64,000 nt of DNA from Desulfovibrio sp. JY. GTDB taxonomy: Bacteria > Desulfobacterota > Desulfovibrionia > Desulfovibrionales > Desulfovibrionaceae. The position numbers and the translations under genes are program-made. Positions 1 through 64,000 of this stretch are shown in pieces; positions within the stretch are counted from its first letter, which is position 1; every line of letters begins with the position of its first letter. The DNA lies in NCBI GenBank assembly GCA_021730285.1, contig CP082962.1, positions 682,001 through 746,000 of the forward strand, in the 5' to 3' direction. Below the pieces are notes generated by a model. The model was not told where the DNA came from. It saw only the letters and a program-made list of their open reading frames with translations, and did not search any database.

Positions 1-1677
1 GCCCGGGGGCTGGTGGCCGGCGATCTCGACCTGTCCGGCATGGCCGCCCTGGTCCTCGGACGGGCGCTCACCCTCACCGACAGCCCGGCCGGGGCCATCG
101 GTCTTGTGGACCAGCGCACGGGGCGTGTGGACTGGCTGGCGACCACCGGCCCGAATGGACGCGTGGCGCCCCAACGGTGCGCGGATTGCGAATTCTACCC
201 CGACAACCTCGGCCACTATTCCGGCCCCTTTGCCGCCACCCTCAACGCGGGGACGGTCATCCGGCAAAACGAACCGGTTTCCCTGGACGCGTACGTGCCG
301 TGCATTTCCCGGCAGGGGCTGGGCAGCCGTTTCCTGGCCATGCCGTTGCGCCACGCCCAATACGGGCCACGGGGGCTTATCCTGCTGACCGGAGCCGACC
401 GGCCCTACGCCGAACGCGACACCAGGGCGGTGCAGCGGCTGGCCACGCTGTTCGACGTGGGCGCGGCCCGGCTGGAAGTCAAGGAGGAGCTTGTTTCCGC
501 CAAGCGCCGGGCCGAGGCGGCCAACGAGGCCAAGACCCAGTTTTTGGCCAACATCAGCCACGAGCTGCGCACGCCCATAAACGGCATCATGGGCATGGCC
601 CAGTTGGCGATCCTCGAGGGGGCCACCGGACGCGAGGCCGAATACTGGCAGACCGTGCGCGATTCCACCGACAAGCTGGTGGAGATCGTCGACAACCTGC
701 TGGAACTGGCCAATGTCGAATCCGGCTCCCTTTCACCCATGCTGCGCGAATTTTCCCTGCACCGGCTGCTGGCTTCGCTGCGCGACGCGTTTTCGGTGCG
801 GGCCGGGCTGGCCGGGCTGAACCTTTCCCTGGAGATCGATCCGGTCATTCCGGACAAGCTGCTTGGCGATCCGTTCCGGCTGCGCCAGATCATTGCCAAC
901 CTGCTCGGCAACGCCATCCGCTTCACCCCGACCGGGGGCGTGTCCGTGGCGGTGCGGCCCTACGACCACCGGCAACCGGGAACGGCCTCGCGGGTCCACG
1001 TGTCCAAGGACTTTTCCGGCGTATGCCTGGCCATTACGGTCACCGACACCGGAGTGGGCATCGCCAAGGAAAAGCAGGCCGCCATTTTCGAGAGCTTCAC
1101 CCTGGGCGAGGACTGCCTGACCAAGCGCTTCGGCGGCACGGGCATGGGGCTGTCCATCGCCAACCGCATCGCGGAGCTGCTTGGCGGCAGCATCGAAGTG
1201 GAAAGCCAGCCGGGTTTTGGCAGCAGTTTCACCGTGACCCTGCCCATGTGGCCCGTTGCCGCGACGCCGGCCGAGGCGGAGGCGCCGCCGGCCGTGCTGC
1301 CGCCGCTCAGGTTTCTGGTGGTGGAGGACGAGGCGGTCAACCGGCTGGCCCTGGCCCGCAGCCTGCGCAAGCTCGGGCATACGGTGTTCGAGGCCGGCAA
1401 CGGCGAGGAGGCGTTGCGCCAGCTGTCCCTGGAACGGGTGGACGTGGTCATCATGGACGTGCAGATGCCGGTGATGGACGGGCTGGCGGCGGTCGCCCAC
1501 ATCCGTAACGGCGAGGTGCCGGGCGCAAGCCGGCGGCTGCCGGTGGTGGCGCTGACGGCCTACGCCCTGGAAGGGGACCGCAAGCGGTTCCTGGCGGCCG
1601 GCATGGACGAGTTCGTGACCAAACCCTGTGAGATGGAGCAGCTTTTGCGGGCCGTGGCCAAGGTGGTGGCAGCATAA
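1..1677 (+). CDS. Hybrid sensor histidine kinase/response regulator, 5' end outside window
   Basis: The reading frame is open to the left edge, so the GTG at 13 is probably not the true start. Counting from there, a GAF-like sensory segment covers about residues 1-150 and is followed by a short coiled coil. The HisKA H-box has its phospho-accepting His in ISHELRTP (about residue 183). A HATPase_c domain follows with N and G boxes (DTGVGIA, GTGMGLSIA), and a C-terminal receiver carries the acidic pair VVEDE and the Asp of VIMDVQMP. The protein autophosphorylates and passes phosphate internally to its receiver. The signal cannot be told from this fragment. GC-rich host gene. Confidence 0.93.
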   Translation, partial: ARGLVAGDLDLSGMAALVLGRALTLTDSPAGAIGLVDQRTGRVDWLATTGPNGRVAPQRCADCEFYPDNLGHYSGPFAATLNAGTVIRQNEPVSLDAYVPCISRQGLGSRFLAMPLRHAQYGPRGLILLTGADRPYAERDTRAVQRLATLFDVGAARLEVKEELVSAKRRAEAANEAKTQFLANISHELRTPINGIMGMAQLAILEGATGREAEYWQTVRDSTDKLVEIVDNLLELANVESGSLSPMLREFSLHRLLASLRDAFSVRAGLAGLNLSLEIDPVIPDKLLGDPFRLRQIIANLLGNAIRFTPTGGVSVAVRPYDHRQPGTASRVHVSKDFSGVCLAITVTDTGVGIAKEKQAAIFESFTLGEDCLTKRFGGTGMGLSIANRIAELLGGSIEVESQPGFGSSFTVTLPMWPVAATPAEAEAPPAVLPPLRFLVVEDEAVNRLALARSLRKLGHTVFEAGNGEEALRQLSLERVDVVIMDVQMPVMDGLAAVAHIRNGEVPGASRRLPVVALTAYALEGDRKRFLAAGMDEFVTKPCEMEQLLRAVAKVVAA

Positions 1678-1779
1678 CAACGACAGGCCGGTTCCGGCCA
1701 AAGGATCGCCAATTGCATCTCCACAGGCGGCGTGCTACGCATCGTGGCTGTTTTGCCCCACGAAGAGGAGGACGCGTCC

Positions 1780-3309
1780 GTGACGCCGCAACACCGTCGA
1801 AACAATCTGGTCAATCTCCTGTTATCCATCCTTGCAGTCGGACCTTTCCTCTATTACACGCTGGCGCGCTACATCAATCTGGACTTCTGGTACGATGAAT
1901 TAACGACATTTCTACTCTATGCATGCGTACCACTCAAAAAGACAGTCACGGATTACAGCTTTCCCAACAACCATATTTTTTTAAATATACTCAACAACGT
2001 TTATCTATACTGCATCGGCTTGCATGATCTTCACGAGCTGGTCCTGCACCCTTGGGCAATCCGCCTCCTCATGCTGGCCTATGCGCTGATTTTCCTCTTG
2101 TTTCTCTTCCTGATCGGCCGCAAGCTCTACGACACGCAAACAGGGATACTGGGCGCCGCCGTGGCCGCGACATCCATTCCCTTCTATAATTTCGCGACGC
2201 AGGTGCGTGGCTATATTTTGAGCATGGCCCTGCTGGCGGCAGGCCTGTACTTTGCCATCGACTACGCACAACGCCGAAAAATACGCTCCCTCGTGTGGAT
2301 GACACTCCTCTTCTCACTGCTTCTCTATACGATACCACTCAACCTATACGTTCTTTTCGCAATCGGCGTCTATTTTGCGATAGCTTTGTTTGTTGCAGTT
2401 CTGCGAAAACAACCCGATTGGCAATATCCCCGAAACATCGTCATCGCCCTCTGCTGCGCCGTGGGCATCGCCTGCCTGCTCTACGCACCCGTTTTTGGGG
2501 AAGTGCTGCACAACAGGTTCGTCACCTCACTGGGCCTGTTCTCACTGCCCATATTGACCGATGTCACGCCGACAATGTTCCTGTTTTTTGTATCAGACCG
2601 TTTTTATCTCATCGCCATTCTCGCACTCGGCCTCACTGTTGCCATCTGGAAAAAGGCCTATCGCCCCCCTTTTTTCCTGCTCTTTCTCACCATATACGCA
2701 GTCCCCTTTCTCGCCAGCTTCGTGCGTGGGGATAATTATATCTACCGGCTCTACGTCAATCTCGTCTCCATATTCGCCCTGCTTGTCGCCGCCTGCTGCG
2801 ACACCGTTTTTCGCATTCCAAGACTGCAACGCTACAAGACGCCCGTCATCGCGCTGCTGATCCTGGGCATGAGCGGCACCTTCATCCTGACGGTCCACAA
2901 GCTGGAGCGCTCCTGGGCCGTCAACATCACCACCGGCCAGCGGCAGCTGAACACCTACAGCAACTGGCATCAGTATTTTTACGATGTCCGGGGAATCGTC
3001 CGGCTGGTCCGACAAGCCGAGAAGGGCCGGGACATCCCAGTCAATGTCATGAAAAAGGACGTGGATGAACTCTCCATGCCCTGGTATCTGAAACGGTTCG
3101 GGGTGGCGCATACGGTGTGCGCCAGCGATGATGCCGTGCGGTTCGGACCGGACGGCCAAGCGTTCGTGATCACCGGGTTTCCCGATGCCGTCGCGGCCCG
3201 CCTGGCCAAGACCTACCCCGGCCTTGCCTGCCGCAGGCTCAATGCGGACCTGCGCTTTCACAATCTGCTGGAATGCAGGCTGCCGGCGGATGCCGGGACC
3301 AAAAAATAA
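1780..3309 (+). CDS. Polytopic membrane protein, GT39/ArnT-like glycosyltransferase family
   Basis: About 509 residues with roughly ten or more hydrophobic segments and a soluble C-terminal domain. The first periplasmic loop carries FWYDEL, the acidic motif expected of GT39/GT-C enzymes, which use polyprenyl-phosphate sugars on the periplasmic face. I place the start at GTG 1780 because AGGAGG (1766-1771) lies eight bases upstream. The longer GTG start at 1732 has no ribosome-binding site. The acceptor is unknown. The family call rests on topology and the DE motif only. Confidence 0.68.
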   Translation: MTPQHRRNNLVNLLLSILAVGPFLYYTLARYINLDFWYDELTTFLLYACVPLKKTVTDYSFPNNHIFLNILNNVYLYCIGLHDLHELVLHPWAIRLLMLAYALIFLLFLFLIGRKLYDTQTGILGAAVAATSIPFYNFATQVRGYILSMALLAAGLYFAIDYAQRRKIRSLVWMTLLFSLLLYTIPLNLYVLFAIGVYFAIALFVAVLRKQPDWQYPRNIVIALCCAVGIACLLYAPVFGEVLHNRFVTSLGLFSLPILTDVTPTMFLFFVSDRFYLIAILALGLTVAIWKKAYRPPFFLLFLTIYAVPFLASFVRGDNYIYRLYVNLVSIFALLVAACCDTVFRIPRLQRYKTPVIALLILGMSGTFILTVHKLERSWAVNITTGQRQLNTYSNWHQYFYDVRGIVRLVRQAEKGRDIPVNVMKKDVDELSMPWYLKRFGVAHTVCASDDAVRFGPDGQAFVITGFPDAVAARLAKTYPGLACRRLNADLRFHNLLECRLPADAGTKK

Positions 3310-3430
3310 CGGCGCGGGACAACACAAGCCGAAGCCCGCTGCCGGCCCGGATCGCCTCATGCGGCGGCCGGCGATGATGCGTCCGGCCCCCCCGCCGCCG
3401 GCCGGGCCGACGACGGGAGGGGCAAGCGGA

Positions 3431-4174
3431 TTACGCCGCCGTCACCAGCAGCGGGCCGTCCTTGGTCACGACCAGGGTGTGTTCGTAATGCGCCGACAGG
3501 CTGCGGTCCCTTGTCCGGATGGTCCACTTGTCCGGGAGCACCCGCACCCGCCCCTTGCCGGCGGCGATGATGGGCTCGATGGTGATGACAAGCCCCTCGG
3601 TCAGCTTTTCCCGCGCCCTCGGGTCGCAGAAATTGGGCACGCAGGGTTCCTCGTGGATCGAGCGCCCCACGCCGTGGCCGCACAAATCCTTGATCACGTC
3701 GAAGCCCCAGCGGCGCACTTCCTCTTCCACCGCCTTGCCGATGTCCCGGACGCGATTGCCGGGCTGCGCCGCCTGCATCCCCTGGCGAAAAGCGCTTTGC
3801 GCGCAACGCACCAGCTCGTCCGCCTTGCGGTCCACTTGGCCGACACGCACGGTCACGGCCGAATCGGCCACATAGCCGTCCTTTTCCGCCGTGACGTCGC
3901 ACTTGACCAGGTCCCCTTCCACCAGCTTGCGCGGTCCCGGGATGCCGTGCACGGCCTCGTCGTTGACGCTGATGCAGGCCGTCCCCGGGAAGTTGTAGAC
4001 CTTGGACGGCGAGCCCTCGGCCCCATGGGCGGCCAGCACGGAGGCGCAGACGGCGTCCAGCTCGGCCGTGGTCACGCCGGGCTTGGCTGCCTCGGTCATG
4101 GCCTCGAGACTCATACGGACAATGGCCCCGATGGCCCGCAACTTTTCCAAATCTTCATTCGAACGCAATGTCAT
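3431..4174 (-). CDS. map: Methionine aminopeptidase, type I
   Basis: A 247-residue metalloenzyme that removes N-terminal Met from new proteins in the cytosol. All expected residues are visible: His76, metal ligands Asp93 and Asp104 (11 apart, as in the family), His167 in CGHGVG, Glu200 in ITIEP and Glu231 in YEHTL. Length is normal for MetAP1 without an N-terminal zinc finger. It is the last intact host gene before the truncated Mg-chelatase gene and the mobile region. Confidence 0.95.
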   Translation of the reverse strand: MTLRSNEDLEKLRAIGAIVRMSLEAMTEAAKPGVTTAELDAVCASVLAAHGAEGSPSKVYNFPGTACISVNDEAVHGIPGPRKLVEGDLVKCDVTAEKDGYVADSAVTVRVGQVDRKADELVRCAQSAFRQGMQAAQPGNRVRDIGKAVEEEVRRWGFDVIKDLCGHGVGRSIHEEPCVPNFCDPRAREKLTEGLVITIEPIIAAGKGRVRVLPDKWTIRTRDRSLSAHYEHTLVVTKDGPLLVTAA

Positions 4175-4234
4175 GGCATAACCTCGTTGGCAGGGTGGGG
4201 ATCTCCATGTCTAAACGGACGGAGCCCCGATGCT

Positions 4235-4726
4235 TCAAACAATCCGCTGCCGATCCAGATTTCGTAAATTCACGGCCTCGGCCAGATGCTCGACGCGCAA
4301 ATCCGCGTCGCCGTCCAGGTCGGCGATGGTGCGGGCGATACGCAAAATCCGCGTATGCGCCCGGGCCGAAAGCCCAAGCCGCCGTACCGCGCCCTCCAAA
4401 AAAGCGTGCCCCTCGGCCGAGAGCCGGCAAAAACGCGCCAGCGAACTCCCGGACAGGCGGCTGTTGACCGCAAAGGGAAGCCCGGCGTAGCGAGCCGCCT
4501 GGACCGCCCGCGCCGTCGCCACACGCTGCCGCATGACCGCCGAGGTGATGGGCGAGGCATCCTCCCGAAGCGCCTTGTACGGCACGGCCGGCACTTCCAC
4601 CTGCAAGTCGATGCGGTCCAGAAGCGGCCCGGACAGCCGCGACCGGTAGCGCCGCACCTCGGCCTCGCCGCAGGTGCAGGCATGCCGCTCGTCGCCCATG
4701 TAGCCGCACGGGTGCGGGTGAAAAAA
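4235..4726 (-). pseudogene. 3' fragment of comM/yifB-type Mg-chelatase-like AAA+ ATPase
   Basis: About 160 residues match only the C-terminal third of ComM/YifB (normally about 500 residues). The cysteine motif region (PCGYMGDERHACTC), the SGPLLDRIDLQVEV block (sensor 1 region) and the C-terminal Mg_chelatase_C helices (RILRIARTIADLDG) are present. The Walker A/B domain is missing. Family similarity stops at the family's N-P-C-P-C-G-Y motif, which here reads H-P-H-P-C-G-Y, and the frame hits TGA about 25 codons upstream. The gene was therefore interrupted near 4720. The missing 5' part should lie beyond the right edge of the window if an element inserted here. Confidence 0.85.
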
Positions 4727-5029
4727 TTGTGATAGCGATACTTGAATAGGTCAAGCTCGCTTTCGGCGTGAGAGGCTGCCGGCCCCTCCTCTTCCAGACT
4801 GGAAATCCAGCAACCAAACCACTTTTATCCCACCGCGTGGCCTGGCGCACGAGCGCGAGCTGAGGTGGTCCCAGTTTGTTGGACAGATTGACGGCGCGGT
4901 TAAGCTCTCGTCCAGTTGGTGCTCCTGCAGCCTTGGGGGCCGAGTGGCCCTCCTTATTCAAATAAAACTGAGAGAAAGGTCAAACAGCTCTTCCTCGTAT
5001 TATTCGCCAAGACACTACGACAGACAAAC
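4727..5029. other. Left junction region, no convincing gene
   Basis: This 300-bp stretch joins the truncated comM/yifB-like gene to the AT-rich TIR gene. An open minus-strand frame crosses it into the wrong frame of the Mg-chelatase remnant, but it has no family resemblance and composition shifts along it. I see no tRNA or clear terminator. It probably contains the phage-host attachment junction. Confidence 0.5.
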
Positions 5030-6499
5030 CTACCCTATCCTCTCCATTAATTTATAAACTATTTTATCGGTGATTTCATCTTTCCATTTGTCGTTTGACG
5101 GATCCCACGAATACTTCACACCAATTATATCATGAGGAATTCCTGGGAAAATAGATTCGTCAAGAAATATAGGTATCACATCGCCATCAGCAACTCGCGG
5201 CAAAAAGCACTCACTTTCGAAGGTCGGCCAAATCTTAGCTTTATAATATTGATCGAGCAAGCAGATAACCAATCTACTTGTATTTGAAAAAATCAGCTCA
5301 AATTGTGCGTGCCACGCCTTCCCCAAGAAGTTTGCTTCGTAGTTTTCATCTATAAAGACACGAGTATCGAATACTTCCAATTGTTCAGAAATTTCCTTAG
5401 CAAGTTCTCTATTCTCACCTGCAAAAGAAATCGCGAAATCATATTCGTAATCTTTGCCCGTATCTCTAAAACCACAATCTCTACGCAACCTATCCCAGTC
5501 AAGATGTTTTAGAAAATAAAAAATAGCAGGATCTTCAATGGCAAAATACTTAGTGTCTCTATTATAATAAAAATGTTGGTAGCAAGTTGAACTTGACCCC
5601 AACAGCGTCGTCAGTCTTTTTTCTTTTATATTGTTTATACTACCGCGAATGTCTGGCCTTGAGTTCGCGAGCTCATTTATATCGACAACAGAACTATCTT
5701 GCTCACCAACGGCCTTAAGCAACTTATAGTACGGATCATTTGTGGATCTAAACCTCTTTCCCCTGCAAAATTCTTTTACAGCCAAATAATAAGACGAGTT
5801 CAATCGTTCAACAACTTTTTTTCTTAGCAAATCAATATCGAAATAAATTTCTTGAACTGAATCGACAGTTTCCAAAACATCATTCATAACACAAATAGAC
5901 TGACACAGTTGCTGCGCAAGCCAATAATCACCTCTGCATTCTTGGAAAATAACCTTATCATTCTTAATATCTATCAAGAGCTCAGCGCATCCTTTTTTTA
6001 CAAGCCTTAATATAGAATCCTCGTCGCCTGGCAATATCCTGTGAATACCAGTTCTTTTTGCAATATCCGGAACCATCTGTATCAAGCTAGACCCTACTTG
6101 GTTAATTCCAATAAGAACTAACTTTGGATAATCTTCTCCAGCCTGCTGTTCTGCTGCAGTCTTCGCCATATCAGCAAGCTTTTCTTGATATTCCTTCTGA
6201 AGCCTATGAAAATCGTCAATAATATACAGACCTGACGCCTTAGTACTCAATAACGAAACCACTTCTGAAATCGATTCTGGGAGACGAGATCTAATATACT
6301 TTGGCTTTAACGTTGCCTCAATTTTTTCAATAATCTTCATTATACATGTTGTTTTCCCTGTACCAGATTGCCCCTCAATAACAACAGGCTTCCCTGGCTT
6401 TCTAATGTCGAGATAGATATCGTTAAAATTAGATGGCTCTACAAAATTAAATACAGGAACCCCTTCCGTAACAAACACTTCCTCGACAAATCGCTTCAT
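5030..6499 (-). CDS. P-loop ATPase with C-terminal TIR domain, probable anti-phage defence protein
   Basis: A 489-residue protein. An N-terminal P-loop ATPase has Walker A GQSGTGKT at 43-50 and a Walker B-like YIIDDFH near 95. A middle helical part of unknown fold follows. A TIR domain runs from about residue 350 to the end, starting YDFAISFAG, with the alphaC-region motif WPTFE whose Glu (about 428) sits where the NAD-hydrolysing Glu of TIR enzymes lies. By analogy with TIR defence systems it may sense infection through the ATPase part and deplete NAD. Codon use is strikingly AT-rich against GC-rich flanks, which indicates recent transfer. It stands alone at the prophage edge, a common place for defence cargo. 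Confidence 0.82.
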   Translation of the reverse strand: MKRFVEEVFVTEGVPVFNFVEPSNFNDIYLDIRKPGKPVVIEGQSGTGKTTCIMKIIEKIEATLKPKYIRSRLPESISEVVSLLSTKASGLYIIDDFHRLQKEYQEKLADMAKTAAEQQAGEDYPKLVLIGINQVGSSLIQMVPDIAKRTGIHRILPGDEDSILRLVKKGCAELLIDIKNDKVIFQECRGDYWLAQQLCQSICVMNDVLETVDSVQEIYFDIDLLRKKVVERLNSSYYLAVKEFCRGKRFRSTNDPYYKLLKAVGEQDSSVVDINELANSRPDIRGSINNIKEKRLTTLLGSSSTCYQHFYYNRDTKYFAIEDPAIFYFLKHLDWDRLRRDCGFRDTGKDYEYDFAISFAGENRELAKEISEQLEVFDTRVFIDENYEANFLGKAWHAQFELIFSNTSRLVICLLDQYYKAKIWPTFESECFLPRVADGDVIPIFLDESIFPGIPHDIIGVKYSWDPSNDKWKDEITDKIVYKLMERIG

Positions 6500-6728
6500 A
6501 TTTCAAGCCTCATTCCGAAGATATTAAAGTGCACAGCAGATCAAGACAAGTTCGCTAACGGTTAAGTTCCCATACCCTCCACAAGCTAACACGTCTACCT
6601 TTTTGAAGATATTTCGACGCAGCTTTTTGCTTACCAATATAACATATTATAATTTAAAATAATTATCAACTAGACCAAGTGACCTGGGTATTCACCGACC
6701 CCCTGATTTTCAGAAAAAAGGTCGCCTC

Positions 6729-6781
6729 GGATAACCATTCCCCTGAAATCCCAGGCCAATAGGTTATCCAGCCGGTTATCC
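6729..6781. promoter_or_regulatory. Three GGTTATCC-type sites, possible operator
   Basis: GGATAACC at 6729-6736 is the inverted form of GGTTATCC, which recurs at 6762-6769 and 6774-6781. The last two are direct copies 12 bp apart. The sites lie in the 6500-6855 gap, which otherwise holds an AT-rich TIR-gene upstream region (6500-6660) and a terminator. The binding factor is unknown. Confidence 0.3.
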
Positions 6782-6789
6782 AACGAGAA

Positions 6790-6820
6790 AAGGGCCTACG
6801 GTTATTCACCGTAAGCCCTT
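6790..6820 (-). terminator. Intrinsic terminator after the 6856-7128 gene
   Basis: Twelve-base arms 6790-6801 and 6809-6820 pair with one mismatch around a 7-base loop. On the minus strand the stem is followed by TTTTC. Confidence 0.65.
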
Positions 6821-6855
6821 GAAATAGCTGGTCGGGATGAGAGGATTTGCCCCCC

Positions 6856-7128
6856 CTACCCCACCAGCACATACCGCCCATCCTTCCCGATCCTGATTTT
6901 ACCCGCCGCCATAAGCTGCTGCACCGTCCGGGGGCGCGTCCCCTCGGGCACGTCCAGTTGGAGCCGAAGCAGCCCCACATAATGCCGCTCGACAATCCGT
7001 TGGATGCGCGCACGATCCTCAAAGCGGACCTTTCGATCAAAGCGCAGGCGGACTTGGCCAGCATCGTCCAGAGATGCCGTCGTCGATTTTCCGGCCAGCC
7101 AGGCCAGCGGGTCGAATGGTGATGGCAT
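6856..7128 (-). CDS. Hypothetical small protein
   Basis: A GC-rich 90-residue frame beginning MPSPFDPLAWLAG, not recognised. It has a charged middle (RLRFDRKVRFEDRARIQRIV) and an end rich in basic residues and glycine. GAGGAGGG lies directly before this ATG, though closer than ideal. A start at 7194 would add 22 residues without a better site. It ends just before a hairpin terminator. Composition matches phage genes rather than its two AT-rich neighbours. Confidence 0.5.
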   Translation of the reverse strand: MPSPFDPLAWLAGKSTTASLDDAGQVRLRFDRKVRFEDRARIQRIVERHYVGLLRLQLDVPEGTRPRTVQQLMAAGKIRIGKDGRYVLVG

Positions 7129-7210
7129 ACCCTCCTCTGCCGTAGCGAGGATGGAAAAGAAAGCCTTGTCAGGGGTTGACGTCTGGAGACACATGGGAGA
7201 ATCGGTAATT

Positions 7211-8710
7211 ATGAAAAGAACAATCAGGCAGAGTGGTTCGACTCTCCTCTGGATGATCGGGGCGCTTGTGGTGCTTGGCGCTGTCGCGGCCGGAGTCGCG
7301 CTGATGAGCCCGTCGGCAATAAATCAAGAATTGGCAAATAATAGGCACCAGCAATCTTATTATGTAGCGTTATCCGGAATAAATTTCGCAAAATCATTGA
7401 CTGAAACGCAATTGATTACAGTAGACTCAAAAACATATTCTATTGGTTCTGGAGAATTTACATTGAAAGTGGGTGATAAGTCAGGGACAACTTATCCAGT
7501 TTCTTCATTAGGATCTATTAATAAAGGGAAATATGGAGAATCTTATTACTATATTGGGTCAATAAATATTACTCCAGTGGCTGAGAATAATATAAGGCCA
7601 ACAGGACCGACTGGCAGCATTTCAGGGAAGGAGGTCCACATAGCAGGGATAGTGGATGGACCAGTTATAGCTCAGATATCTACGTTATCTGGGGGATCAA
7701 AGATAACAGGGTCATATATATTAACGTCTACTACACAAGAACTTGTTATTACTGGTGGCGTTACTGTAGCTGTTAATAACGGATCGGTCGTCTGCTCTAA
7801 TAAAGGCGTGTCTATTTCTGGTGGGTCATCTGTAATAAATGGGAATGTTTACTCACCAGGGGCAGCATCATCAGGGAATGGTTATATAAAAATATCAGGA
7901 GGAGCGACAGTAAATGGGAACCTATATGCCAACAACACTATAACACTTGATGGAGCTTCAAGAATTTATGGCCAATCGCACAGCCAAAAAGATATACAAG
8001 TAGTAAGCTCAATAATAGGAACATCGTCAAAAAAACAAAATTTACTTTCTGTTCTTACCCCTACAATTGATGGGTGGCAAACTATATATACAGATATTAA
8101 CAGCCAGCAAGGCATATATTTGAAAGGAATAACACTAAATGGGAACCTACATTATAAAACTTTGCTACAAACCACACAATACGCGACTACATGGGTAGGC
8201 TCTCAAGACCATAGCCCAACATATCCAACCGAGCCTCTATCGTGCGACAGCTTTGATATATTCACTGCCCCTAAATTTTCTGCCACAGAGGACAAAGTTA
8301 TAAGGGCTGATACGACAATATCAGCAGGAACATACTACTATAAATCATTAACTACTGAAAGCTGGCCTACAATTTGCTTAGATACATCAGGCGGAGATAT
8401 AAATATATTAGTCCGTGGCAGAGCCTATATAGGTGGTAAAGTTTATATAAAATCAAAAGCTGCAGAGAAATGTAAGCAGTTCGATATATCGAGTTCTGCA
8501 GCAGCCGCTGCAGCCCCATATATTTATCTGTACTCTGGAGAAGAATTTACTTTAGGTGGTGGTGTAGATTGGGCAGGAACAGTTGTCGCAAATGGAGATA
8601 TAAACCCTGGCGGTGGTTCTGAAATTGTTGGGTCTCTTCATAGCATAAATGGCTCAATAAACCCGGACAATTCCTGGTACAACATAAAGGTCGTCGGATT
8701 GCATGATTGA
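7211..8710 (+). CDS. Type IV pilin-like N-terminus with beta-solenoid body
   Basis: About 500 residues and AT-rich. The N-terminus (basic residues, then SGSTLLWMIGALVVLGAV and a hydrophobic helix) looks like a class III/prepilin leader of the PilX type. The Glu expected at +5 of the mature helix is replaced by Trp. The body carries many short Gly/Ser-rich beta repeats (GGSKITGS, GGVTVAVNNG, GGSSVINGNVYS, GGATVNGNLYANN), as in bactofilin-like or right-handed solenoid proteins. It is likely surface exposed. The start at 7211 has GGAG 11 bases upstream. No other pilus genes are nearby. It may be a cargo adhesin rather than a virion part. Confidence 0.6.
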   Translation: MKRTIRQSGSTLLWMIGALVVLGAVAAGVALMSPSAINQELANNRHQQSYYVALSGINFAKSLTETQLITVDSKTYSIGSGEFTLKVGDKSGTTYPVSSLGSINKGKYGESYYYIGSINITPVAENNIRPTGPTGSISGKEVHIAGIVDGPVIAQISTLSGGSKITGSYILTSTTQELVITGGVTVAVNNGSVVCSNKGVSISGGSSVINGNVYSPGAASSGNGYIKISGGATVNGNLYANNTITLDGASRIYGQSHSQKDIQVVSSIIGTSSKKQNLLSVLTPTIDGWQTIYTDINSQQGIYLKGITLNGNLHYKTLLQTTQYATTWVGSQDHSPTYPTEPLSCDSFDIFTAPKFSATEDKVIRADTTISAGTYYYKSLTTESWPTICLDTSGGDINILVRGRAYIGGKVYIKSKAAEKCKQFDISSSAAAAAAPYIYLYSGEEFTLGGGVDWAGTVVANGDINPGGGSEIVGSLHSINGSINPDNSWYNIKVVGLHD

Positions 8711-8799
8711 TTGAAGCCCAGCGTCTGAAGCCTGGAGATTCCAGCGCAGCCCCGGATTGACTTTCCCGGCCAGCCGCGCCATTTGGGATTGCTGCCGGG

Positions 8800-9036
8800 G
8801 TGCTTATCAGCATCCTGGAAAAGCAGGACGAAGCGGCCAAGCAGGAGCTTGCCACCAGGGCCGACCTGCGCGAGACGGAGCTTCGTTTGCTGGCTGGGAT
8901 GACCAAGCTCAATGCCGACACCAAGACATACATCTTGTTGAAATGGGTCGCCGCGATGCTGATTGGGCAGGCCGCGCTTATCGCCGCCCTATCAGGCTGT
9001 TCGCCAAATAGCCCTCGACTTTCGCCTCCCTCTTGA
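8800..9036 (+). pseudogene. Remnant of a coiled-coil/membrane protein (DUF1640/CCDC90-like)
   Basis: The 78-residue frame has a charged coiled coil (EKQDEAAKQELATRADL) and one C-terminal membrane helix (LLKWVAAMLIGQAALIAAL). This matches the back half of short CCDC90/DUF1640-like proteins. The usual N-terminal half is absent and the end runs into an unrelated tail, so I treat it as a decayed fragment. It may still be expressed from the GTG at 8800. Nothing else is visible between 8711 and 9037. Confidence 0.4.
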
Positions 9037-9037
9037 T

Positions 9038-9066
9038 GCCCCTCGGGAAACCGGGGGGCTTTTTTC
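9038..9066 (+). terminator. Intrinsic terminator
   Basis: GCCCC and GGGGC arms flank a short loop, followed by a run of T. It separates the fragment above from the ribbon-helix-helix promoter. Confidence 0.6.
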
Positions 9067-9097
9067 TTGACATGGGGAAATTTCGACACGGGCCGGG

Positions 9098-9131
9098 TTG
9101 ACAGACACGGCTAACATGTTTAACTGGTTAG
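9098..9131 (+). promoter_or_regulatory. Promoter with palindromic operator for the RHH gene
   Basis: TTGACA at 9098-9103 is followed at 17-bp spacing by TAACTG. CTAAC (9111-9115) and GTTAG (9127-9131) are inverted repeats covering the spacer and -10. This is the layout expected for an autoregulatory Arc-type repressor site. Confidence 0.5.
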
Positions 9132-9144
9132 TCAGGAGACAAAC

Positions 9145-9291
9145 ATGGAAACAACCAACATTGGAATCAGAAACTTCCCTGTCGAGCTTCGCAAGCAAGC
9201 GAAGATCGCTGCCTTGAAGGAGGGAATTAACCTACAGGAATGGTTTATTAAAGCTGTACAGGAGAAGTTGGAAAGAGACGCCAAGAAGTAA
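9145..9291 (+). CDS. Arc/Mnt-like ribbon-helix-helix repressor, 48 aa
   Basis: METTNIGIRNFPVELRKQAK and the rest of this 48-residue protein fit an Arc-type RHH dimer: an N-terminal beta strand, then two helices. GGAG lies upstream of the ATG at 9145. It precedes a Bro-N antirepressor gene, as Arc precedes Ant in the immI region of phage P22. It likely represses the promoter directly upstream, which has an inverted repeat, and thereby the antirepressor. Confidence 0.72.
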   Translation: METTNIGIRNFPVELRKQAKIAALKEGINLQEWFIKAVQEKLERDAKK

Positions 9292-9361
9292 ACGGCCCGG
9301 CCCGGAGGTACGAACTCCGAACCGAGCCTAACCACAAGCACACCTTACACGGAGGTGCACC

Positions 9362-10342
9362 ATGGCTCCGACCATTTTATCCGAACCCGTTTCGTCGGGC
9401 AATCATGTTATCCCCTTCACCACCCTCAGATTCCACGATCACGATGTTCCTGTTTACGACGTAGAAGGGCGGCCCCATCTCGCGGGTCCCGATCTTGCCA
9501 AACTTCTCGGGTACAGGTCCGTTCGTTCCGTCAACACGATTCACGCCCGGCATGCCGACGAACTTGATCCGCATGCACGGCTCATCACTTTGATGTGTCG
9601 TGACGGGAAACCCCGCGAAACCCGCGCCTACGATGAACCGGGATCGTATTTGCTGACCATGTTTGCCACTACGGAAAATGCAAAGCCTGTTCGACTCTGG
9701 CTGGCCAATCTCCCACGTCGAACACGCGAACTTGCGGCAACAGCCGCGACTTCGATCACTCCGGGTCGCCCCACCACTGCCAAAGAGCGCAACGCGCTCA
9801 CCACGCTCATCAACCGCTACGTGGGCCTGTTGCCCGGCAGCCCAAACCAGGAAGCCTACAAATCCGCATGGCGCAAGGTCCACGATGTGATGGGTATCAA
9901 GGGAATCGAGGAACTGACCGTCGAGCAGCTTCCCCGGGCCGTCGTGTTCGTGCAAAGCCTGATCGATGCCTTGGCCTTGCCTCAGGGCGATGCTCCCAAG
10001 GCCCTTCCGGTCGTCACCCCTCCCCTCTCCACGATTCGGGACTACGCCAGTATCTTCCAATCCTTGCCCAAGGATATGAGGTACTGGCGCGACCTGACCA
10101 ACCGCCTGGGCGACGCCAGCGACAGGTTTCGAGCCGAACTGAGAGCCATCGAAAAGGATGCCATGCGGCCGTTCAAGGAAGACAGACGCGTCGGGATCGC
10201 CACCTTCCTCGATTGCGCTACACTCGATGCCTACAAACAGCTTTTCCGAATTGCCGAGCAAGGGCAACAGACCGCTTTTATGGGCGTGTACGGCGCACTG
10301 AGCGGGCTTGAAAACCTGCATGATTTGCTGCTGCGCGGCTAG
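9362..10342 (+). CDS. Bro-N domain antirepressor-like protein
   Basis: 326 residues. Residues of about 20-120 match the Bro-N domain of phage antirepressors (VYDVEGRPHLAGPDLAKLLGYRS; later YDEPGSYLLTMFA and LWLANLPRRTREL). The C-terminal half is helical and unassigned. Such proteins bind the prophage repressor and trigger induction, or act as DNA-binding regulators. GGAGG lies 6 bp before the ATG. It forms an operon with the RHH gene. The target is probably the CI-like repressor near 50.2 kb, but this is inference. Confidence 0.8.
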   Translation: MAPTILSEPVSSGNHVIPFTTLRFHDHDVPVYDVEGRPHLAGPDLAKLLGYRSVRSVNTIHARHADELDPHARLITLMCRDGKPRETRAYDEPGSYLLTMFATTENAKPVRLWLANLPRRTRELAATAATSITPGRPTTAKERNALTTLINRYVGLLPGSPNQEAYKSAWRKVHDVMGIKGIEELTVEQLPRAVVFVQSLIDALALPQGDAPKALPVVTPPLSTIRDYASIFQSLPKDMRYWRDLTNRLGDASDRFRAELRAIEKDAMRPFKEDRRVGIATFLDCATLDAYKQLFRIAEQGQQTAFMGVYGALSGLENLHDLLLRG

Positions 10343-10358
10343 GCGCGAAAGACAAAAA

Positions 10359-10390
10359 AAGGGCCGTGTTGATTTTTTCAACGCGGCCTT
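10359..10390. terminator. Intrinsic terminator after antirepressor
   Basis: GGCCGTGTTGA pairs with TCAACGCGGCC across a T-rich loop. A-rich and T-containing flanks allow function on either strand. Confidence 0.6.
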
Positions 10391-10481
10391 ATTCCCCTTG
10401 ACCTATCAACTTTTACACAATAGTTCGCTCCTAATACTCCAAGAGGCGCTCCCTATAAACATACTTTCTTAAGAGGTGCGT

Positions 10482-10685
10482 ATGTCAGAATACACTACTA
10501 GATTAATCACCGGCGAGAACGTCGGAGAAATCAAGCAAAATCTTGACAAGTTATTAAGTGAGGCTTCTACAAAAGGATGGTCTTTTGTCAGTATGAACCC
10601 TATATTGACAAAATCAATAACCACTGGACATGGGCAAGCTACGAATCTGTCTTCTATTCATATAGTAATACTTCAAAAGCCGTAA
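10482..10685 (+). CDS. Small DUF4177-like protein
   Basis: 67 residues beginning MSEYTTRLITGENVGEIKQN, with LSEASTKGWSFVSMNPI, the strand-helix pattern of DUF4177-type proteins. GAGG lies before the ATG at 10482. Its function is unknown. It is moderately AT-rich and convergent with the tail gene that ends at 10728. Confidence 0.55.
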   Translation: MSEYTTRLITGENVGEIKQNLDKLLSEASTKGWSFVSMNPILTKSITTGHGQATNLSSIHIVILQKP

Positions 10686-10727
10686 CTTTAGATAACCGAA
10701 GAGCTGGCGAGAGCCCGCCCGATTCTC

Positions 10728-11858
10728 CTACCATACCTTCGACTGCAACCGCACCAACCGTGTGATCGGAGATTCCGCCCGCATTTCCCGACAAATCGGG
10801 CTTTGCAGCCGTATTGTCTCGGTCCCCGTCGCGTCCGTCACCTCGCCGATACGCCAGCCGATGGCCCGGACCAATTGCCGAAGGATGCGCCAACCTGAGG
10901 CCGTCTTTGAACTGGCCAGAACGCGCCATGCGCTGCTGTGCGACAGGCCTGTCATCACCCTCCAGGACGACGCAACCTGCTGGCCGGCATAGATACGCCA
11001 ACCCGACCCAATCTTGACCCCTGCGAGGACTCGCCATCCCATGGCCTGTACTCGGTGCCCGAATACTCTCCATGCCGCGGCTGCCGTCTGGCGCGCAAGG
11101 ATATGCCAGGACAACGCAGCCGTGACGGCAGCCATGACGTGCCATGCCGCCGTGGTCGAGCGTCTGGCGAAGATGCGCCAACCGGACGTCGCCTCATGCT
11201 TATCCAGGACGCGCCAAGCGGTATCGTCGGTCGTTTCCGCCATGTTGCGCCACGAGCTACCGACCTGTGTACTGGCTAGGATACTCCACCCGCATGTGAC
11301 GGAGACAACATTTGAGGACTCCTGCCATACGACGTGCAGTTCGGGGTATCCCGTCCCATTACCAAAGCAGTAAAACGCGCGCTCGGCACCGGAAGAGCTT
11401 CCGTTATCCAGTACAAAGATCTGCAGGGCGTTTCCCGCCGTCCATCCCGTCCGGTCCACGACCTCCTGGATGACGGAAGCGATATCCGGGGAGTCGTAGG
11501 CCTGTGTCGTCCAGTCGCCGGGAGACCAGTTCACACCGTCTGTTTTCGTGCGTCCGTTGGCGTCGGAGACAGAGGACGGCGCGTGCGGGGAGTCGGCCAG
11601 CTCGGCGCGAACGCTCAAGGCTATCGTTTTCGAGGTATGGTTGCCGTTGGAGGTGAGCCGCAAGATCGCGGACGTGATCGTCGCCCCCTGAGGAATGGCG
11701 ACATTTTGGAACCGTGCCCAGGCGCTTTCGCGGTTGCCGCTGTAGTTGCCCGCGGCGGCTGTCCGACCGTTGTAGCCGGTTGATGAAAACCAGCCACCGT
11801 TATTGAACCAATAGCCGGTATCCGTGGACGCTGCAGGGTAAAAGACGGAACTCGCCAT
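10728..11858 (-). CDS. Tail appendage protein with 12-residue tryptophan repeats
   Basis: 376 residues. The N-terminal 180 form a beta-rich, carbohydrate-binding-like domain (starting MASSVFYPAASTDTGYWF; conserved IASVIQEVV and GYPELHVVW). Residues 191-335 carry Trp at every twelfth position, in units of the form W-R-[VI]-[LFMY] plus eight residues, ending in a short basic tail. Similar Trp-x-Val strand repeats occur in tail proteins of some actinobacterial phages. It is the last gene of the late block and follows two small structural genes. A host-contact role is likely. Confidence 0.68.
   Translation of the reverse strand: MASSVFYPAASTDTGYWFNNGGWFSSTGYNGRTAAAGNYSGNRESAWARFQNVAIPQGATITSAILRLTSNGNHTSKTIALSVRAELADSPHAPSSVSDANGRTKTDGVNWSPGDWTTQAYDSPDIASVIQEVVDRTGWTAGNALQIFVLDNGSSSGAERAFYCFGNGTGYPELHVVWQESSNVVSVTCGWSILASTQVGSSWRNMAETTDDTAWRVLDKHEATSGWRIFARRSTTAAWHVMAAVTAALSWHILARQTAAAAWRVFGHRVQAMGWRVLAGVKIGSGWRIYAGQQVASSWRVMTGLSHSSAWRVLASSKTASGWRILRQLVRAIGWRIGEVTDATGTETIRLQSPICREMRAESPITRLVRLQSKVW
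10857..11288 (-). repeat. Twelve tandem 36-bp units (W-R-x repeats)
   Basis: Codons 191-334 of the tail protein form twelve in-frame 36-bp units with no indels, plus a partial thirteenth. The units are diverged in DNA, so the spacing of Trp is selected while the other residues vary. Confidence 0.85.
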
Positions 11859-11874
11859 GGATACCTCTCAGTCT

Positions 11875-12333
11875 TTACGCATACTCGATGCCCAGCGTGG
11901 TTTCGTCCAAGGACAGGTTCCCCGTGCCGGCGGCTACCGTGCGATCGATCCATAACCGGGCATACTCGCCGGCCGGGATGTCGGGCAGCGAAAGTTTAGA
12001 CGCCGAAGTGTAGGCGGCAAAATCGCCGTCCACACTCGGCGCGGTGGACTCGTCGGCGATGGCCGTGGTGGCGTTGAGCGGCGAGGCCTCCAGGCCGAAA
12101 AGGATGTCCGTGCCCGGGCTGGTAGTGCCATTGCAATACACGGCCACGGCCGCCGCAGTGGCGTCACCAACATTGAGAATGTCCAGCGCCCGGTATTCGG
12201 CATCCCCGGCCGTGGCTTCGTCCGGCGACACATTGTCGAAAAGGTTGTTGAGCGCCGTGGACGAAAGCTGATTCGTGGTAGCCGCGCCGCCCAGGCCGTT
12301 GGTGGTCAATCGAAATTGCAGAGTAGCAGCCAT
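11875..12333 (-). CDS. Hypothetical virion protein, beta-rich
   Basis: 152 residues, starting MAATLQFRLTTNGLGGAATTNQ, rich in Ala, Thr and Gly and in predicted beta strands. Not recognised. It lies in the tail block, transcribed with its neighbours with short gaps. It ends in GIEYA 17 bp before the next gene starts. Probably a minor structural protein. Confidence 0.6.
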   Translation of the reverse strand: MAATLQFRLTTNGLGGAATTNQLSSTALNNLFDNVSPDEATAGDAEYRALDILNVGDATAAAVAVYCNGTTSPGTDILFGLEASPLNATTAIADESTAPSVDGDFAAYTSASKLSLPDIPAGEYARLWIDRTVAAGTGNLSLDETTLGIEYA

Positions 12334-12344
12334 AGTGCCTCCCG

Positions 12345-12626
12345 TTATTTATAGACTTCGATGTTGGCCCAATCGCCGCTTCCCGACCATGACGCGTCCG
12401 CCAAGGCCACCACGGCCTGGACACGGTAGATGCCGGATTCGTTCAGTTCCCCGGCTGCGATGGTATGCGAGATGCCGGTTGCGTCATCGGTGACCACGGC
12501 ATCCCAAGTCACGATGCTCCCATCCGGCTTCTTGACCCGCATAGCGACCGTCGCCCCGGTGATGTCCTGGCCGACATCCAGGACGATGACCGTGCCGATG
12601 TCGCCAACGAATAGTTTGTTCTTCAT
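12345..12626 (-). CDS. Hypothetical small phage protein, Ig/BppU-like
   Basis: 93 residues. KLFVGDIGTVIVLDVGQDITGATVAMRVKKPDGS, abbreviated here, has the pattern of the BppU N-terminal domain found in baseplate and tail-tip proteins. The resemblance is by eye only. It lies between the giant polyvalent protein and other tail genes. Confidence 0.5.
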   Translation of the reverse strand: MKNKLFVGDIGTVIVLDVGQDITGATVAMRVKKPDGSIVTWDAVVTDDATGISHTIAAGELNESGIYRVQAVVALADASWSGSGDWANIEVYK

Positions 12627-12647
12627 GTATTGCCCTGCGCCCTTCCT

Positions 12648-15600
12648 TTATTTTTCTACCACCGCCAAAGCCCTTCTCATGGTCTCGACAATGCGCTTGT
12701 CATATTCCCTAAGCCTTGCAGCCTTCTCGTCTTCCGGCAGCCGCCTGGACTCTTCCACCCGCTTCCTCCCGGCCTTCAGTTCAAGCACATGAGCGATGAG
12801 CGCCGCCTTCTTACCGAGAGAATTTTGCACAATGAGCGCACGAGCCTCAGTCTGATGCCCGGATTTAAGCAGTTCCTTCTTTTGCTTATTCAACAAATTA
12901 TAGTCTGCCTGAAGCTCATTGAAGTCATACTTGGTTTTGAGTTCGTCAGTGTCCAGGAATGTGTCCTTGTACCATTCCTCGGCCGCCTTTACTTGGTCCT
13001 GTTCTTTGGTCGTCAGGGTAGCCATGAACTCGGCCCGATCCTTTCTGGCCAGCCCAGCCAGTGGCGCGGAGCGAATGAGCGACTTTTCCAAGTCATCCCC
13101 GGTCACGCCCAAGGCCATCATTTTCCCCAACGCTGTATGGGCTGCCGATTCATCGCCGTAACGCATGGCCTGCTTGAATTCTCGAATGACGCGACTTTTC
13201 GGAGTCGAGTATGAACCGGCCCCCTCCATACCTTTGTCTTCCTTGAATTGGCGGATACGGCCCATAGTATTGTTGTAGGCGATCTCTCCGACGTTGCGGT
13301 TGTAATCCACGGCCTGGAGCCAGGATTGCCAGTACCCCCGGGTGGGTTTGTTCATGAAGGCATCATACTCGTTCTCGGCGCTGAACAGGCGCGCCGCTTC
13401 CCGGGCCCGGTCCTGCATGGGGCGCGGGTTGAACACGTCGGGATAGAGGGACTGTCCCATAGCCAGTTCCAGCGGCGTCTTGAGGAAGGGGGTCAGACCT
13501 CCGGCGATCTTGTTGACCGGCGCCTTGGCCACGGCCTTGAGCACGTCGGCATAGCTGCCCCGGCCGTTTTGCACCTCCTGTATGGCCCCCACGGCATCGG
13601 AGAAGCCGAACCAGCCCAGGAAGTCAGAAAGCGCCCCCTGTAAACGAAGGGTGTGAACGTTTCCATCCTTATCTCTACCGAGGATAAGGTGAAGCTGCTG
13701 CCGATCCAGCGGAGAAAGGCTTTCCTCCTCATCCTTATGAAAAAGATGGTTGTAGGTGGAGATAAGCCCGTACATGGCGGCCATGCGAAGCCCGAGATAC
13801 ACGGTAGCCCGAGCACCAAGTGCGGCCCCGGTGAGACCGGCAGTTTTGAAGCCCTGGCCGATGCCCTGGTCAAAGGCGTTTTTCATGAGCTGGCCGTACC
13901 GCTTGGTGTTGACTTCCATCCACGAATAGAAGGGAATGACCTTGTTGCGCAGGCCCTGGCCATAGTGCGAGACGGCGCCGTAATCGCCCACCAGGGTCCG
14001 GGCCAGCATGGCGGCCTTGTCCTTGGGGTCGGACAGAGCATCCACGATCTTCGGATCAGAAGCGCCGTAGCCGATGGAACGCATGTCCTCGCCGGCATCG
14101 ATGCGGCGCAGGTAGTCCTTGTAGGCCGCAAGGCGCATCCAGTTTTCCCGGAACTGCGTGTAGTCCTGGAGCGTGCGCCATCCCTTGCGCGCCCACGTCA
14201 GAGGATTGACCAGCAAGTTTTTCCCGGAGCGCTCGGCCGCAAGATTATGAAAAGCATCCAGCTTGGCCACGTCGGGAATTTCCTGGACGGACAGGCCGGA
14301 GTCGAACACGCCCCTGGCCACGGCGTCCCGGTAGTCCTGGGAGGGCTCGCCGCCCTTCATGACGTCGCGGAGCTCCCGAATGGCCTCGGGGAGTCGAGCA
14401 AGGGCCTTCGGGTTCCCGGCAAGGACGGCATCCAGGTCGCCAGCCATGTTATTGAGATTGTACTTGATGACCCGGCGCGGGTTCACGAGGACCCACTGCT
14501 TCCAGAGCCCCAGGGGCTTTGAAAGGGCCTGATCGAAGAAACTCCGCTCGGCCTTGGGGCGCAGGTTGTTGAGGGTCTCGACGATGGACTTGGGTAAGAC
14601 CATTTCGGGTTTCTTGCCGCCCACCATGATTTGCTGGCGCACGCCGCTCAGCACGTCGAGGACCACTTCCGGGGCCTGGGCCTGGAAGGCCTTGTCGTCC
14701 ATCTGCAGGGCTTCCATGAGCGAAAGCATAGCCTTGTCGGTGATGCCATTGCCCGTGTGGTAGACAAGCCCTTTGTCAGCCTGGAAGCGGTCATACCCAT
14801 CCGGGATCATCGACTCCCAGGTCTTGTATTTTCCGCCCAGGGCTTCCCGCTTCTGTGCTTCGGTCATGCCCTTGGCGTCCATGCCCATGGTGGCCAAAGC
14901 CCGGAGGTTGGCCTCCTGAGCAGCGGTCTTAACTTGAGGCATCACGTCATACCGACCCTGGATCTTCTTCAGGGTCTCGGCCGTCTTGAGGTCCACCATG
15001 GCCCGCTGCATGAAGGCGTATTCCGCCTCCAGGTAGTTCGCGCTGATGTCCTCGGTGGAGCCTTCGCGGCCCTTGGCGTAGCCGGGCTTGGGCTTCTTGA
15101 GTGTCGAACCCGTGCCCTGCGACTGCTGCCACTCCCGGGCGTATTTCAGGACCTCGTGGCGGAAATAGGCCGGGTTCTTGACCTGGTCTTCGGAGAGAAT
15201 GCCGGCGTCCACCAGCTTCCCCGTCAGATCGTCCATGATGGCTTTGCGTGTGGCCAGGGCGTCCTTAACTTCGGGGGTGACATCAGCGGCCCGGTCTATC
15301 TTCGCCTTTTCCTTGGCCATCGTCTCGGGGGTGAAGCCGAAGGGCAGATCATGGCCCAAGGAAGCTTCGTGGGCCAAATCGTCGAGGATGACCTTGCGCG
15401 TGAAAAGGTCATAAGCTCCCGGGGAGAGCTTGCCTGTGACGGCGCGCAGGTTGCGCACGGCCTCTTCCTTGGCCGCGGTCGGGGCGGCCTCAAGCTGACG
15501 CAAGGCCTCGTGGGCTTCAGCGAATTCCGGTGTATTGGGCATATGGATAAAATGGTGGGTGAAGCCGGCCACCTGCTCCCCGAGCCAAGTTTTCCCGCGC

Positions 15601-18600
15601 TCGGCCATGCCACGTTGGTCCTCGATGCCTTTGGCAGCTTCGCGGAAGCGTGCTTCCACAGCCGGATCCTCGAAAGCTGTCCCGGCGCGCGTGGGAATAG
15701 TTGGCGTTTGTTTTCTAAAAGCGGCGGCGAACTCGGGGCTGTCCAGGTCGACGGGCTTCTGTTCGCCTTCCGCCGCCTGCCGCTGATTCAACTCCTCATA
15801 ACTGGGCATCGCACTGACCGGGACATCAGATTGCAAGGCTTCGCGCATGACCCTGGCGTTGAAGGATTTAATCTCGGCATCGGACATCTTCATGTCCTTG
15901 AGCCAGTAGATGTCGAGCTTTTCCCCGACCGAACGTAATGCGGCACGGATGGCGGCCATGAACCGCTCGTACAGCTTCGGCTCAACGTTATGGGCGTCGG
16001 CCAGCCATTCCGACGCGCCAACCAGCATGTGCAGCCGGTTTCCCGGGTTGAAATCCTTGCCGTACTGACCGCGCATGAGGGTTTCGATTTCGCTGCGGCG
16101 GGCCTCGATGAGAGGATTGAGCACCTTGGCCATCTGCTGGGCGGCCATCCCGTTGTAGGGCTTCTCCTCGGCCAACCGCTCGAAGAGCTGGAACATGGCC
16201 TGGTGTTTCACCTCATGGGTGGCCAGGGCCCGGACCTCGTTTCGGTCGCCCTTGAGGTTCCAGGCCAAGATATAGGAACCGTCCTTGGTGGCGGCTCCGG
16301 TGCTGTTCTTCATCCAGTTCGGGTCCTGGGAATCAAGGCGCGCACGGTCTGCCGGCGGGATATCCTCTGGGGTGTTGGCGACCTTCAGATTGATGTGCTC
16401 GGCCAGCCGATGGCGAACAGGCGAAAGCCACTCTTCGACCGTGGCAGTGGGGACACCCTGGGCGGTCGGGGATTTCCGAAAGCGGCTATCCTCTTTGAAC
16501 ATCGCCCCCGGGAACTGATCCTCGGGAAGTTTCGACTCCGCCTGCGGTTTTGCCGGCTGCGGCTGCGGCTCTCCGGCCAACTGCCTGTTGACGCTATCCC
16601 GCTCGGCCAACAATTCGGGATCGGGCTGTTCCCCCCGGGCTTCAGCCGCCCGAATCTCGGCCTCGACGCCACGGCGTTGGAGCTCAAGCGCCTGCGCTTC
16701 CTGGGGGGCGATGGCGGGGGCTGTTTCCTTTACCCGGCCTTCCCCCGTGATCTCCTGATACTGCTTGATCGCGTCGAGGAATTCCGGCGTCTCGGGGATG
16801 CCGTAGGTCTTTGCGAAGCCTTCCGGCGTGGCCTCCTGTGCCGGCATAGTGGGAGCTTCGTCCAGCCTGGCCGGGAGGCGGTCGCGCCTTTCGGCATCGG
16901 ACACAAGATCGAACCCTTGGCCCTCGGGGAGGGCCGGGGTCTGGTCCAAGCCCGAAAGTTGCTCTTCCTGCAGGGACCGGCCGCCCTGCACGTCCCGGCG
17001 CTGCTCATGCGGGACAAGGTCAAACCCCTGCCCTTCAGGAAGCGCCGGCATCTGCGCCAAAGATTTCGTGGCATCCTCGAACCGCTTGATGGCGTCCAGC
17101 CGGCCGGCTTCGTCCTGTGCCGCCAGGATGTCGTTTCGCGCCTGTTCGGCCTGGGCCTGCATGTCGGCCATGGCTTTGGTCTGTCGCGCTTGGTCCTGCT
17201 GCTCGTCCTGTGCGGACATGATGTTGTCCACCAGGTCCGCCGGCTCCATCTTGTGCGGCTCTTTGATGCCGTAGGAATCGGCAATCTCCATGAGGCGGTC
17301 CTGGGCATCCAGGTCGCCCGTTACCATCTCGGCCAAGTCTTTGCGCGTAAGCGGTGGCGTCTCCCCCGGAGATTCCGGCAATGCCGTCTGCTCCGGGCCA
17401 TAGGGCACGCCCTCGGGTTTCTCGGCCTGCCCCTTCATGGCCTGGTCGAGCTTGAGCAACCCTTCGGTGAAAGGCGTCACCTCAGGACCATCCTGCCCCT
17501 TCAGCGATTCCAGGATGGGGCGGCCCATGGAGATGTCGCGCAAGGCCAGAGACCGTTCGACTTTCCCCGGCATGTTCTCGGCGATATTCTGGGCGATGCC
17601 GTAGACCTGCTGCATCTCCTCCGGGCTGGCCGTCTTGATGAACTTCTCGACTTCCCCGGGCGTGTTGAGCATATCGGCCACGTAGAGCTTCTGCACCGTA
17701 GCGGCCCGCTCGGCAGGGGATTGGCCGCCGACAAGCTCGGCCCCTTTGCCGAGGGTAAAACCGACACCGTGCATGAGCCCGGCGCCCAAGGCGTTGGCCA
17801 AGTAGGCTTCGCCCATCTTCGAGAGCAACCCGGGTTGCACGTTCCCTTTATCGTCCATGGTGTCGTGAAGATTCTCGCCCGTGGCATCCACGGCGTCCTT
17901 CAGGGTCATGTCCGGGTTTTTCGACCATGTGCTGGCCACTTCCTGCGGAATGCTGGACAGGGCCCCGACGGCGCCCGCCGAATTTGCGCCGGCCATGGCC
18001 TGGGTGAACTTGAGCGAAAGGGGGTTCTTGCCGAAGACCTTTCCCAGAACGCCCACGTTGAAAAGGTTCGTGGCTGCGAAAAGAGGTGCTTCGACGGCCG
18101 CGCTTCCATAAGCCGCCTGTGCGGCCCGGGCCGGCTCCGCGCCCTCACCCTTGAACTGCTCGTAGTGACCGCCGGCAAGCTGCCCGGTCGTGGTGACAAG
18201 GCCCAGGATCGGGTTCACGGCACTGGCCACCAGGGAGGGGGCAAACTCCGTTGTCCCTCTGATGGCGCCCTCAAGCATGCCGGATGACTTGCCGCCGGCG
18301 TACCGCTCATCCTCGGGCATGGCCTTTTCCAGGGTCTGCCCGGTTTTCTGCATGGCCTGCTCTCCGGCCTTGGCCCCCTCGCCCACTACTTGGCGCAAAG
18401 CGTCCTCTTCGCTGGTGCCGCCGGCCACCAGTTCCCCGAAGCGTTTGGCGCTCTGCGGATCGGCCAACACGCTGTTGCGGTACGCGTTGACGTCGGCCTG
18501 CTCGGGGTGTTCCGCCTCCCATCCCGTGCGCACGTTCTGTGCTTCCACGGCTTTCGGTATCTGCTTCACCCCGGACTTCAGGCCCTCGATGGCCGCGCCG

Positions 18601-18962
18601 CCAAGCCGGGAAAGGGTAAGTCTGGGCTGACCGTTTGACCCGGCCTCATCTTGGCCGCCGGCCAGGAAGCCCCATAAACCAGACCGTGGGTTTTCCGGCG
18701 GAGTGGCCGCGGGATCAGGCATCACAGTGGGATTGCGCGTTTGATCGGGGGCAACCGGCATGGACGTCTTGGCCGGCGGGGAACTGGTGTCCATAGCCGG
18801 CGTCAACGTAGACGCCTGGGTGGCAAAAAGACCGGCCCTGGGATTATTCGGCACAAGAGACGCCTCAGCATCAAGAGTAGTCCCCCCGGCGACGGCTTTC
18901 CGTGCGGCTTCGCGTCTAGCCATTTCCGCAGTGATATCATCAACATTGTATTGCTGAGGCAT
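12648..18962 (-). CDS. Giant polyvalent/ejection-type phage protein with HExxH motif
   Basis: 2104 residues from ATG 18962, chosen because GGGGAG lies nine bases upstream. The N-terminal 800 residues are hydrophilic, with Gln/Glu/Pro-rich linkers and an imperfect repeat (LPEGQGFDLVPHEQRRD and LPEGQGFDLVSDAERRD). HEVKH at 916-920 is a zinc-protease motif. The C-terminal half has helical regions and hydrophobic segments (LTGAALGARATVYLGLRMAA), as in large polyvalent proteins and ejection proteins of podoviruses. A role in virion interior and DNA entry, possibly peptidoglycan or protein processing, is likely. It is far too long to be chance and shares phage gene composition. Confidence 0.78.
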   Translation of the reverse strand: MPQQYNVDDITAEMARREAARKAVAGGTTLDAEASLVPNNPRAGLFATQASTLTPAMDTSSPPAKTSMPVAPDQTRNPTVMPDPAATPPENPRSGLWGFLAGGQDEAGSNGQPRLTLSRLGGAAIEGLKSGVKQIPKAVEAQNVRTGWEAEHPEQADVNAYRNSVLADPQSAKRFGELVAGGTSEEDALRQVVGEGAKAGEQAMQKTGQTLEKAMPEDERYAGGKSSGMLEGAIRGTTEFAPSLVASAVNPILGLVTTTGQLAGGHYEQFKGEGAEPARAAQAAYGSAAVEAPLFAATNLFNVGVLGKVFGKNPLSLKFTQAMAGANSAGAVGALSSIPQEVASTWSKNPDMTLKDAVDATGENLHDTMDDKGNVQPGLLSKMGEAYLANALGAGLMHGVGFTLGKGAELVGGQSPAERAATVQKLYVADMLNTPGEVEKFIKTASPEEMQQVYGIAQNIAENMPGKVERSLALRDISMGRPILESLKGQDGPEVTPFTEGLLKLDQAMKGQAEKPEGVPYGPEQTALPESPGETPPLTRKDLAEMVTGDLDAQDRLMEIADSYGIKEPHKMEPADLVDNIMSAQDEQQDQARQTKAMADMQAQAEQARNDILAAQDEAGRLDAIKRFEDATKSLAQMPALPEGQGFDLVPHEQRRDVQGGRSLQEEQLSGLDQTPALPEGQGFDLVSDAERRDRLPARLDEAPTMPAQEATPEGFAKTYGIPETPEFLDAIKQYQEITGEGRVKETAPAIAPQEAQALELQRRGVEAEIRAAEARGEQPDPELLAERDSVNRQLAGEPQPQPAKPQAESKLPEDQFPGAMFKEDSRFRKSPTAQGVPTATVEEWLSPVRHRLAEHINLKVANTPEDIPPADRARLDSQDPNWMKNSTGAATKDGSYILAWNLKGDRNEVRALATHEVKHQAMFQLFERLAEEKPYNGMAAQQMAKVLNPLIEARRSEIETLMRGQYGKDFNPGNRLHMLVGASEWLADAHNVEPKLYERFMAAIRAALRSVGEKLDIYWLKDMKMSDAEIKSFNARVMREALQSDVPVSAMPSYEELNQRQAAEGEQKPVDLDSPEFAAAFRKQTPTIPTRAGTAFEDPAVEARFREAAKGIEDQRGMAERGKTWLGEQVAGFTHHFIHMPNTPEFAEAHEALRQLEAAPTAAKEEAVRNLRAVTGKLSPGAYDLFTRKVILDDLAHEASLGHDLPFGFTPETMAKEKAKIDRAADVTPEVKDALATRKAIMDDLTGKLVDAGILSEDQVKNPAYFRHEVLKYAREWQQSQGTGSTLKKPKPGYAKGREGSTEDISANYLEAEYAFMQRAMVDLKTAETLKKIQGRYDVMPQVKTAAQEANLRALATMGMDAKGMTEAQKREALGGKYKTWESMIPDGYDRFQADKGLVYHTGNGITDKAMLSLMEALQMDDKAFQAQAPEVVLDVLSGVRQQIMVGGKKPEMVLPKSIVETLNNLRPKAERSFFDQALSKPLGLWKQWVLVNPRRVIKYNLNNMAGDLDAVLAGNPKALARLPEAIRELRDVMKGGEPSQDYRDAVARGVFDSGLSVQEIPDVAKLDAFHNLAAERSGKNLLVNPLTWARKGWRTLQDYTQFRENWMRLAAYKDYLRRIDAGEDMRSIGYGASDPKIVDALSDPKDKAAMLARTLVGDYGAVSHYGQGLRNKVIPFYSWMEVNTKRYGQLMKNAFDQGIGQGFKTAGLTGAALGARATVYLGLRMAAMYGLISTYNHLFHKDEEESLSPLDRQQLHLILGRDKDGNVHTLRLQGALSDFLGWFGFSDAVGAIQEVQNGRGSYADVLKAVAKAPVNKIAGGLTPFLKTPLELAMGQSLYPDVFNPRPMQDRAREAARLFSAENEYDAFMNKPTRGYWQSWLQAVDYNRNVGEIAYNNTMGRIRQFKEDKGMEGAGSYSTPKSRVIREFKQAMRYGDESAAHTALGKMMALGVTGDDLEKSLIRSAPLAGLARKDRAEFMATLTTKEQDQVKAAEEWYKDTFLDTDELKTKYDFNELQADYNLLNKQKKELLKSGHQTEARALIVQNSLGKKAALIAHVLELKAGRKRVEESRRLPEDEKAARLREYDKRIVETMRRALAVVEK

Positions 18963-19009
18963 AACTGTGCTCTCCCCGAGGAACACCACCCCAAATGGGG
19001 CGGCAGGCT

Positions 19010-19537
19010 TTAATACTGAATTCCAGCCGCAGCAGCCCGCCGACGACGAGCATCTTCGTCAAGAGGGGACTCAATCCCTACACTCCCCGGCTGGGAGAAA
19101 TCGACACCAGGGGCAGAAGTGCGCATGCCGTCTTGGTCATAGATAGTAGTCGGCCGGGTGAGGGCTTGGCGTTTGAGGTAGCTTTCCTCTGCCAACTGTG
19201 TCCTCTTCGTCCGGTCTTCCATGCCCGCAATGGCCATTTGTGTTCCGGTCTGCATGCCAGTGCGAGCGGAAGCACCCTGATCCTGCAAGGACGCGATGTT
19301 CATTTGTGTTGCGTTCGCTGCTGCGGCCCGAGAAGCCTGGGACTGATTGGTCATGTCGGTCGCGGAGAGTTGGGTTTGCGCCCCAATTTGCGCCCTATCC
19401 ATCGCGGCAGCATCCGACCGGGCCTGCATTTCCGGCCGCTGCGTCACATCCTGGGTAGCCGTGTCGGCCTGCTGCTGCTGGATGGCCTGCTTGCGCCGCA
19501 GCGCGCCCCGAAAGAAAAGATCGTCCTGCGTGGCCAT
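19010..19537 (-). CDS. Hypothetical Gln/Ala-rich coiled-coil protein
   Basis: 175 residues, low complexity (ALRRKQAIQQQQADTATQDV; many Ala, Gln, Thr). Predicted mostly helical. It lies just upstream of the giant polyvalent gene and downstream of a coiled-coil structural gene, where podoviruses encode internal virion proteins. An internal capsid protein is a reasonable guess. No family recognised. Confidence 0.55.
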   Translation of the reverse strand: MATQDDLFFRGALRRKQAIQQQQADTATQDVTQRPEMQARSDAAAMDRAQIGAQTQLSATDMTNQSQASRAAAANATQMNIASLQDQGASARTGMQTGTQMAIAGMEDRTKRTQLAEESYLKRQALTRPTTIYDQDGMRTSAPGVDFSQPGSVGIESPLDEDARRRRAAAAGIQY

Positions 19538-19548
19538 GGCGATGCCTC

Positions 19549-21459
19549 CTAGACGGATGCCGTGTAGTTGTAGTTTTTGCTCTCGGAATAGCCATTGCTT
19601 GTGGATTTGCTCGTCGAATCCACGGTGCTGGTGGACGTGCTGGTAGAGGTGACGTCGCTCGTCGCCTTGCTGGTCGAATTGGAATCCGAAGCGGAGCCAT
19701 GCACCTGGGCCAGGGCGGACGAGATAGCCGAGCCGAGCACCTGCGCAATGGCCTGCATGCTGGCCTGATTCAGGCGCGCCTTGCTCTCGCCCCAGCGCAG
19801 AGACATATCCGCTTCCTGCACGCTGGCCTGCAGTCGTGCCTGATACACCTGCGCCTGCCCCAGGAACTGGCGCAGCCGGGCATCGTTTTCCGACGCCGCA
19901 CCCCGCGTCTGCGCATCATAGGCAGCAATCACGTTGGCCGTGTTTTTGACCAGCGCATCCACCTGCCCGATGATGCCCTGCCAGTTGGCCTGATAGGCGG
20001 CCGTAGAGGCCTGATAGAGGGTGACGGCCGACGTATTGTGCTTGGCCACGATGTCGGCCCGGATAGACCCGATCTCGGCGGTCGTTTTCGCGCCCTCGAC
20101 GGCAGCGGAATAGGCCCGGACCTGCTCGGAATAGACTTCCGCTTTGGCTTTCTCGCCGGAAATTTGGGCAACTTTGGCGTTGTACTGGGCCGTCGTGGCA
20201 TTGACCCGGGAGGCATAGGCCTGGACGCCAGTTTCGTACGCCTGGAGTCGGGATTTCTGAACGTCCGCGGCGACCTGGGCGGCGGTCATGCGGGCCTTGA
20301 AAATTTCGACGATCTGGCCCACGGCCTGGATTTGCGCGGAATAGGTGGCCACGCGCTGCTGGTTGAGCTCTCCACGAATCCGGGCCGCCTCGAGCTCCTG
20401 CTTGCTTTGCTCCAGGACGGCGAGCGAGGCCCGAATACGCGCCTCCATTACCGTGGCCTCGGCCTGGAATGTGGAGACCTGGCAGTTGAAGAGGCTGATC
20501 CGCGCATCCACATCCTGGTAGGCGAACTGCGCGCCGGCTTTGGCTGCATCCAGGGCTCTCGCGTTCCCCTGGTTGAAGACGTCCAGGGCCACGGACACGA
20601 CGGCCTGAAGCGCCTGCTGCACCGTGAACTGGCGGCTTTGCACCGTCAGTTCCATTTGCCGGCTTGTGCTCTGCCAGCGGATGCGCTGGATATCCCGATC
20701 GGCGTCGCGTTCGGCCAGGCGCATCAACTCCTCGGCCGGGCCACAGCCTGTGGCGAACCCCTGGGCGGCAAAGCGGTTTCTGATCTCCTCCTTCTTGCGC
20801 TCGGCGTCCTCGGTTACCGCGGCGATGTCCTGGGCCATCAGATTAACCATGCCGGCGATGGCCGAGACGTCGCCACCATTGAGCAAGTCATCGGCAAGCT
20901 GCGCCTGCAAGGCGTCCCACAGAGGGTTTCCGAACTCCCCTTCCTGGTAGCAAAAGACGGCCCCCGGCGTGTCCATGGCCGGCAGCGTCGGCCGCACGCC
21001 CTCGAACTGCGGGATGACGATGGACGGGATTGAGGGCACGTCGGTGTCAAGAAGCTCCGGCACTTCCGGCAACGTCACGTCTGGATCGGCCGGAATGTCG
21101 ATGTCCGTCACCTCGGGAGCATCGCCCGGCGCCGTCGGGAAAATGATGTCGTCGAAGCTGGGGAAAGACAACGACGGAGCCGTCGCCGTCAGCGTCGGCG
21201 TTTCCACGTCGGGCACCGTGGCCGTGGCCAGTTCCGGCGCGGTCGGGGCCTCGGGAGCGGTGAAGGAAAGCCCCTGCACGTTCGGAGCGGACGGCATGCC
21301 CGACATGGACGGTGAATCCGGCGTGGACGGTTCGGACACGCTCGGCGCGTCGATGAGCACGCCCGAGGCCAGAGACGCCAGCACGTCGTTCAACTGGGAC
21401 TGGATCTCCGACGAATAGTTAAGACTGGTAGCCTGAATTTCAGAAATGTCGGTGGCCAT
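19549..21459 (-). CDS. Long coiled-coil virion protein with Ser/Thr tail
   Basis: 636 residues from the ATG at 21459. This ATG overlaps the TAA of the upstream gene by one base, and GGAGAG lies before it. Residues about 40-190 are Pro/Thr/Asp-rich with repeated PD/PxL strands, 200-590 are a long Ala/Gln coiled coil, and the last 60 are almost only Ser, Thr, Lys and Asp (SKATSDVTSTSTSTSTVDST). It is likely a structural rod or internal protein. Not assignable to a family. Confidence 0.6.
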   Translation of the reverse strand: MATDISEIQATSLNYSSEIQSQLNDVLASLASGVLIDAPSVSEPSTPDSPSMSGMPSAPNVQGLSFTAPEAPTAPELATATVPDVETPTLTATAPSLSFPSFDDIIFPTAPGDAPEVTDIDIPADPDVTLPEVPELLDTDVPSIPSIVIPQFEGVRPTLPAMDTPGAVFCYQEGEFGNPLWDALQAQLADDLLNGGDVSAIAGMVNLMAQDIAAVTEDAERKKEEIRNRFAAQGFATGCGPAEELMRLAERDADRDIQRIRWQSTSRQMELTVQSRQFTVQQALQAVVSVALDVFNQGNARALDAAKAGAQFAYQDVDARISLFNCQVSTFQAEATVMEARIRASLAVLEQSKQELEAARIRGELNQQRVATYSAQIQAVGQIVEIFKARMTAAQVAADVQKSRLQAYETGVQAYASRVNATTAQYNAKVAQISGEKAKAEVYSEQVRAYSAAVEGAKTTAEIGSIRADIVAKHNTSAVTLYQASTAAYQANWQGIIGQVDALVKNTANVIAAYDAQTRGAASENDARLRQFLGQAQVYQARLQASVQEADMSLRWGESKARLNQASMQAIAQVLGSAISSALAQVHGSASDSNSTSKATSDVTSTSTSTSTVDSTSKSTSNGYSESKNYNYTASV

Positions 21460-21911
21460 TACACTCTCCTGCGCCGTCTGCCGAGATTGAGAAGATCCAG
21501 ACTCACGCTCGTGAACTCGAAATCGCTGCCGTCGCTCTCGACGCGCCACTGCGCGTCCGTGCCCATGCAATCCCGGCCGAAGACAAACTGCCCCTGGCCA
21601 AGCGGCGTGCCCGGCATCCAGTCCCCGCCGTCGCACCGCGCGAAAAGCGACAGTCCGTCGATGTTGGCCCCCTGGATGCTCCCACCACGCACCCGCTTGA
21701 CCATGTCCGTGCCGACATCGATGCGCGGCCCCTCGATGATGGCCACTATGGATTCTCCGGCGTCGTCATCCCCGCCAAGGCGGTACAGGCCGTCCGGCGC
21801 GCAGCCGTAGACCACGCCGTTCATGGAGAAAAATCCCGTGAAGGGAAGCCCAAGATATTGGCTGACGGCTCCGGAATCGGCCGCCACAGACAGCGTCAGC
21901 GTATCGCTCAT
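21459..21911 (-). CDS. Hypothetical tail protein
   Basis: 150 residues starting MSDTLTLSVAADSG. The ATG overlaps the TGA of the upstream gene (ATGA), with GAGG five bases ahead. Beta-rich, ending in an Arg cluster (LLNLGRRRRRV). It has motifs seen in phage proteins that describe a sensor-like beta sheet (GAPDGLYRLGGDDDAG pattern), but no named family. Confidence 0.6.
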   Translation of the reverse strand: MSDTLTLSVAADSGAVSQYLGLPFTGFFSMNGVVYGCAPDGLYRLGGDDDAGESIVAIIEGPRIDVGTDMVKRVRGGSIQGANIDGLSLFARCDGGDWMPGTPLGQGQFVFGRDCMGTDAQWRVESDGSDFEFTSVSLDLLNLGRRRRRV

Positions 21912-23596
21912 GTCCACCTCGTGGAGTCGTAGACAAGGTCATGCGCCCAGGGCGCGGCCGGGATGGCGTGCCCGCGCATGGCAGGGATCGGCAGTGACAA
22001 ATCAGCCATCGCCTCGGAGAGCGGCGAGGCAGCGCCGACCACGACCAGATGCGGCAGATCCACCAGCACCCGCGCCGCAGGCCCCTGGACAGCACGCCCA
22101 TAACCGCGCGGCAAGGGCAGGTCGCACGCGCCGTCGCACAGGCCGCCCACGCCGGCCCGGGCCGCCACGGTCGGTTTCGGCAGTTTCAAGGAGGCATCGG
22201 CCAGCAACTCCGACACGGCGCTTGCGACAATGGCCAGATGCGGCAGCTTGAACGATGCGTGGCCGCCGCCGCCGGCTCCCCCCGAGATGGCAAACACGGG
22301 CAATGCACAATCGGCATGCGCGCCGGTCCGGGCCACGACCGATGGGGCCGGAAGCACCATTTCGCCCGTGGTCGCGTTGGCCTGTTTGCCGGTCGCGGCC
22401 ATGGCCGCGTTGGGCAGCGTCATCGCAGCGCGCGCCCCACAGCGGCCCGACGCCGTCATGGTCAGGCCCAACGTCCCCTTGAACAGCGTCATCGCTCCCA
22501 AGGCGGAAAGGCTGATCGTTCCCGCAGCGGTCGGCACCGGAAGCGCCATGTCACCCGTGGAACGGTTGGCCTCGAGCTTGGAAATATAGTCCGCGTCGTT
22601 GACCGCGTAGAACCGCTCATCGGTCAGGATGTAGGAAATGGCCGTGTAGGCGTCGGTCACGTCCACCTGCCGCTTGATCGTGGTCAACGCCCCGGCGTAG
22701 GTGGAGGCGCCCCGGGTCCAGTCGAGGGGAATCCACTCCTCATCCGTGGTCCGCCGGTACATGCCCCAGGCGTGGCCGGTTTCGACCAAAGCCGTGGTCA
22801 ACACCGTGCCGAACGCCGTGCGGATGCGGCCCGGGTCGATGCCGGCAGCAAGCATCAGCGAATGGGCCAGGATCGAACCGTCCTCGCAGTCGCCATGCTC
22901 CTTTCGCAGCGTGGCCACGGCGCACATCCAGGTGTCGCCGATGCCGTCCCCGTCGGACGTGTAGGTCAGGAGATCGGCCACATACCGGATGATAGCCCGG
23001 GCCATGACATCCTGATCGGTCAGGCCAGCGCAAATGGACGCCGCCGCATCCGCGATAGTGATGCTGCCCTGCTGCAACAGCCGCACCACGGCGGCCGACG
23101 TGGCCCCATTGGCAATAGGTTTGTCCAGGCCGCAGACGTAGGCCTCGTCAGCCAGGGCCGGAAGCGTCATCGCTCCCGTGGCCGTGCGGCTAAACGAGCC
23201 ATCCAGTCCGTAAGCGGACCAGGACGGCAAGGCGTTGCTGGCTATGGCTCCGGTGGAGCCGACGGCATACAGCGGCGGCAGCAGAGCTTGCGACTCGATA
23301 AGCACGTGCCCGGCCCCGGAGGCGGTCAGGGCCGTCAGTTCGGGCGTGCCCCAGGCCGGGCGGTAGCCGTCCGTTGTGCCGGTGCTGCCGAGCACAGGCA
23401 AAGCCACCTTGGCGTTGGGAGCCCAATCGCCCGATGCCTCGACCACAGGGGCCAGGAGCGTGACCAGGCCAACCACACCGCAGGTGGCCGTACCGGCTCC
23501 GGTAGGCAGAGCCATGATGCAGACGCCGTCGCCCGTGGGGTTGTCCACGGCGGCAGCTTCCATGGTGGCGATGTAGTCGAAAATGGTGGTCATCAA
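21908..23596 (-). CDS. Tail protein with transglutaminase-like domain inside LPxP repeats
   Basis: 562 residues. Residues about 190-300 form a transglutaminase-like cysteine protease fold with a full triad: Cys237 in GDCEDG, His275 in GHAWG and Asp292 in LDWTR. On both sides are degenerate repeats about 20-25 residues long built on A-[ML]-x-LPxP plus an Ala/Gly stretch (MALPVPTAAGT, MTLPNAAMAATG, MVLPAPSVVA, FKLPHLAIVA, LKLPKPTVAA, LSLPIPAMRG). It may cleave or cross-link protein or peptidoglycan during adsorption. Four-gene translational coupling with neighbours. Confidence 0.72.
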   Translation of the reverse strand: MMTTIFDYIATMEAAAVDNPTGDGVCIMALPTGAGTATCGVVGLVTLLAPVVEASGDWAPNAKVALPVLGSTGTTDGYRPAWGTPELTALTASGAGHVLIESQALLPPLYAVGSTGAIASNALPSWSAYGLDGSFSRTATGAMTLPALADEAYVCGLDKPIANGATSAAVVRLLQQGSITIADAAASICAGLTDQDVMARAIIRYVADLLTYTSDGDGIGDTWMCAVATLRKEHGDCEDGSILAHSLMLAAGIDPGRIRTAFGTVLTTALVETGHAWGMYRRTTDEEWIPLDWTRGASTYAGALTTIKRQVDVTDAYTAISYILTDERFYAVNDADYISKLEANRSTGDMALPVPTAAGTISLSALGAMTLFKGTLGLTMTASGRCGARAAMTLPNAAMAATGKQANATTGEMVLPAPSVVARTGAHADCALPVFAISGGAGGGGHASFKLPHLAIVASAVSELLADASLKLPKPTVAARAGVGGLCDGACDLPLPRGYGRAVQGPAARVLVDLPHLVVVGAASPLSEAMADLSLPIPAMRGHAIPAAPWAHDLVYDSTRWT

Positions 23597-24198
23597 CTTA
23601 TTACCACAGTATTATTAACAATTGAAACGGTGTGTTTCCCGCTTGACGATCCAATAAAATCTATACTCATTCCTGATGGAATGTAATATTTCGTCCCATT
23701 GATCCAAACATATCCACCATTTGTATCCGATCCTGATGTTGTCTGTTCAGTGTACTGGATTGATGGACTTTCATAGTTGAATAATGCTTCGACATCCTGA
23801 GTAGCCGGAATAAGCGTCTCACAGTCGAAGATATCTCCAAAAACAAGCTCACCTATCATGCTTGTCTCGATAGCGATAGCCTTGTAAACCTGGAACCGAA
23901 GGAACTCGTCAGAACTTGTGTATTTGTAGAACGTCCCATATCCGATAAACGAGGCCTTGATCGTAAAATCATCATCGTTACCCGTGTCACTATAAATCAT
24001 GCGGCAATCAGGGAGCGCGGAGCCGACCACATAGTCGCCCTGAGGGACTCCGCACTTGGGCGTCCGCATCAACGTGAACTTGGAACCGAGAGATGCGCCA
24101 GCTACAATATCACCAGCGGACGGCCCCATGCGGATATCCAGAGCGACCGGGAAGTTGTTAAAGACACAGGGGATGGATTGGGGGTAAGGAAGTTTCAT
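23593..24198 (-). CDS. Hypothetical tail fibre-associated protein
   Basis: 201 residues (MKLPYPQSIPCVFNNFPVAL), beta-rich, Tyr/Ser/Thr-rich, noticeably more AT-rich than the late genes around it. Its stop overlaps the start of the transglutaminase-like gene. Position next to other receptor-binding candidates suggests a tail-tip protein. Not recognised. Confidence 0.58.
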   Translation of the reverse strand: MKLPYPQSIPCVFNNFPVALDIRMGPSAGDIVAGASLGSKFTLMRTPKCGVPQGDYVVGSALPDCRMIYSDTGNDDDFTIKASFIGYGTFYKYTSSDEFLRFQVYKAIAIETSMIGELVFGDIFDCETLIPATQDVEALFNYESPSIQYTEQTTSGSDTNGGYVWINGTKYYIPSGMSIDFIGSSSGKHTVSIVNNTVVIS

Positions 24199-24204
24199 AA
24201 GGTC

Positions 24205-25071
24205 CTATAAAATTTTCAAAAATGTTTGATATAAACTAGTTCTCGTCTGTTGACGGACCACATCTGAGTAACTAGTCCATGCCCCTACTATTGTAGATGA
24301 GTATTTAATTTTAGTGTTGTTGAGCATAGGTAGAAAATTAAACGAGTATTCTTTTGTTAATATGCAAGATCCGTTTAATGAAAAATTTAAACTACCTTCT
24401 ATTAATTTGAACTCTATTAAATTTTTTGATCCATCTGTAAAAAGTCCAGGAACCTTCGATATATACTGACCGTTTTCATATGTGTGCCATATGTTATACA
24501 TGCTTGCGGAGATATCACCAAAATCAGAAGATAAATTGTAATTTAAATCTGCTATTCCTCCAGAGCTTATTCCTTCCGGACTTAATGTAAGGCGTGCGTC
24601 GATCGTTGTATTTTGTTCTTCTGAATTTAAAGATATATCAATAATTTCTACGTTCACGTCAGGCCCCAAAACACCAACTGGCGACCTGAATATAAACCCC
24701 ATTTCTATTCCATAACTACAAACGAATGGAACTTCAACGTCAGCCTGCACATATCCACCGACAGAATATCCGCTGTGCGCTTCTCTAGCTAATGCCGATA
24801 CGCTTTTCACTGCTTCGTTATCAACGACCAAGGCATAGTCTTTGTCTCCTGGAAATGTTGCAGGTTGACAGTCTTCTCCTGCTCCAAACACAACGACAAT
24901 GGAGTTGTCATTTTTATAGTATCCAATGCTTTCCTTTTTAGGTAACGCCACAAACATTTCGTTAAATTTGTGTCCGCACATCACATCGCGATAAAATTCT
25001 CGTGTTGTAAGATCGGGAGATTTTGAAACTATCTGTCCAGCCTCATTATAATACTGCTTAATGATTCCCAT
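24205..25071 (-). CDS. Hypothetical AT-rich receptor-binding candidate
   Basis: 288 residues with Asn/Ser/Tyr-rich beta segments (LNYNLSSDFGDISASMYNIW; LIEGSLNFSLNGSCIL). AT-rich codon use, unlike the capsid and packaging genes, is typical of exchanged fibre genes. It lies between a LamG-like protein and another fibre gene. No family recognised. Confidence 0.58.
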   Translation of the reverse strand: MGIIKQYYNEAGQIVSKSPDLTTREFYRDVMCGHKFNEMFVALPKKESIGYYKNDNSIVVVFGAGEDCQPATFPGDKDYALVVDNEAVKSVSALAREAHSGYSVGGYVQADVEVPFVCSYGIEMGFIFRSPVGVLGPDVNVEIIDISLNSEEQNTTIDARLTLSPEGISSGGIADLNYNLSSDFGDISASMYNIWHTYENGQYISKVPGLFTDGSKNLIEFKLIEGSLNFSLNGSCILTKEYSFNFLPMLNNTKIKYSSTIVGAWTSYSDVVRQQTRTSLYQTFLKIL

Positions 25072-25073
25072 AA

Positions 25074-26900
25074 TTAAACCATCATCGCCTGCATGCCCAT
25101 CCCTTGTAACTGCCCTGCCTCGCTATCATCAGCCACGAACGCCTGCCCGAAGGCCTCTTTCGCCAAAAGCACAGCCTCTTCTTTAGTCAACATATGGTGA
25201 TAGAAGCGCATCATGGTTATATCCATATAGGAAGAAAATTCCCATTGGGATGTATACTTAGAAACAGGGTCGTTTGGTGACCTTGTAAATGACCAATCAT
25301 CAGCGGCGACAGGTAACTTTAGTATTTCGCCAAATCCATCTTCTGGAACAAAATTACCAAGAGATTGCATACTCTTGAAAATTAGCGTATTATTATCGCC
25401 CTGTTTCGTAATATACAGCGAACAATTCCCGCTAGCATCCATCGCCAGACAGACGTGATACCAAGCTGCAATATCCAGTTCGTCGGAAACGATTGGCAAC
25501 AAACTGTATTCAGATTCATAGTTGCATATTTTTCCGGCCAAAATCCTATTGCCATTGTACCAAAGAAGCCCGCAAAAATTGGTACCAATCATGTATCCTT
25601 GTGAGTGACAGACAGGGAATGGCTGGTTCCCAAAGGCTAAAGACGGCTGCGCGTCCGTCATGTAAAGTTTGTACTGGTAATCTTTGAGCGTCAGGATGGT
25701 ATCCTTGACCGAGCCATCCCCATTATACTCATAGACATAGGAAATTACCGTCGAATAGCGTTTCGATCCATCAGATAACGAAGCAACGGCCCGCGTGCCT
25801 GCGGCCTTCCCATGCTCGCCATCGACTTTGAAGGTGCAGAACGAGGCGTAAGGCGCGGCGTTGGCAACCTCCGCGTTCTCTTCCCACCCATTCTGAAACT
25901 CTCCTGTAAGTGTTTCCAGTTCACCAGCCACCTTATCCCAATAGGGCGAGGCGGAATCATAATCTGATGCGAGGAGTGGTTCGCCGTCACAGATCGTCCC
26001 AATCTCGCGATAGCCGATAAGATGCTCTGCGCTGGCCACGAAATTTTCGTTGTACGTCGGCCACGGGTAGGTGAACTTGACCCAATGTTTCGAGAACCGC
26101 GACGGAATATGCCAACCAATGAGTGGCACAGCGCTTCCCGGGCAGACTGCCGACCACGTAGTCCCGTCATCAGATGTCAGGATGCGCGGCTTAATGGGGT
26201 TGTAAACCTGATAGCCGCAGTCAAGCTCTTGCGTCTTCGACGTGAAACTATAGTCCAACTCTATCGGCTTCCGCAGTCGCACCAACGCGGAAACGGAAAA
26301 CGCACCTGATGTCGGCAAATTGTATGACGACATCTGGAGACGTCCGCCGCTGAAGCCGCTGTTCGGCTCTGCTCCTTCCAAATAGCAAACCTTGGCGTTC
26401 CGCGAGATTGACCCATCAGGAGATGGAAGAAGAGAGGCGAGGCCAACATCTTTGAACGAGAGGGTCTTGACGCCATATCCTTTATTTGTACCGTCAATGT
26501 TTGGATCAACAGACCCCTGCGCTATATATATTTCGTTTTGCAGGTCTTCATCCTTAAACGAATACCGGGCCTTGCACCCCGGCACATAATAGAACTGCCC
26601 CGCCTGCAATGCCGGAATGTCCACCGGCTCTCGCTCCGGTTGAAGTGGCTGCGTTCGGGGTGGACAGAAAATCTCGATGGTCCAGACATCCACCAGCGGG
26701 CCGCAGTTACGCAGCACGGAATAGGTGGTGCCATCGCTCCCGGCGAACCGCCGAACGAAAACAGGGTAGTCGTAGACGTTTTGTTGCGCCGCTTGCGCCT
26801 TGAATTGCAGGCCGACGCCACGCAGCGAGTCCGCGCGCTCCCGGTCGCCCAGGAGCCGCCAGTTGATTTGCTCCGGCGGTTTGCGCTGTTGCTCGTCCAT
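25074..26900 (-). CDS. Tail protein with LamG/concanavalin-like features
   Basis: 608 residues. The N-terminal 150 residues are GC-rich and share style with the tail block. The C-terminal half includes WYHVCLAMDASGNCSLYI, the strand signature of laminin-G/ConA-like sugar-binding domains, and ends in helical segments. Composition changes from GC-rich to AT-rich along the gene, which suggests mosaic exchange of the binding end. Probably part of the adsorption apparatus. Confidence 0.6.
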   Translation of the reverse strand: MDEQQRKPPEQINWRLLGDRERADSLRGVGLQFKAQAAQQNVYDYPVFVRRFAGSDGTTYSVLRNCGPLVDVWTIEIFCPPRTQPLQPEREPVDIPALQAGQFYYVPGCKARYSFKDEDLQNEIYIAQGSVDPNIDGTNKGYGVKTLSFKDVGLASLLPSPDGSISRNAKVCYLEGAEPNSGFSGGRLQMSSYNLPTSGAFSVSALVRLRKPIELDYSFTSKTQELDCGYQVYNPIKPRILTSDDGTTWSAVCPGSAVPLIGWHIPSRFSKHWVKFTYPWPTYNENFVASAEHLIGYREIGTICDGEPLLASDYDSASPYWDKVAGELETLTGEFQNGWEENAEVANAAPYASFCTFKVDGEHGKAAGTRAVASLSDGSKRYSTVISYVYEYNGDGSVKDTILTLKDYQYKLYMTDAQPSLAFGNQPFPVCHSQGYMIGTNFCGLLWYNGNRILAGKICNYESEYSLLPIVSDELDIAAWYHVCLAMDASGNCSLYITKQGDNNTLIFKSMQSLGNFVPEDGFGEILKLPVAADDWSFTRSPNDPVSKYTSQWEFSSYMDITMMRFYHHMLTKEEAVLLAKEAFGQAFVADDSEAGQLQGMGMQAMMV

Positions 26901-26927
26901 GGCGTCGGCCTCCGATCAAGGAACAAG

Positions 26928-27386
26928 CTACGACGCCGGCATGGTGACGACGAAGCTGTCGATGGTGGTGGTCGCCCCCGAGGTGATGGCGGTGCTCGAC
27001 ATATTGAGCTGGGCACCGGAGGTGGACACCGAGCCGTCGAAGCGGGCGTGGGTCGTATCCGCTCCGGTGGTCAGGTCATTGGCGTAGAAGCGGAACCAGC
27101 CGGCGGTGCCGGTGGCTGCGGCCGCACCGGACCAGACCTCGGCGGCAGCTTTGGAAATGGAACCGTCAGCCGGGTCACCGAAGTTGATACCATTGGTGGC
27201 CGTGCCGGCGGTGAAGACCCCGGAGGAGACGGTGATTTCCAGGAGATGGGAAACGCTTTCCCCGTCGTCGGCGCTCGTCGGTTGCACACCAGGAAAAATG
27301 CGGATCACGCCGTTTTGCATGATGCTCTTGAAGCTGTTCGTGCCGAGTAACTGGTTGCGAAGACCGGTGGAGAGACGCAGGGCCAT
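26928..27386 (-). CDS. Hypothetical virion protein
   Basis: 152 residues (MALRLSTGLRNQLLGTNSFK), with Gly/Thr/Ala-rich beta strands and a compact domain that includes GVIRIFPGVQP. Similar short proteins occur in podovirus and siphovirus late operons without a known role. The start has GGAG upstream. It follows the head-tail genes. Confidence 0.6.
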   Translation of the reverse strand: MALRLSTGLRNQLLGTNSFKSIMQNGVIRIFPGVQPTSADDGESVSHLLEITVSSGVFTAGTATNGINFGDPADGSISKAAAEVWSGAAAATGTAGWFRFYANDLTTGADTTHARFDGSVSTSGAQLNMSSTAITSGATTTIDSFVVTMPAS

Positions 27387-27395
27387 AGGAGCCTC

Positions 27396-28304
27396 CTACG
27401 GATGCAACGCCACGACATACCGGCGTGGCAGGGCAATTGCCGCCGCCACGGTCGCCGGAGCATCGAGCGCGATCTTGTTTTTCGTGAAGTTAACGAACAG
27501 GCCTTGGCCAATCGCCAGGGATATCCCGCGCGGCGTGGTGCACAGCACGGCGTTTTGCGGGTCGAACTTGCCCCAGTCGTCGGCCCTGACCGACAGGTCG
27601 GAGCCGGAAATCACGCCATCAGGTGCCACCTGCCGCCGCTGCATCTGTAACGGGTCCGGACCGGTCATAAGAAAGGTGCCGGTCGTGGTGCTGACGTACA
27701 GGCCATCGTCCACGCCACGGATCGCGGTGATTTCGGCAGGGAAACGGAATGCGTTGAGCCCGGCCTTGACGAAATGGTAGCCGCCGTACCCCTCGGTATA
27801 ACGCAGATCGCGGCCTACCCCGATCCATATCCGGCCGGCATACGCCCCGAGCGCCTGGCCGGCCGGAGGGTCCGTGAACCTGTCCGCCTCGGACGCCACA
27901 TCCCAGGTACGACCGCCCCACTGCTCGGCCACACCGTTCTGGATGAGGCCCTTTTCGTTGCCGTTGGTCCAGAAGACTGTGCCGTCCAGTTCGGTCCAGA
28001 CCACCCGGCCGGACGTGGCCAGGGACACAATCGCCTGCCTCGAACGGTCCCAGGCGATCCGGCACAGCACGTCATCAACGACCGCGTAGGCCGTTCCGTC
28101 GGCGGCCTCGAACGGATCGCGCCAGTGGCCGTCCTCGACCTTATCCCAGCCGGGCCGGCGTCGCGTCCGCCGGCCGCCGTCCAACACGTCCGCATTGACG
28201 AGACGCGCCGCCTCCCACATCTGAGTCTGCCCGTCGTAGGCCAGCCCGAGTGGGGAAACCTGAGTGTTAAGGCCGAGACAGCCGGCAAAGCGCACACGGA
28301 TCAC
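27396..28304 (-). CDS. Tail-tube/stopper-type beta-propeller-like protein
   Basis: 302 residues starting at GTG 28304, which overlaps the TGA of the upstream gene as GTGA. Repeated short blades (GVDDGLYVSTTTGTFLMTG; AGRIWIGVGRDLRYTEG) resemble beta-propeller tail proteins near the head-tail connector, comparable in place to P22 gp10-like needle or stopper proteins. The function is inferred from position. Confidence 0.5.
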   Translation of the reverse strand: MIRVRFAGCLGLNTQVSPLGLAYDGQTQMWEAARLVNADVLDGGRRTRRRPGWDKVEDGHWRDPFEAADGTAYAVVDDVLCRIAWDRSRQAIVSLATSGRVVWTELDGTVFWTNGNEKGLIQNGVAEQWGGRTWDVASEADRFTDPPAGQALGAYAGRIWIGVGRDLRYTEGYGGYHFVKAGLNAFRFPAEITAIRGVDDGLYVSTTTGTFLMTGPDPLQMQRRQVAPDGVISGSDLSVRADDWGKFDPQNAVLCTTPRGISLAIGQGLFVNFTKNKIALDAPATVAAAIALPRRYVVALHP

Positions 28305-29026
28305 ACGCACCCCCACCCCATTTCGTCGGTGATGGGGGTTGCCTCCGTCGGCCAAGGACCGACCTCGATGGCCAGATCGTCCAGAGCCGCGGCAAACCTA
28401 TTGCGGTGGTAGGTGGTGTTGATCTTGTTGTCGTTCTGCTCCTGTTCGTTCGTCGCAAATCCGGTCGCACACGCGAAATCGACCAGCATAGCCGAGGCGA
28501 CCTCGGGCGGCAGATCAAACGGCTTATCGGTGAGGGCCACCAGGGGGGCAGGCAGGCGATGATACTGGATCGTGAGGCGGCGCGGCGCGTGCGGGACCAG
28601 CCAGTAGCGCAACTGCCGCGCGAACGTGGCCACGCCGACGAGTTGCCCATGCCGTAGCGGACCCGGGCCGCGCATGCGCTGCAGGGCCGACCAGGGCCGG
28701 ACCTTGATGGCGTGGCCCGTGGCATTGTCCCAGGCCCCATGCAGGTTGCCATGCCAGTCCGCCGGCAGCGCCACGGCTTCGGTGGCGGTCATGGTCTCGA
28801 CCTCTCCCGATGTGGCCAGGGACGGCAGATAGACGCCCCGGCGCGCGAGCGTGGTGACCATTTCCCCCAGGCAGCGGTTGAACCAGCGCAGTACCTGCGG
28901 TTCATCGATCGAGGGGTCTTTGACCGTGTCGATGACCTCTTGCGCGAGCTGGTGTAGCGTGTCCGTATGGGCGTCCTTGACGCCTATGGCCGCAGCCTGG
29001 GGGATGGTGATGAGAGCGTCGGCCAT
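28301..29026 (-). CDS. Head-tail adaptor/connector protein
   Basis: 241 residues, mainly helical, with the adaptor pattern of an N-terminal helical domain (DTLHQLAQEVIDTVKDPSID) followed by a WFNRCLGE helix and a conserved late segment (FDLPPEVASAMLVDFAC). It resembles gp4/gp6-type connector proteins that bind the portal ring. Position after capsid genes agrees. Confidence 0.62.
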   Translation of the reverse strand: MADALITIPQAAAIGVKDAHTDTLHQLAQEVIDTVKDPSIDEPQVLRWFNRCLGEMVTTLARRGVYLPSLATSGEVETMTATEAVALPADWHGNLHGAWDNATGHAIKVRPWSALQRMRGPGPLRHGQLVGVATFARQLRYWLVPHAPRRLTIQYHRLPAPLVALTDKPFDLPPEVASAMLVDFACATGFATNEQEQNDNKINTTYHRNRFAAALDDLAIEVGPWPTEATPITDEMGWGCV

Positions 29027-29029
29027 GGC

Positions 29030-29266
29030 CTAGCAATCCCCCGACGCTTCCCAGAAACCGCTGGTGGCCGTGGCCGGCAGCGTGACGTCGAGCACGCCGC
29101 CGCCGGCGTCGGTCAGTGTTTCGGCTCCGGTGACGGTGGCGCGCTTGATCGCGCTGGACAAGCCAGTGCTGATGGTCCCGGACGTCCCCACATTGGAGAA
29201 CGTGCCGAACACGGTGCGCATGTTGCCTTCGATGGTCTCGCCGGTCACGTGGGTGGTGATGGACAT
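29030..29266 (-). CDS. Hypothetical small virion protein
   Basis: 78 residues (MSITTHVTGETIEGNMRTVF), beta-rich, one domain, two bases between its stop and the next start. The pattern of a short strand-rich protein beside the capsid genes fits a decoration or head protein. Not recognised. Confidence 0.58.
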   Translation of the reverse strand: MSITTHVTGETIEGNMRTVFGTFSNVGTSGTISTGLSSAIKRATVTGAETLTDAGGGVLDVTLPATATSGFWEASGDC

Positions 29267-29275
29267 GGCGGCTCC

Positions 29276-29995
29276 TTATTCGATGCCCAGCAGCACGGGC
29301 TTGTACTGGGTGTCCACGCCGGCCGTGGCCATGGTTTTGGCAACGACGGGCTGATCGATGTCCAATTCGACGTTCATGGCGGCGAGGCTGCCGGCCACGG
29401 CGCCGGGCACCAGCATGGAGCCGACGGCCGGAGCGCCGGCGATCAACGCGATGGCGGGGCCGGAGGTCTGCGCCCAATAGTAGAAGCCGGCCGGGACAGG
29501 GCATGGGGTGATGCCGGCGGGAACGCCCTCCTCGGTGGCACTCTCCACCGTGCCCATCCAGGGGGACGGGATGAGGGACAGTTTGGACGTGGCGTCCAGG
29601 GCCACGCGGATGGTCTCCTCGAGGACCACCGTCAGCGTACCCGAAGCGGCGCAGGTGCCGTGCGACTGGATCTTGTACTGCATGCCGGCACCGGTGCCGG
29701 TATTGATCTGCAGGAAGCCACCCGCGTACTGGCCGTCCGTGACGGCAGTGGCGCCGACGGTCATTTCGACGCGGGCCTCGCCGACCTTGGTCGCGACACC
29801 GGTCAGGCCGATGTGATCCGCGACGGCGGCCGGGGCCATGGCCAGCTTGCCCGGGGAGAGCACGGCGGCGCCGGCCTTGGCCAGGCGGAACTTCCGGCCA
29901 TCGTCCGAAATGCGCAGAGTCCCGATGGCCTCGGGAGTGGAGTTCTTGGCCTCGAACAGGCCGTGCGAAAACATGGTTTTGAAGGGCTTGGACAT
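29276..29995 (-). CDS. Capsid-associated (decoration-like) protein
   Basis: 239 residues (MSKPFKTMFSHGLFEAKNST). A repeated Gly/Ala/Val strand pattern and Pro-rich turns suggest a capsid-stabilising or surface protein. It directly follows the major capsid gene in the operon. No specific family seen. Confidence 0.58.
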   Translation of the reverse strand: MSKPFKTMFSHGLFEAKNSTPEAIGTLRISDDGRKFRLAKAGAAVLSPGKLAMAPAAVADHIGLTGVATKVGEARVEMTVGATAVTDGQYAGGFLQINTGTGAGMQYKIQSHGTCAASGTLTVVLEETIRVALDATSKLSLIPSPWMGTVESATEEGVPAGITPCPVPAGFYYWAQTSGPAIALIAGAPAVGSMLVPGAVAGSLAAMNVELDIDQPVVAKTMATAGVDTQYKPVLLGIE

Positions 29996-30020
29996 ATCGG
30001 TGTCTCCTTCGAGTCGTGCG

Positions 30021-30992
30021 TTACGACAGGTTGCTGTGGCCGGCGTGGGCCTTGCGGTTGGAGCAGATGAGGTTGCCGTGCCAGAGAATCTTCATGGTCC
30101 GGCCGACGGGGCCTTGCAGGTCGGCCCAGGGGATACGCTTGAAGAAGCCGTCCTGGTGAATGGCAAAGCCGAGGTAGTTGGTGTTGATGGCGTAGCAATG
30201 CCCGGCCGGGCAGTAGTCGTCGGCGGCCAGGGTCATGCCCTCGTAGACCAGATGGGTGAAGCCGGCGGACGCCGTGTCCTTGTCGGTCACGAACCGCTGC
30301 TGGACCTGGAGGATGCGGGAGACCTTGTTGTAAAGGGTCTCGGTGGTCACGGCCACGTTGGGCTTGCCGGTGGCGCCGTCGCCGAGCTTGGCCGAGGAGC
30401 GCATGGTTTGCAGGCCCTCAAGGCTGATGGCTTCGGCCGTGGAATCGAACACGGCATGCCAGGGGGTCGATCCGTCGTCAGCCACCAAGTCGACCTCGGC
30501 GATGCCGCCATAGGGCCGGCTGGTGTCGGTGCTGACCAGGGAGCCAAGCCCGGTCAGGGTCGGCGCGGTGTCGGTACCGTCGGCGTAGATGGTCTTCGCC
30601 AGCCAGGCGGTGACGGTCTTCTGCGCGTTCTCGATCTTCTGGTTGACGAACTGGATCGCAGCGTAGTCGCCGTTGCTCTCCAGTTCGTCGGCCATGTAGA
30701 CGGTCGCGTTGCCGTAGCCGTGTTTCCACAAGAAATAGGCGGCGTTGATGCTCTCGCGGTCATCCGAGGACAGCGGGTCGGAGCGGGTAAAGAAACCGCC
30801 CTCGGCCCCGGAGTAGTTGAGGGGGATGCGGATTTTGAGACCGCCGGACGGCCGCTCGAACAGGCCCCGCTGTTTGTTCATGAGCAAGTCGAGCAGGAAC
30901 GAATCCCGGAAGTAGATGTCCACGGCCTTGCCGCCGGCGGCAAGGAAGTAGTCATTGGTGATGCTTTCGAGTTCGGCAAAGGTAAGAGGCAT
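30021..30992 (-). CDS. Major capsid protein
   Basis: 323 residues. Features agree with HK97-fold phage capsids: an N-terminal helix (FAELESITNDYFL), a P-domain/A-domain organisation with IQFVNQKIENAQKTVTAWLAKTI, and a C-terminal DLQGPVGRTMKILWHGNLIC segment. It is preceded by a typical scaffold gene and followed by a decoration-like gene, which fixes the identity by context. Confidence 0.82.
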   Translation of the reverse strand: MPLTFAELESITNDYFLAAGGKAVDIYFRDSFLLDLLMNKQRGLFERPSGGLKIRIPLNYSGAEGGFFTRSDPLSSDDRESINAAYFLWKHGYGNATVYMADELESNGDYAAIQFVNQKIENAQKTVTAWLAKTIYADGTDTAPTLTGLGSLVSTDTSRPYGGIAEVDLVADDGSTPWHAVFDSTAEAISLEGLQTMRSSAKLGDGATGKPNVAVTTETLYNKVSRILQVQQRFVTDKDTASAGFTHLVYEGMTLAADDYCPAGHCYAINTNYLGFAIHQDGFFKRIPWADLQGPVGRTMKILWHGNLICSNRKAHAGHSNLS

Positions 30993-31004
30993 ACCGTTTC
31001 TCCT

Positions 31005-31916
31005 TTACGCGCCGGAGCTGGCCCGCATATGCTTCAGTTTCATCGCTTGCACGGCGGCCACTCCGCCGTATTTCCCCGGGTCCTTGAGCATCGCGTCGAA
31101 GTCCGGCCCTCCCTGCGGGGCCTGTCCGCCGGGATTGCCGAGCACAGCCGCGTTGCCCTTGGCCTTGATGGCCGCGACCATTTCCGCTTCCTTCGCCTTC
31201 ACCGCGTCCGCGACGGCCTTTTCCGTTTTGGCTTTGGCCTCGGCGAGCCGATGCGTCAGGTAGGCCGACAGGGGATCGTGCAACGGGTTGATGGACTTGA
31301 TGCGGGCGAACTCGGGGGACCGCTCGAAGCCGGACAACCCGGGGTTGGCATCGCACAGGGCCTTCCAGGAAGTGGCGTCTTGGGCCTTTTTGAGCTCGGC
31401 TTGGACAGCCTGGACGGTGTTCTGGTTCCCCTCGCTGACCAGTGTTTGCGCCTCGGCCTTGGCCATCTCCGTGGCCAATTCGAAAACCTTCCCGGCGTAG
31501 GTGGCCTGGTCGATCTTCTCGGCCTTGAGCGCTTCATCCAGGGCCGCCTTCTCCCCCGCGAAATCCCTGGGCGGGGCTGCGGGCGTGTCCGGCTTGGTCG
31601 GCATGAGCTGGCCGACAAGCTGGGTGAGTGCGTCGATTTTGCCACGCAGCCCCTGCACCTCGGGAGATTCCGCCGGCACGGCCGGCGCCGGAGTGGCATC
31701 GGGCTTGGTGGCGGGCGGCGTATCGGTGTCCAATGCCGGCGCGCCGGACTTCCCGGGATCGCTCCCGCCCTTGTCGCTGGGGGGCGGCGTGTCCGGGCCG
31801 GGACCGGGCGCGGGGGCCCCGGTGTCCGGGACTGGTTGCGGTGCGGGGTCCGCAGTCGGCAGGGTCGGCCCGCCGCTGCCGATGTCCCCGGGTACGGTCG
31901 AAATCAGATCGGGCAT
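31005..31916 (-). CDS. Capsid scaffolding protein
   Basis: About 303 residues. The first 100 are Pro/Thr/Asp-rich and disordered. A coiled coil (TQLVGQLMPTK, then EKAALDEALKAEKIDQATYA) and a Lys/Ala/Glu-rich helix follow, and the protein ends with a short basic segment. This is the usual composition of phage scaffolds, which are lost on maturation. ATG 31916 is eight bases from AGGAG. It lies directly before the capsid gene. Confidence 0.78.
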   Translation of the reverse strand: MPDLISTVPGDIGSGGPTLPTADPAPQPVPDTGAPAPGPGPDTPPPSDKGGSDPGKSGAPALDTDTPPATKPDATPAPAVPAESPEVQGLRGKIDALTQLVGQLMPTKPDTPAAPPRDFAGEKAALDEALKAEKIDQATYAGKVFELATEMAKAEAQTLVSEGNQNTVQAVQAELKKAQDATSWKALCDANPGLSGFERSPEFARIKSINPLHDPLSAYLTHRLAEAKAKTEKAVADAVKAKEAEMVAAIKAKGNAAVLGNPGGQAPQGGPDFDAMLKDPGKYGGVAAVQAMKLKHMRASSGA

Positions 31917-31939
31917 CGTCATATCTCCTGTGGGTTGGG

Positions 31940-32326
31940 TTAACGGCCGTGACGGGCCTGGAATCGCTCGAAGACCTCGCGCGTTACCGGCCCCATGTCC
32001 GCCATCATGGAGCGGGCGCGCTTGGCGGCCTCGTCCTCGCCGTGGTCCTTGTGGCGGATGCCGGCGGCGCGCATGGCCCGGGCCAGGGCCTGACGGTCGG
32101 ACGGATTGGCCAGATACGCCTTGACCTCGGGGCGGGTGTCCTCAGGATCAAAACCGACCGTGCAGGACTCCACCCACTCCGCATCGCTGCGGTGGGTGCC
32201 CCGGCTGGAAATGATGCGGTGCGCCGGCGCGTGACAGTCCGGACACGCGGCGAAAAACTGCTCCATGGGCGCGATGAGCTCGGTCACGCGGCCACACGCC
32301 GGGCACGCGAAATCATAAAGCGGCAT
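31940..32326 (-). CDS. FmdB-like zinc-ribbon protein
   Basis: 128 residues. The N-terminal CPACGRVTELIAPME ... CPDCHAP pattern is an FmdB-type zinc ribbon with two CxxC pairs. The C-terminal part is helical and charged. Phages often carry such proteins between portal and scaffold. It overlaps the end of the portal gene by 14 bases. Confidence 0.72.
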   Translation of the reverse strand: MPLYDFACPACGRVTELIAPMEQFFAACPDCHAPAHRIISSRGTHRSDAEWVESCTVGFDPEDTRPEVKAYLANPSDRQALARAMRAAGIRHKDHGEDEAAKRARSMMADMGPVTREVFERFQARHGR

Positions 32327-34610
32327 TGATGCCTCCCTCGGGGCCGCTCGGGGGCGGCGTTACGGGTTGGGGTTCCTCGATCGGGGACGTGGGGGCCGGC
32401 GGTGTCTCGGTAGCAGCAGCCGCACGTGCCTTGGCTTCGGTCTCGACTGCCCGGCGGCCGGCCTCGGCGCTATCCATGTCTATTTTATGCCGGTGGGACT
32501 CGGACTCGCGCTTGATCTCGCCGACGGCTTTGACCATGCCCAGCCTGTGGACTTCCTGGTCATGTTGCATCTTTTGGGCGACGTCAGCGGACTCGCGCTG
32601 TTCACGGCTGCCGGCCAGGGCCGTTTCCGTTTCCAGCTTCGCGGCCTCGGCCAGCTTGCGGCGGGTGTCGGCCTGGGTATTTTCGATCTCGGCCTGCCCC
32701 TTCTGCGCTTCGATGGCCTGAGCTTGGGCGGCGGCCTGCTCTTCGGGGCTCGGCCCCTGGGGCTGGCCCTGGCCGGCCGGGAGCGCCGGCTTGATCTCGC
32801 CGGACTCCACGGCCTTGGCCACGTCCTTCGGGTCCATTGTCGCAACCTGTGCGGCCTGGTCAGCGGCTTCGGCGGGGAGGATGCCGGCGGCAACGAGGTT
32901 CTGGATCACCTGCCCGGCCGGGCCTGCGGCCATGCGGGCGGCCACCTCGCGGGCGTTGGGGTATTCGAGCTTTTCCAGGAGGTCTTGCCGGTCGATGGCC
33001 TGCTCTTTATAGAGCTCCAGGGCCTCTTCGCGCTGCTGGATCTTGCTGACCGGCATGGTAGAGCCGTTGACGACGGTCAGGCGGGCCGGGACGCGCATCA
33101 TCTGCCCGTTGATGCTCATCGGCGTAGTGCGGCCGTCGGCGTCGGAAAAGCTGATCCAGCGTTCCTCGGTGTACCAGTTCTGCACGTGGCTCAAGAACAT
33201 GCGCCCACGGTCACGGATGAGCTTGGAGTAATGCCGAATCTTGCCGGCCATCATCGTGGAGGCCTGTTCGATGAGCGCAGCCAAAGCCTTGTAGGCGATG
33301 ACGGACTGGCCCGGGGTGTCGCCCCGCTCCAGGTCGAACGTGGCGGCTATTTGCAGCAATAATTCCTTGTAGATGCCCATGACGGCCTGGATGTCGGCCG
33401 TGTTGTTCGGAAACTCCATGTACCGGATGGACTGGGACAACGCGGCCGAAACCGGGTTGATGATGCCCATCCGGTTGCTGAACGCCTCATTGGGCACGCC
33501 GGAGTCACGGGGATTGATGATCTTCGGCCGGGCCGCCTGGTCCTTGTGGTAGGTGATCTGGGACAGGCACTTGTTGATTTCCATCTGAAGGGAAGCCAAC
33601 TGGTCGAAGTCGGAGGAACCCCACGGGCTTGCTGGATCGATGTTCGAGACGGCCAGGGAAAACGGGAACTTGTCGTACAGCCACGTCTTGGCCGCTTCGA
33701 CGGCATCCATGGTCGGGTTGATGCTCGGGTTGGGCCGGTCGGCCAACACCAGCGTCCCGGCGTTGCACACGGTCACGCAGCGGATTTTCCCGGGGTAGAG
33801 GTCGCCTCCCTTGCCCTGGGTGTAGTCCTTAGCCCAGCACTCAATAACGAGGACACGGTCCTGTTGCCCATTGGACTGATTCGAGGCCGGACCCGAAAAA
33901 AAGGAGCGCACGGCCCCGGCGAAGCGCATAAGGAGACCGGATGCGGCGGAGCCGGTCACCACCTCGTTGCGGGTGTCGTTGACCTGCTCCAAGATTTGGG
34001 CGTCAGCCGTGATCTTGTCGGCGAAGTCGGGCCAGCGTCGGCGTGCCTCCCGGATGTCCATGGACTGGAAGTGCAGAACGGCGTTGGCCTTTTGGATGTC
34101 CCGGGTGTCCACGGGGTGCATCCCAAAATACCAAGGCTCGATGACGACGGTTTCAACCTCGCCTATTCCCTCAAGCTCTGGGTCGAAGACCACCTTTTCC
34201 ACGGTCACGCCGTATGTCTCGCCGTTGATGACGGATTGCTCGAAGACGGGCTGCTGCTCCTGCTCCGCCCACCAGTAATCGGCCAGCCGGCCGATGGTCT
34301 GGAAAACGTCCTCATCGCCCTCCGGCCCAACCCGGAAGACGTTAAACGTCGGGTTGTTGTTGGTCAGGGTGTTGACCGTGCGGGTGCGGTGCAGGTGCAG
34401 CAGGTTGGCTGTGGTCAGAGGCACGCCGGCCTGCCTGGCCGTGCGCTCCCAATGCACTCCCTGGCCGAGGCGGTAGTTGCGGTTCCATCGCGCCGGCAGG
34501 CTCTTGCTCTCCCGGTCGGCCATGCAGTCGAGGAAAAGCCCGAGGACCACCTTTCCGACGTCCTTGGGCTGGTCAGCCGGGGGGAGGATATTGGGCGACG
34601 TGTCGGCCAT
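32313..34610 (-). CDS. Portal protein, P22-type
   Basis: 765 residues. The N-terminal region (LPARWNRNYRLGQGVHW; LTNNNPTFNVFRVG) and the conserved WYFGMHPVDTRDIQKAN region fit the podovirus portal family. The C-terminal 200 residues are a long Gln/Glu/Ala helical barrel-like extension ending in a Pro-rich tail. It forms the dodecameric DNA-entry ring. Context between the zinc-ribbon genes and terminase supports this. Confidence 0.85.
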   Translation of the reverse strand: MADTSPNILPPADQPKDVGKVVLGLFLDCMADRESKSLPARWNRNYRLGQGVHWERTARQAGVPLTTANLLHLHRTRTVNTLTNNNPTFNVFRVGPEGDEDVFQTIGRLADYWWAEQEQQPVFEQSVINGETYGVTVEKVVFDPELEGIGEVETVVIEPWYFGMHPVDTRDIQKANAVLHFQSMDIREARRRWPDFADKITADAQILEQVNDTRNEVVTGSAASGLLMRFAGAVRSFFSGPASNQSNGQQDRVLVIECWAKDYTQGKGGDLYPGKIRCVTVCNAGTLVLADRPNPSINPTMDAVEAAKTWLYDKFPFSLAVSNIDPASPWGSSDFDQLASLQMEINKCLSQITYHKDQAARPKIINPRDSGVPNEAFSNRMGIINPVSAALSQSIRYMEFPNNTADIQAVMGIYKELLLQIAATFDLERGDTPGQSVIAYKALAALIEQASTMMAGKIRHYSKLIRDRGRMFLSHVQNWYTEERWISFSDADGRTTPMSINGQMMRVPARLTVVNGSTMPVSKIQQREEALELYKEQAIDRQDLLEKLEYPNAREVAARMAAGPAGQVIQNLVAAGILPAEAADQAAQVATMDPKDVAKAVESGEIKPALPAGQGQPQGPSPEEQAAAQAQAIEAQKGQAEIENTQADTRRKLAEAAKLETETALAGSREQRESADVAQKMQHDQEVHRLGMVKAVGEIKRESESHRHKIDMDSAEAGRRAVETEAKARAAAATETPPAPTSPIEEPQPVTPPPSGPEGGINAAL

Positions 34611-34613
34611 GGA

Positions 34614-35051
34614 CTACCGCCTGCCCTTGCGCTTGGTCTTGGTCGGCACCGTGGCCGGCGTGACCGGGTGCGCTTGTGCCGCCGGGGGCTCCTGCCGAAC
34701 CGCCTCGCGCGCCGCCTCGGCCGCCTCCCACTCCCTGGCCAGCTGCTCCGAGTCGTGGACATAGGGTGCCGGCGGCGGCGTCTCCAGGCCCCGACCGACG
34801 ATCCAGTAGCCGTCCGAGGTCAACAGGCGGTCAGGGCGCAGCAGGTCGGGCGCGCTCACGTCCCAGCCCATGGCCCGCTTGCGGCAGAGGGGGCAAAGCA
34901 GGAACTCCCAGGACGCGGCCGGGTCGAAGGGCGGCGCGAACCCGGGCCCGAGAGGTCCGAACATGGCGCCGGTCAGCGGCATGGCCAGAGACTCGGGCTC
35001 GAACGTGCCGAGCTGGGTGCCGCACATCTCGCACACAAGGACCATGCTCAT
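34614..35051 (-). CDS. Small zinc-binding protein
   Basis: 145 residues. It has CEMCGTQLGTFEPES and later CPLCRKRAMGWD, two CxxC pairs that can bind one zinc. The C-terminal third is Glu/Ala-rich and basic at the end (KTKRKGRR). It lies between packaging and portal genes. Function unknown. Four bases overlap with the next gene. Confidence 0.62.
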   Translation of the reverse strand: MSMVLVCEMCGTQLGTFEPESLAMPLTGAMFGPLGPGFAPPFDPAASWEFLLCPLCRKRAMGWDVSAPDLLRPDRLLTSDGYWIVGRGLETPPPAPYVHDSEQLAREWEAAEAAREAVRQEPPAAQAHPVTPATVPTKTKRKGRR

Positions 35052-35269
35052 GCGTCACCTCCAGGCTCTTGGGCCTTGGCCCACGGATCATCATCGGGGA
35101 GCAACGAGGCGGCCGTAGGCTTGGGCTGGCGGGCTGTGGCCTGGAACATGGGCCGTCCCGCGCTCTCCCGGCCAAGACGCCAACCGAGCATGAGCGCCCC
35201 CACGAGGAGCACCACGAGGCCCAGGGCCATGGCTACGAACTGCCAGAGCGGCAGAGGAATCACGGTCAC
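35048..35269 (-). CDS. Single-pass membrane protein
   Basis: 73 residues from GTG 35269, overlapping the TGA of the upstream gene (GTGA), with GGAGGT before it. One membrane helix (FVAMALGLVVLLVGALMLGW) precedes a polar tail. A holin-like or membrane-anchored accessory role is possible. It is in the packaging-portal interval rather than the lysis group. Confidence 0.58.
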   Translation of the reverse strand: MTVIPLPLWQFVAMALGLVVLLVGALMLGWRLGRESAGRPMFQATARQPKPTAASLLPDDDPWAKAQEPGGDA

Positions 35270-36054
35270 GAAAACACCTCCGTGAGGGCGTCGAAATCGG
35301 GGATTGTGGGCAGGAGCTCGCCGGGAGCCGGCGTGTGCGCGCCACGGGCAGCATCGTCCCAGGGATCGCTGTAGGCCTGGCCCGGGACGGTCACGAGGTC
35401 CCGAGGAGGCTGGACCATATCCAGGCCCTCCAGGGCGCGACCAAGGGCCGCCATAAGCGGGAACTGTGCGGGATCGGGGAGGACTCCGCCGCGCCATGAG
35501 GCCGTGAACCGCGTGCCCTCAGCCATGATGCCGGGCATGTCCCCGGTGAAGAGGGATTCGGACGGGCCTACGGCGTCGAAAATGCGCTGGCAGTAGGTCG
35601 GCCAGCGGTCGGGCTGTTCCCATGCGAGGTCCGTCAGAAGCAGCAGCCGCCCGGCGTCACGGCAGCATCGGCCGGCCAAGGAGTAGATGGGCTCCGGCTC
35701 GTAAGACCCGAACCAGCGGCCCGGGGCGTCGAGTGCCCATGTGTCGGAGAACCGAAAGTAGCGGTTCACGAGCTCGAAAAGATTGTCGTGCACCACCTCC
35801 GCCAGCGCATGGTAGGTGCGCCGGTCGCCCGGGGCCCATCGCAGACCCAAGACCACCAGCGCACCCGGTGCGGGATGGGTCGGCCAGGCGAGACCACCGG
35901 CGATGGCCGCGTAATCGACTCCGGTGACGACGTCTCGCCAGACCGATGCAGGCGGGACCGCGAGCGTGGTGGTCCCCTCGATCCGGTCGATTTCGCGGTT
36001 CGAGGGGCCTACGTCGCGGCCGGGAATGTGGATTTGATGGACACGTGTGGGCAT
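35266..36054 (-). CDS. Hypothetical phage protein
   Basis: About 262 residues from ATG 36054, mixed alpha/beta, Trp- and Pro-rich (TYHALAEVVHDNLFELVNRY; GALVVLGLRWAPGDRRTYH). Not recognised. It lies between terminase and portal genes. A start three codons earlier at GTG 36063 is possible. Composition matches the late operon. Confidence 0.58.
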   Translation of the reverse strand: MPTRVHQIHIPGRDVGPSNREIDRIEGTTTLAVPPASVWRDVVTGVDYAAIAGGLAWPTHPAPGALVVLGLRWAPGDRRTYHALAEVVHDNLFELVNRYFRFSDTWALDAPGRWFGSYEPEPIYSLAGRCCRDAGRLLLLTDLAWEQPDRWPTYCQRIFDAVGPSESLFTGDMPGIMAEGTRFTASWRGGVLPDPAQFPLMAALGRALEGLDMVQPPRDLVTVPGQAYSDPWDDAARGAHTPAPGELLPTIPDFDALTEVFS

Positions 36055-36127
36055 GCCGACCACGGTAGCCCACGTATTGGGCCGTGATGGTCAGCGATGG
36101 CGTGGTGACGGGCAGCGCATGAAGAAA

Positions 36128-36325
36128 CTACCTTGACATGGTTTCGCGTTCTTGGCCGTGCTGGCGAGCGAGCCGGGCGCGAAGCCAATCCTCGATCATT
36201 CCGGGCGTGACGGTAGGCTTTCCTTTGACGTACTGGACAGGGAACCCCTCATCGCGCATCAGGGCTTTGATTGTATTCACGGAATAACCGGCATGTGCCG
36301 TGATGTCTTTCCATCCTGTCAGCAT
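36128..36325 (-). CDS. Helix-turn-helix protein (MerR/excisionase-like)
   Basis: 65 residues from the ATG at 36325, which overlaps the TGA of the gene before it (ATGCTGA) and has GGGGAG nine bases upstream. It carries a recognition-helix pattern (SVNTIKALMRDEGFPVQYVKG) and ends in a DWLRARLARQ helix. A close paralogue lies at 45292-45507. It could be a small regulator or an excisionase. Confidence 0.62.
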   Translation of the reverse strand: MLTGWKDITAHAGYSVNTIKALMRDEGFPVQYVKGKPTVTPGMIEDWLRARLARQHGQERETMSR

Positions 36326-36807
36326 TTCCCTTTTCTCCCCATCCAACATCGCATGGAGGCCTTTAACTCTTCATTTTCCTTTTTGAGCTTTCTGTTTTCT
36401 CTGGACATCTTGTCGTTTCTCTTTGTTTCTTTTTTGATAAACTCAAAAGCCTTTGCGACTTCTGTTTTGTACTGCTCGTTTATTACTTCCAACCGTTTAA
36501 GTCTTTTATTATCAAGCTGCACCATGAATAAATCTTTGGCGGCCTGCTCTCCGTATATATCAATACCAAATGGATATTCAGAATCATTATTTTCATCTTT
36601 AGACGAATCAATATACTTAAGACATAAAATTTCAAGACTGTTTATAGATTTATTCAAATTCTTCTTTGTCGATGCCAATTCGCTTGTTTCGCAACGTTTT
36701 ATGCTCTCTCTAAGTCTTATGACGATGCAGCTTACGTCAACTATTGCATCGCGCAACTTGTTCTTTTCAATCATTTTAGCTGTCATATTTATCTCTATTT
36801 GTGGCAT
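36319..36807 (-). CDS. AT-rich coiled-coil protein
   Basis: Up to 162 residues, Lys/Glu/Asn-rich helix with heptad pattern (RENRKLKKENEELKASMRCW). Strikingly AT-rich in a GC-rich operon, so it may be acquired. It overlaps the small zinc-ribbon gene upstream. The start at 36807 is uncertain; an internal ATG at 36786 or 36774 is possible. No function assigned. Confidence 0.5.
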   Translation of the reverse strand: MPQIEINMTAKMIEKNKLRDAIVDVSCIVIRLRESIKRCETSELASTKKNLNKSINSLEILCLKYIDSSKDENNDSEYPFGIDIYGEQAAKDLFMVQLDNKRLKRLEVINEQYKTEVAKAFEFIKKETKRNDKMSRENRKLKKENEELKASMRCWMGRKGKC

Positions 36808-37021
36808 TGATCACAGGTATCGTTTCAATATCTCCGCAGAATGGGCACTTCCCCACCCCGATCAACCCCATCAGATAGCCCGATACAGAGAACACCGTGC
36901 CGCACCCGACGCACTGGCGATACGTTTTGTCCGAGACGAAACAGATGGTCCCGTCCTCGGCCACGTTGGCGTAGACGCCGAGGCCGGCCAGACGCATTGC
37001 TGTCGTCGTGCTGTCGCTCAT
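36776..37021 (-). CDS. Small zinc-ribbon protein
   Basis: 81 residues from ATG 37021, which overlaps the terminase TGA (ATGA). It has the zinc pairs CVGCGTVF and CPFCGD. It sits directly downstream of the large terminase gene and reads into the coiled-coil gene. Function unknown. Confidence 0.65.
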   Translation of the reverse strand: MSDSTTTAMRLAGLGVYANVAEDGTICFVSDKTYRQCVGCGTVFSVSGYLMGLIGVGKCPFCGDIETIPVINATNRDKYDS

Positions 37022-38391
37022 GATTTCCGCCCCCAATTTGCCCCGGCCGTCAGGCCGTCGCCTGCCGGAGCACGCAGCATGCAGACGTGGCACGCCTCGT
37101 CGTAGATGTGATCCTCGCCCGTGGTGTCGATGTCTTCGACGTTCAGGGGATCGATTTGCAGCAAAGGTATGGTGCGGATGAACTGCTCGCAGGACTCGTA
37201 GACCAGGAGCATGGGCGCGCTATCGTCTTTGGGCAGCATCAACCGTTCCCGGAAACGGCGGATTTTGGTCACGCGCGAAGGGTCGCCCGGGGTCAGGTCA
37301 ACCCCCTCCTTGGCGAACTCCTCGGCCGTGCTCGGGCCTTGGCCGCCGCCGCGGTAATCGGGCTTCTTGGAAAAGCAGTCTGGCCCGGCCAAGCGGACAA
37401 TGGGCCGCCCCTTCAGGCCCCATCGCTCCTCCCGCTGCAGGATGCCCTTGGCAATCTCGGAATCAACGAGGCGCATGCCCTGGTTGGGCGTGCCATTCCA
37501 GCCGTACCACTCCCCGAACCGGTAAAGCCGGCCGTCGGCATCCTCCCACCACCAGCCCAGGGCGAACGGGGCGCCATAGCCCCAGTCGAACGTCATGTAG
37601 AGGGGCGCATGCTCGGGGATGGGCATGGGTTTAACGACGTGCCGGGCCCGGCTGAACTCGAAGGCCTGGCCAATGAAGATGTCCCAATTCCCGTCTTTGT
37701 AGGCCGTGCGGTACGGCTCCGGGAGGGCATCCAGGCGCGCCAGATAGCCCGGGTCACGCTGCATCAGGATCGGGTTGTCCTGGAGCAGCCCGGGGATGTA
37801 GGTGCGCAGCATGCCGCCCTCTTCCTGGGCGGCCATTTTGAGCTGCATCGGCTTGACGAAATCCACCCATCGCCGCTTTGCGAAGGCATGCCCTACGCCA
37901 CCAGGGTTCGAGGCGCAGACGATGCCGGGGATCTTGTGGCGGTACCGCTCGGGGATGACCAGGGCGCAGCGCAGACGGCCGCGCAGGTAGTCGTACTGGA
38001 ACTCCGTGAACGTGGTCAGCTCATCGATGAGTAGCAGGTGGATTTCCGCCCCCTGGAACGCGAAAACGTCCTGCTCATACTGGCAGGAGGCAAAGAAAAG
38101 CTTGGAGCCGTTGACGAAGTCCCACCGCTTGGCCTGGCTCTTGAACGTGCCGACGCCCATCGGAAAATGGGCCTGGGACGGAAGGATGTGGTTTTTCTCG
38201 AGCTCGGGGAACGTGCGGCGGAACAGGTAGACGTTCAGACCCGGGATGCGCATGCACCAGTGTAGGCCCTCCATACGCAGAGCGTGGCTTTTGCCCGGGC
38301 CGGCGGCCCCGCCGTACAGGATCTCATTGGCTGGGCTGGCGTGGAGCGCAGCTTGCTTCGGCAAAGGGCGGTATTCGGCCTGGACGTTCAT
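37018..38391 (-). CDS. Terminase large subunit
   Basis: 457 residues. The ATPase has Walker A GGAAGPGKS at 27-35 and Walker B LLLIDEL near 120. The RNaseH-fold nuclease begins with the Asp of YMTFDWGYGAPFALG and ends with the acidic EDHIYDEACH. It packages DNA and cuts it. It overlaps the small subunit gene by four bases. Confidence 0.93.
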   Translation of the reverse strand: MNVQAEYRPLPKQAALHASPANEILYGGAAGPGKSHALRMEGLHWCMRIPGLNVYLFRRTFPELEKNHILPSQAHFPMGVGTFKSQAKRWDFVNGSKLFFASCQYEQDVFAFQGAEIHLLLIDELTTFTEFQYDYLRGRLRCALVIPERYRHKIPGIVCASNPGGVGHAFAKRRWVDFVKPMQLKMAAQEEGGMLRTYIPGLLQDNPILMQRDPGYLARLDALPEPYRTAYKDGNWDIFIGQAFEFSRARHVVKPMPIPEHAPLYMTFDWGYGAPFALGWWWEDADGRLYRFGEWYGWNGTPNQGMRLVDSEIAKGILQREERWGLKGRPIVRLAGPDCFSKKPDYRGGGQGPSTAEEFAKEGVDLTPGDPSRVTKIRRFRERLMLPKDDSAPMLLVYESCEQFIRTIPLLQIDPLNVEDIDTTGEDHIYDEACHVCMLRAPAGDGLTAGANWGRKS

Positions 38392-38960
38392 TCCTGGCCG
38401 TCCTGGGAGCCCTGGCCATCCTCCACCGGGGGCTTGAACTCATCCGGCAGTGGGGCAGGCTCGGGGCACATGCTTACAAAGTTCAGGACGGCCGCGCCCG
38501 GGCCCTTGTCCTTCTCGAACAGGCCCAGGTGACGGCCGGCCAGTTCCAGGGCCTTCACCTTGTCGTGCATCTTGACCTTGCGGGAGCCCCCGAACTGCGT
38601 GGTGGTCTCGCTGACCTCGGAAATGGCCGCGGCCGTGGCGTCGTCGATCTCGGCAGACTCCTTGATCGTGACACCTTTACCCCCGAACACCGTCACCTTG
38701 CGGATGTCGGAGAAAGCAAGCCGGGCAAGCTCCTGAAGGACGGCGTCGGCCGTGATCTTGGTCCGCTCGGACCGCTCGGCCATGGCCGTCTCGATCGCGT
38801 CGGAAACTGACGTTTTCTGAAGGAGGTCGTGACCGATCCGATAGGCGGTCTTCTGGCTGTAACCAGCGCGAATAGCAGCTTGCGTAGCGTTGAGGTCCAC
38901 AATGTACTCCTCAACGAAACGCTGCTGCTTCTTGTTCAGACCGCCGCTTTTCCCACCCAT
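38388..38960 (-). CDS. Terminase small subunit
   Basis: About 190 residues. The N-terminal helix-turn-helix (NKKQQRFVEEYIVDLNATQAAIRAGYS) is the Terminase_2 domain. A central beta/coiled-coil part (KITADAVLQELARLAFSDI) and a C-terminal acidic tail follow. It recognises the packaging site. ATG 38960 is chosen because GGAGAGG lies at normal distance. Confidence 0.9.
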   Translation of the reverse strand: MGGKSGGLNKKQQRFVEEYIVDLNATQAAIRAGYSQKTAYRIGHDLLQKTSVSDAIETAMAERSERTKITADAVLQELARLAFSDIRKVTVFGGKGVTIKESAEIDDATAAAISEVSETTTQFGGSRKVKMHDKVKALELAGRHLGLFEKDKGPGAAVLNFVSMCPEPAPLPDEFKPPVEDGQGSQDGQE

Positions 38961-39235
38961 CACGTACACCTCTCCCCCGAAGCAAAGAAAAAAAGCCCTG
39001 ATCCTGCCTGTGCCGTATGCCTCGCGAAATATCGGACCTGCCGCGCTTCACCCGAGGATCATTGACTTCTATCCCGGGGCTTAACGCTCGGATTCCCCCG
39101 GTCGGGCTCTGTGCCCATTGCAAGGCGTCCGTTTATCCGTTCGCCCGGGGCTTACGTGGCATGCCCGGGCATATCGGCGGCCGGGGGTTGGTCCCGACGA
39201 TCCGGGACAGCCGCCGCGAGGTTTTGGCGTTGCTG
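38961..39235. other. Gap upstream of the terminase genes, no clear gene
   Basis: About 275 bp of GC-rich sequence. Short open frames exist on both strands but none looks like a protein. The region lies directly before the small terminase gene, where a pac or cos site would be expected. I cannot identify one. Confidence 0.35.
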
Positions 39236-39490
39236 CTACGGTCGGGGAGTGCCGACCCACCCCATCCGCATGGCGACCCACGCAACGATGGCGACGGCGC
39301 CCCATTCCAGTATCTTGACCACCACCACCGACCGCATTTTGAGCGCACCGGACATGGCACGGTGCTGCTCGGCATGCTCCTCCGGAGTAAGACTGCACTT
39401 CGCACAGCATGCGGCCTGCTGACCGCACTTCCCGTCCTGGAGCTTCTCGGCCAGGGCGTCGGCCAGCCGTTCGACATCCAGGTCACTCAT
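39236..39490 (-). CDS. Small membrane protein with Cys cluster
   Basis: 84 residues from ATG 39490, which overlaps the TGA of the upstream gene (ATGA). The N-terminal half has GKCGQQAACCAKC, and a C-terminal membrane helix follows (ILEWGAVAIVAWVAMRMGW). It lies at the end of the lysis group and could be a holin or antiholin. The assignment is by context. Confidence 0.55.
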   Translation of the reverse strand: MSDLDVERLADALAEKLQDGKCGQQAACCAKCSLTPEEHAEQHRAMSGALKMRSVVVVKILEWGAVAIVAWVAMRMGWVGTPRP

Positions 39491-40038
39491 GCGACGCCCC
39501 CAACTTCGACAGATTCGCAATCGGCCGTGTAGGCGGCCAAAGTCACCTCATGCCCAAGCGCCTGCCGCAGTTCTCCGGGGGTCATGGCCTCGGCCCTGGG
39601 CGACATCACGCCAGCCATGGTCAGCAGGTATTGCGCCGTCTCGGAGCAGAACCCGCGTTTCATGTTGAGCGCGACTCTGCGGCGGGCATTCCGGAGTAAG
39701 GACGGGTAGTCATAGCCGACACGGGCCCCGAGGAGCCGCAACGCCATGGCTGTGACGGCCCGTTGCTGCATGCGGGACAGGTCCGGCATCTGGATGTGCA
39801 CGAGGCCGTTATAATTGCTGATACGGCGCGACATGCGGGTCAGCGTCGGCCCGTGCTCCAATGCCTCGATGAGAAAGACCGTGTCCGCGCAGTCGGCGAG
39901 GCGCAGCACCATGGCCGTGTGCGATCCGCCCGGGGCGAAAAAGCGAATGGCCCGGGACAGCACGTCCGAGCCTTCGAAGGTCACGACATGACCGGAAACA
40001 AGCTTGGGCCGCACGGTGGGATACGTCTGCAGGTCCAT
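39487..40038 (-). CDS. Permuted NlpC/P60 (YiiX-like) cysteine hydrolase
   Basis: About 183 residues from ATG 40038, which shares one base with the TGA upstream. His in GGSHTAMVLR precedes Cys in GFCSETAQYLL, the order of permuted papain-like YiiX/NlpC enzymes. It may cut peptidoglycan peptides, or act on lipid or protein substrates. It lies between a lipoprotein and a membrane protein in the lysis group. Confidence 0.7.
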   Translation of the reverse strand: MDLQTYPTVRPKLVSGHVVTFEGSDVLSRAIRFFAPGGSHTAMVLRLADCADTVFLIEALEHGPTLTRMSRRISNYNGLVHIQMPDLSRMQQRAVTAMALRLLGARVGYDYPSLLRNARRRVALNMKRGFCSETAQYLLTMAGVMSPRAEAMTPGELRQALGHEVTLAAYTADCESVEVGGVA

Positions 40039-40391
40039 CACGCCTTGCCCCCTTTGAGCGCAACGGCCATGCTCCATGCCTTGCTGAAAAGCTCCCGGGC
40101 CGCATCCAGGTCGCCGCCGTGGGCCAGCCGGGAAATGTCCGTGATGGTGGCGGTCAGCTCGGACAAAGAGTCAGCCCCCACGCCCATGGCGCGCAGGGCC
40201 ACGACGCAGGACCACAGCCAGGAAACGCCCGATTTGATGCGCTCGGGCAGCGTGGACGTGGATTCGGGGACCTCGAGCCTATCCGGCCCGAGGCCGGCGG
40301 AGGATGGACCGGCCCCGGACGTGGACAGGTTGGCACATGCGGCCATGGTCAGAGCGGAGACAATGAGCAGAGCGAAGAGCGCCTTACGCAT
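40038..40391 (-). CDS. Lipoprotein, possible spanin component
   Basis: 117 residues. A signal peptide ends in a lipobox (LTMAAC), so Cys is lipidated and the protein is in the periplasm. The mature part is short and helical. Phage lysis groups often contain such an outer-membrane lipoprotein (Rz1-like spanin). It overlaps the endolysin gene by 8 bases. Confidence 0.65.
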   Translation of the reverse strand: MRKALFALLIVSALTMAACANLSTSGAGPSSAGLGPDRLEVPESTSTLPERIKSGVSWLWSCVVALRAMGVGADSLSELTATITDISRLAHGGDLDAARELFSKAWSMAVALKGGKA

Positions 40392-41259
40392 TGGGCTTGC
40401 CCTCCACGATCGAGCCGGGACGACGAGCGAGCCCCCACGTAATCAGGCCCATAACGAGCAGCGCCGCGAGAGTACCGGCATCTTCGAAGTGGTAGAGATG
40501 GTCGAAAAACCACAAGTCCACCTTCAAGCGGACGTTCCCCACCAGCATCGTGAAAAGGCCGGTTGCACCATAGGCGGCCGGAGACTTGCCGAGGCGTTTG
40601 GAGATGTCGGAAATCAGAGCCCCAAGGCCCGGTACACCCGCTCCCACTTGGCCGCCCACCGGTCCGCTGTCGGATTGCTGAAACCGCAATCCTTCAGCCT
40701 GCACCACACGTGGCGCGGGTTGAACAGGTGCTGCATTAACGACCTCAACCGCTTCAGGAGGGAAAATTTTGACACCGCGCACCACCTCCGGGAGTTTGCC
40801 GGTGCGCATGGCGTCGGCGTTGCGTTGCGCGCGCTCCGGGTCCTGTCTGGCCCACCGGGACGCCATGATGCCCTGGGCCGCCCCTTCCCAATCGCCGGCC
40901 TGGACCATGGCGATGGTGTTCTTGAAGGCGAGGGCACCGTTGACGCCAAGCTGGTAGAACGACGAGAGGACGACGGCTTCCCGTGTGCCATCGAGCTTTT
41001 CGCGCCAGGCCGGGAAGCGGCTGTCGAGAACGGCAATGATGTCCGCGAGTTCGTCCAGAAGCATGACCTGGGCTTTCTCGCGGTCCCATTCCCAGTTTTT
41101 GAATTCGTCGTTGGAGATGCCATGCGCTTCGAGATTGAACCCATATCCGATGGTCCAATGCCCAGCGGGACACTTGTAGGGCTTGTCCCTGTACCCCTCC
41201 TCGGCCTTGAGCAGGGACACCCCGAGCGGAAAATCCCTGAGGATGTCGGCATGATCCAT
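40384..41259 (-). CDS. Endolysin (T4-type lysozyme) with C-terminal membrane segments
   Basis: 291 residues. The N-terminal 150 are a GH24 lysozyme: Glu21, Cys30 and Thr36 have the E-8-[D/C]-5-T spacing of the family's catalytic site, in AEEGYRDKPYKCPAGHWTIG. A linker follows. The last 80 residues hold two hydrophobic segments (GATGLFTMLVGNVRL; LAALLVMGLITWGLA). Fusion of an endolysin to membrane segments is unusual and suggests self-release or holin function. It hydrolyses the glycan chain of peptidoglycan. Confidence 0.82.
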   Translation of the reverse strand: MDHADILRDFPLGVSLLKAEEGYRDKPYKCPAGHWTIGYGFNLEAHGISNDEFKNWEWDREKAQVMLLDELADIIAVLDSRFPAWREKLDGTREAVVLSSFYQLGVNGALAFKNTIAMVQAGDWEGAAQGIMASRWARQDPERAQRNADAMRTGKLPEVVRGVKIFPPEAVEVVNAAPVQPAPRVVQAEGLRFQQSDSGPVGGQVGAGVPGLGALISDISKRLGKSPAAYGATGLFTMLVGNVRLKVDLWFFDHLYHFEDAGTLAALLVMGLITWGLARRPGSIVEGKPNA

Positions 41260-41327
41260 GGCTGCCCTCCCTCGCCCGAGTCTGGGCGGATGGGTCAGCC
41301 TACCCCCGGTTTTTTGGGGAGTTCAGG

Positions 41328-41371
41328 ATTGACCAACATTGGCCATCCGGGGGCCATCATTGACCAACATT
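41328..41371. repeat. Two direct ATTGACCAACATT repeats (31 bp apart)
   Basis: ATTGACCAACATT at 41328-41340 and 41359-41371 are identical. GGCCATC is also repeated between them (41341 and 41352). They lie upstream of the plus-strand 60-residue gene and of the endolysin gene on the other strand, so they may be a binding site for one regulator. Confidence 0.5.
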
Positions 41372-41430
41372 TGGGTATTGACAGGATCTAGCCCTACCGA
41401 CATCAGGGCGAAACAAGAGGAGGGAAACGA

Positions 41431-41613
41431 ATGTCTGAGGCAGAATTGAAAGCTTATGTGTTCAACTGCTTGGAACAATTCGGCGAAGAGGAAGGGAGGC
41501 GAATCCTACTTCGAAAACTGGAAACAGACCGTGAGTTCGAAGAGGCGGCCACCCGTTATGGCCTGAGACTGGGGGCAACCGTTGCCGAATCCTGGGGCGC
41601 CACTAAGCAATGA
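41431..41613 (+). CDS. Small hypothetical protein on the opposite strand
   Basis: 60 residues (MSEAELKAYVFNCLEQFGEE), helical and acidic. AGGAGG lies at good distance before the ATG, so this is a likely real gene. Its 3' end overlaps the minus-strand gene at 41556 by 58 bp. No family recognised. Confidence 0.6.
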   Translation: MSEAELKAYVFNCLEQFGEEEGRRILLRKLETDREFEEAATRYGLRLGATVAESWGATKQ

Positions 41614-41804
41614 TTGGGGCATCGGGCGTCGCGCTGTCGCTCCAACCAAGCGTCAAGATCGACTGGCCGAGCGCGCCAGGTCCCCTTCCCCGCCCCACTT
41701 TTCCAGGCCGGCAGGCCAAGACGGTCGACCAACATCGGGATGTCGTGGCGATTCTCGCCGATGGCAGCGGCTATTTCAGCTGCACCGATAAGAAGTAGCT
41801 TCAC
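41556..41804 (-). CDS. Helix-turn-helix protein
   Basis: 82 residues starting at GTG 41804. LIGAAEIAAAIGENRHDIPM resembles the N-terminal HTH of excisionase-like or MerR-type small regulators. A DLDAWLERQRDAR helix follows. It ends in an overlap with the plus-strand gene. Moderately supported: the start is a GTG with a weak site. Confidence 0.5.
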   Translation of the reverse strand: MKLLLIGAAEIAAAIGENRHDIPMLVDRLGLPAWKSGAGKGTWRARPVDLDAWLERQRDARCPNHCLVAPQDSATVAPSLRP

Positions 41805-41926
41805 GCCCTACCCCCGGTACTCCTCTACTTCCCAGGCCCCTTTGACATGTCTGGCTCTTCATAGGGTGGCCCGCCACGCACCGCGTTTATGGTCTCGGGT
41901 GGGGCGGGCCATTTTTTATGTCTTGT

Positions 41927-42265
41927 TTACGCAGCCGGGGTGGGAATCACATTGTCCACGCAGCCGGAGGCCACGGCTTCGGCGGCTGTGATGCCAAGCC
42001 GGGCCAGCGCGCTATTGGGCGCGATCATCCACTTGTACAGGTAGCGTTCGGAGACGACGCCATCGTCGTTTTTCACGTCCACAATCTTGGTGCCGGCTTC
42101 GGCCGGAGCCGTGGCGTTGATGTCAAGCTTCCCCTGCAACACCCAGTTGTAGCGTTCATCCAGCAGGGTCTGCAGTTTGGCGAGCATGGCGGGCTTGGTG
42201 GCCGGATCGGCCAGCAAGTGCAGGACATCCTGACGCGAATTGATGATTTTCGGAAAACCTTTCAT
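41927..42265 (-). CDS. Possible fibre-assembly (chaperone-like) protein
   Basis: 112 residues (MKGFPKIINSRQDVLHLLAD), helix-rich. It lies directly downstream of the lectin-fold fibre gene, the usual place for a tail-fibre assembly protein. GAGG precedes the ATG. No family recognised by eye. Confidence 0.55.
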   Translation of the reverse strand: MKGFPKIINSRQDVLHLLADPATKPAMLAKLQTLLDERYNWVLQGKLDINATAPAEAGTKIVDVKNDDGVVSERYLYKWMIAPNSALARLGITAAEAVASGCVDNVIPTPAA

Positions 42266-42289
42266 GGGGAGACTCCTCGTTGGTTGTGG

Positions 42290-42466
42290 TCAATTGGGGC
42301 TGTAAAAAAAGGACTCTCTGCCTCCGGCGGCCGGGAGGGGGTAACCCCCTCCCGGACCCTCCCAAACGCCCCCGAAAACGGGACATCCCGAGAGCCTGCT
42401 TGCCTTTCGGGCAAGGGGGGCCGGGGGGTATTATGCCCCCCGGCGGGTCCAGGGCAGCGCCCTGGC
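42290..42466. repeat. Cluster of four GC-rich hairpins downstream of the fibre gene
   Basis: Within 170 bp of the fibre stop lie four inverted repeats, read on the minus strand: CCAGGGC/GCCCTGG (loop 3), CCGGGGGG/CCCCCCGG (loop 7), CTTGCC/GGCAAG (loop 5) and CGGGAGGGGG/CCCCCTCCCG. The stretch ends in a T run. Similar GC-rich palindromic elements are, to my knowledge, common between genes in Desulfovibrio-type genomes. A role as terminator, or as the hairpin region of a retroelement target, is also possible. Confidence 0.6.
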
Positions 42467-44107
42467 CTAGTCGGCTGTGGTCCTGTTGTTTGCACCGCCT
42501 CGCGCGCCGTATCTCGGATCCAAAAACAGCGGGCTTGTCGACCAAACCGAACTCCGAGAGCCGCAAGACACCCCATGGAACCAAGCGCCACCAAAAAACA
42601 CACGGTTCGGGGCTTGGTAATGATGTCCGGCCACATGCGCATCGTTGCTGTCATACGCATTGACCCAGGCAGCGGCGGAGGCGCCCCCCCCTGCTTCCGT
42701 TCCCCACTGCCAGAGGTTGCCACAGCAGTCTTCGCAACCGACATGGGAAATCATGCGGATACCGGCCGTATCAGACTGGGCACCTGTGGTGCCGGGGTCG
42801 GCCGAGCCAGCAATATTGGTGCCCTGGTTGCTGCCCAGGCTGGCGGCCACAAACTCCGTTTGCGTCAGCATCCGTTTCTTGGTCGCGCCAAACCATTGCG
42901 AAAACTTATACCAATGGAAGATAGGCGAAGAGGCCCCATCCGCACAGGTGGCGTTGTAGGCCGACACCAACGTATCGCCCGCAACCGACGTCAGGTAGAT
43001 GTCCACCCACTTGTCGATGCCCTCCACGTAGACCATGCCTTCAGGAGCGGAGACGGGGCGGTGTTTCAGATCCCAGACAGAGGCCGGCAGAATATCGCCG
43101 GTCAGGTAGTCGCTCAGGGCATGGTCGGCAATGGTGCCGACGGACAGACACAGACAATGGAAGCCGCCGATCTTGCGCGAAGTCGTCGGCGTATAGCCGG
43201 TCGGATAGGTCGCGTTGGCCGAGACAAGGAACTTCAGATCGCCGGAGTTGTAGCAGGCGTAGACGTAGAAATCCTTGCCGGCCCGGTTGGCGGCCACGGT
43301 GTAATCGGTCTCGGAGGTCGTGTCCCAGGTCGCAGCCAGGGAAAGATCCAAGGCCTGTTGGGTCCCCGTATACAGTCCAAAACCACCCACATTGACGAGC
43401 AGCTGCTCGGGCGAAAGCAGGGTGTAGCGGTCAGCAGGCACGGCCATCGGTTTGGCCGCCCAGACGCTATCCCGGTCATACTGGCCCGGGGTCACCACAA
43501 AAGTGGGCGTGGGAGGCGTGACGGGCTGATCCGTGCCGCTGACGCAATGGCCGTCGTTGGCATAACAGGTCACGGTAGGCACACTGCCGGCCGCGCCTTT
43601 GACCGCTTTGAAAATGCGCATGCTGGTCGGGCTGGACGCGCCGCCGCCCTGGCCTTCGACGTCGGTTTCCGCCCCTGTGACCAGCGTAAACGCGCAGGTC
43701 GTGGTGCGGCCAAGGGGCGTGATGTTGCCGTCCGTGGTGCAGGTGGCCGGGACCAGAGCGCCGCAATCGGAGGCGACGCCCACCCGCAAAAACACCGTCG
43801 CATGATCCGGAATCACAAAGGTGCGCGACTGGTCGTGGGTATCAAAAACCACCCCGCCGACGGCAAAAACGACATTGTCGCACAGGGTGACCTGATCCGC
43901 CGCGGCCACGACCGGCATGGTGTACCCGGTCGTATGGATCAGCGGATAGTGATGCAGGACGTGCAGATCGATAAGAGCCTGGGACAGGCAGGCGTCATCC
44001 TCTTCCAGCCGGTCCAGGGTCAGCGGGTTGTGCAGATTGCCGACGCCAAACGCCGGAAGATTCTTTTTGATCCAGCCAGGGGTGCCACTTTTAATAACGC
44101 TTCCCAT
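42467..44107 (-). CDS. Tail fibre with C-type lectin/SUMF1-fold C-terminus, possible DGR target
   Basis: 546 residues. The N-terminal 350 are beta-rich, fibre-like, Thr/Gly/Val-rich. The C-terminal domain has the formylglycine-enzyme/CLec signature (NLWQWGTEAGG ... FFGGAWFHGVSCGSRSSVW ... YGARG). This resembles the variable region of diversity-generating retroelement targets such as Mtd, where receptor-contact residues near the C-terminus are diversified. No reverse transcriptase or template repeat is in view. An IS element lies just upstream of the gene. Role: host receptor binding. Confidence 0.72.
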   Translation of the reverse strand: MGSVIKSGTPGWIKKNLPAFGVGNLHNPLTLDRLEEDDACLSQALIDLHVLHHYPLIHTTGYTMPVVAAADQVTLCDNVVFAVGGVVFDTHDQSRTFVIPDHATVFLRVGVASDCGALVPATCTTDGNITPLGRTTTCAFTLVTGAETDVEGQGGGASSPTSMRIFKAVKGAAGSVPTVTCYANDGHCVSGTDQPVTPPTPTFVVTPGQYDRDSVWAAKPMAVPADRYTLLSPEQLLVNVGGFGLYTGTQQALDLSLAATWDTTSETDYTVAANRAGKDFYVYACYNSGDLKFLVSANATYPTGYTPTTSRKIGGFHCLCLSVGTIADHALSDYLTGDILPASVWDLKHRPVSAPEGMVYVEGIDKWVDIYLTSVAGDTLVSAYNATCADGASSPIFHWYKFSQWFGATKKRMLTQTEFVAASLGSNQGTNIAGSADPGTTGAQSDTAGIRMISHVGCEDCCGNLWQWGTEAGGGASAAAWVNAYDSNDAHVAGHHYQAPNRVFFGGAWFHGVSCGSRSSVWSTSPLFLDPRYGARGGANNRTTAD

Positions 44108-44261
44108 GTGCCAAAATCCTTGGGTTGTAGGTTGAGGCTTCCCAGTCTCAGCTCCCTAACGGGCAAGCCAAGTGAATACGGCCGAAGCGTAACCCCAAGG
44201 AAAGGGCATTCTCTAATTTGCGGTCTGGTGCGGTCTGGTGAGGCTTAGAATGGCAAGAAAG

Positions 44262-45295
44262 GCTATTGACAGGTTTTTGTTTTTCCTGGTTACGCACAAT
44301 CCTCAGCCAGTTTGAGCAGTCTGTAAGGCATGGGCGGCGTCCGCAAGGAGACCCAGGCCAACCGCGTGAGCATTGTCGCCAAGTCATAACGGCGATTGAA
44401 TCGATATCCGAACGAGGCCAGATAGCGCGACACATGTTTGCCTCTCACGGCACGATATGTTCCCAATAATGCTGACTTCACATTGCCAAGCATGGTGTTG
44501 ACCCACTTAAATACTGAGTCCTGCACAGCCTTGCGGCCACTGTCTTGAACGGGTTCGTGCCGACAGCCCGCAGCCTGGACCTCGGAAAAACATGGCAACC
44601 GGTCCGTCACCACCAATGTCCCGGAACGCAAGATTTTCTGAGATGCCCGCTGCACCTCATTACGCCGAAAACCTTTGACTCGGCACAGCTTCATCTTGTG
44701 TGGTTGTCCACTTTTTGTCGTTTCAACTGCCGCAATAAACGGAATTTTTCCTGGGGCACCACGTCCACGTTTCCCACCACGTCGTTTACCGCCAAGGTAA
44801 GCATCGTCCATCTCTACGCGGCCGGTGAGACGTTGCTGGTGTTCACGTTCGAGCATGACCTGCATCAGCTTGTGAGACATTTTCCAGGCCGTCGTTTGCG
44901 TGACACCAAGTCTGCGGGCTAATTCGACACTGGAGATGCCGCCCTTGCTTTGAGTGAGGTGATAAATGGCGCGGAACCACTTCTTGAGGGGAACTTTGGT
45001 GGAAGCGAAGATTGTGCCAGCGGTCACCGAAGTCTGCGTACGGCAATGTGAGCACTGAAAGAGCCGTCGCCTGCCAACAATAAGCAGCGAGTACTTATCC
45101 CTGCCGCAAATTGGACAAACGAATCCTTCGGGCCAACGCCATTGCACGAGGTGTGCCCAGCATTTCTCCTCGGTGCCGAATTGCGCCTCAAACGCATCTT
45201 CGCTCATACCCTTCTGGAATTGCACAATGTTTCTTGCCATATCCAGCGCCTCCAACCCCCAGAAAATACACAAAACAATGACCGCTGACAATTAG
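44262..45295 (-). mobile_element. IS1595-type insertion sequence
   Basis: One transposase gene between imperfect terminal inverted repeats: GCTATTGACAGG... at the left (from 44262) and GCTAATTGTCAGCGG... read inward from the right (to about 45295). I could not identify a matching target duplication, so the exact ends are approximate. It separates the HTH/VRR-NUC genes from the fibre gene. The tandem GCGGTCTGGT pair (44220-44239) lies just outside. Confidence 0.7.
44290..45240 (-). CDS. IS1595-family transposase
   Basis: 316 residues from ATG 45240. An N-terminal zinc ribbon (CPICGRDKYSLLI ... CSHCRTQ) precedes a helix-turn-helix. The DDE-type catalytic domain includes VEMDDAYLGGKRRGG and VVTDRLPCF. 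It moves the element by cut-and-paste or copy-out. The gene is intact, so recent activity is possible. Confidence 0.9.
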   Translation of the reverse strand: MARNIVQFQKGMSEDAFEAQFGTEEKCWAHLVQWRWPEGFVCPICGRDKYSLLIVGRRRLFQCSHCRTQTSVTAGTIFASTKVPLKKWFRAIYHLTQSKGGISSVELARRLGVTQTTAWKMSHKLMQVMLEREHQQRLTGRVEMDDAYLGGKRRGGKRGRGAPGKIPFIAAVETTKSGQPHKMKLCRVKGFRRNEVQRASQKILRSGTLVVTDRLPCFSEVQAAGCRHEPVQDSGRKAVQDSVFKWVNTMLGNVKSALLGTYRAVRGKHVSRYLASFGYRFNRRYDLATMLTRLAWVSLRTPPMPYRLLKLAEDCA

Positions 45296-45507
45296 CTGAT
45301 GATTGTGTGTAAGCAGGTTGTTTTTTGCCGCGCAAGACGACGATCAAGCCACGTGACGACTTGGTCCATGGTGGTAACAGGTGTCCGCCCGAGGTACTGG
45401 ACGGGGAATCCTTCTTCCCGAATGAGCTTCCTGATTGTGTTCTCGGAAAGGCCGACCCTGTCTGCAATTACCTTCCATGTGGACAGAATTTCCCCTCCTT
45501 GGCTCAC
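45292..45507 (-). CDS. Helix-turn-helix protein, paralogue of the 36128 gene
   Basis: About 71 residues. ENTIRKLIREEGFPVQY mirrors NTIKALMRDEGFPVQY of the other copy, and both end in a WL.R.LARQ helix. I favour GTG 45507 (AGGGG upstream). A later alignment-based start would need ATT or CTG at the place where the paralogue has ATG. Its stop lies in the IS end, so the gene may have lost its original tail to the insertion. Confidence 0.55.
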   Translation of the reverse strand: MSQGGEILSTWKVIADRVGLSENTIRKLIREEGFPVQYLGRTPVTTMDQVVTWLDRRLARQKTTCLHTIIS

Positions 45508-45511
45508 CAAC

Positions 45512-46018
45512 TCACCCCTTAAATCCCAAATATTCGCAGATGATGTCCCACGCCGCGTCTGCTCCGACGCAAACCTCAGCACGGTAGCCGTGTCCTCTCG
45601 CCGCCTCGATCCATTCTTTTTGCGCATCACTTGCACGGCCTCCTTGCGCCTTCATCTCGACGTACAAGCCATGATAGCCGCCGCATGCCACAGACAAGAA
45701 CAGGTCTGACACCCCAGCTTTCACACCCTCAGCCTTAAGCTCACCAGCCGTTTTCCTGGCTCTTTTCCCCCCGTTCGGGATGGCAAACAGCATTCGAAGC
45801 GCCGGCACGCTCGGGGCCAACGCTTCGGCCCGGGCGATGACAAGGGCCTGCTCCTCATGTTCGGACCGCTTGGCTGGCTTCGTCCTCTTCGTAGCCGTTG
45901 CATGTTTTGCAACAAGTGAGAGAGGGCGCGCGCCGCCCTTGGCCAGTTCCCGATCAAGCCACGGCTTGAGCCCGCCGGCTTCTCGAATCTCTGAGATGTC
46001 AACGCGCGCCCCGGGCAT
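45512..46018 (-). CDS. VRR-NUC nuclease
   Basis: 168 residues. The catalytic pattern GVSDLFLSVACGGYHGLYVE, continued by MKAQGGR and SDAQKEWI, is a VRR-NUC (PD-(D/E)XK) nuclease. The N-terminal third is a basic linker. Phages use such nucleases in replication and recombination. It lies four bases after the MucR-like gene. Confidence 0.85.
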   Translation of the reverse strand: MPGARVDISEIREAGGLKPWLDRELAKGGARPLSLVAKHATATKRTKPAKRSEHEEQALVIARAEALAPSVPALRMLFAIPNGGKRARKTAGELKAEGVKAGVSDLFLSVACGGYHGLYVEMKAQGGRASDAQKEWIEAARGHGYRAEVCVGADAAWDIICEYLGFKG

Positions 46019-46022
46019 ATGA

Positions 46023-46445
46023 CTATTTCGCCTCGGCTTCCGGCTTCTGCCGACGCTCCCACAGCCGCATGTCCTTCATTTTTTTACGGCGCTCCCGCTG
46101 GAGCTCCTTGGAGACCAGGGCCGTGCCCTTCTTGTAGCCGTATTTCTCCCGATATTCCTCGGGCGTGGTGCCATGGGTGGCCAGGTGCTTTTTGGTGATC
46201 ACCTTGAACGACTTGCCGCACTCCAGGCAGGTGACGCTGCGTTCCTTGAGGGCCTTCTTGGGGTCGATGGCGGGCGGCAGCATGCCTTCGTATCCATCGC
46301 CGTTCCCCGTCGTGTGGCCATCGGCTGCGGCTTGGATGCCGGCGGCCACGTTCTTGATCATCGAGGTGATTTCGTCTTCGGTCATCGGCCGGGCGCTCGC
46401 CTGGGCGGTCACGATTTCAACCGCTGCTTTCAGATGGTCTTCCAT
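46023..46445 (-). CDS. MucR/Ros-family zinc-finger regulator
   Basis: 140 residues. CLECGKSFKVITKKHLATHG is the Ros/MucR Cys2His2-type zinc-finger core. A basic C-terminal tail follows. Such proteins regulate transcription or shape DNA. The N-terminal half is acidic helix. In the late/replication operon it may regulate phage genes. Confidence 0.88.
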   Translation of the reverse strand: MEDHLKAAVEIVTAQASARPMTEDEITSMIKNVAAGIQAAADGHTTGNGDGYEGMLPPAIDPKKALKERSVTCLECGKSFKVITKKHLATHGTTPEEYREKYGYKKGTALVSKELQRERRKKMKDMRLWERRQKPEAEAK

Positions 46446-46465
46446 GTGTCGTTCCTCCTGCCGGC

Positions 46466-46657
46466 CTAGGCCGGGTTACTGGTTTGATCGAGATTATCCA
46501 GCCTGACGCATTCCCACGCTCGGCCGGGCCATTTGCATTCGGGAACCTGGGAGAGCTGTTTCGGCTTCTCTGCCTTCCCCTCCCAGTACAACCGGCCACG
46601 GCACACGCCGCCAGTGGCGCAACGGATGCCGGGGTTGTCGTCGCAAGGGCGGGTCAC
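46466..46657 (-). CDS. Small Cys-containing protein
   Basis: 63 residues from GTG 46657, overlapping the TGA of the upstream gene (GTGA). It has four to five Cys (RPCDDNPGIRCATGGVC; VPECKWPGRAWECVRL), probably a small zinc or disulfide protein. Not recognised. Confidence 0.58.
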   Translation of the reverse strand: MTRPCDDNPGIRCATGGVCRGRLYWEGKAEKPKQLSQVPECKWPGRAWECVRLDNLDQTSNPA

Positions 46658-47016
46658 GCCGACACCCTTTTCCCGCGACAAATCTCGTCCAGGATGCGCC
46701 GGACACCGGCGAGGTTTGTCGCAACTTGCTCCTGTAACTCCTCCTCACCGGTGGGAAGTGGGATGCGCTCAGGATCGGCACTCGGAGCGACCTGATCGGC
46801 CACGATCAAATCACGGGTGGTCGGGACAAAATTCGAGCGCCGGCGATGCTCATCAACGGCCGCCAGAAAACGTCGGTTCGTCCATGGGGCGAGGTCCTTA
46901 GCCAAAATATCCGCACACCCGTCAAGTTCGGTCGGCAGGAGCCGCAGATGCGGGGAGAGCCGCATGTTGCATTCCCCCAGTGCGGTGCGGATCATTGCCC
47001 AATCCAGTCTGTTCAT
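46654..47016 (-). CDS. Hypothetical phage protein
   Basis: 120 residues (MNRLDWAMIRTALGECNMRL), helical. It overlaps the C-terminal coding part of the replication-like gene by 95 bp in another frame, which is unusual for the operon. It may be a helicase loader or replication accessory from its place. Not recognised. Confidence 0.55.
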   Translation of the reverse strand: MNRLDWAMIRTALGECNMRLSPHLRLLPTELDGCADILAKDLAPWTNRRFLAAVDEHRRRSNFVPTTRDLIVADQVAPSADPERIPLPTGEEELQEQVATNLAGVRRILDEICRGKRVSA

Positions 47017-47923
47017 GCTGCATCCTCCCTGCTCTCAAGCGCTCTGCCTCCTGGCGGCGTTCGGCATCCTGACATTCCCGGTAGGTCCGTGGCGTGGTCG
47101 GGTCGCGGGAAGGGCTGGCCCGGGCCGTCGGAATGGGGTTCAGCCACTCCCTGTCGATCAAGTAGTTCGAGAGCTTTTTGATCCTCCCGCGTCGCCACTG
47201 ATCGCAATCTTTGCGCTGCTCCAAGTCATCCACGACCCTGGCCAAGGGAAACCCGTGGCGTATGGCCTGATAGGCCTTGTAGGCCGGCACCACGTCCACG
47301 TTTCCTCCGGCCTGCTGGTAAGCCACCGCGAGGTCCTGAAACTCGATGGCGCAATCGTTGAGGCTGGAAATCTCGGTGCCCGGCTGGGCGTCCGGGTCAT
47401 CCTCGGGGGACGGAGGCAAAACAGGCTGCTCTTGCCCCCCTCTGGGGGGTAGGGGGGACACCCTGTTATTTAATTCTTCTCTTCTCTTATCTAATCTAGG
47501 TGTTTCCTGGCGTTGCGTGGCGTTACATGGCGTTACATTATCGCAACTCGCCTTACTTTCTTGCTTTTTCCTTTCACGAAAAGCCTTAACCCGGGAGGCA
47601 CTGTTGTCTTCGCGCTCTCGCTTGGGCTGCCGCTTATCCCAATTGGCGATCCTGTCCCCTTTGGTGAGGTCCTTTGCCGCGAGTGCGAGGAGGATGGCAG
47701 CCGCGCCCCCTTCAGGAAGGTCAAAAGCCGCGTCAGCAGCCTCGCTGTCGAATCCGGCGAATGATCCTCGCGGCTCGCTTGAGCTGGCCCTTTCAAGCAT
47801 CATCGCCCACACAGCCAGCACGTCCGAGACGCGGATGCCCTCGACGTCCTTGGCGGCCTTTTTAGCCACCACCCGAAACTTCGGGTCTGTGCAGGATTCG
47901 TGATACCAGCGGAACCAGTCCAT
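46922..47923 (-). CDS. Replication-organiser-like protein (DUF1376/DnaD-like)
   Basis: 333 residues. The N-terminus (MDWFRWYHESCTDPKFRVVA ... VSDVLAVWAMMLERAS) has the winged-helix pattern of phage replication proteins of the O/DnaD type. A basic linker (RVKAFRERKKQESK) and a helical domain follow. AGGGG lies at good distance before the ATG. Likely initiates or organises phage DNA replication. Confidence 0.62.
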   Translation of the reverse strand: MDWFRWYHESCTDPKFRVVAKKAAKDVEGIRVSDVLAVWAMMLERASSSEPRGSFAGFDSEAADAAFDLPEGGAAAILLALAAKDLTKGDRIANWDKRQPKREREDNSASRVKAFRERKKQESKASCDNVTPCNATQRQETPRLDKRREELNNRVSPLPPRGGQEQPVLPPSPEDDPDAQPGTEISSLNDCAIEFQDLAVAYQQAGGNVDVVPAYKAYQAIRHGFPLARVVDDLEQRKDCDQWRRGRIKKLSNYLIDREWLNPIPTARASPSRDPTTPRTYRECQDAERRQEAERLRAGRMQHEQTGLGNDPHRTGGMQHAALPASAAPADRT

Positions 47924-48130
47924 TTCACGCCCCTACCTGAGCCACGCGCTGAAGTCCTGTGCACGGTGCAGGGAAATCGAAAAGGCTCCCTTGCCGAACG
48001 ACTGAACGCGGCTCCCACACGAAACGCCGTGCCAGCCTGCACTCGACCTTTTTGGGTTCATACTCGCCATCGCCATCTCTTTGCTTCCTCTGAACTTTTC
48101 TTTTGATAAAACGGGATTGCCCCCGCTCCG

Positions 48131-48433
48131 TTATTCGTCGAAATCTTTTACCAACCGAGGATTCTTACGGAATGGCTGCTCTGCGAATCTGAAACCGGAC
48201 CGTAGAGCTTGCGAGGCGTTTGCATCAACTTCGTTGCAAAAACGACGCAACGACTCGAAGGTGGATTTTTTCATGGTGAGGGTGACTCGGACACGCTCTT
48301 CAGCAATCGTTTTGCGACGAAATGAACCGTGCGGCATTTCTATTGTGGCCACATCCTCAATCTCCACTTCGGGAATGATGTCCAAATTTATTGTTTCATC
48401 CTTCTTGCGGGAAAACTTACTAAACAAACCCAT
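48131..48433 (-). CDS. Hypothetical protein with RHH-like helix
   Basis: 100 residues (MGLFSKFSRKKDETINLDII). The C-terminal part (VTLTMKKSTFESLRRFCNEV) resembles a ribbon-helix-helix or coiled helix. GGAGG lies at good distance before the ATG. It starts 15 bp from the opposite gene, so the plus-strand promoter must lie within this gene. Confidence 0.55.
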   Translation of the reverse strand: MGLFSKFSRKKDETINLDIIPEVEIEDVATIEMPHGSFRRKTIAEERVRVTLTMKKSTFESLRRFCNEVDANASQALRSGFRFAEQPFRKNPRLVKDFDE

Positions 48434-48448
48434 AACTACCTCCAGAGG

Positions 48449-48826
48449 ATGACGGTGAAAGAATTAAAAATCCTTCGGTTCGATGATCTTATTGCCGAAA
48501 ACGATCACGAGGTTTTCGTCCAAGCCGAAACACCGCAAGGGTATGTCGGCCTTCGTTTCCCTGTGAGCGCCATGGGTACCATGCATCAGGTGTTGGCCGG
48601 CCTCCAAAGGCTGACCACCCCGCCACCTGGGGTTGTCGTGTCGAAGTTTTTGGATCCTATTTTTGACATAGACCAAGGCGTGGCCTTGCTTCGCTTCGTC
48701 AGCGAATCGGGAAACCATTCCTGCCTCAGTATCGAAGCGACAGCGCTGCCCTCTTTGCAGGATGCTATCCGCCACCTGCCGTGGTCCCGTTGCGACATGC
48801 CGGCCCCGTACGGCTCCGATGCCTGA
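48449..48826 (+). CDS. Hypothetical protein
   Basis: About 125 residues from ATG 48449 or GTG 48455 (AGAGG upstream fits the latter). Alpha/beta, with TPQGYVGLRFPVSAMGTM and a conserved late segment (LSIEATALPSLQDAIRHLPW). The gap to the divergent gene is only 15 bp. Not recognised. Confidence 0.5.
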   Translation: MTVKELKILRFDDLIAENDHEVFVQAETPQGYVGLRFPVSAMGTMHQVLAGLQRLTTPPPGVVVSKFLDPIFDIDQGVALLRFVSESGNHSCLSIEATALPSLQDAIRHLPWSRCDMPAPYGSDA

Positions 48827-49100
48827 CGTGGAGATGCTGCACCTGCACGTGTCGGCGAAAACACGCACGCGGGATAATGCATTGAAGCTCACGCTGCGGG
48901 TTGTCGGCATGGCTTTTGTCATCTGGCGCCGCCGAACATTTCCAGCTGGGACGCCGGTTGTATGGGCCAAGGACGAGATGATCCGCTATGCGCTGTCCCG
49001 GTTCGGCGGGCGATGCGGCATCCAGTGGCGGCAAGCGTTGCCGATGGCAGGGCCGGGAGCTCCAAGCGCGGGGGCTGGGAAGACAACAGGTCCAGAATAA
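48819..49100 (+). CDS. Hypothetical protein
   Basis: About 93 residues starting MPDVEMLHLHVSAKTRTRDN, overlapping the previous stop. Basic, no family recognised. The ribosome-binding site is weak, so this call is moderate. Confidence 0.42.
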   Translation: MPDVEMLHLHVSAKTRTRDNALKLTLRVVGMAFVIWRRRTFPAGTPVVWAKDEMIRYALSRFGGRCGIQWRQALPMAGPGAPSAGAGKTTGPE

Positions 49101-49237
49101 GCGCCCACAGCGCGCAGCCGACATTGGCCGGGGTGTCGAATTGTGCGAAGTTTTTCATAGAGTACTCTTTATTTCCGCCCCTCCCCTCAGTATTGAATCG
49201 GTGCGACTCAAACCCAATCCGAGAGGAGAAGCGAGAT

Positions 49238-49471
49238 ATGAAATCGAACCACATGGAAGTTTTGGCAACATTTGAAGAAACACAATTCGTCGTTCCATTT
49301 AAAGAAGGAAAATTTCCTCTTCCTTTGGCCTTAGATATTTTCTTACGCGATGGATGGAAACTTGTTTCCATGGCTCCCCATACAATTTTACGATCTACTC
49401 TTGATGATGTTGCGCTTCAATTCTCGACGAGTAGTTATTTACTTGTTTTGCGTAAGATTGAACCTGAGTAG
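49238..49471 (+). CDS. Hypothetical small protein
   Basis: 77 residues (MKSNHMEVLATFEETQFVVP), strand-helix pattern of the DUF4177 type (FLRDGWKLVSMAPH), AT-rich. AGGAGA lies before the ATG. It resembles the small gene at 10482 in size and pattern. Confidence 0.6.
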   Translation: MKSNHMEVLATFEETQFVVPFKEGKFPLPLALDIFLRDGWKLVSMAPHTILRSTLDDVALQFSTSSYLLVLRKIEPE

Positions 49472-49592
49472 AAATATCTTCGGAATGGGCCTGCTGCTTT
49501 TCCAGTAGGCCCCGGATGGCTTGAAGCTCGGAGAGAACTTGCTTGAGAACATCGAGGATTTGCCATTCGGGCGCGCGCGTGTCGTTGGGCAT
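49395..49592 (-). CDS. Small coiled-coil protein
   Basis: 65 residues with a heptad pattern (ILDVLKQVLSELQAIRGLLE). AAGGAA lies before the ATG. It overlaps the 3' end of the plus-strand gene by 77 bp in antisense. Not recognised. Confidence 0.52.
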   Translation of the reverse strand: MPNDTRAPEWQILDVLKQVLSELQAIRGLLEKQQAHSEDISTQVQSYAKQVNNYSSRIEAQHHQE

Positions 49593-49609
49593 GATGGCTT
49601 CCTTCGCTG

Positions 49610-49864
49610 TTAGGCCGCGGCTTCATTCATTTGAGCCAGAAATTTGGCTCGGCACGTTTCACAAATGGGTAGGCCGCCAGCCCCGCGCAGGCTCGGCCAG
49701 TGATGGCAGACGGCTTCCTGGTGGCAATACGAGCACGTGTCCGGGTAGCTACTGCCGGGAAGCTCCAGGCAGGGCCGGCAGATGATGAGCGTGTGGACGA
49801 TTCGCACCCCTGGCGGATCGCCGCCGCAGAGGACGCAGTGGCAGGGCAGCGGATGACGAGCCAT
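49610..49864 (-). CDS. Cys-rich zinc-binding protein
   Basis: About 84 residues. It has CHCVLCGGDP, CRPC, CSYCHQEAVCHHW and CETCRAKF, enough ligands for two zinc ions. Its ATG shares a base with the TGA of the Cro-like gene. Part of the leftward operon from the switch. Confidence 0.66.
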   Translation of the reverse strand: MARHPLPCHCVLCGGDPPGVRIVHTLIICRPCLELPGSSYPDTCSYCHQEAVCHHWPSLRGAGGLPICETCRAKFLAQMNEAAA

Positions 49865-50121
49865 CACGCAGCCTCCCCGGGGGGGGCGGAAGATTCGAGA
49901 CGTGTGCAGGAGTCGGGCTTGGGCTTAGCCCGCAATGGTGGGCGGCGGTCCCCGTAGAGGTAAGGCCAGAGCTTTTCGAGAGTGTTGGAATGCACCCCCT
50001 GACGCTTACCTTTCTGGACACGGGTGATGATTTCCACCTTGATCCCTGCGGCCTTGGCGAGGCGGTAAGGGTTCCACCCCGTTTCCTGGAAAAATGTGTT
50101 GAAATCTTGTGCGAGGTTCAT
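49864..50121 (-). CDS. Cro-like HTH repressor
   Basis: 85 residues from ATG 50121. The helix-turn-helix is TGWNPYRLAKAAGIKVEIITRV, written here without its last residues (N-terminal), with a basic C-terminal tail. It starts 79 bp from the CI-like gene and points the other way, the usual layout of Cro and CI. It likely governs the lytic switch. Confidence 0.68.
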   Translation of the reverse strand: MNLAQDFNTFFQETGWNPYRLAKAAGIKVEIITRVQKGKRQGVHSNTLEKLWPYLYGDRRPPLRAKPKPDSCTRLESSAPPGEAA

Positions 50122-50133
50122 AGCCCGATGGTC

Positions 50134-50190
50134 GCCAAACGTAGACAGAAAGTCAAGGCGAGTTTGCCAAAAGACTAGTTGCCAAATGGG
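50134..50190. promoter_or_regulatory. Switch operator: three GCCAAA sites
   Basis: GCCAAACGTAGAC (50134-50146), GCCAAAAGACT (from 50166) and GCCAAATGGG (50181-50190) lie between the divergent Cro-like and CI-like genes. The first matches, over 12 bases, an inverted pair at 53534-53576. They are the likely binding sites of the CI-like repressor. Confidence 0.62.
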
Positions 50191-50199
50191 GACTATAAA

Positions 50200-50856
50200 A
50201 TGTTGATTACCCAAATGGGATTCTACGAAGATTTTATTTTAGGGCTTAAAAGCGTTGTCAGTGAAAGATTTGACAACAAGCCCTCGCGATTGGCGAAGTC
50301 CGCTGGAGCGCATACCAGCACGGTCACGAGAATTATTGACGAGGAACGGTCGACCTGGCTCGAGTCGATCGGGCGGATTGCCGACGCCGCTGGGTTAACC
50401 GTTGTCCCGAGGGAATTAAGTAAAGGGGATGAATATGCCTTCATCCCTCGCGCCTTGGCGCGTCCCGCCGCCGGGGGAGGATCCCTTGAGACCAGCGGTG
50501 AGACCGAAGGGTGTCTTGCATTCCGTCGAGAATGGCTCGGGCGCAGAACTAGGACAAGCCCAGAACGGTTACGAGTTATGGCCGTCGCCGGCGATTCTAT
50601 GAGCCCAACAGTTGAGGATGGAGATATTGTTTTAGTAGATGAAGGAATAGCGGGAGAAGGACCACAAGATGGGCGTGTCTACGTAATTAGAAAAGGTGAA
50701 GAAATTTACATTAAGAGATTTAGACAGGGTGTTGGTGAATTATTGTTTATGGGAGATAACAGGGCAAGAGATTACCAGGATGTAAAAATAAAGGCAGGGG
50801 AAGAGGACGGGTTTGCAATAATAGGACGGGTCTTGTGGGCTGGCAAGGAATTATAA
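50200..50856 (+). CDS. CI/LexA-like prophage repressor, S24 peptidase
   Basis: 218 residues from ATG 50200 (GGGGA upstream). An N-terminal HTH (RLAKSAGAHTSTVTRII) is followed by an Ala-Gly cleavage pair (91-92) and an S24 domain with nucleophile Ser133 in GDSMSP and general base Lys172 in IYIKRF. It keeps lysogeny and cleaves itself when RecA filaments form. Binding sites are likely the GCCAAA elements next to it. The TTG at 50179 is a less likely start. Confidence 0.9.
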   Translation: MLITQMGFYEDFILGLKSVVSERFDNKPSRLAKSAGAHTSTVTRIIDEERSTWLESIGRIADAAGLTVVPRELSKGDEYAFIPRALARPAAGGGSLETSGETEGCLAFRREWLGRRTRTSPERLRVMAVAGDSMSPTVEDGDIVLVDEGIAGEGPQDGRVYVIRKGEEIYIKRFRQGVGELLFMGDNRARDYQDVKIKAGEEDGFAIIGRVLWAGKEL

Positions 50857-50893
50857 ATCAGAACACGAAATTTTATACTGTTGTAAAACTTCT

Positions 50894-51415
50894 ATGAGAA
50901 ATCTTTTTATTGCATTTTGTGCGCTTTTCTTATTTCAGACCAGCTTATTCGCATACGATATAACTCTTCACGATACGTCTGTCAGTGTCTATTTCAGCCC
51001 CAATGGCGGCGCTCAACAGGCCATTGTAGACGCCATAGGGCAGGCCAAGGAGTCTATCAACATCCAGGCCTATAGCTTTACGTCAGCACCCATCGCCAAG
51101 GCCCTGATGGATGCAGCCCGGCGCGGAGTGAAGGTGGAAGCAATTCTGGACAAGAGCCAGCGGGCGGCGACCTACACCGGAGCTACTTTTCTTCGGAACG
51201 AGGGCATCCCAGTTTGGATTGATGCGGCCCACGCCATCGCGCACAATAAGGTCATGGTGATCGACGGAGACAAGGTGGTGACGGGGAGCTTCAACTTTAC
51301 GAAGGCGGCTGAGGAGAAGAACGCGGAAAATCTGCTTATCATCAACGACAAAGGGTTAGCCCGACTCTATATGGAGAATTGGAAGCGGCATCGGGCGCAC
51401 TCAGCCAACTATTAA
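50894..51415 (+). CDS. Secreted phospholipase D-type nuclease (Nuc-like)
   Basis: 173 residues. A signal peptide (FIAFCALFLFQTSLFAYD) precedes a single HKD motif (AHNKVMVIDGDKVVTGSFNF). Size and motif match the Nuc endonuclease of plasmid pKM101, which works as a dimer. Expected location is the periplasm. It is downstream of the repressor in the lysogeny operon, so it is probably expressed from the prophage. It may destroy incoming DNA or serve nutrition. Confidence 0.85.
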   Translation: MRNLFIAFCALFLFQTSLFAYDITLHDTSVSVYFSPNGGAQQAIVDAIGQAKESINIQAYSFTSAPIAKALMDAARRGVKVEAILDKSQRAATYTGATFLRNEGIPVWIDAAHAIAHNKVMVIDGDKVVTGSFNFTKAAEEKNAENLLIINDKGLARLYMENWKRHRAHSANY

Positions 51416-51450
51416 TGATCTGGTGCAAGCTTCAAACTGAAAATACGATC

Positions 51451-51470
51451 AACTACAAATAAAAGTAGGC
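51451..51470 (+). promoter_or_regulatory. Weak lux-box-like element upstream of luxR
   Basis: AACTACAAATAAAAGTAGGC contains inverted CTAC and GTAG. It is only loosely similar to the stronger sites upstream of luxI. Marked as possible. Confidence 0.25.
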
Positions 51471-51492
51471 ATGATTTTGTGGTTAGAAGACC

Positions 51493-52263
51493 ATGCGCCA
51501 TAATAAGTCTAAGTATTTTTCTCAAATCTCCCATAGCGATCTACTTGTATTGCTAGAAATATCGTACGAATGCCTTTATTGTAATTCAGAAAAAGAGTAT
51601 TATAGTATATTCGAAAGGATAAAGGATATCCTCCCCTTCGACCTATCTACCTCTGGACTTGCCGAATTAGACAAAAAAAGTAACGTTATCGCGTACGAAT
51701 TAATAAACATTAACTATCCAGAAGAGTGGCTACTGCTATATAAAGAAAAAAAATTTAGCAGTGTGGATGTGATTGTCAAAAATAATTTCACCACATTTCA
51801 ACCTCAATACTGGGATCACACATACAAAAAAACTCAACCATCACGACAGTTTTTATTGCTAGCATCAGATTTTAACATACACCATGGGTATACATTCGGG
51901 TCAAGACCTTTTGGACCTTGTGACAAGGCAAGTCTTTACTCATTTTCTGGAAATTTTAAAAAATATGATCCTAAAATAGCTCCGATCCTAGAAGCACTAA
52001 TTCCACATCTACATTTAGCATCCTCCCGTCTAATCGAAGCGCATAGAATTCAACACAACAGTAGCATACTAACACCCCGTGAAAAAGAAGTGTTACACTG
52101 GTTAAAGAATGGAAAAAGCACATGGGAAATTTCTGTTATATTAAAAATAAGCGCAGGTACAGTTAACTTTCACATCTATAATATTATGAAAAAGTTGGAT
52201 GTTGTAAATAGAGCACAGGCTGTTGCGGTGGCAACACATCTTGGTGTACTCGATATTGATTGA
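51493..52263 (+). CDS. LuxR-family quorum-sensing regulator with autoinducer-binding domain
   Basis: 256 residues. The autoinducer-binding domain has the conserved pattern YPEEW (Trp79), Tyr83, Asp92 (VDVI where DPV is usual), Trp107 in PQYWD and Gly132 in HHGY. The C-terminal LuxR HTH is LTPREKEVLHWLKNGKS and the following helices. Size is that of AHL receptors such as EsaR. Its 3' end overlaps the convergent luxI gene by 80 bp, an arrangement known for esaR/esaI-type pairs, many of which bind DNA without ligand. AT-rich codons indicate transfer. Its place beside the CI repressor suggests a link between cell density and lysogeny. Confidence 0.9.
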   Translation: MRHNKSKYFSQISHSDLLVLLEISYECLYCNSEKEYYSIFERIKDILPFDLSTSGLAELDKKSNVIAYELININYPEEWLLLYKEKKFSSVDVIVKNNFTTFQPQYWDHTYKKTQPSRQFLLLASDFNIHHGYTFGSRPFGPCDKASLYSFSGNFKKYDPKIAPILEALIPHLHLASSRLIEAHRIQHNSSILTPREKEVLHWLKNGKSTWEISVILKISAGTVNFHIYNIMKKLDVVNRAQAVAVATHLGVLDID

Positions 52264-52924
52264 ACCAAACCATAAAATCAGGACGCTTCCGCTCGTTTGT
52301 ATCTTCAAATTCTCTCCAGTCCATTATCGCTGCAACAGCTATGACTCCGTCTGGCATTCTCGTCGGCTCACCAACGCACTTGCATGGGAAGCCAAACATT
52401 TTTAACAACCTAAAGACCTTGTACTCCACGACCAAGTAAAGATAACGCACGTTTATCTCAACGCACCGTCTATAAACACAGCGGTAAAGTAGCATAGACA
52501 CCCCTACAGATCCTATTGCTGTGTTCACTTTAGTGTCTCGTTCATCCATACTCACACAAAGTCGAGAGACTTCCCTGGTATCGTTCATCTTGCGAAGTTT
52601 ATGCTTCGTCGAAACTAGATTAGAAAAATCCGTGTCTAGCATATAACAAGGCGGCGACACAAGACGAAGATAAGATAAAAGCTTTTCTCCACGAAACACT
52701 CCGAAATGTTCAGCGCCTTTATCATAGGCATCCCGCTCAAGTCTTTGTTTGCTCTGATGAACCCACCCTAATTCCTCAGCGAAAACTTTGTGTCTTAACC
52801 GATATGCGACTTCTATTGCGTCGTCGTGAATAACGTGGGCTTCAATTATCTCTGCAGAGTTAAAATTTACAGTATTATTACCATTCCTCTCCATATGCGT
52901 GGAAATTCTATAATCTATACCCAT
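52184..52924 (-). CDS. LuxI-family acyl-homoserine lactone synthase
   Basis: 246 residues. The invariant LuxI residues are visible: Arg44 and Phe48 (LRHKVF), Trp54 (LGW), Glu63, Asp65 and Asp68 (ERDAYD), Arg87 (YLRLV), Glu118 and Arg121 (REVSRL). It should join an acyl chain from acyl-ACP or CoA to SAM. It is longer than usual (about 200) by a C-terminal extension. AGGAGG lies five bases before the ATG. GNAT-type exosortase-linked acyltransferases share part of this pattern, but the LuxR partner favours AHL synthesis. Confidence 0.85.
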   Translation of the reverse strand: MGIDYRISTHMERNGNNTVNFNSAEIIEAHVIHDDAIEVAYRLRHKVFAEELGWVHQSKQRLERDAYDKGAEHFGVFRGEKLLSYLRLVSPPCYMLDTDFSNLVSTKHKLRKMNDTREVSRLCVSMDERDTKVNTAIGSVGVSMLLYRCVYRRCVEINVRYLYLVVEYKVFRLLKMFGFPCKCVGEPTRMPDGVIAVAAIMDWREFEDTNERKRPDFMVWFNQYRVHQDVLPPQQPVLYLQHPTFS

Positions 52925-52960
52925 GCGCGCCTCCTTGTTTCACACATGGGTAAATGAGGA

Positions 52961-52993
52961 ATTATAAAAATTAACCTGTAAATTCTTCTAGTT
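52961..52993 (-). promoter_or_regulatory. luxI promoter with lux-box-like site 1
   Basis: On the minus strand a consensus TATAAT (52966-52961) lies downstream of a 20-bp element (52974-52993) that begins ACCTGTAA when read on the plus strand. The element covers the -35 region, a position at which a bound regulator would block polymerase. It matches site 2 in 16 of 20 positions. Confidence 0.55.
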
Positions 52994-53069
52994 GCTCGAT
53001 GTAAGATAATACACTATTGTTAAAAATTTTTATTATATGCAATGCCTCGACAAAAAACTACTCTTATCT

Positions 53070-53089
53070 ACCTGTAATTTTTACTAGGT
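53070..53089 (+). promoter_or_regulatory. lux-box-like site 2
   Basis: ACCTGTAATTTTTACTAGGT, with half-site ACCTGTA identical to that of the Vibrio fischeri lux box and an imperfect dyad (ACCT...AGGT). It is 96 bp from site 1 in the same orientation and 11 bp upstream of a possible -35 (TTGGCG) for the rightward gene at 53175. Confidence 0.55.
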
Positions 53090-53174
53090 ACCCATGCTCT
53101 TGGCGTAGTGATAAGTAAATTATTATCGGAATTTTTATCACATTGTGGATAAAAAGTCGTCATACGAGGTGGTT

Positions 53175-53441
53175 ATGGACAAGAAAACACATATGGTCCC
53201 TTTTGTGGTGAATTTTTCTGCACCAATTATCGACGCCGAACTGCAGATGCTCTTGCTACGATATGAGTATGAGGATGGGAGTATGGGAGCGCTTGGGCTT
53301 AAATTTGAGGCAATTAAAACCCTACAGGCTGCGCTGTCCGAGGTGACTCACAGAGTAGGAGGCGTAGGCCGCCACTCTTTGGTGTTGCTCGATAAAGATA
53401 CCCCGGCGGAAAAAATTATGGCTGATGCGCTAGATACATAG
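53175..53441 (+). CDS. Hypothetical protein divergent from luxI
   Basis: 88 residues from ATG 53175 (GAGGTGG just upstream); GTG 53145 would add ten residues without a site. Mixed alpha/beta, with LQMLLLRYEYEDGSMGALGL as its core. No family recognised. It shares the luxI upstream region and is followed by two terminators, so it is a one-gene transcript and a plausible quorum-sensing target. Confidence 0.6.
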   Translation: MDKKTHMVPFVVNFSAPIIDAELQMLLLRYEYEDGSMGALGLKFEAIKTLQAALSEVTHRVGGVGRHSLVLLDKDTPAEKIMADALDT

Positions 53442-53453
53442 CGCCTTCAACTT

Positions 53454-53519
53454 GGCCCGCACCATGCGGGCCTTTTCTTTTCCTCTGCTCCACCTCCCTC
53501 TCAACCGGAGGGTTTTTTT
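53454..53519 (+). terminator. Two consecutive intrinsic terminators
   Basis: GGCCCGCA/TGCGGGCC (53454-53472) is followed by TTTTCTTTT. CCCTC/GAGGG (53496-53512) is followed by seven T. They end transcription of the gene at 53175 and insulate the early promoter beyond. Confidence 0.75.
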
Positions 53520-53533
53520 GGGGCATTTTGGTT

Positions 53534-53576
53534 GCCAAATGTAGATATTTTGCCTTGCTTTTGGTCTACGTTTGGC
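53534..53576. promoter_or_regulatory. Second CI operator: inverted GCCAAAYGTAGA pair
   Basis: GCCAAATGTAGA (53534-53545) and TCTACGTTTGGC (53565-53576) are inverted copies differing in one base, with a 19-bp gap. The second is identical, reversed, to the element in the CI/Cro intergenic region. The pair lies upstream of the rightward early operon with a TATTAT at 53577-53582. It is likely where the CI-like repressor silences early genes. Confidence 0.62.
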
Positions 53577-54072
53577 TATTATTCTTCTCAACGACGCCCA
53601 CCACGAACCGAACGCACCGCGCCAATCTGGCCGGAGCCAGTAGCGAACGGGTGGGCGGGCCGGAACCAAGCCAGACGCCAAGAGCCGGATAACCGGGATG
53701 ATGAGCCCAGCCAGAGGCGGGACGCTCCCAAAGGGACGGAAGGACGCAAAAGGCGAGGGGAAGGCAGGTATTAAGGCTAATTGAAGAACTGAACTTGTAA
53801 GGAATCCTTACAGGTTGGCTCTATGAAAACTTGGCCCCTTACGCAGCAAGAGCGAGCGCACAACCGCGTGGACCAGCGAGCGCAGGGGCAGTAATACGGG
53901 GCCGGCACGAGTCGGTCCCGGTCGGGATTCAACGCGGTGCCACACGAATTTGTTGTAATTGGGACATCGCGTTGAAACTCGACCTTATCAATACTCACGT
54001 GTATCATCATTTAACCTTAGCCGAGTTTTTCCGACGTTTACCTATGGGCGGTTCCAAAAAAGCGAGGACATC
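53577..54072. other. Early-operon leader without clear gene, two inverted repeats
   Basis: The region holds a GC-rich, Arg/Pro-coding-like stretch that I do not accept as a gene, an 8-bp-arm palindrome TGTAAGGAATCCTTACA (53796-53812) and an inverted TTCAACGCG/CGCGTTGAA pair (53928-53936 and 53968-53976). A 22-codon frame starts at 53823. The repeats are candidate regulator sites or RNA hairpins in the leader. Confidence 0.4.
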
Positions 54073-54498
54073 ATGGATTTTGAGATAGCTATGGAACGCA
54101 TCCAAAGCATTACGGGGTGCCGAACGCAAACGGAACTGGGAAATATCCTAGGCATCAAACAGTCCAGCATATCCGACGCTAAACGACGGCAGGTTATCCC
54201 CGATAGTTGGTTAATCAAATTGTTCAGGCTTTATGGCGTAAATCCATCCTGGATCCTAGGCGAAGCTGAAAGTCCCTATCTTGTCGAGGGAATTAACCAA
54301 AAAATACCTGCTGCAGAGATTAACGTTACATCTGCTCCTCTTCCAAAATCCACGACACGGGAACTTCTGACAGCTCTACGCGCTCAACTCGGCGACAGCT
54401 ACGAAATCCTCATCGTTCCTGCTGGGACCACAATAACCGTCCCGCCCCACACGAAAACTCCCATTCATACTGATGATGATATAGACGTAGCTCAATAG
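54073..54498 (+). CDS. Phage CI/CII-type HTH regulator
   Basis: 141 residues from ATG 54073 (GCGAGGA upstream). The N-terminal domain (TELGNILGIKQSSISDAKRR; then LIKLFRLYGVNPSWILGE) matches the Phage_CI_repr HTH of coliphage 186-like and deltaproteobacterial phages. The C-terminal half is short, without S24 protease. It is the first gene of the rightward operon and may act as a Cro- or CII-type factor. Confidence 0.72.
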   Translation: MDFEIAMERIQSITGCRTQTELGNILGIKQSSISDAKRRQVIPDSWLIKLFRLYGVNPSWILGEAESPYLVEGINQKIPAAEINVTSAPLPKSTTRELLTALRAQLGDSYEILIVPAGTTITVPPHTKTPIHTDDDIDVAQ

Positions 54499-54562
54499 GT
54501 CTGACGAGCCGGCCATAGTCGTGGCTGGCTGAAGACTACCTGCGGATGGGCCGCAACACTTA

Positions 54563-54597
54563 GGGTCGCTCTATAGAGCGGCCCTTATATTTTCAGG
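54563..54597 (+). terminator. Hairpin after the early regulator
   Basis: GGGTCGCTCTATAGAGCGGCCC, abbreviated by two bases at its end, forms a near-perfect stem and is followed by TTATATTTT. It may be a terminator or attenuator before the small membrane gene. Confidence 0.5.
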
Positions 54598-54604
54598 AGG
54601 TGGC

Positions 54605-54754
54605 ATGCACGACATCAAACACGCGTTTGCGGGGCTGGCGATTATCGCGGCGGTCGTTGTGGCCGCCTTTTTTATTTCTATGCCCCTGCGCTGGGGCACC
54701 AATAGTCAATATGTCGGCTTGCCATCCGAGGTCGGCATGTGGGGAGGGAGGTAG
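54605..54754 (+). CDS. 49-residue membrane protein
   Basis: A short frame not longer than many, but with AGGAGGT directly before the ATG and a clear membrane helix (FAGLAIIAAVVVAAFFISM). It is followed by a second gene with a strong ribosome-binding site. Probably a real small phage membrane protein of unknown role. Confidence 0.6.
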   Translation: MHDIKHAFAGLAIIAAVVVAAFFISMPLRWGTNSQYVGLPSEVGMWGGR

Positions 54755-54757
54755 GCC

Positions 54758-55246
54758 ATGGAAGCGCAGAAAATAACCCCGGATCAGGCCGTCGTTTTCT
54801 CCACGCATGTCTCATGCGGCGTATTTCAGGACATGGCAACATTTCCCGATGAGCCCGAGGCGGAAGAATACTTCAAGAATTGGCGTGATGGGTTTCAGCG
54901 TGAACATGGGAAGCTCCCGGCGCGCGGCGTGGACTATCGCATAGAGTGGCGGCCACTGGAGTCGGAGCAGTTCAAAGCCGACTTCGCCCGGGTCGAGCAC
55001 GGTGCCTACAACGTCCTTTCCGACATCCGGCAAGTGCTCAACGCCACCGACGGCTCCGAGAACCCGGAGCTGGTGCGCCGTGTCTGGTATCTGCATGAGG
55101 CTATGGGCCGTATCAACGCCATCTGTGCTTCCATTGCGGACGGGGCGAAGCTCCCAAGCGGCCGATCCCTGGCCGTGGAGATCGAAGGGATTTCCCGGCA
55201 GGCGCTGACGAAGGCGAGCGTGGGCGAACGGAGGTCTGCCGCATGA
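54758..55246 (+). CDS. Hypothetical early phage protein
   Basis: 162 residues. The N-terminal half has alpha/beta features (GFQREHGKLPARGVDYRIEW) and the C-terminal half is helical. GGGAGGGAGG lies before the ATG. ATGA overlap with the next gene. Not recognised. Confidence 0.6.
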   Translation: MEAQKITPDQAVVFSTHVSCGVFQDMATFPDEPEAEEYFKNWRDGFQREHGKLPARGVDYRIEWRPLESEQFKADFARVEHGAYNVLSDIRQVLNATDGSENPELVRRVWYLHEAMGRINAICASIADGAKLPSGRSLAVEIEGISRQALTKASVGERRSAA

Positions 55247-55434
55247 ACACCAACGCCATCCCTACCAGCATTGCCCCCGAGCATGTGGCCGTACTCGCCA
55301 GCCTCACGGACAAAGACCGGGCCGACATCGAGAAGTTTAAGCGTCTCGCGCCGAATGCAGGGCTCACCACGGTGCAGTTAGCCATTGTCGCCTTCTGCCT
55401 GCACATGGGGAGGCCCCGGGAGCAGGCGGTATGA
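55243..55434 (+). CDS. Small hypothetical protein
   Basis: 63 residues (MNTNAIPTSIAPEHVAVLAS), helical. Coupled by ATGA overlaps on both sides between the gene above and the exonuclease-like gene below. Confidence 0.6.
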   Translation: MNTNAIPTSIAPEHVAVLASLTDKDRADIEKFKRLAPNAGLTTVQLAIVAFCLHMGRPREQAV

Positions 55435-55985
55435 CGCCCAGCGGCGGGACGCTACCTTCGGTCACGCGCATCCTGTCCCCCTGGGCCGACTTTTCACGTG
55501 TTCCGGACGACGTGTTGGCGCATGCGGCTGAACGGGGGACGCTGGTGCATCGGGCCTGCGCTTGCCGGCTGACCGGTGTTTGGTCACCGCCTGTTTCGCC
55601 CGAGGTCGCCGGGTATGTGCTCTCCTTCGAGCAATGGGCCCCCATCGTGACCGACGTCATCCTCTGTGAGGAGGAGCTTGTGGACGAAGCCGCTGGCTAC
55701 CAGGGACATCCTGACCTGATTTGCCGCCTGCAGGGCGACAATTTCCTGTCGGTGATCGACTTCAAAACTCCCTTAGCCAGAGCCAAAGCGTGGCGCCCGC
55801 AGCTTGCCGCCTATCAAGCCCTGGCCAGAAAGCGCGGCCTCGACGTGCGCAGGCTCATGTCCGTGCGCCTCAAGAAATCCGCCGGCCGACCCATCGTCAA
55901 CGAGTCCACGGCCACCGCAGCACATGACCTCGCCGTCTTCCGCAACGCCCTGGCCTGCTGGCAATACTTCAACGGAGGAAACTGA
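55431..55985 (+). CDS. PD-(D/E)XK nuclease, lambda-exo/Cas4-like
   Basis: 184 residues. EEELVDEAAGYQGHPDLICR and VIDFKTPLARAKAWRPQLAAYQ give the nuclease core: Asp of HPDL, then Asp-x-Lys of IDFKT, then Gln-x-x-x-Tyr. In phages with RecT such an enzyme makes single-stranded ends for annealing. It lies two genes upstream of recT. Confidence 0.8.
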   Translation: MTPSGGTLPSVTRILSPWADFSRVPDDVLAHAAERGTLVHRACACRLTGVWSPPVSPEVAGYVLSFEQWAPIVTDVILCEEELVDEAAGYQGHPDLICRLQGDNFLSVIDFKTPLARAKAWRPQLAAYQALARKRGLDVRRLMSVRLKKSAGRPIVNESTATAAHDLAVFRNALACWQYFNGGN

Positions 55986-55987
55986 AA

Positions 55988-56725
55988 ATGGCAGCGATCG
56001 ACTTCGGCGCGGCACTCCGCGAACCGACCCCCGGCATGCCGCCGGTTGCTCCTGACGTCTTCGAGATGCCGGCACCCGCGCCGACACCGGTTAACCCCTA
56101 CGACATGGCCCCGGTCAAGGCGGCTCTTGCGCCGTACATGGCCAAGATCGACGCCATGCAAGAGCAGGCGGCGGCCGTGGATATTACCTCGGACGAAGAA
56201 AACACCCGGGCCATCGAAATGGGCCTGCAGGCAAAGAAACTCGGGAAGGCCATCGAGGACGCCAGGAAGCGGTTCGTGGCCGATCCGGGCGAGTTCGTGC
56301 GGTCCGTCAACGCCCTGGCCAAGAGCTTTTCGGAAAAGCTGGTCGGCATCGAATACGGCCTCAAGCGGAAGATCGGCGCGTACCAGCAGCGCAAGGAACT
56401 GGAGCGGCGCAAGGCCGAGGAAGAGGCGCGCCGGCAGGCGGAGGAACTCCAGGCCAAGCTGGATGCCGAGGCCAAGGCCGCTCATGTCGAGCCGGTCAAG
56501 ATCGAAGCCCCGGCCGTGCCCAAGGCTTCCGGCCCCGTGCGCACGGCGGAAGGGACGTCCTACCAGCACACGGAATGGCGCTTCGAGATCCAGGATGATG
56601 CGGCCATCCCCCACGAATACCTAATGCCGTGCGAAGCCAGGATCAGGCAGGCGGTCAAGGATGGAGCCCGCAACATCCCCGGCATTCGCATCTTCGAGCA
56701 CACTGAAACCCGGTTCAGGAGGTAA
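55988..56725 (+). CDS. Phage recombination-operon protein (DUF1351-like)
   Basis: 245 residues. A long central coiled coil (RKELERRKAEEEARRQAEEL) and a C-terminal alpha/beta domain (YQHTEWRFEIQDDAAIPHEY) match the DUF1351 pattern common between exonuclease and RecT-type genes. It may help the exonuclease-annealase pair. Function not known. Confidence 0.6.
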   Translation: MAAIDFGAALREPTPGMPPVAPDVFEMPAPAPTPVNPYDMAPVKAALAPYMAKIDAMQEQAAAVDITSDEENTRAIEMGLQAKKLGKAIEDARKRFVADPGEFVRSVNALAKSFSEKLVGIEYGLKRKIGAYQQRKELERRKAEEEARRQAEELQAKLDAEAKAAHVEPVKIEAPAVPKASGPVRTAEGTSYQHTEWRFEIQDDAAIPHEYLMPCEARIRQAVKDGARNIPGIRIFEHTETRFRR

Positions 56726-56728
56726 ATC

Positions 56729-58162
56729 ATGGCCTCAAACCCGCAGAACGTGCCGGCGAAGCAGCCGGCCCAGGCACAAACGGTCATGGCCCTCTTGGAG
56801 AGCCACGATGTGAAGTCCAAGCTTGCGATGGCGATTCCCAAGCATCTCACCGTGGACCGCCTGCTTCGCGTGGCCATGTCCGCCATTCGTATCAACCCGA
56901 CGCTGCTCAAATGCACCCCGCAGAGCCTCGTGGCATGTGTCATGGGATGCGCTCAACTCGGACTGGAGCCCGAGCCGTTCCTCGGTCAGGCTTATATGGT
57001 CCCGTACAAGCGAAACAAAAAGATCAATGGTCAATGGGAAAGCTGGATGGAGGCGCAGCTCATCCCCGGCTATCGCGGCTATATCGCTCTGGCCCGGCGC
57101 TCTGGAGAAGTCCAGACGGTCATGCCCCAGGCGGTTTATACCAACGACCATTTCCGCCTGCGATACGGTGTCGAAGCCACTGTCGAGCATGAGCCGGCCG
57201 AAGGAGATCGCGGGGACTTCAGAGGGGCCTACGTTGTCTTTAAGTACAAAGATGGGGCCTATTCCTTCGACTACATGAGCAGGGATGACATCGAGAAGAT
57301 TCGCATCCGTTCCAAGACCTACGACAAGGAATCGGGCAAGAATTCTGGCCCCTGGGGAACCGACTACGTGGAAATGGCCAAGAAAACGGTCATCCGCCGT
57401 CATATCAAGCTTGTCCCCCTTGCCGTGGAAAACAACGCCATGGCCATGGCTGCAGAAGCCGAGAACTTGGCCATGTCCGGCAAGAGCCAAATAAACCTCT
57501 TCGCCACCAGCGAGGACGAAATAGAGCCCGAGGAAGATGGTGACGACGCCAACGACGTCTACGATAACCCGCCGCAAGCCAGCATGGAGTTCGACCGTCT
57601 GGCTCACGAGCATGGCGCAGACATGAACGACCTGGCTCGCTTCACCGTGGCAACGGCCAGCATGAACCAATGCCCGGTGGACGACGTGAAATCCCAGGCC
57701 ATCGCGAACTTTGATGGGTTCTGGTCTGCCTTTGAGAAGTGGCAGGCCAAGCAATCGGGAGCGAACGGCAACGGCAACGGAAAATCTCGCAATGTTCCCA
57801 CCCGGGCCGAGATGGACCAGCGGCGAGCGGACACCAGAGCCGAACTGGAAGGCATGGGCGTCTTCGATCCCGTGGTCAAAACCATGGGGGACAAGGGGCA
57901 GGGTCCGCCCACGGCATGGAACACCGCCCAGTGCAACAAGGCTCTGGAGATCGGGCGGAAAATGGTGGCCGCCGTCGGCGTTGTTCCCGATCCCGAGGCC
58001 GAGGACGTGCACACCGCATCGGAGCAGCCGGCCGACGCACCCCAGGGACTCCCTGAAACCGTTGAGTGTCCGAAAACCGGCAACGTGGTCCGAACGGCCG
58101 TCGAATGTGCTGCCTGCGACCAGAACGGCCTGTGCCCGTCCACGGACGGGAAGAACGCCTGA
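56729..58162 (+). CDS. recT: RecT-family single-strand annealing protein
   Basis: 477 residues. The N-terminal 260 fit RecT (SLVACVMGCAQLGLEPEPFLGQAYMVPY; LIPGYRGYIALARRSGEVQTV; SDYMSRDDIEKIRIRSK pattern). The C-terminal 200 residues form an unusual extension with acidic and Cys-rich parts (VECPKTGNV; CAACDQNGLCPS). It anneals complementary single strands in phage recombination. Confidence 0.92.
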   Translation: MASNPQNVPAKQPAQAQTVMALLESHDVKSKLAMAIPKHLTVDRLLRVAMSAIRINPTLLKCTPQSLVACVMGCAQLGLEPEPFLGQAYMVPYKRNKKINGQWESWMEAQLIPGYRGYIALARRSGEVQTVMPQAVYTNDHFRLRYGVEATVEHEPAEGDRGDFRGAYVVFKYKDGAYSFDYMSRDDIEKIRIRSKTYDKESGKNSGPWGTDYVEMAKKTVIRRHIKLVPLAVENNAMAMAAEAENLAMSGKSQINLFATSEDEIEPEEDGDDANDVYDNPPQASMEFDRLAHEHGADMNDLARFTVATASMNQCPVDDVKSQAIANFDGFWSAFEKWQAKQSGANGNGNGKSRNVPTRAEMDQRRADTRAELEGMGVFDPVVKTMGDKGQGPPTAWNTAQCNKALEIGRKMVAAVGVVPDPEAEDVHTASEQPADAPQGLPETVECPKTGNVVRTAVECAACDQNGLCPSTDGKNA

Positions 58163-58182
58163 ACGGGAAGGAGCCTACCACC

Positions 58183-58329
58183 ATGACCGAACCCCTGCGC
58201 TGCTACCTCTGCAAGGCCGAGGCGGACCACCTGACCAGCATCAAAAACCCGAACCCGGCGGATAAGCTCTATTCCATTGCCGTCTGTGACCGCTGCTTGG
58301 AGCACAGCAAGCGGAATCAGGACAAGTAG
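58183..58329 (+). CDS. Small zinc-ribbon protein
   Basis: 48 residues, with CYLCKAEADH and CDRCLEH. AAGGAG lies before the ATG. It is part of the recT operon. Function unknown. Confidence 0.65.
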   Translation: MTEPLRCYLCKAEADHLTSIKNPNPADKLYSIAVCDRCLEHSKRNQDK

Positions 58330-58429
58330 TTTCCCCTCTCGACCTTCCCCCGGTCGAGGTTTGGAACCGGCCGGGAATCCCCCTCCGCCCGGCCGGCATC
58401 CAAGCCAACAATCCAAGGAGGATATTTCT

Positions 58430-59296
58430 ATGCCCGAACCGGATTTGACCCATCCCGAGCCCCAGGCCCCGCCGCTGCACGCCGTGCCGCCGAAGCCAAG
58501 CCGGGCCAAGAAGGTGCCCTGCGGCACCGCCGCTCCCCGTGTCACACTGTCCGCCGAGCCATCCACGGCGGCGGCTATCCCCGCCGCCCCGGATATTCGG
58601 CCGGACCTCTCCCTGGCCACCTTCGCCGCCGGCGTCCACGCTCCCGTCCCCTACGAGATCGAAGTGGCCCTGGCCCACTGGCGCGACAGCGTCATGGATC
58701 GAGCCGAACAATCCCGGGCCCGGGACGTGCTCCTGGCCCGAAACGCCGAGCTTACGGCCGAGGTCACGGCCTATGCCGACGAGATGGGCGAGCTCCTGGA
58801 CGACCTCAAAAAGGCCAACCTGCCGCCGGATCTGCACTGCAAGGCCCGGGACCTGCTGGTCCTCATCGAAATCGACCGGGGCATGACCGTGTCGGCCATC
58901 GCCAACGCCCTGCAGACCGTGGCCTATGACATGCGGTCCCGGCTGCTCGACAAGTACAAGGGCGCCGTCAAGATCAAGCTCGGCTGCACCCCTGATCCCA
59001 ACGACATGGACTCCATGATCGTGCTCGCCGAGGTTTCGCCCGAGATGCCGGCTCAAGCCACGGGCGGCCGGTTGACGCTGGCCTCAGATGGCACAGTGGT
59101 CACGCGGAGGGAATCCGCGCAAGCCTTCCAGCTCAAACTCCAGGAGCCCGAGCCGGACCCCCTGCAGGAGATGTTTGGCAAGGCCGACGGCGAAGCCTTT
59201 GGCGATCTCCTGCGTTCCAAGGGTGTCAAGGAACTCACCCTGGGGACCGGCGACAACAAGGTCAAGGTCAAGCTGGCCGCCAAAAAGGCGGCGTAG
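58430..59296 (+). CDS. Hypothetical protein of the recombination operon
   Basis: 288 residues from ATG 58430 (AAGGAGGATA upstream). An N-terminal Pro/Ala-rich linker precedes a helical domain (ARDVLLARNAELTAEVTAYA) and a C-terminal beta domain (KVKVKLAAKKAA end). Not recognised. It lies between recT and the hairpin-flanked genes. Confidence 0.6.
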   Translation: MPEPDLTHPEPQAPPLHAVPPKPSRAKKVPCGTAAPRVTLSAEPSTAAAIPAAPDIRPDLSLATFAAGVHAPVPYEIEVALAHWRDSVMDRAEQSRARDVLLARNAELTAEVTAYADEMGELLDDLKKANLPPDLHCKARDLLVLIEIDRGMTVSAIANALQTVAYDMRSRLLDKYKGAVKIKLGCTPDPNDMDSMIVLAEVSPEMPAQATGGRLTLASDGTVVTRRESAQAFQLKLQEPEPDPLQEMFGKADGEAFGDLLRSKGVKELTLGTGDNKVKVKLAAKKAA

Positions 59297-59298
59297 CA

Positions 59299-59496
59299 AT
59301 GGGCAGAAACGACATGATCGAAGTGGAGGACCTGGAATTTAGGTGCGAGGCCGGGGCGGCCATCATCGTCGAATACGACGGGGAGGGAATCAGCCTGCCG
59401 GTGAGCCAGGTCGAATGGCCCGAGGATGCCGAGCGCGGCGACATGATTACCGTGACCATGCCCGAATGGCTGGCCATGGACCGGGGGCTCATCTGA
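59299..59496 (+). CDS. Small acidic protein
   Basis: 65 residues (MGRNDMIEVEDLEFRCEAGA), beta-rich and acidic. It starts two bases after the previous stop. Its TGA shares a base with the next ATG. Not recognised. Confidence 0.58.
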   Translation: MGRNDMIEVEDLEFRCEAGAAIIVEYDGEGISLPVSQVEWPEDAERGDMITVTMPEWLAMDRGLI

Positions 59497-59720
59497 TGGC
59501 CGTCCACACCTATCGCTATCGGTACTCGGCCGAGGTCGAAATCACCGTGGATGACGACAAGGCCCCCCAGCAGCAGGCTGAAGAGATAGCCGGCCAAGCC
59601 GTGGAGGAACACGCGTACCGGCTGATTGACGGCGACACTTATGGCCTGCTCGGCAAGGAAGTCCTTTCCCCTGGCGTCACGGGCGAAGTCGTCAAAATGG
59701 CTACCTGGGACCGTATTTAG
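59496..59720 (+). CDS. Small hypothetical protein
   Basis: 74 residues (MAVHTYRYRYSAEVEITVDD), strand-helix-strand, coupled as TGATG with the gene above. Not recognised. It ends just before the first hairpin module. Confidence 0.58.
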   Translation: MAVHTYRYRYSAEVEITVDDDKAPQQQAEEIAGQAVEEHAYRLIDGDTYGLLGKEVLSPGVTGEVVKMATWDRI

Positions 59721-59733
59721 CACCCGCCTCCGA

Positions 59734-59845
59734 CCGGCCCTGTTCAGGAGGAACCGGGCCGGGGATGAGGCGCGGCGGGGTGAGCCACGGAAGGTTAGGT
59801 ATGCCCTGGCGTTGTAAGGTGGGGCCCGGTGGGCCAAGGCAAGGG
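59734..59845 (+). ncRNA. Hairpin module 0 with 5-nt-periodic G linker (noncoding)
   Basis: A stem of seven pairs (59734-59740 with 59756-59762), one mismatch and four more pairs (GTTC with GAAC) closes the loop AGGAG. It is preceded by CCTCCGA and followed by GGATGAGG, so the outer CCTC and GAGG can also pair. From 59764 to 59844, G occupies 15 of 17 positions spaced five bases apart. This matches the four-module array 1.2 kb downstream. The region ends 24 bp before the RAMP-like gene and may be its leader. Confidence 0.6.
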
Positions 59846-59868
59846 ACCTTTAACTCAAGGACAGAAAA

Positions 59869-60489
59869 ATGGAACGCATCACTTTTCAGATTGAAGGCAT
59901 CGCTCCTCTGCTTATGCACGACAACACGCGGCTGGCGAATCCGCTTGACCCGTTGTGTAAGGAGCTGAAAGCGGTCACGGGGAAGCGGAAGAAAACCGAC
60001 GCCGACTTGGCTGAAATAGCCAAGATAGAGTTCCGCGGGGGAATTTACTTCGACGAGGTGGACGGGCCCTATATCCCCTCGCGTTGCATTCAGGCCATGC
60101 TTCGGGACGCTGGGACCATCAACAAGCAGGGGCGTGCTGTGAACAGGGGCGTCGTAGTCGTCGAGGATCGTTGCCCGCTTCAGTACGAAGGCCCCCGCAC
60201 CATCGACGACCTCTTCGACTCGGGCGAGTTCACCGACATGCGCCCGGTCAAGGTCCAGACGTCCACCACAGTGCGCTGTCGCCCCATATTCCGGTCCTGG
60301 GGGATCACCTTCACCATCGCCTTCCAGCCCGACGTCATCAACCGTGAAGAAATCGTGGACATCGTGGAACGCGCCGGGATGATGACCGGCCTGGGAGACT
60401 ACCGGCCGGGGTCCCCGAAGGGAGGGCAGTTCGGGCGCTTCGAGGTGGTGGCCATCGACGGAAAGAAGGTGCGCAAGGAGGCCGCGTAA
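59869..60489 (+). CDS. Phage protein with RAMP/Cas7-like features
   Basis: 206 residues. The N-terminal strand (ERITFQIEGIAPLLMHDN), the GPYIPSRCIQAMLRDAG segment (compare YIPGSSLKG..LR of Csm3/Cmr4-type RAMPs) and a Gly-rich loop before the last strand (GLGDYRPGSPKGGQFGRF) together resemble the RAMP fold of CRISPR backbone proteins. The resemblance is by eye. It may bind RNA. On both sides lies noncoding DNA with hairpins and 5-base-periodic G. AAGGA lies before the ATG. No CRISPR array or other Cas gene is near. Confidence 0.5.
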   Translation: MERITFQIEGIAPLLMHDNTRLANPLDPLCKELKAVTGKRKKTDADLAEIAKIEFRGGIYFDEVDGPYIPSRCIQAMLRDAGTINKQGRAVNRGVVVVEDRCPLQYEGPRTIDDLFDSGEFTDMRPVKVQTSTTVRCRPIFRSWGITFTIAFQPDVINREEIVDIVERAGMMTGLGDYRPGSPKGGQFGRFEVVAIDGKKVRKEAA

Positions 60490-60492
60490 CCT

Positions 60493-60981
60493 ATGCCGGC
60501 CGCACAGTCCCGCCAGCCTCCCGAAGGAATGCAATACGACAAGGGGTGGCAAAACGCCCTGGTGGCATTCGATCATGCCGAATTCTACCCGGGCGACATC
60601 ATCCCCATGTCATGGTTTTATGAGCATTTCCGAGTCCGTGATTTTCCCTCCGACGCATCCTGCACAGTCGGCGAATACCAGAAAGAACGACTCATCTTCA
60701 TGGGTCAAATGGAACGGTTCCAAAAGGCCCTGGCCGAAGACTACGACCTGATTTTGCAGAACGTGCGAGGTCAGGGCTACCGAATCATCCCTCCGGCCGA
60801 GCAAACCGGATGGACCATGGACCAGGGCCAAAAGGAGATGACCAAGGCCCTGAACAAGATCCACATGCGCCTGACGCATATCCGACTCGGGGAACTGACC
60901 GACGAACAGCGGCGACAGAACGCCGACGCCCAAGCCAAACTGGCGGCGTTGAGGTCAGGGGCCAGGAAGGCTCTGATGTGA
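60493..60981 (+). CDS. Hypothetical partner of the RAMP-like protein
   Basis: 162 residues. A domain with a winged-helix-like core (YQKERLIFMGQMERFQKALA; NVRGQGYRIIPPAEQT) and a helical tail (TDEQRRQNADAQAKLAALRS). It starts three bases after the RAMP-like gene and ends nine bases before the periodic array. The pair is probably functionally joined with the RNA. Not recognised. Confidence 0.58.
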   Translation: MPAAQSRQPPEGMQYDKGWQNALVAFDHAEFYPGDIIPMSWFYEHFRVRDFPSDASCTVGEYQKERLIFMGQMERFQKALAEDYDLILQNVRGQGYRIIPPAEQTGWTMDQGQKEMTKALNKIHMRLTHIRLGELTDEQRRQNADAQAKLAALRSGARKALM

Positions 60982-60990
60982 ATTTTGTGT

Positions 60991-61460
60991 GGCAAGGGTG
61001 GCAAGGTTTGGTAGGGCGATGCGGAGTCGGGCAATGTAAGGCTTGGCAAGGCTTGTCTCAAAGGTCAGGCGACTTCGGTCGTCGGGCCGATCGATGTTTG
61101 CCGCGGAGAGGTGGGGCCAGGGTAGGCCGGGCTCGGCGTTGCATGGCAAGGCTTGCCTTCGAGGTGCAGCGGCGAAAGCCGTTGCACCGATCAAGGTGGG
61201 GTATTCCTTGGCTAGGCCGGCTGTGGCGATGTGAAGCATGGCTTGCCTTCAAGGGCCAGGAAGCGATTCTTGGCCCGATCAAGGCGGGCCCAGGTCTGGT
61301 TTGGAATGGTGCGGTGATGCGGGGCTATGTGCGGCACGGTGCGGCTTGCCTTGCAGGGGCGTCAACTCCGGTTGGCGTCCCGAACATGGTAAGCCACGGT
61401 GAGATTTGGTCCGGCGGGATGTGGCCGGGTTATGTCGGGCGAGGTAGGCATTTACAACAA
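60991..61460 (+). ncRNA. Four-hairpin noncoding array with five-base-periodic linkers
   Basis: Hairpins: 61063-61088 (loop TTCG), 61163-61188 (GAAA), 61253-61276 (GCGA), 61356-61381 (TCCG). Stems have 10-11 pairs of unrelated sequence, with base pairing preserved by compensating changes and a few G-T pairs. Each is preceded by a GGCTTGCCTTCAA-like flank and followed by GATCAAGG or a close form. In the linkers G recurs every five bases: 13 of 13 (60991-61051), 11 of 12 (61096-61151), 8 of 10, 12 of 13 and 12 of 13. No open frame fits. It ends at a terminator. Probably an RNA made with the upstream two genes. Confidence 0.72.
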
Positions 61461-61473
61461 ATAATAGATGGAA

Positions 61474-61498
61474 GGCCGCCGTACGGCGGTCTTTTTAT
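61474..61498 (+). terminator. Intrinsic terminator closing the array transcript
   Basis: GGCCGCCG/CGGCGGTC arms meet at a GTAC centre, followed by TTTTTATTT. It separates the array from the next gene. Confidence 0.72.
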
Positions 61499-61510
61499 TT
61501 GGAGGTCGGC

Positions 61511-61738
61511 ATGGCCACAATCAAGCAGTGCGACCACTGCCAGTCTACTAAGGATGTTGAAACGCTGTTCCTCGAAACGGGTCGGCGTCAAGACGCCGCC
61601 GGGGCCATGGAAAGCACGGGTGAGACGATTGACCTATGCCTCAAGTGCCAATCCGCCCTCCTCAAGGAGCTTTGCAAGAACAGGCCGACGTTTTCACAAG
61701 CGGCGGCGGAAATCGTCCAAGGATGGTTTGAAGCATGA
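61511..61738 (+). CDS. Zinc-ribbon protein
   Basis: 75 residues from ATG 61511 (GGAGG upstream). CDHCQSTKDVETLF and CLKCQSALL give two CxxC pairs. Function unknown. Overlaps the next gene as ATGA. Confidence 0.66.
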   Translation: MATIKQCDHCQSTKDVETLFLETGRRQDAAGAMESTGETIDLCLKCQSALLKELCKNRPTFSQAAAEIVQGWFEA

Positions 61739-61896
61739 AAGACCCCACCAAGAAGCCCAAGCAAAAAGATTTCGCCCGGATCAACAGCGTCAAGATGGGC
61801 GGCGGTCCCCACGGCGGGAGATGCAGAATGCACATCTGCAAGCATTGCGGGACGGTAAACGGGTTTCGCGTGTGTCCGTTCTGCGGGAAGAGGTGA
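61735..61896 (+). CDS. 53-residue zinc-ribbon protein
   Basis: A short frame beginning at the ATGA overlap (61735). CKHCGTVNGFRVCPFCGKR is a compact zinc ribbon preceded by a basic Gly-rich segment. Probably a small nucleic-acid-binding protein. Confidence 0.66.
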   Translation: MKDPTKKPKQKDFARINSVKMGGGPHGGRCRMHICKHCGTVNGFRVCPFCGKR

Positions 61897-61900
61897 CACC

Positions 61901-62134
61901 ATGACCCGTCGCCATTGCCCTATCAGCGGCCGTCTTTTTGTTCCCTACCATCTCAAAGACAAAACCTGTGGCCGGCCTGACTGCCAGCGCCAGCGCGCCC
62001 TAGAAACCCGCCTGGAGCGGTTGGCCATCCTGGCGGATGCGGCCAAGGATGCCGAGGAGCGCCAGCAACGCCGGCTACGGACGCGCCGATTGTACGAGCG
62101 CGGCGTGCGCCGGGAAGCGAGGTTGTCAGTATGA
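61901..62134 (+). CDS. Small basic protein with Cys pair
   Basis: 77 residues (MTRRHCPISGRLFVPYHLKD), with C..S..F..H..C...C pattern of a possible zinc finger and a basic helical end (RRLRTRRLYERGVRREAR). ATGA overlap with the next gene. Confidence 0.58.
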   Translation: MTRRHCPISGRLFVPYHLKDKTCGRPDCQRQRALETRLERLAILADAAKDAEERQQRRLRTRRLYERGVRREARLSV

Positions 62135-62313
62135 AGCAACAACAAACAGCCCGCCGGGCCCAGGGCTACATGCGCAAGACGAATCGGCGTTGCCGGGACT
62201 GCGTCTGGTTTCTGCAGGGTAAAGGCGGCCCGCAATGCGGCAAGGGATGGTTCCCGACGGGAGAGCTTTCCTACTGCGAACAGGAATGGACGCCGAGGGA
62301 GGGAAAGCCATGA
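62131..62313 (+). CDS. Small Cys-containing protein
   Basis: 60 residues, with CRDCVWF, CGKGWF and YCEQEW, probably zinc-binding. Overlaps the ASCH gene by four bases. Confidence 0.6.
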   Translation: MKQQQTARRAQGYMRKTNRRCRDCVWFLQGKGGPQCGKGWFPTGELSYCEQEWTPREGKP

Positions 62314-62729
62314 TCACCATGCCCTGCATCTCCATCCGTCAGCCCTGGCCATGGGCCATCCTTGTTTTGGGCAAGGACATCGAAAACCGATCCTGGGCGA
62401 CGCGGTTCCGTGGCCCAATCCTGATCCACGCCGGCAAGCACTTCCGCCCTGATGAAATCCGTGAGGACGTCAGGGACTGCGCCATGATGGCCAGGAAAGC
62501 CGGGCACGCGGTTCCGAACAAGGTCACCTTGCACGATCTCAAGGCCCAAACCGGTGGCATCGTCGGTATGACCACCATCGTGGATTGCGTGCGCGGCCAT
62601 CCCTCGCCCTGGGCCATCCCGGGGCAATGGCATTGGGTGCTGGCAGACGCCCACCCCCTCCCGTTCCATCCCTGCCTGGGCCGGCTCGGGATTTTCCAAG
62701 TTGAATACCCGCATAGCCTCGCTGCCTGA
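62310..62729 (+). CDS. ASCH-domain protein
   Basis: 139 residues from ATG 62310. The pattern SIRQPWPWAILVLGKDIENRSW, cut here before its last residue, then GPILIHAGK and a late hydrophobic strand, is the ASCH (PUA-like) domain, thought to bind RNA or modified nucleotides. Phages often carry one near the integrase. Function in this phage unknown. Confidence 0.83.
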   Translation: MITMPCISIRQPWPWAILVLGKDIENRSWATRFRGPILIHAGKHFRPDEIREDVRDCAMMARKAGHAVPNKVTLHDLKAQTGGIVGMTTIVDCVRGHPSPWAIPGQWHWVLADAHPLPFHPCLGRLGIFQVEYPHSLAA

Positions 62730-62742
62730 CGGAGGTTTACGC

Positions 62743-62913
62743 ATGAACAGAAAAGCTCTTGAAATAGCATTGGCCGCAGGACAAAACTTGTCCCGAAGGC
62801 TGGAAACGCTCAAAGAGGCTCTTGAAGCGGGAAACGAGGCCGCCGCGCTCGATATGGCCAGGGAGATCACAGGTGCGAAGAGACAAGGACAGCAAGGGCA
62901 AGCCTGTCGTTGA
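62743..62913 (+). CDS. Small helical protein
   Basis: 56 residues (MNRKALEIALAAGQNLSRRL) with GGAGG before the ATG. Its end overlaps the start of the integrase by about 40 bases. Not recognised. It could be a small regulator of integration. Confidence 0.55.
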   Translation: MNRKALEIALAAGQNLSRRLETLKEALEAGNEAAALDMAREITGAKRQGQQGQACR

Positions 62914-64000
62914 ACTGCTCAGGGTATCGACCTCAATGCAAGCCGGTGATGACCGCGCGGGCCTGCCTCGGCAGATGGAGGCCAATCGCCGGACCGTCGA
63001 ACGCCACGGCCTTGTCGTGGTGCGGACGGTCCGGCTGGTGGACGTCAGCGGTACGGCCACGATCCATGCGCCCGAGGTCCAGGAGATGCTTGCCATGCTC
63101 AAGTCTGGCCAGGCTCATGGCATCGTCTGCGCCGATTTCGACCGCTTGCTTCGCCCGGATGACTTTCGATCCCTGGCCATCCTCCAGGACATCCGAGAGG
63201 CCGGCGCGATCATCTACCTGCCCGACGGCACTGTGGACATCAACACTCAGGCCGGTTTCCTCATGTCCGGCCTGCAATCCATCATAGCCGGAAATGAATT
63301 GGCCCAGATCAAGAAGCGAATGATCGGGGCCAAGGAGGAAAAACGCCGCCAAGGGAAATGCCCGCAGTCCGCAATCTGTCTCCCGACCGGCGTCGGTTAT
63401 GATCGGCAAACCGAACAATGGTTCTATACCACGGATGCTGAAATCGTCCGGGACCTGTTCGCCCGTTTTCTGGCCGGAGAGCACAACCTGTCTGAGCTTC
63501 AACGACAGATTGGCTTGCATCACCGGACCATTTCCAACCTGCTGCGCAACGAAATTTATATCGGTGTCCGGGCCTATACCCAAAAGCGGGCCAGCGAGAA
63601 GCGATTGAAAGCGGATGGTCGCCAGGGCGATCGCCGCAAGGTCGCGCGCCTCCCCGAGGAGATCATCCGGGTCAAGGTCATCGACGAGCCTCTCATCGAT
63701 CCCATGGATTTTTGGAGGGCCCAGGAAATCTTATCGGCTAAGCGAGGTGGATTCGTGGAGCGTCGGCAGCAGGCCGACGACCTCTTCCTATTCAAGGGGC
63801 TCCTCCGGTGCGCCGTTTGCGGCGAACCGATGTACACGGTCCCCGGTGGCAAGGCTGGCCCCAAAAAAGACTACTATTACTGCCGGCAAAAGTCTGACCA
63901 CTTCAAGAAAGCTGGTGGCCCAGGATGCCTCTCCCATTACATGCATCGCGAAAACGTGGAAGAAATGGTCATGCGTTTTATTGAGCGAAAACTATCTGAC
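62873..64000 (+). CDS. Large serine recombinase/integrase, 3' end outside window
   Basis: 376 codons visible from GTG 62873 (GGGAG upstream). Catalytic Ser19 in LLRVSTSMQAG; conserved IVCADFDRLLRP, then the recombinase domain (PTGVGYDRQTEQWFY; LHHRTISNLLRNEIYIGV) and the zinc-ribbon start CAVCGE...YYCRQ. It catalyses integration between attP and attB without need for long homology. It is the only integrase seen. The target is likely the comM/yifB-like gene broken at the left end. Confidence 0.93.
   Translation, partial: MRRDKDSKGKPVVELLRVSTSMQAGDDRAGLPRQMEANRRTVERHGLVVVRTVRLVDVSGTATIHAPEVQEMLAMLKSGQAHGIVCADFDRLLRPDDFRSLAILQDIREAGAIIYLPDGTVDINTQAGFLMSGLQSIIAGNELAQIKKRMIGAKEEKRRQGKCPQSAICLPTGVGYDRQTEQWFYTTDAEIVRDLFARFLAGEHNLSELQRQIGLHHRTISNLLRNEIYIGVRAYTQKRASEKRLKADGRQGDRRKVARLPEEIIRVKVIDEPLIDPMDFWRAQEILSAKRGGFVERRQQADDLFLFKGLLRCAVCGEPMYTVPGGKAGPKKDYYYCRQKSDHFKKAGGPGCLSHYMHRENVEEMVMRFIERKLSD

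Follow-up and report, generated by a model that had tools for sequence, protein, structure and literature searches.

A YNNGG guide array with covarying hairpin tails beside a Vipr homologue: a very probable VIPR system in a Desulfovibrionaceae prophage

VIPR (Viral Interference Programmable Repeat) was described in a preprint of April 2026 that reports 667 such systems, mostly located on phages or prophages (PMC13142463). A system comprises a RAMP protein, vrRNAs of 9–16 YNNGG units, a structured 3' tail and accessory genes; GGY is conserved in the vrRNA repeats while NN is hypervariable (PMC13142463). The NN pairs recognise DNA, with one target base skipped at a wobble position, and the targets lie in foreign mobile elements (PMC13142463). 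The RNAs are ~100 nt long and co-purify with Vipr, and both DNA binding and repression have been reported (PMC13142463). Among the papers listed by literature searches, PMC13142463 was the one on VIPR, and those listed for pentanucleotide repeats held nothing of relevance.

The locus described here lies in a 64,000-nucleotide stretch (the window) taken from a 4.69-Mb bacterial chromosome. It is almost certainly an array of VIPR vrRNAs, carried by a Desulfovibrionaceae prophage, in a system that most resembles the type II one of Escherichia phage SUSP1 (KT454805), and it would act by the mechanism proposed below. This reading is based on protein homology, predicted fold, unit structure, tail covariation, linkage of array and protein, and target matches in homologues. 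The window shares with SUSP1 the Vipr homology, a homologous second gene and YNNGG units, and its layout is that reported for SUSP1, with a guide before vipr and the array after the genes (PMC13142463). The tails differ, as those in the window are interrupted hairpins with UNCG- or GNRA-type loops, modelled with nested pairs only, whereas a pseudoknot has been reported in the tails of SUSP1 (PMC13142463). The decoded guides of the window correspond to motifs of primases, ERCC4-type nucleases and integrases; for the SUSP1 clade, most targets were reported in a satellite phage (PMC13142463). Placement in type II is suggested by resemblance to SUSP1, including the second gene there, rather than by a tree.

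VIPR-like loci of the Pseudomonas phages LESphi2 (OQ594955) and Medea1 (MW862109) encode Vipr proteins 43% and 40% identical to that of the window, together with a phrog_5926-type second gene and hairpins beside pentamer tracts. Their tail sequence differs, and the LESphi2 array lies upstream of vipr, unlike that of the window; the P. fulva clade of the preprint is probably near as well. Class 1 CRISPR-Cas, with type III backbone proteins such as Csm3, resembles the window in its RAMP fold, predicted here, and in a guide with a variable and a constant structured part, but the window differs in its five-base repeats, its non-contiguous code, the lack of CRISPR-like direct repeats and a phage-borne two-gene locus. 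The direct repeats of class 1 systems are ~24–40 nt long and alternate with spacers. A repeat search of 60700-61700 returned only degenerate families of 2-3 copies and no direct repeats of the CRISPR type. TIGR-Tas is reportedly built on a different protein fold (Nop-like) and a different array grammar. Like the window, TIGR-Tas is reported to have a phage-associated tandem guide array and an RNA-guided DNA-targeting protein (PMC12045711).

The gene order at the locus is G0, vipr, accessory gene, four guides each followed by a tail (G1 to G4), G5 and a terminator. The features are as follows.

59771..59844, + strand: guide tract G0, 14 five-base units and one four-base unit, before vipr, without a hairpin tail
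59869..60489, + strand: vipr gene (phrog_4652), RAMP-type protein of 206 aa
60493..60981, + strand: accessory gene (phrog_5926), homologous to the second gene in the SUSP1 locus
61002..61051, + strand: guide tract G1, 10 YNNGG units
61052..61096, + strand: hairpin tail 1, loop TTCG, weak outer stem
61097..61151, + strand: guide tract G2 of 11 units, matching best the motif A(D/E)G(Q)YRSxM(K/R) of ERCC4-domain nucleases
61152..61196, + strand: hairpin tail 2, loop GAAA
61197..61241, + strand: guide tract G3, 9 units
61242..61284, + strand: hairpin tail 3, loop GCGA
61285..61344, + strand: guide tract G4 of 12 units, matching best LLIAEGYATA, the TOPRIM motif in primase-type proteins of phages
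61345..61395, + strand: hairpin tail 4, loop TCCG, outer stem GGCTTGCC/GGTAAGCC
61390..61449, + strand: guide tract G5, 12 units, without a hairpin tail, best match to the tyrosine-integrase motif KTxFPGVRYRE
61472..61499, + strand: intrinsic terminator ending the array

Genes for RecT (56729-58162), an exonuclease, a repressor, a terminase and a serine integrase surround the locus, which is thus carried by a prophage as is usual for VIPR. The serine integrase, a large serine recombinase (phrog_95; 62822-64501, equal to L285:6823-8502), lies directly downstream of the VIPR region and is probably the prophage's own integrase, near its right end. The gene for the terminase large subunit is found at 37018-38391 on the - strand, opposite to the array; judged from this gene, the region around it and leftwards looks like a full prophage. 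No Rfam family was found in the window, and no DNA similarity was found between the window and phage records.

Tail-anchored parsing delimited six guides with tracts of 9–15 units each, within the range given for vrRNAs and with GGY as the conserved part. Over 68 five-base units, a count that leaves out the single four-base unit, the first base is a pyrimidine in 65, G stands at position 4 in 57 and at position 5 in 57, at least one of both G is present in 67 and GG is complete in 47. None of 2000 dinucleotide shuffles matched the fit of any of the six tracts to YNNGG (for G0, its inner 11 units). At lags of 5, 10 and 15, the recurrence of G exceeds that in 500 dinucleotide shuffles by 6.5, 5.1 and 4.8 sd. 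This bears out the claim of an earlier note on this DNA that G recurs at every fifth base, with YNNGG as the sharper pattern, while period-5 power across the entire stretch is unexceptional because the phase slips. The earlier note was also correct on a terminator following the array and on four hairpins, present at 61063, 61163, 61253 and 61356 with loops TTCG, GAAA, GCGA and TCCG; the recurring flanks it described are found in full around tails 2 and 3 and in part around tails 1 and 4. It overlooked the upstream tract at 59771-59844 and did not recognise the last tract as a guide. A structured constant 3' tail, as in VIPR, follows four of the six guides. G0 and G5 have no hairpin tail and may use a short AT-rich 3' end instead; that of G0 continues to AAGG, the presumed ribosome-binding site, right before the start codon of vipr. 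One locus with two kinds of guide 3' end, the hairpin tail and, in the first and last guide, the short AT-rich end, would be a lesser new point.

The array stretch folds better than all of 100 shuffles (z -6.7). Taken alone, tails 2, 3 and 4 each fold better than all of 200 shuffles, while 20 of 200 shuffles fold as well as tail 1, for which the best predicted fold differs from the hairpin. A model built from nine tails, four from the window and five from a related viral contig (L009), is a two-helix hairpin with an internal loop in which nested pairs only were modelled. In the alignment 95.1% of cells are paired, and 10 of the 16 pairs show two-sided changes. Covariation amounts to 0.63, compared with at most 0.163 for slid versions of the alignment, and was reached in 0 of 500 shuffles. 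The hairpin tail would serve as the 3' handle of the guides. A covariance model search of 73 sources, namely the window and 72 chosen loci out of 286, recovered the nine source tails and one weak match (L277, E 0.018), and the tail therefore appears specific to the clade.

The product of phrog_4652 matches the PDB entry 36pp_D, 'SUSP1 Vipr protein', with a phmmer E of 2.2e-30, and the two Vipr proteins are 33% identical. An AlphaFold model of the window's Vipr, built from 16 sequences, has a pLDDT of 91.2. All of the 50 best PDB matches listed by Foldseek for this model are type III CRISPR complexes or Csm3 crystals; the best E is 5e-6 and the TM is about 0.5, and among these 50 three matched chains are named Csm3. 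Sequence and model together identify the window's Vipr as a predicted RAMP homologue, as expected of a VIPR member. The accessory protein is homologous to the product of the second gene in SUSP1, with 22% of residues identical across 93 aa (E 2e-7); the latter gene is taken, by its position, to be the vap1 of the preprint. No Pfam family was found for Vipr or the accessory protein up to an E of 1, and both frames are open in the window. Among 50,697 phage records, 162 carry a homologue of this Vipr. At phylum level 6 of 297 genomes have one and at family level 8 of 288; in the genus, the window's own genome is the only one.

Linkage of array and protein was evaluated in 120 viral contig stretches picked solely by the pattern GGCNWGGCNWGGCNWGGCNWGGC (a GGCNN array, of which at least 120 exist). 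Among the matches listed, a Vipr homologue (E 1e-3 or better) lies no more than 1.3 kb from the array in 76 of the 120, and on the strand of the array in all 76. No Vipr homologue was found in 133 control loci, which are mostly stretches of bacterial genomes, not random viral contigs. The profile used found no Vipr in the remaining 44 array contigs, which may hold more distant types, be cut contigs or be unrelated. Several of the pattern-picked loci, including L047, L048, L105 and L129, hold long GGCNN arrays in which the phase is reset by a four-base unit, GGCA, in L105 about every 9-10 units; no obvious hairpins accompany them. They are possibly the staggered arrays of the preprint.

Guides were read as NNx codons under the one-base-skip rule (PMC13142463). 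G4 decodes to G(H/Q)L(F/L)(I/M)A(D/E)GYATA and G5 to (K/N)T(D/E)(F/L)PGVRYR(D/E)(S/R). Before the first target search we took the former to be the TOPRIM motif of phage primases and the latter to be a tyrosine-integrase motif. The target families (Toprim, ERCC4 and tyrosine integrase) were confirmed by Pfam. Controls were shuffled unit orders, 30 or 40 per guide. The comparison of targets is conditional, since loci for G4, G5 and one G2 set were fetched by gene family from the decoded peptide or an earlier match.

An exact ten-unit search of viral contigs with G4 gave a single match, in frame in a phage primase-type Toprim protein. A scan of 134 loci (1.42 Mb) with G4 reached 23/24, in frame, in Toprim-DUF927 proteins of Desulfovibrionaceae, compared with at most 18/24 at skips of 0, 2 and 3 and at most 18-20 with shuffled unit order (19 for 30 orders in the 134 loci, 20 in a further set). 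Genes with an ERCC4 domain from the same genus matched G2 at 19/22 and 18/22, against no more than 16-18 for shuffles across the sets of loci; given these scores, a second candidate at 17/22 (motif GDYRSVISL, L141) was set aside. G5 scored 20/24 in tyrosine integrases, among loci chosen for that gene (shuffles at most 18-19). In one register G0 fits YMLANGxGK of the primases matched by G4, at a score not above shuffles. Its exact search of viral contigs gave two matches from one sequence; as they lie antisense within an open frame that is unrelated, they were rejected as chance. Searching viral contigs for nine or ten exact units gave no match for G5, G2 or G3, and no targets for G1 and G3 were found in the loci scanned. 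The collections searched held no perfect target for any guide, and all matches are to homologues. At the level of sequence, G4 clearly appears to follow the one-skip target code, G2 and G5 appear to do so moderately, and the target assignment of G0 is tentative.

Within the window, the best scores of G4 and G5 are 16/24 each, which is noise. The recombinase that probably serves the prophage as its own integrase is of the serine type, so that a guide aimed at tyrosine integrases would miss it, and homologues elsewhere in the host reach only 16/22 (ERCC4-type) and 17/24 (integrase). The Toprim-DUF927 gene that holds the best G4 match (876 aa) is 99-100% identical between a Bilophila MAG contig and Desulfovibrio piger PG-251 (L222/L223); such identity across differently named species reflects either recent spread of a mobile element or contamination of the MAG.

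The related viral contig L009 carries the same genes, with a Vipr 92% identical to that of the window, and can be considered a sister phage. It has five hairpin modules to the window's four; modules are conserved and linkers are not. Over 27 unit pairs aligned by their tails, window and L009 are identical at Y in 16, at the two N positions in 4 and 3, and at the two G positions in 18 and 21. The scaffold is kept between the sister phages while the NN letters agree at chance level. Three further guide tracts with short AT-rich ends lie upstream of vipr at L009:4700-4990. A peptide presumably like a primase-polymerase motif is decoded from one of them, u3, for which no target match was found in the loci scanned. 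A genome of the family (L276, G562) contains a close VIPR relative that has two guides upstream and one in-frame TGA within its vipr match. Eight L009 guides and one of the two L276 guides were scanned against 8 shuffles each, with seven loci set aside (array-bearing L009, L276, L275 and L010, and overlapping L001, L002 and L004). L276_2 fits an integrase-like C-terminus at 18/22 compared with at most 17 in the shuffles, and L9_u1 reached 24/32 compared with at most 23. L9_1, whose best match we likened to an AlpA-like motif, scored 17/22 with shuffles up to 18 and is not significant, and the other six guides scanned gave nothing above shuffles.

Three other explanations of the array were considered. 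That it is protein-coding or frameshifting sequence is next to impossible. A frame of 364 aa at 60810-61904 does run open through the array, contrary to the earlier note, which had stated that no open frame fits. The L009 array is likewise open in one frame, and the two translations align (43% over 109 residues, blastp E 5e-12). This likeness arises because conserved tail DNA shares its register in two of the four corresponding tails. The window's four tails nevertheless fall in frames 0, 1, 1 and 2 and the five of L009 in 2, 2, 2, 1 and 2, so that translation would turn a single conserved RNA element into differing peptides; moreover the stem pairs covary as RNA, and five-base units cannot keep a codon frame. 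Somewhat less remote, although very improbable, is a cis-acting structured RNA or DNA element, bound by RecT or serving antitermination or replication, in which the G of period five is only for protein binding and NN is meaningless. Chance-level agreement of the NN letters between sister phages would fit such an element, as would the neighbouring RecT gene, the single point in favour of the RecT alternative raised in the earlier note. Against it, a Vipr homologue adjoins the array in 76 of the 120 array-picked contigs (among the matches listed), and the NN letters of G4 spell the primase motif at 23/24 with one skipped base and at 18 or less otherwise. The earlier note's other suggestion, a structured RNA read five bases at a time by the protein bound to it, comes close to the VIPR RNAs of the preprint (PMC13142463), with the partner encoded two genes upstream, but the target code in NN had gone unseen. 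Homologous arrays, whose absence elsewhere that note would have held against its reading, were found in L009 and in viral contigs.

It is also quite unlikely that the locus is a decayed VIPR system with guides out of use. Incomplete GG (intact in 47 of 68 units), the missing tails, the weak outer stem of tail 1 and the TGA in the vipr match of L276 point that way. On the other hand, vipr and the accessory gene are open in the window, the tails covary, Y is kept in 65 of 68 units, and the L009 tracts are similarly tolerant of imperfect units.

Under the VIPR reading, transcription of the array would yield about six guide RNAs, and four of these would bear the covarying hairpin tail. Subunits of Vipr would coat the YNNGG tract, grip the GGY letters and expose each NN pair, and successive NN pairs would base-pair with double-stranded DNA, each time skipping one target base at the wobble position. 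The bound complex, together with the accessory protein, would then repress the target gene, here replication or integration genes of a rival. In this manner the guides and a CRISPR-like protein probably silence rival phages. Because decoding the guides gives conserved coding motifs that belong to other mobile elements, the system probably serves superinfection exclusion or conflict between phages.

How the guides arise may be considered in the light of the sister phages. Tails and proteins are kept while NN letters agree at chance, one phage has an extra module and the guides match conserved codons of rival genes; on these grounds a dedicated acquisition process of an as yet undescribed kind is proposed as the writer of the guides, a proposal we regard as rather doubtful. 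Target-derived dinucleotides may be copied into the YNNGG scaffold, or guide modules may be swapped between phages, without integration of the Cas1 type.

Systems of this kind have been known since April 2026, and the locus provides independent sequence evidence for VIPR, since the array was noticed blind, the published rule turns G4 (and, less strongly, G2 and G5) into a motif from a gene of rival phages, and Vipr accompanies the array in 76 of 120 viral contigs (among the matches listed). As far as checked against the preprint, the locus, the decoded guides and their likely targets are new, as are the clade-specific covarying tail, the divergence of guides between sister phages and the blind contig linkage test. 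Decoded natural guides from a Desulfovibrionaceae prophage are hereby added to the system, and the sister phage makes the question of guide acquisition or replacement directly testable.
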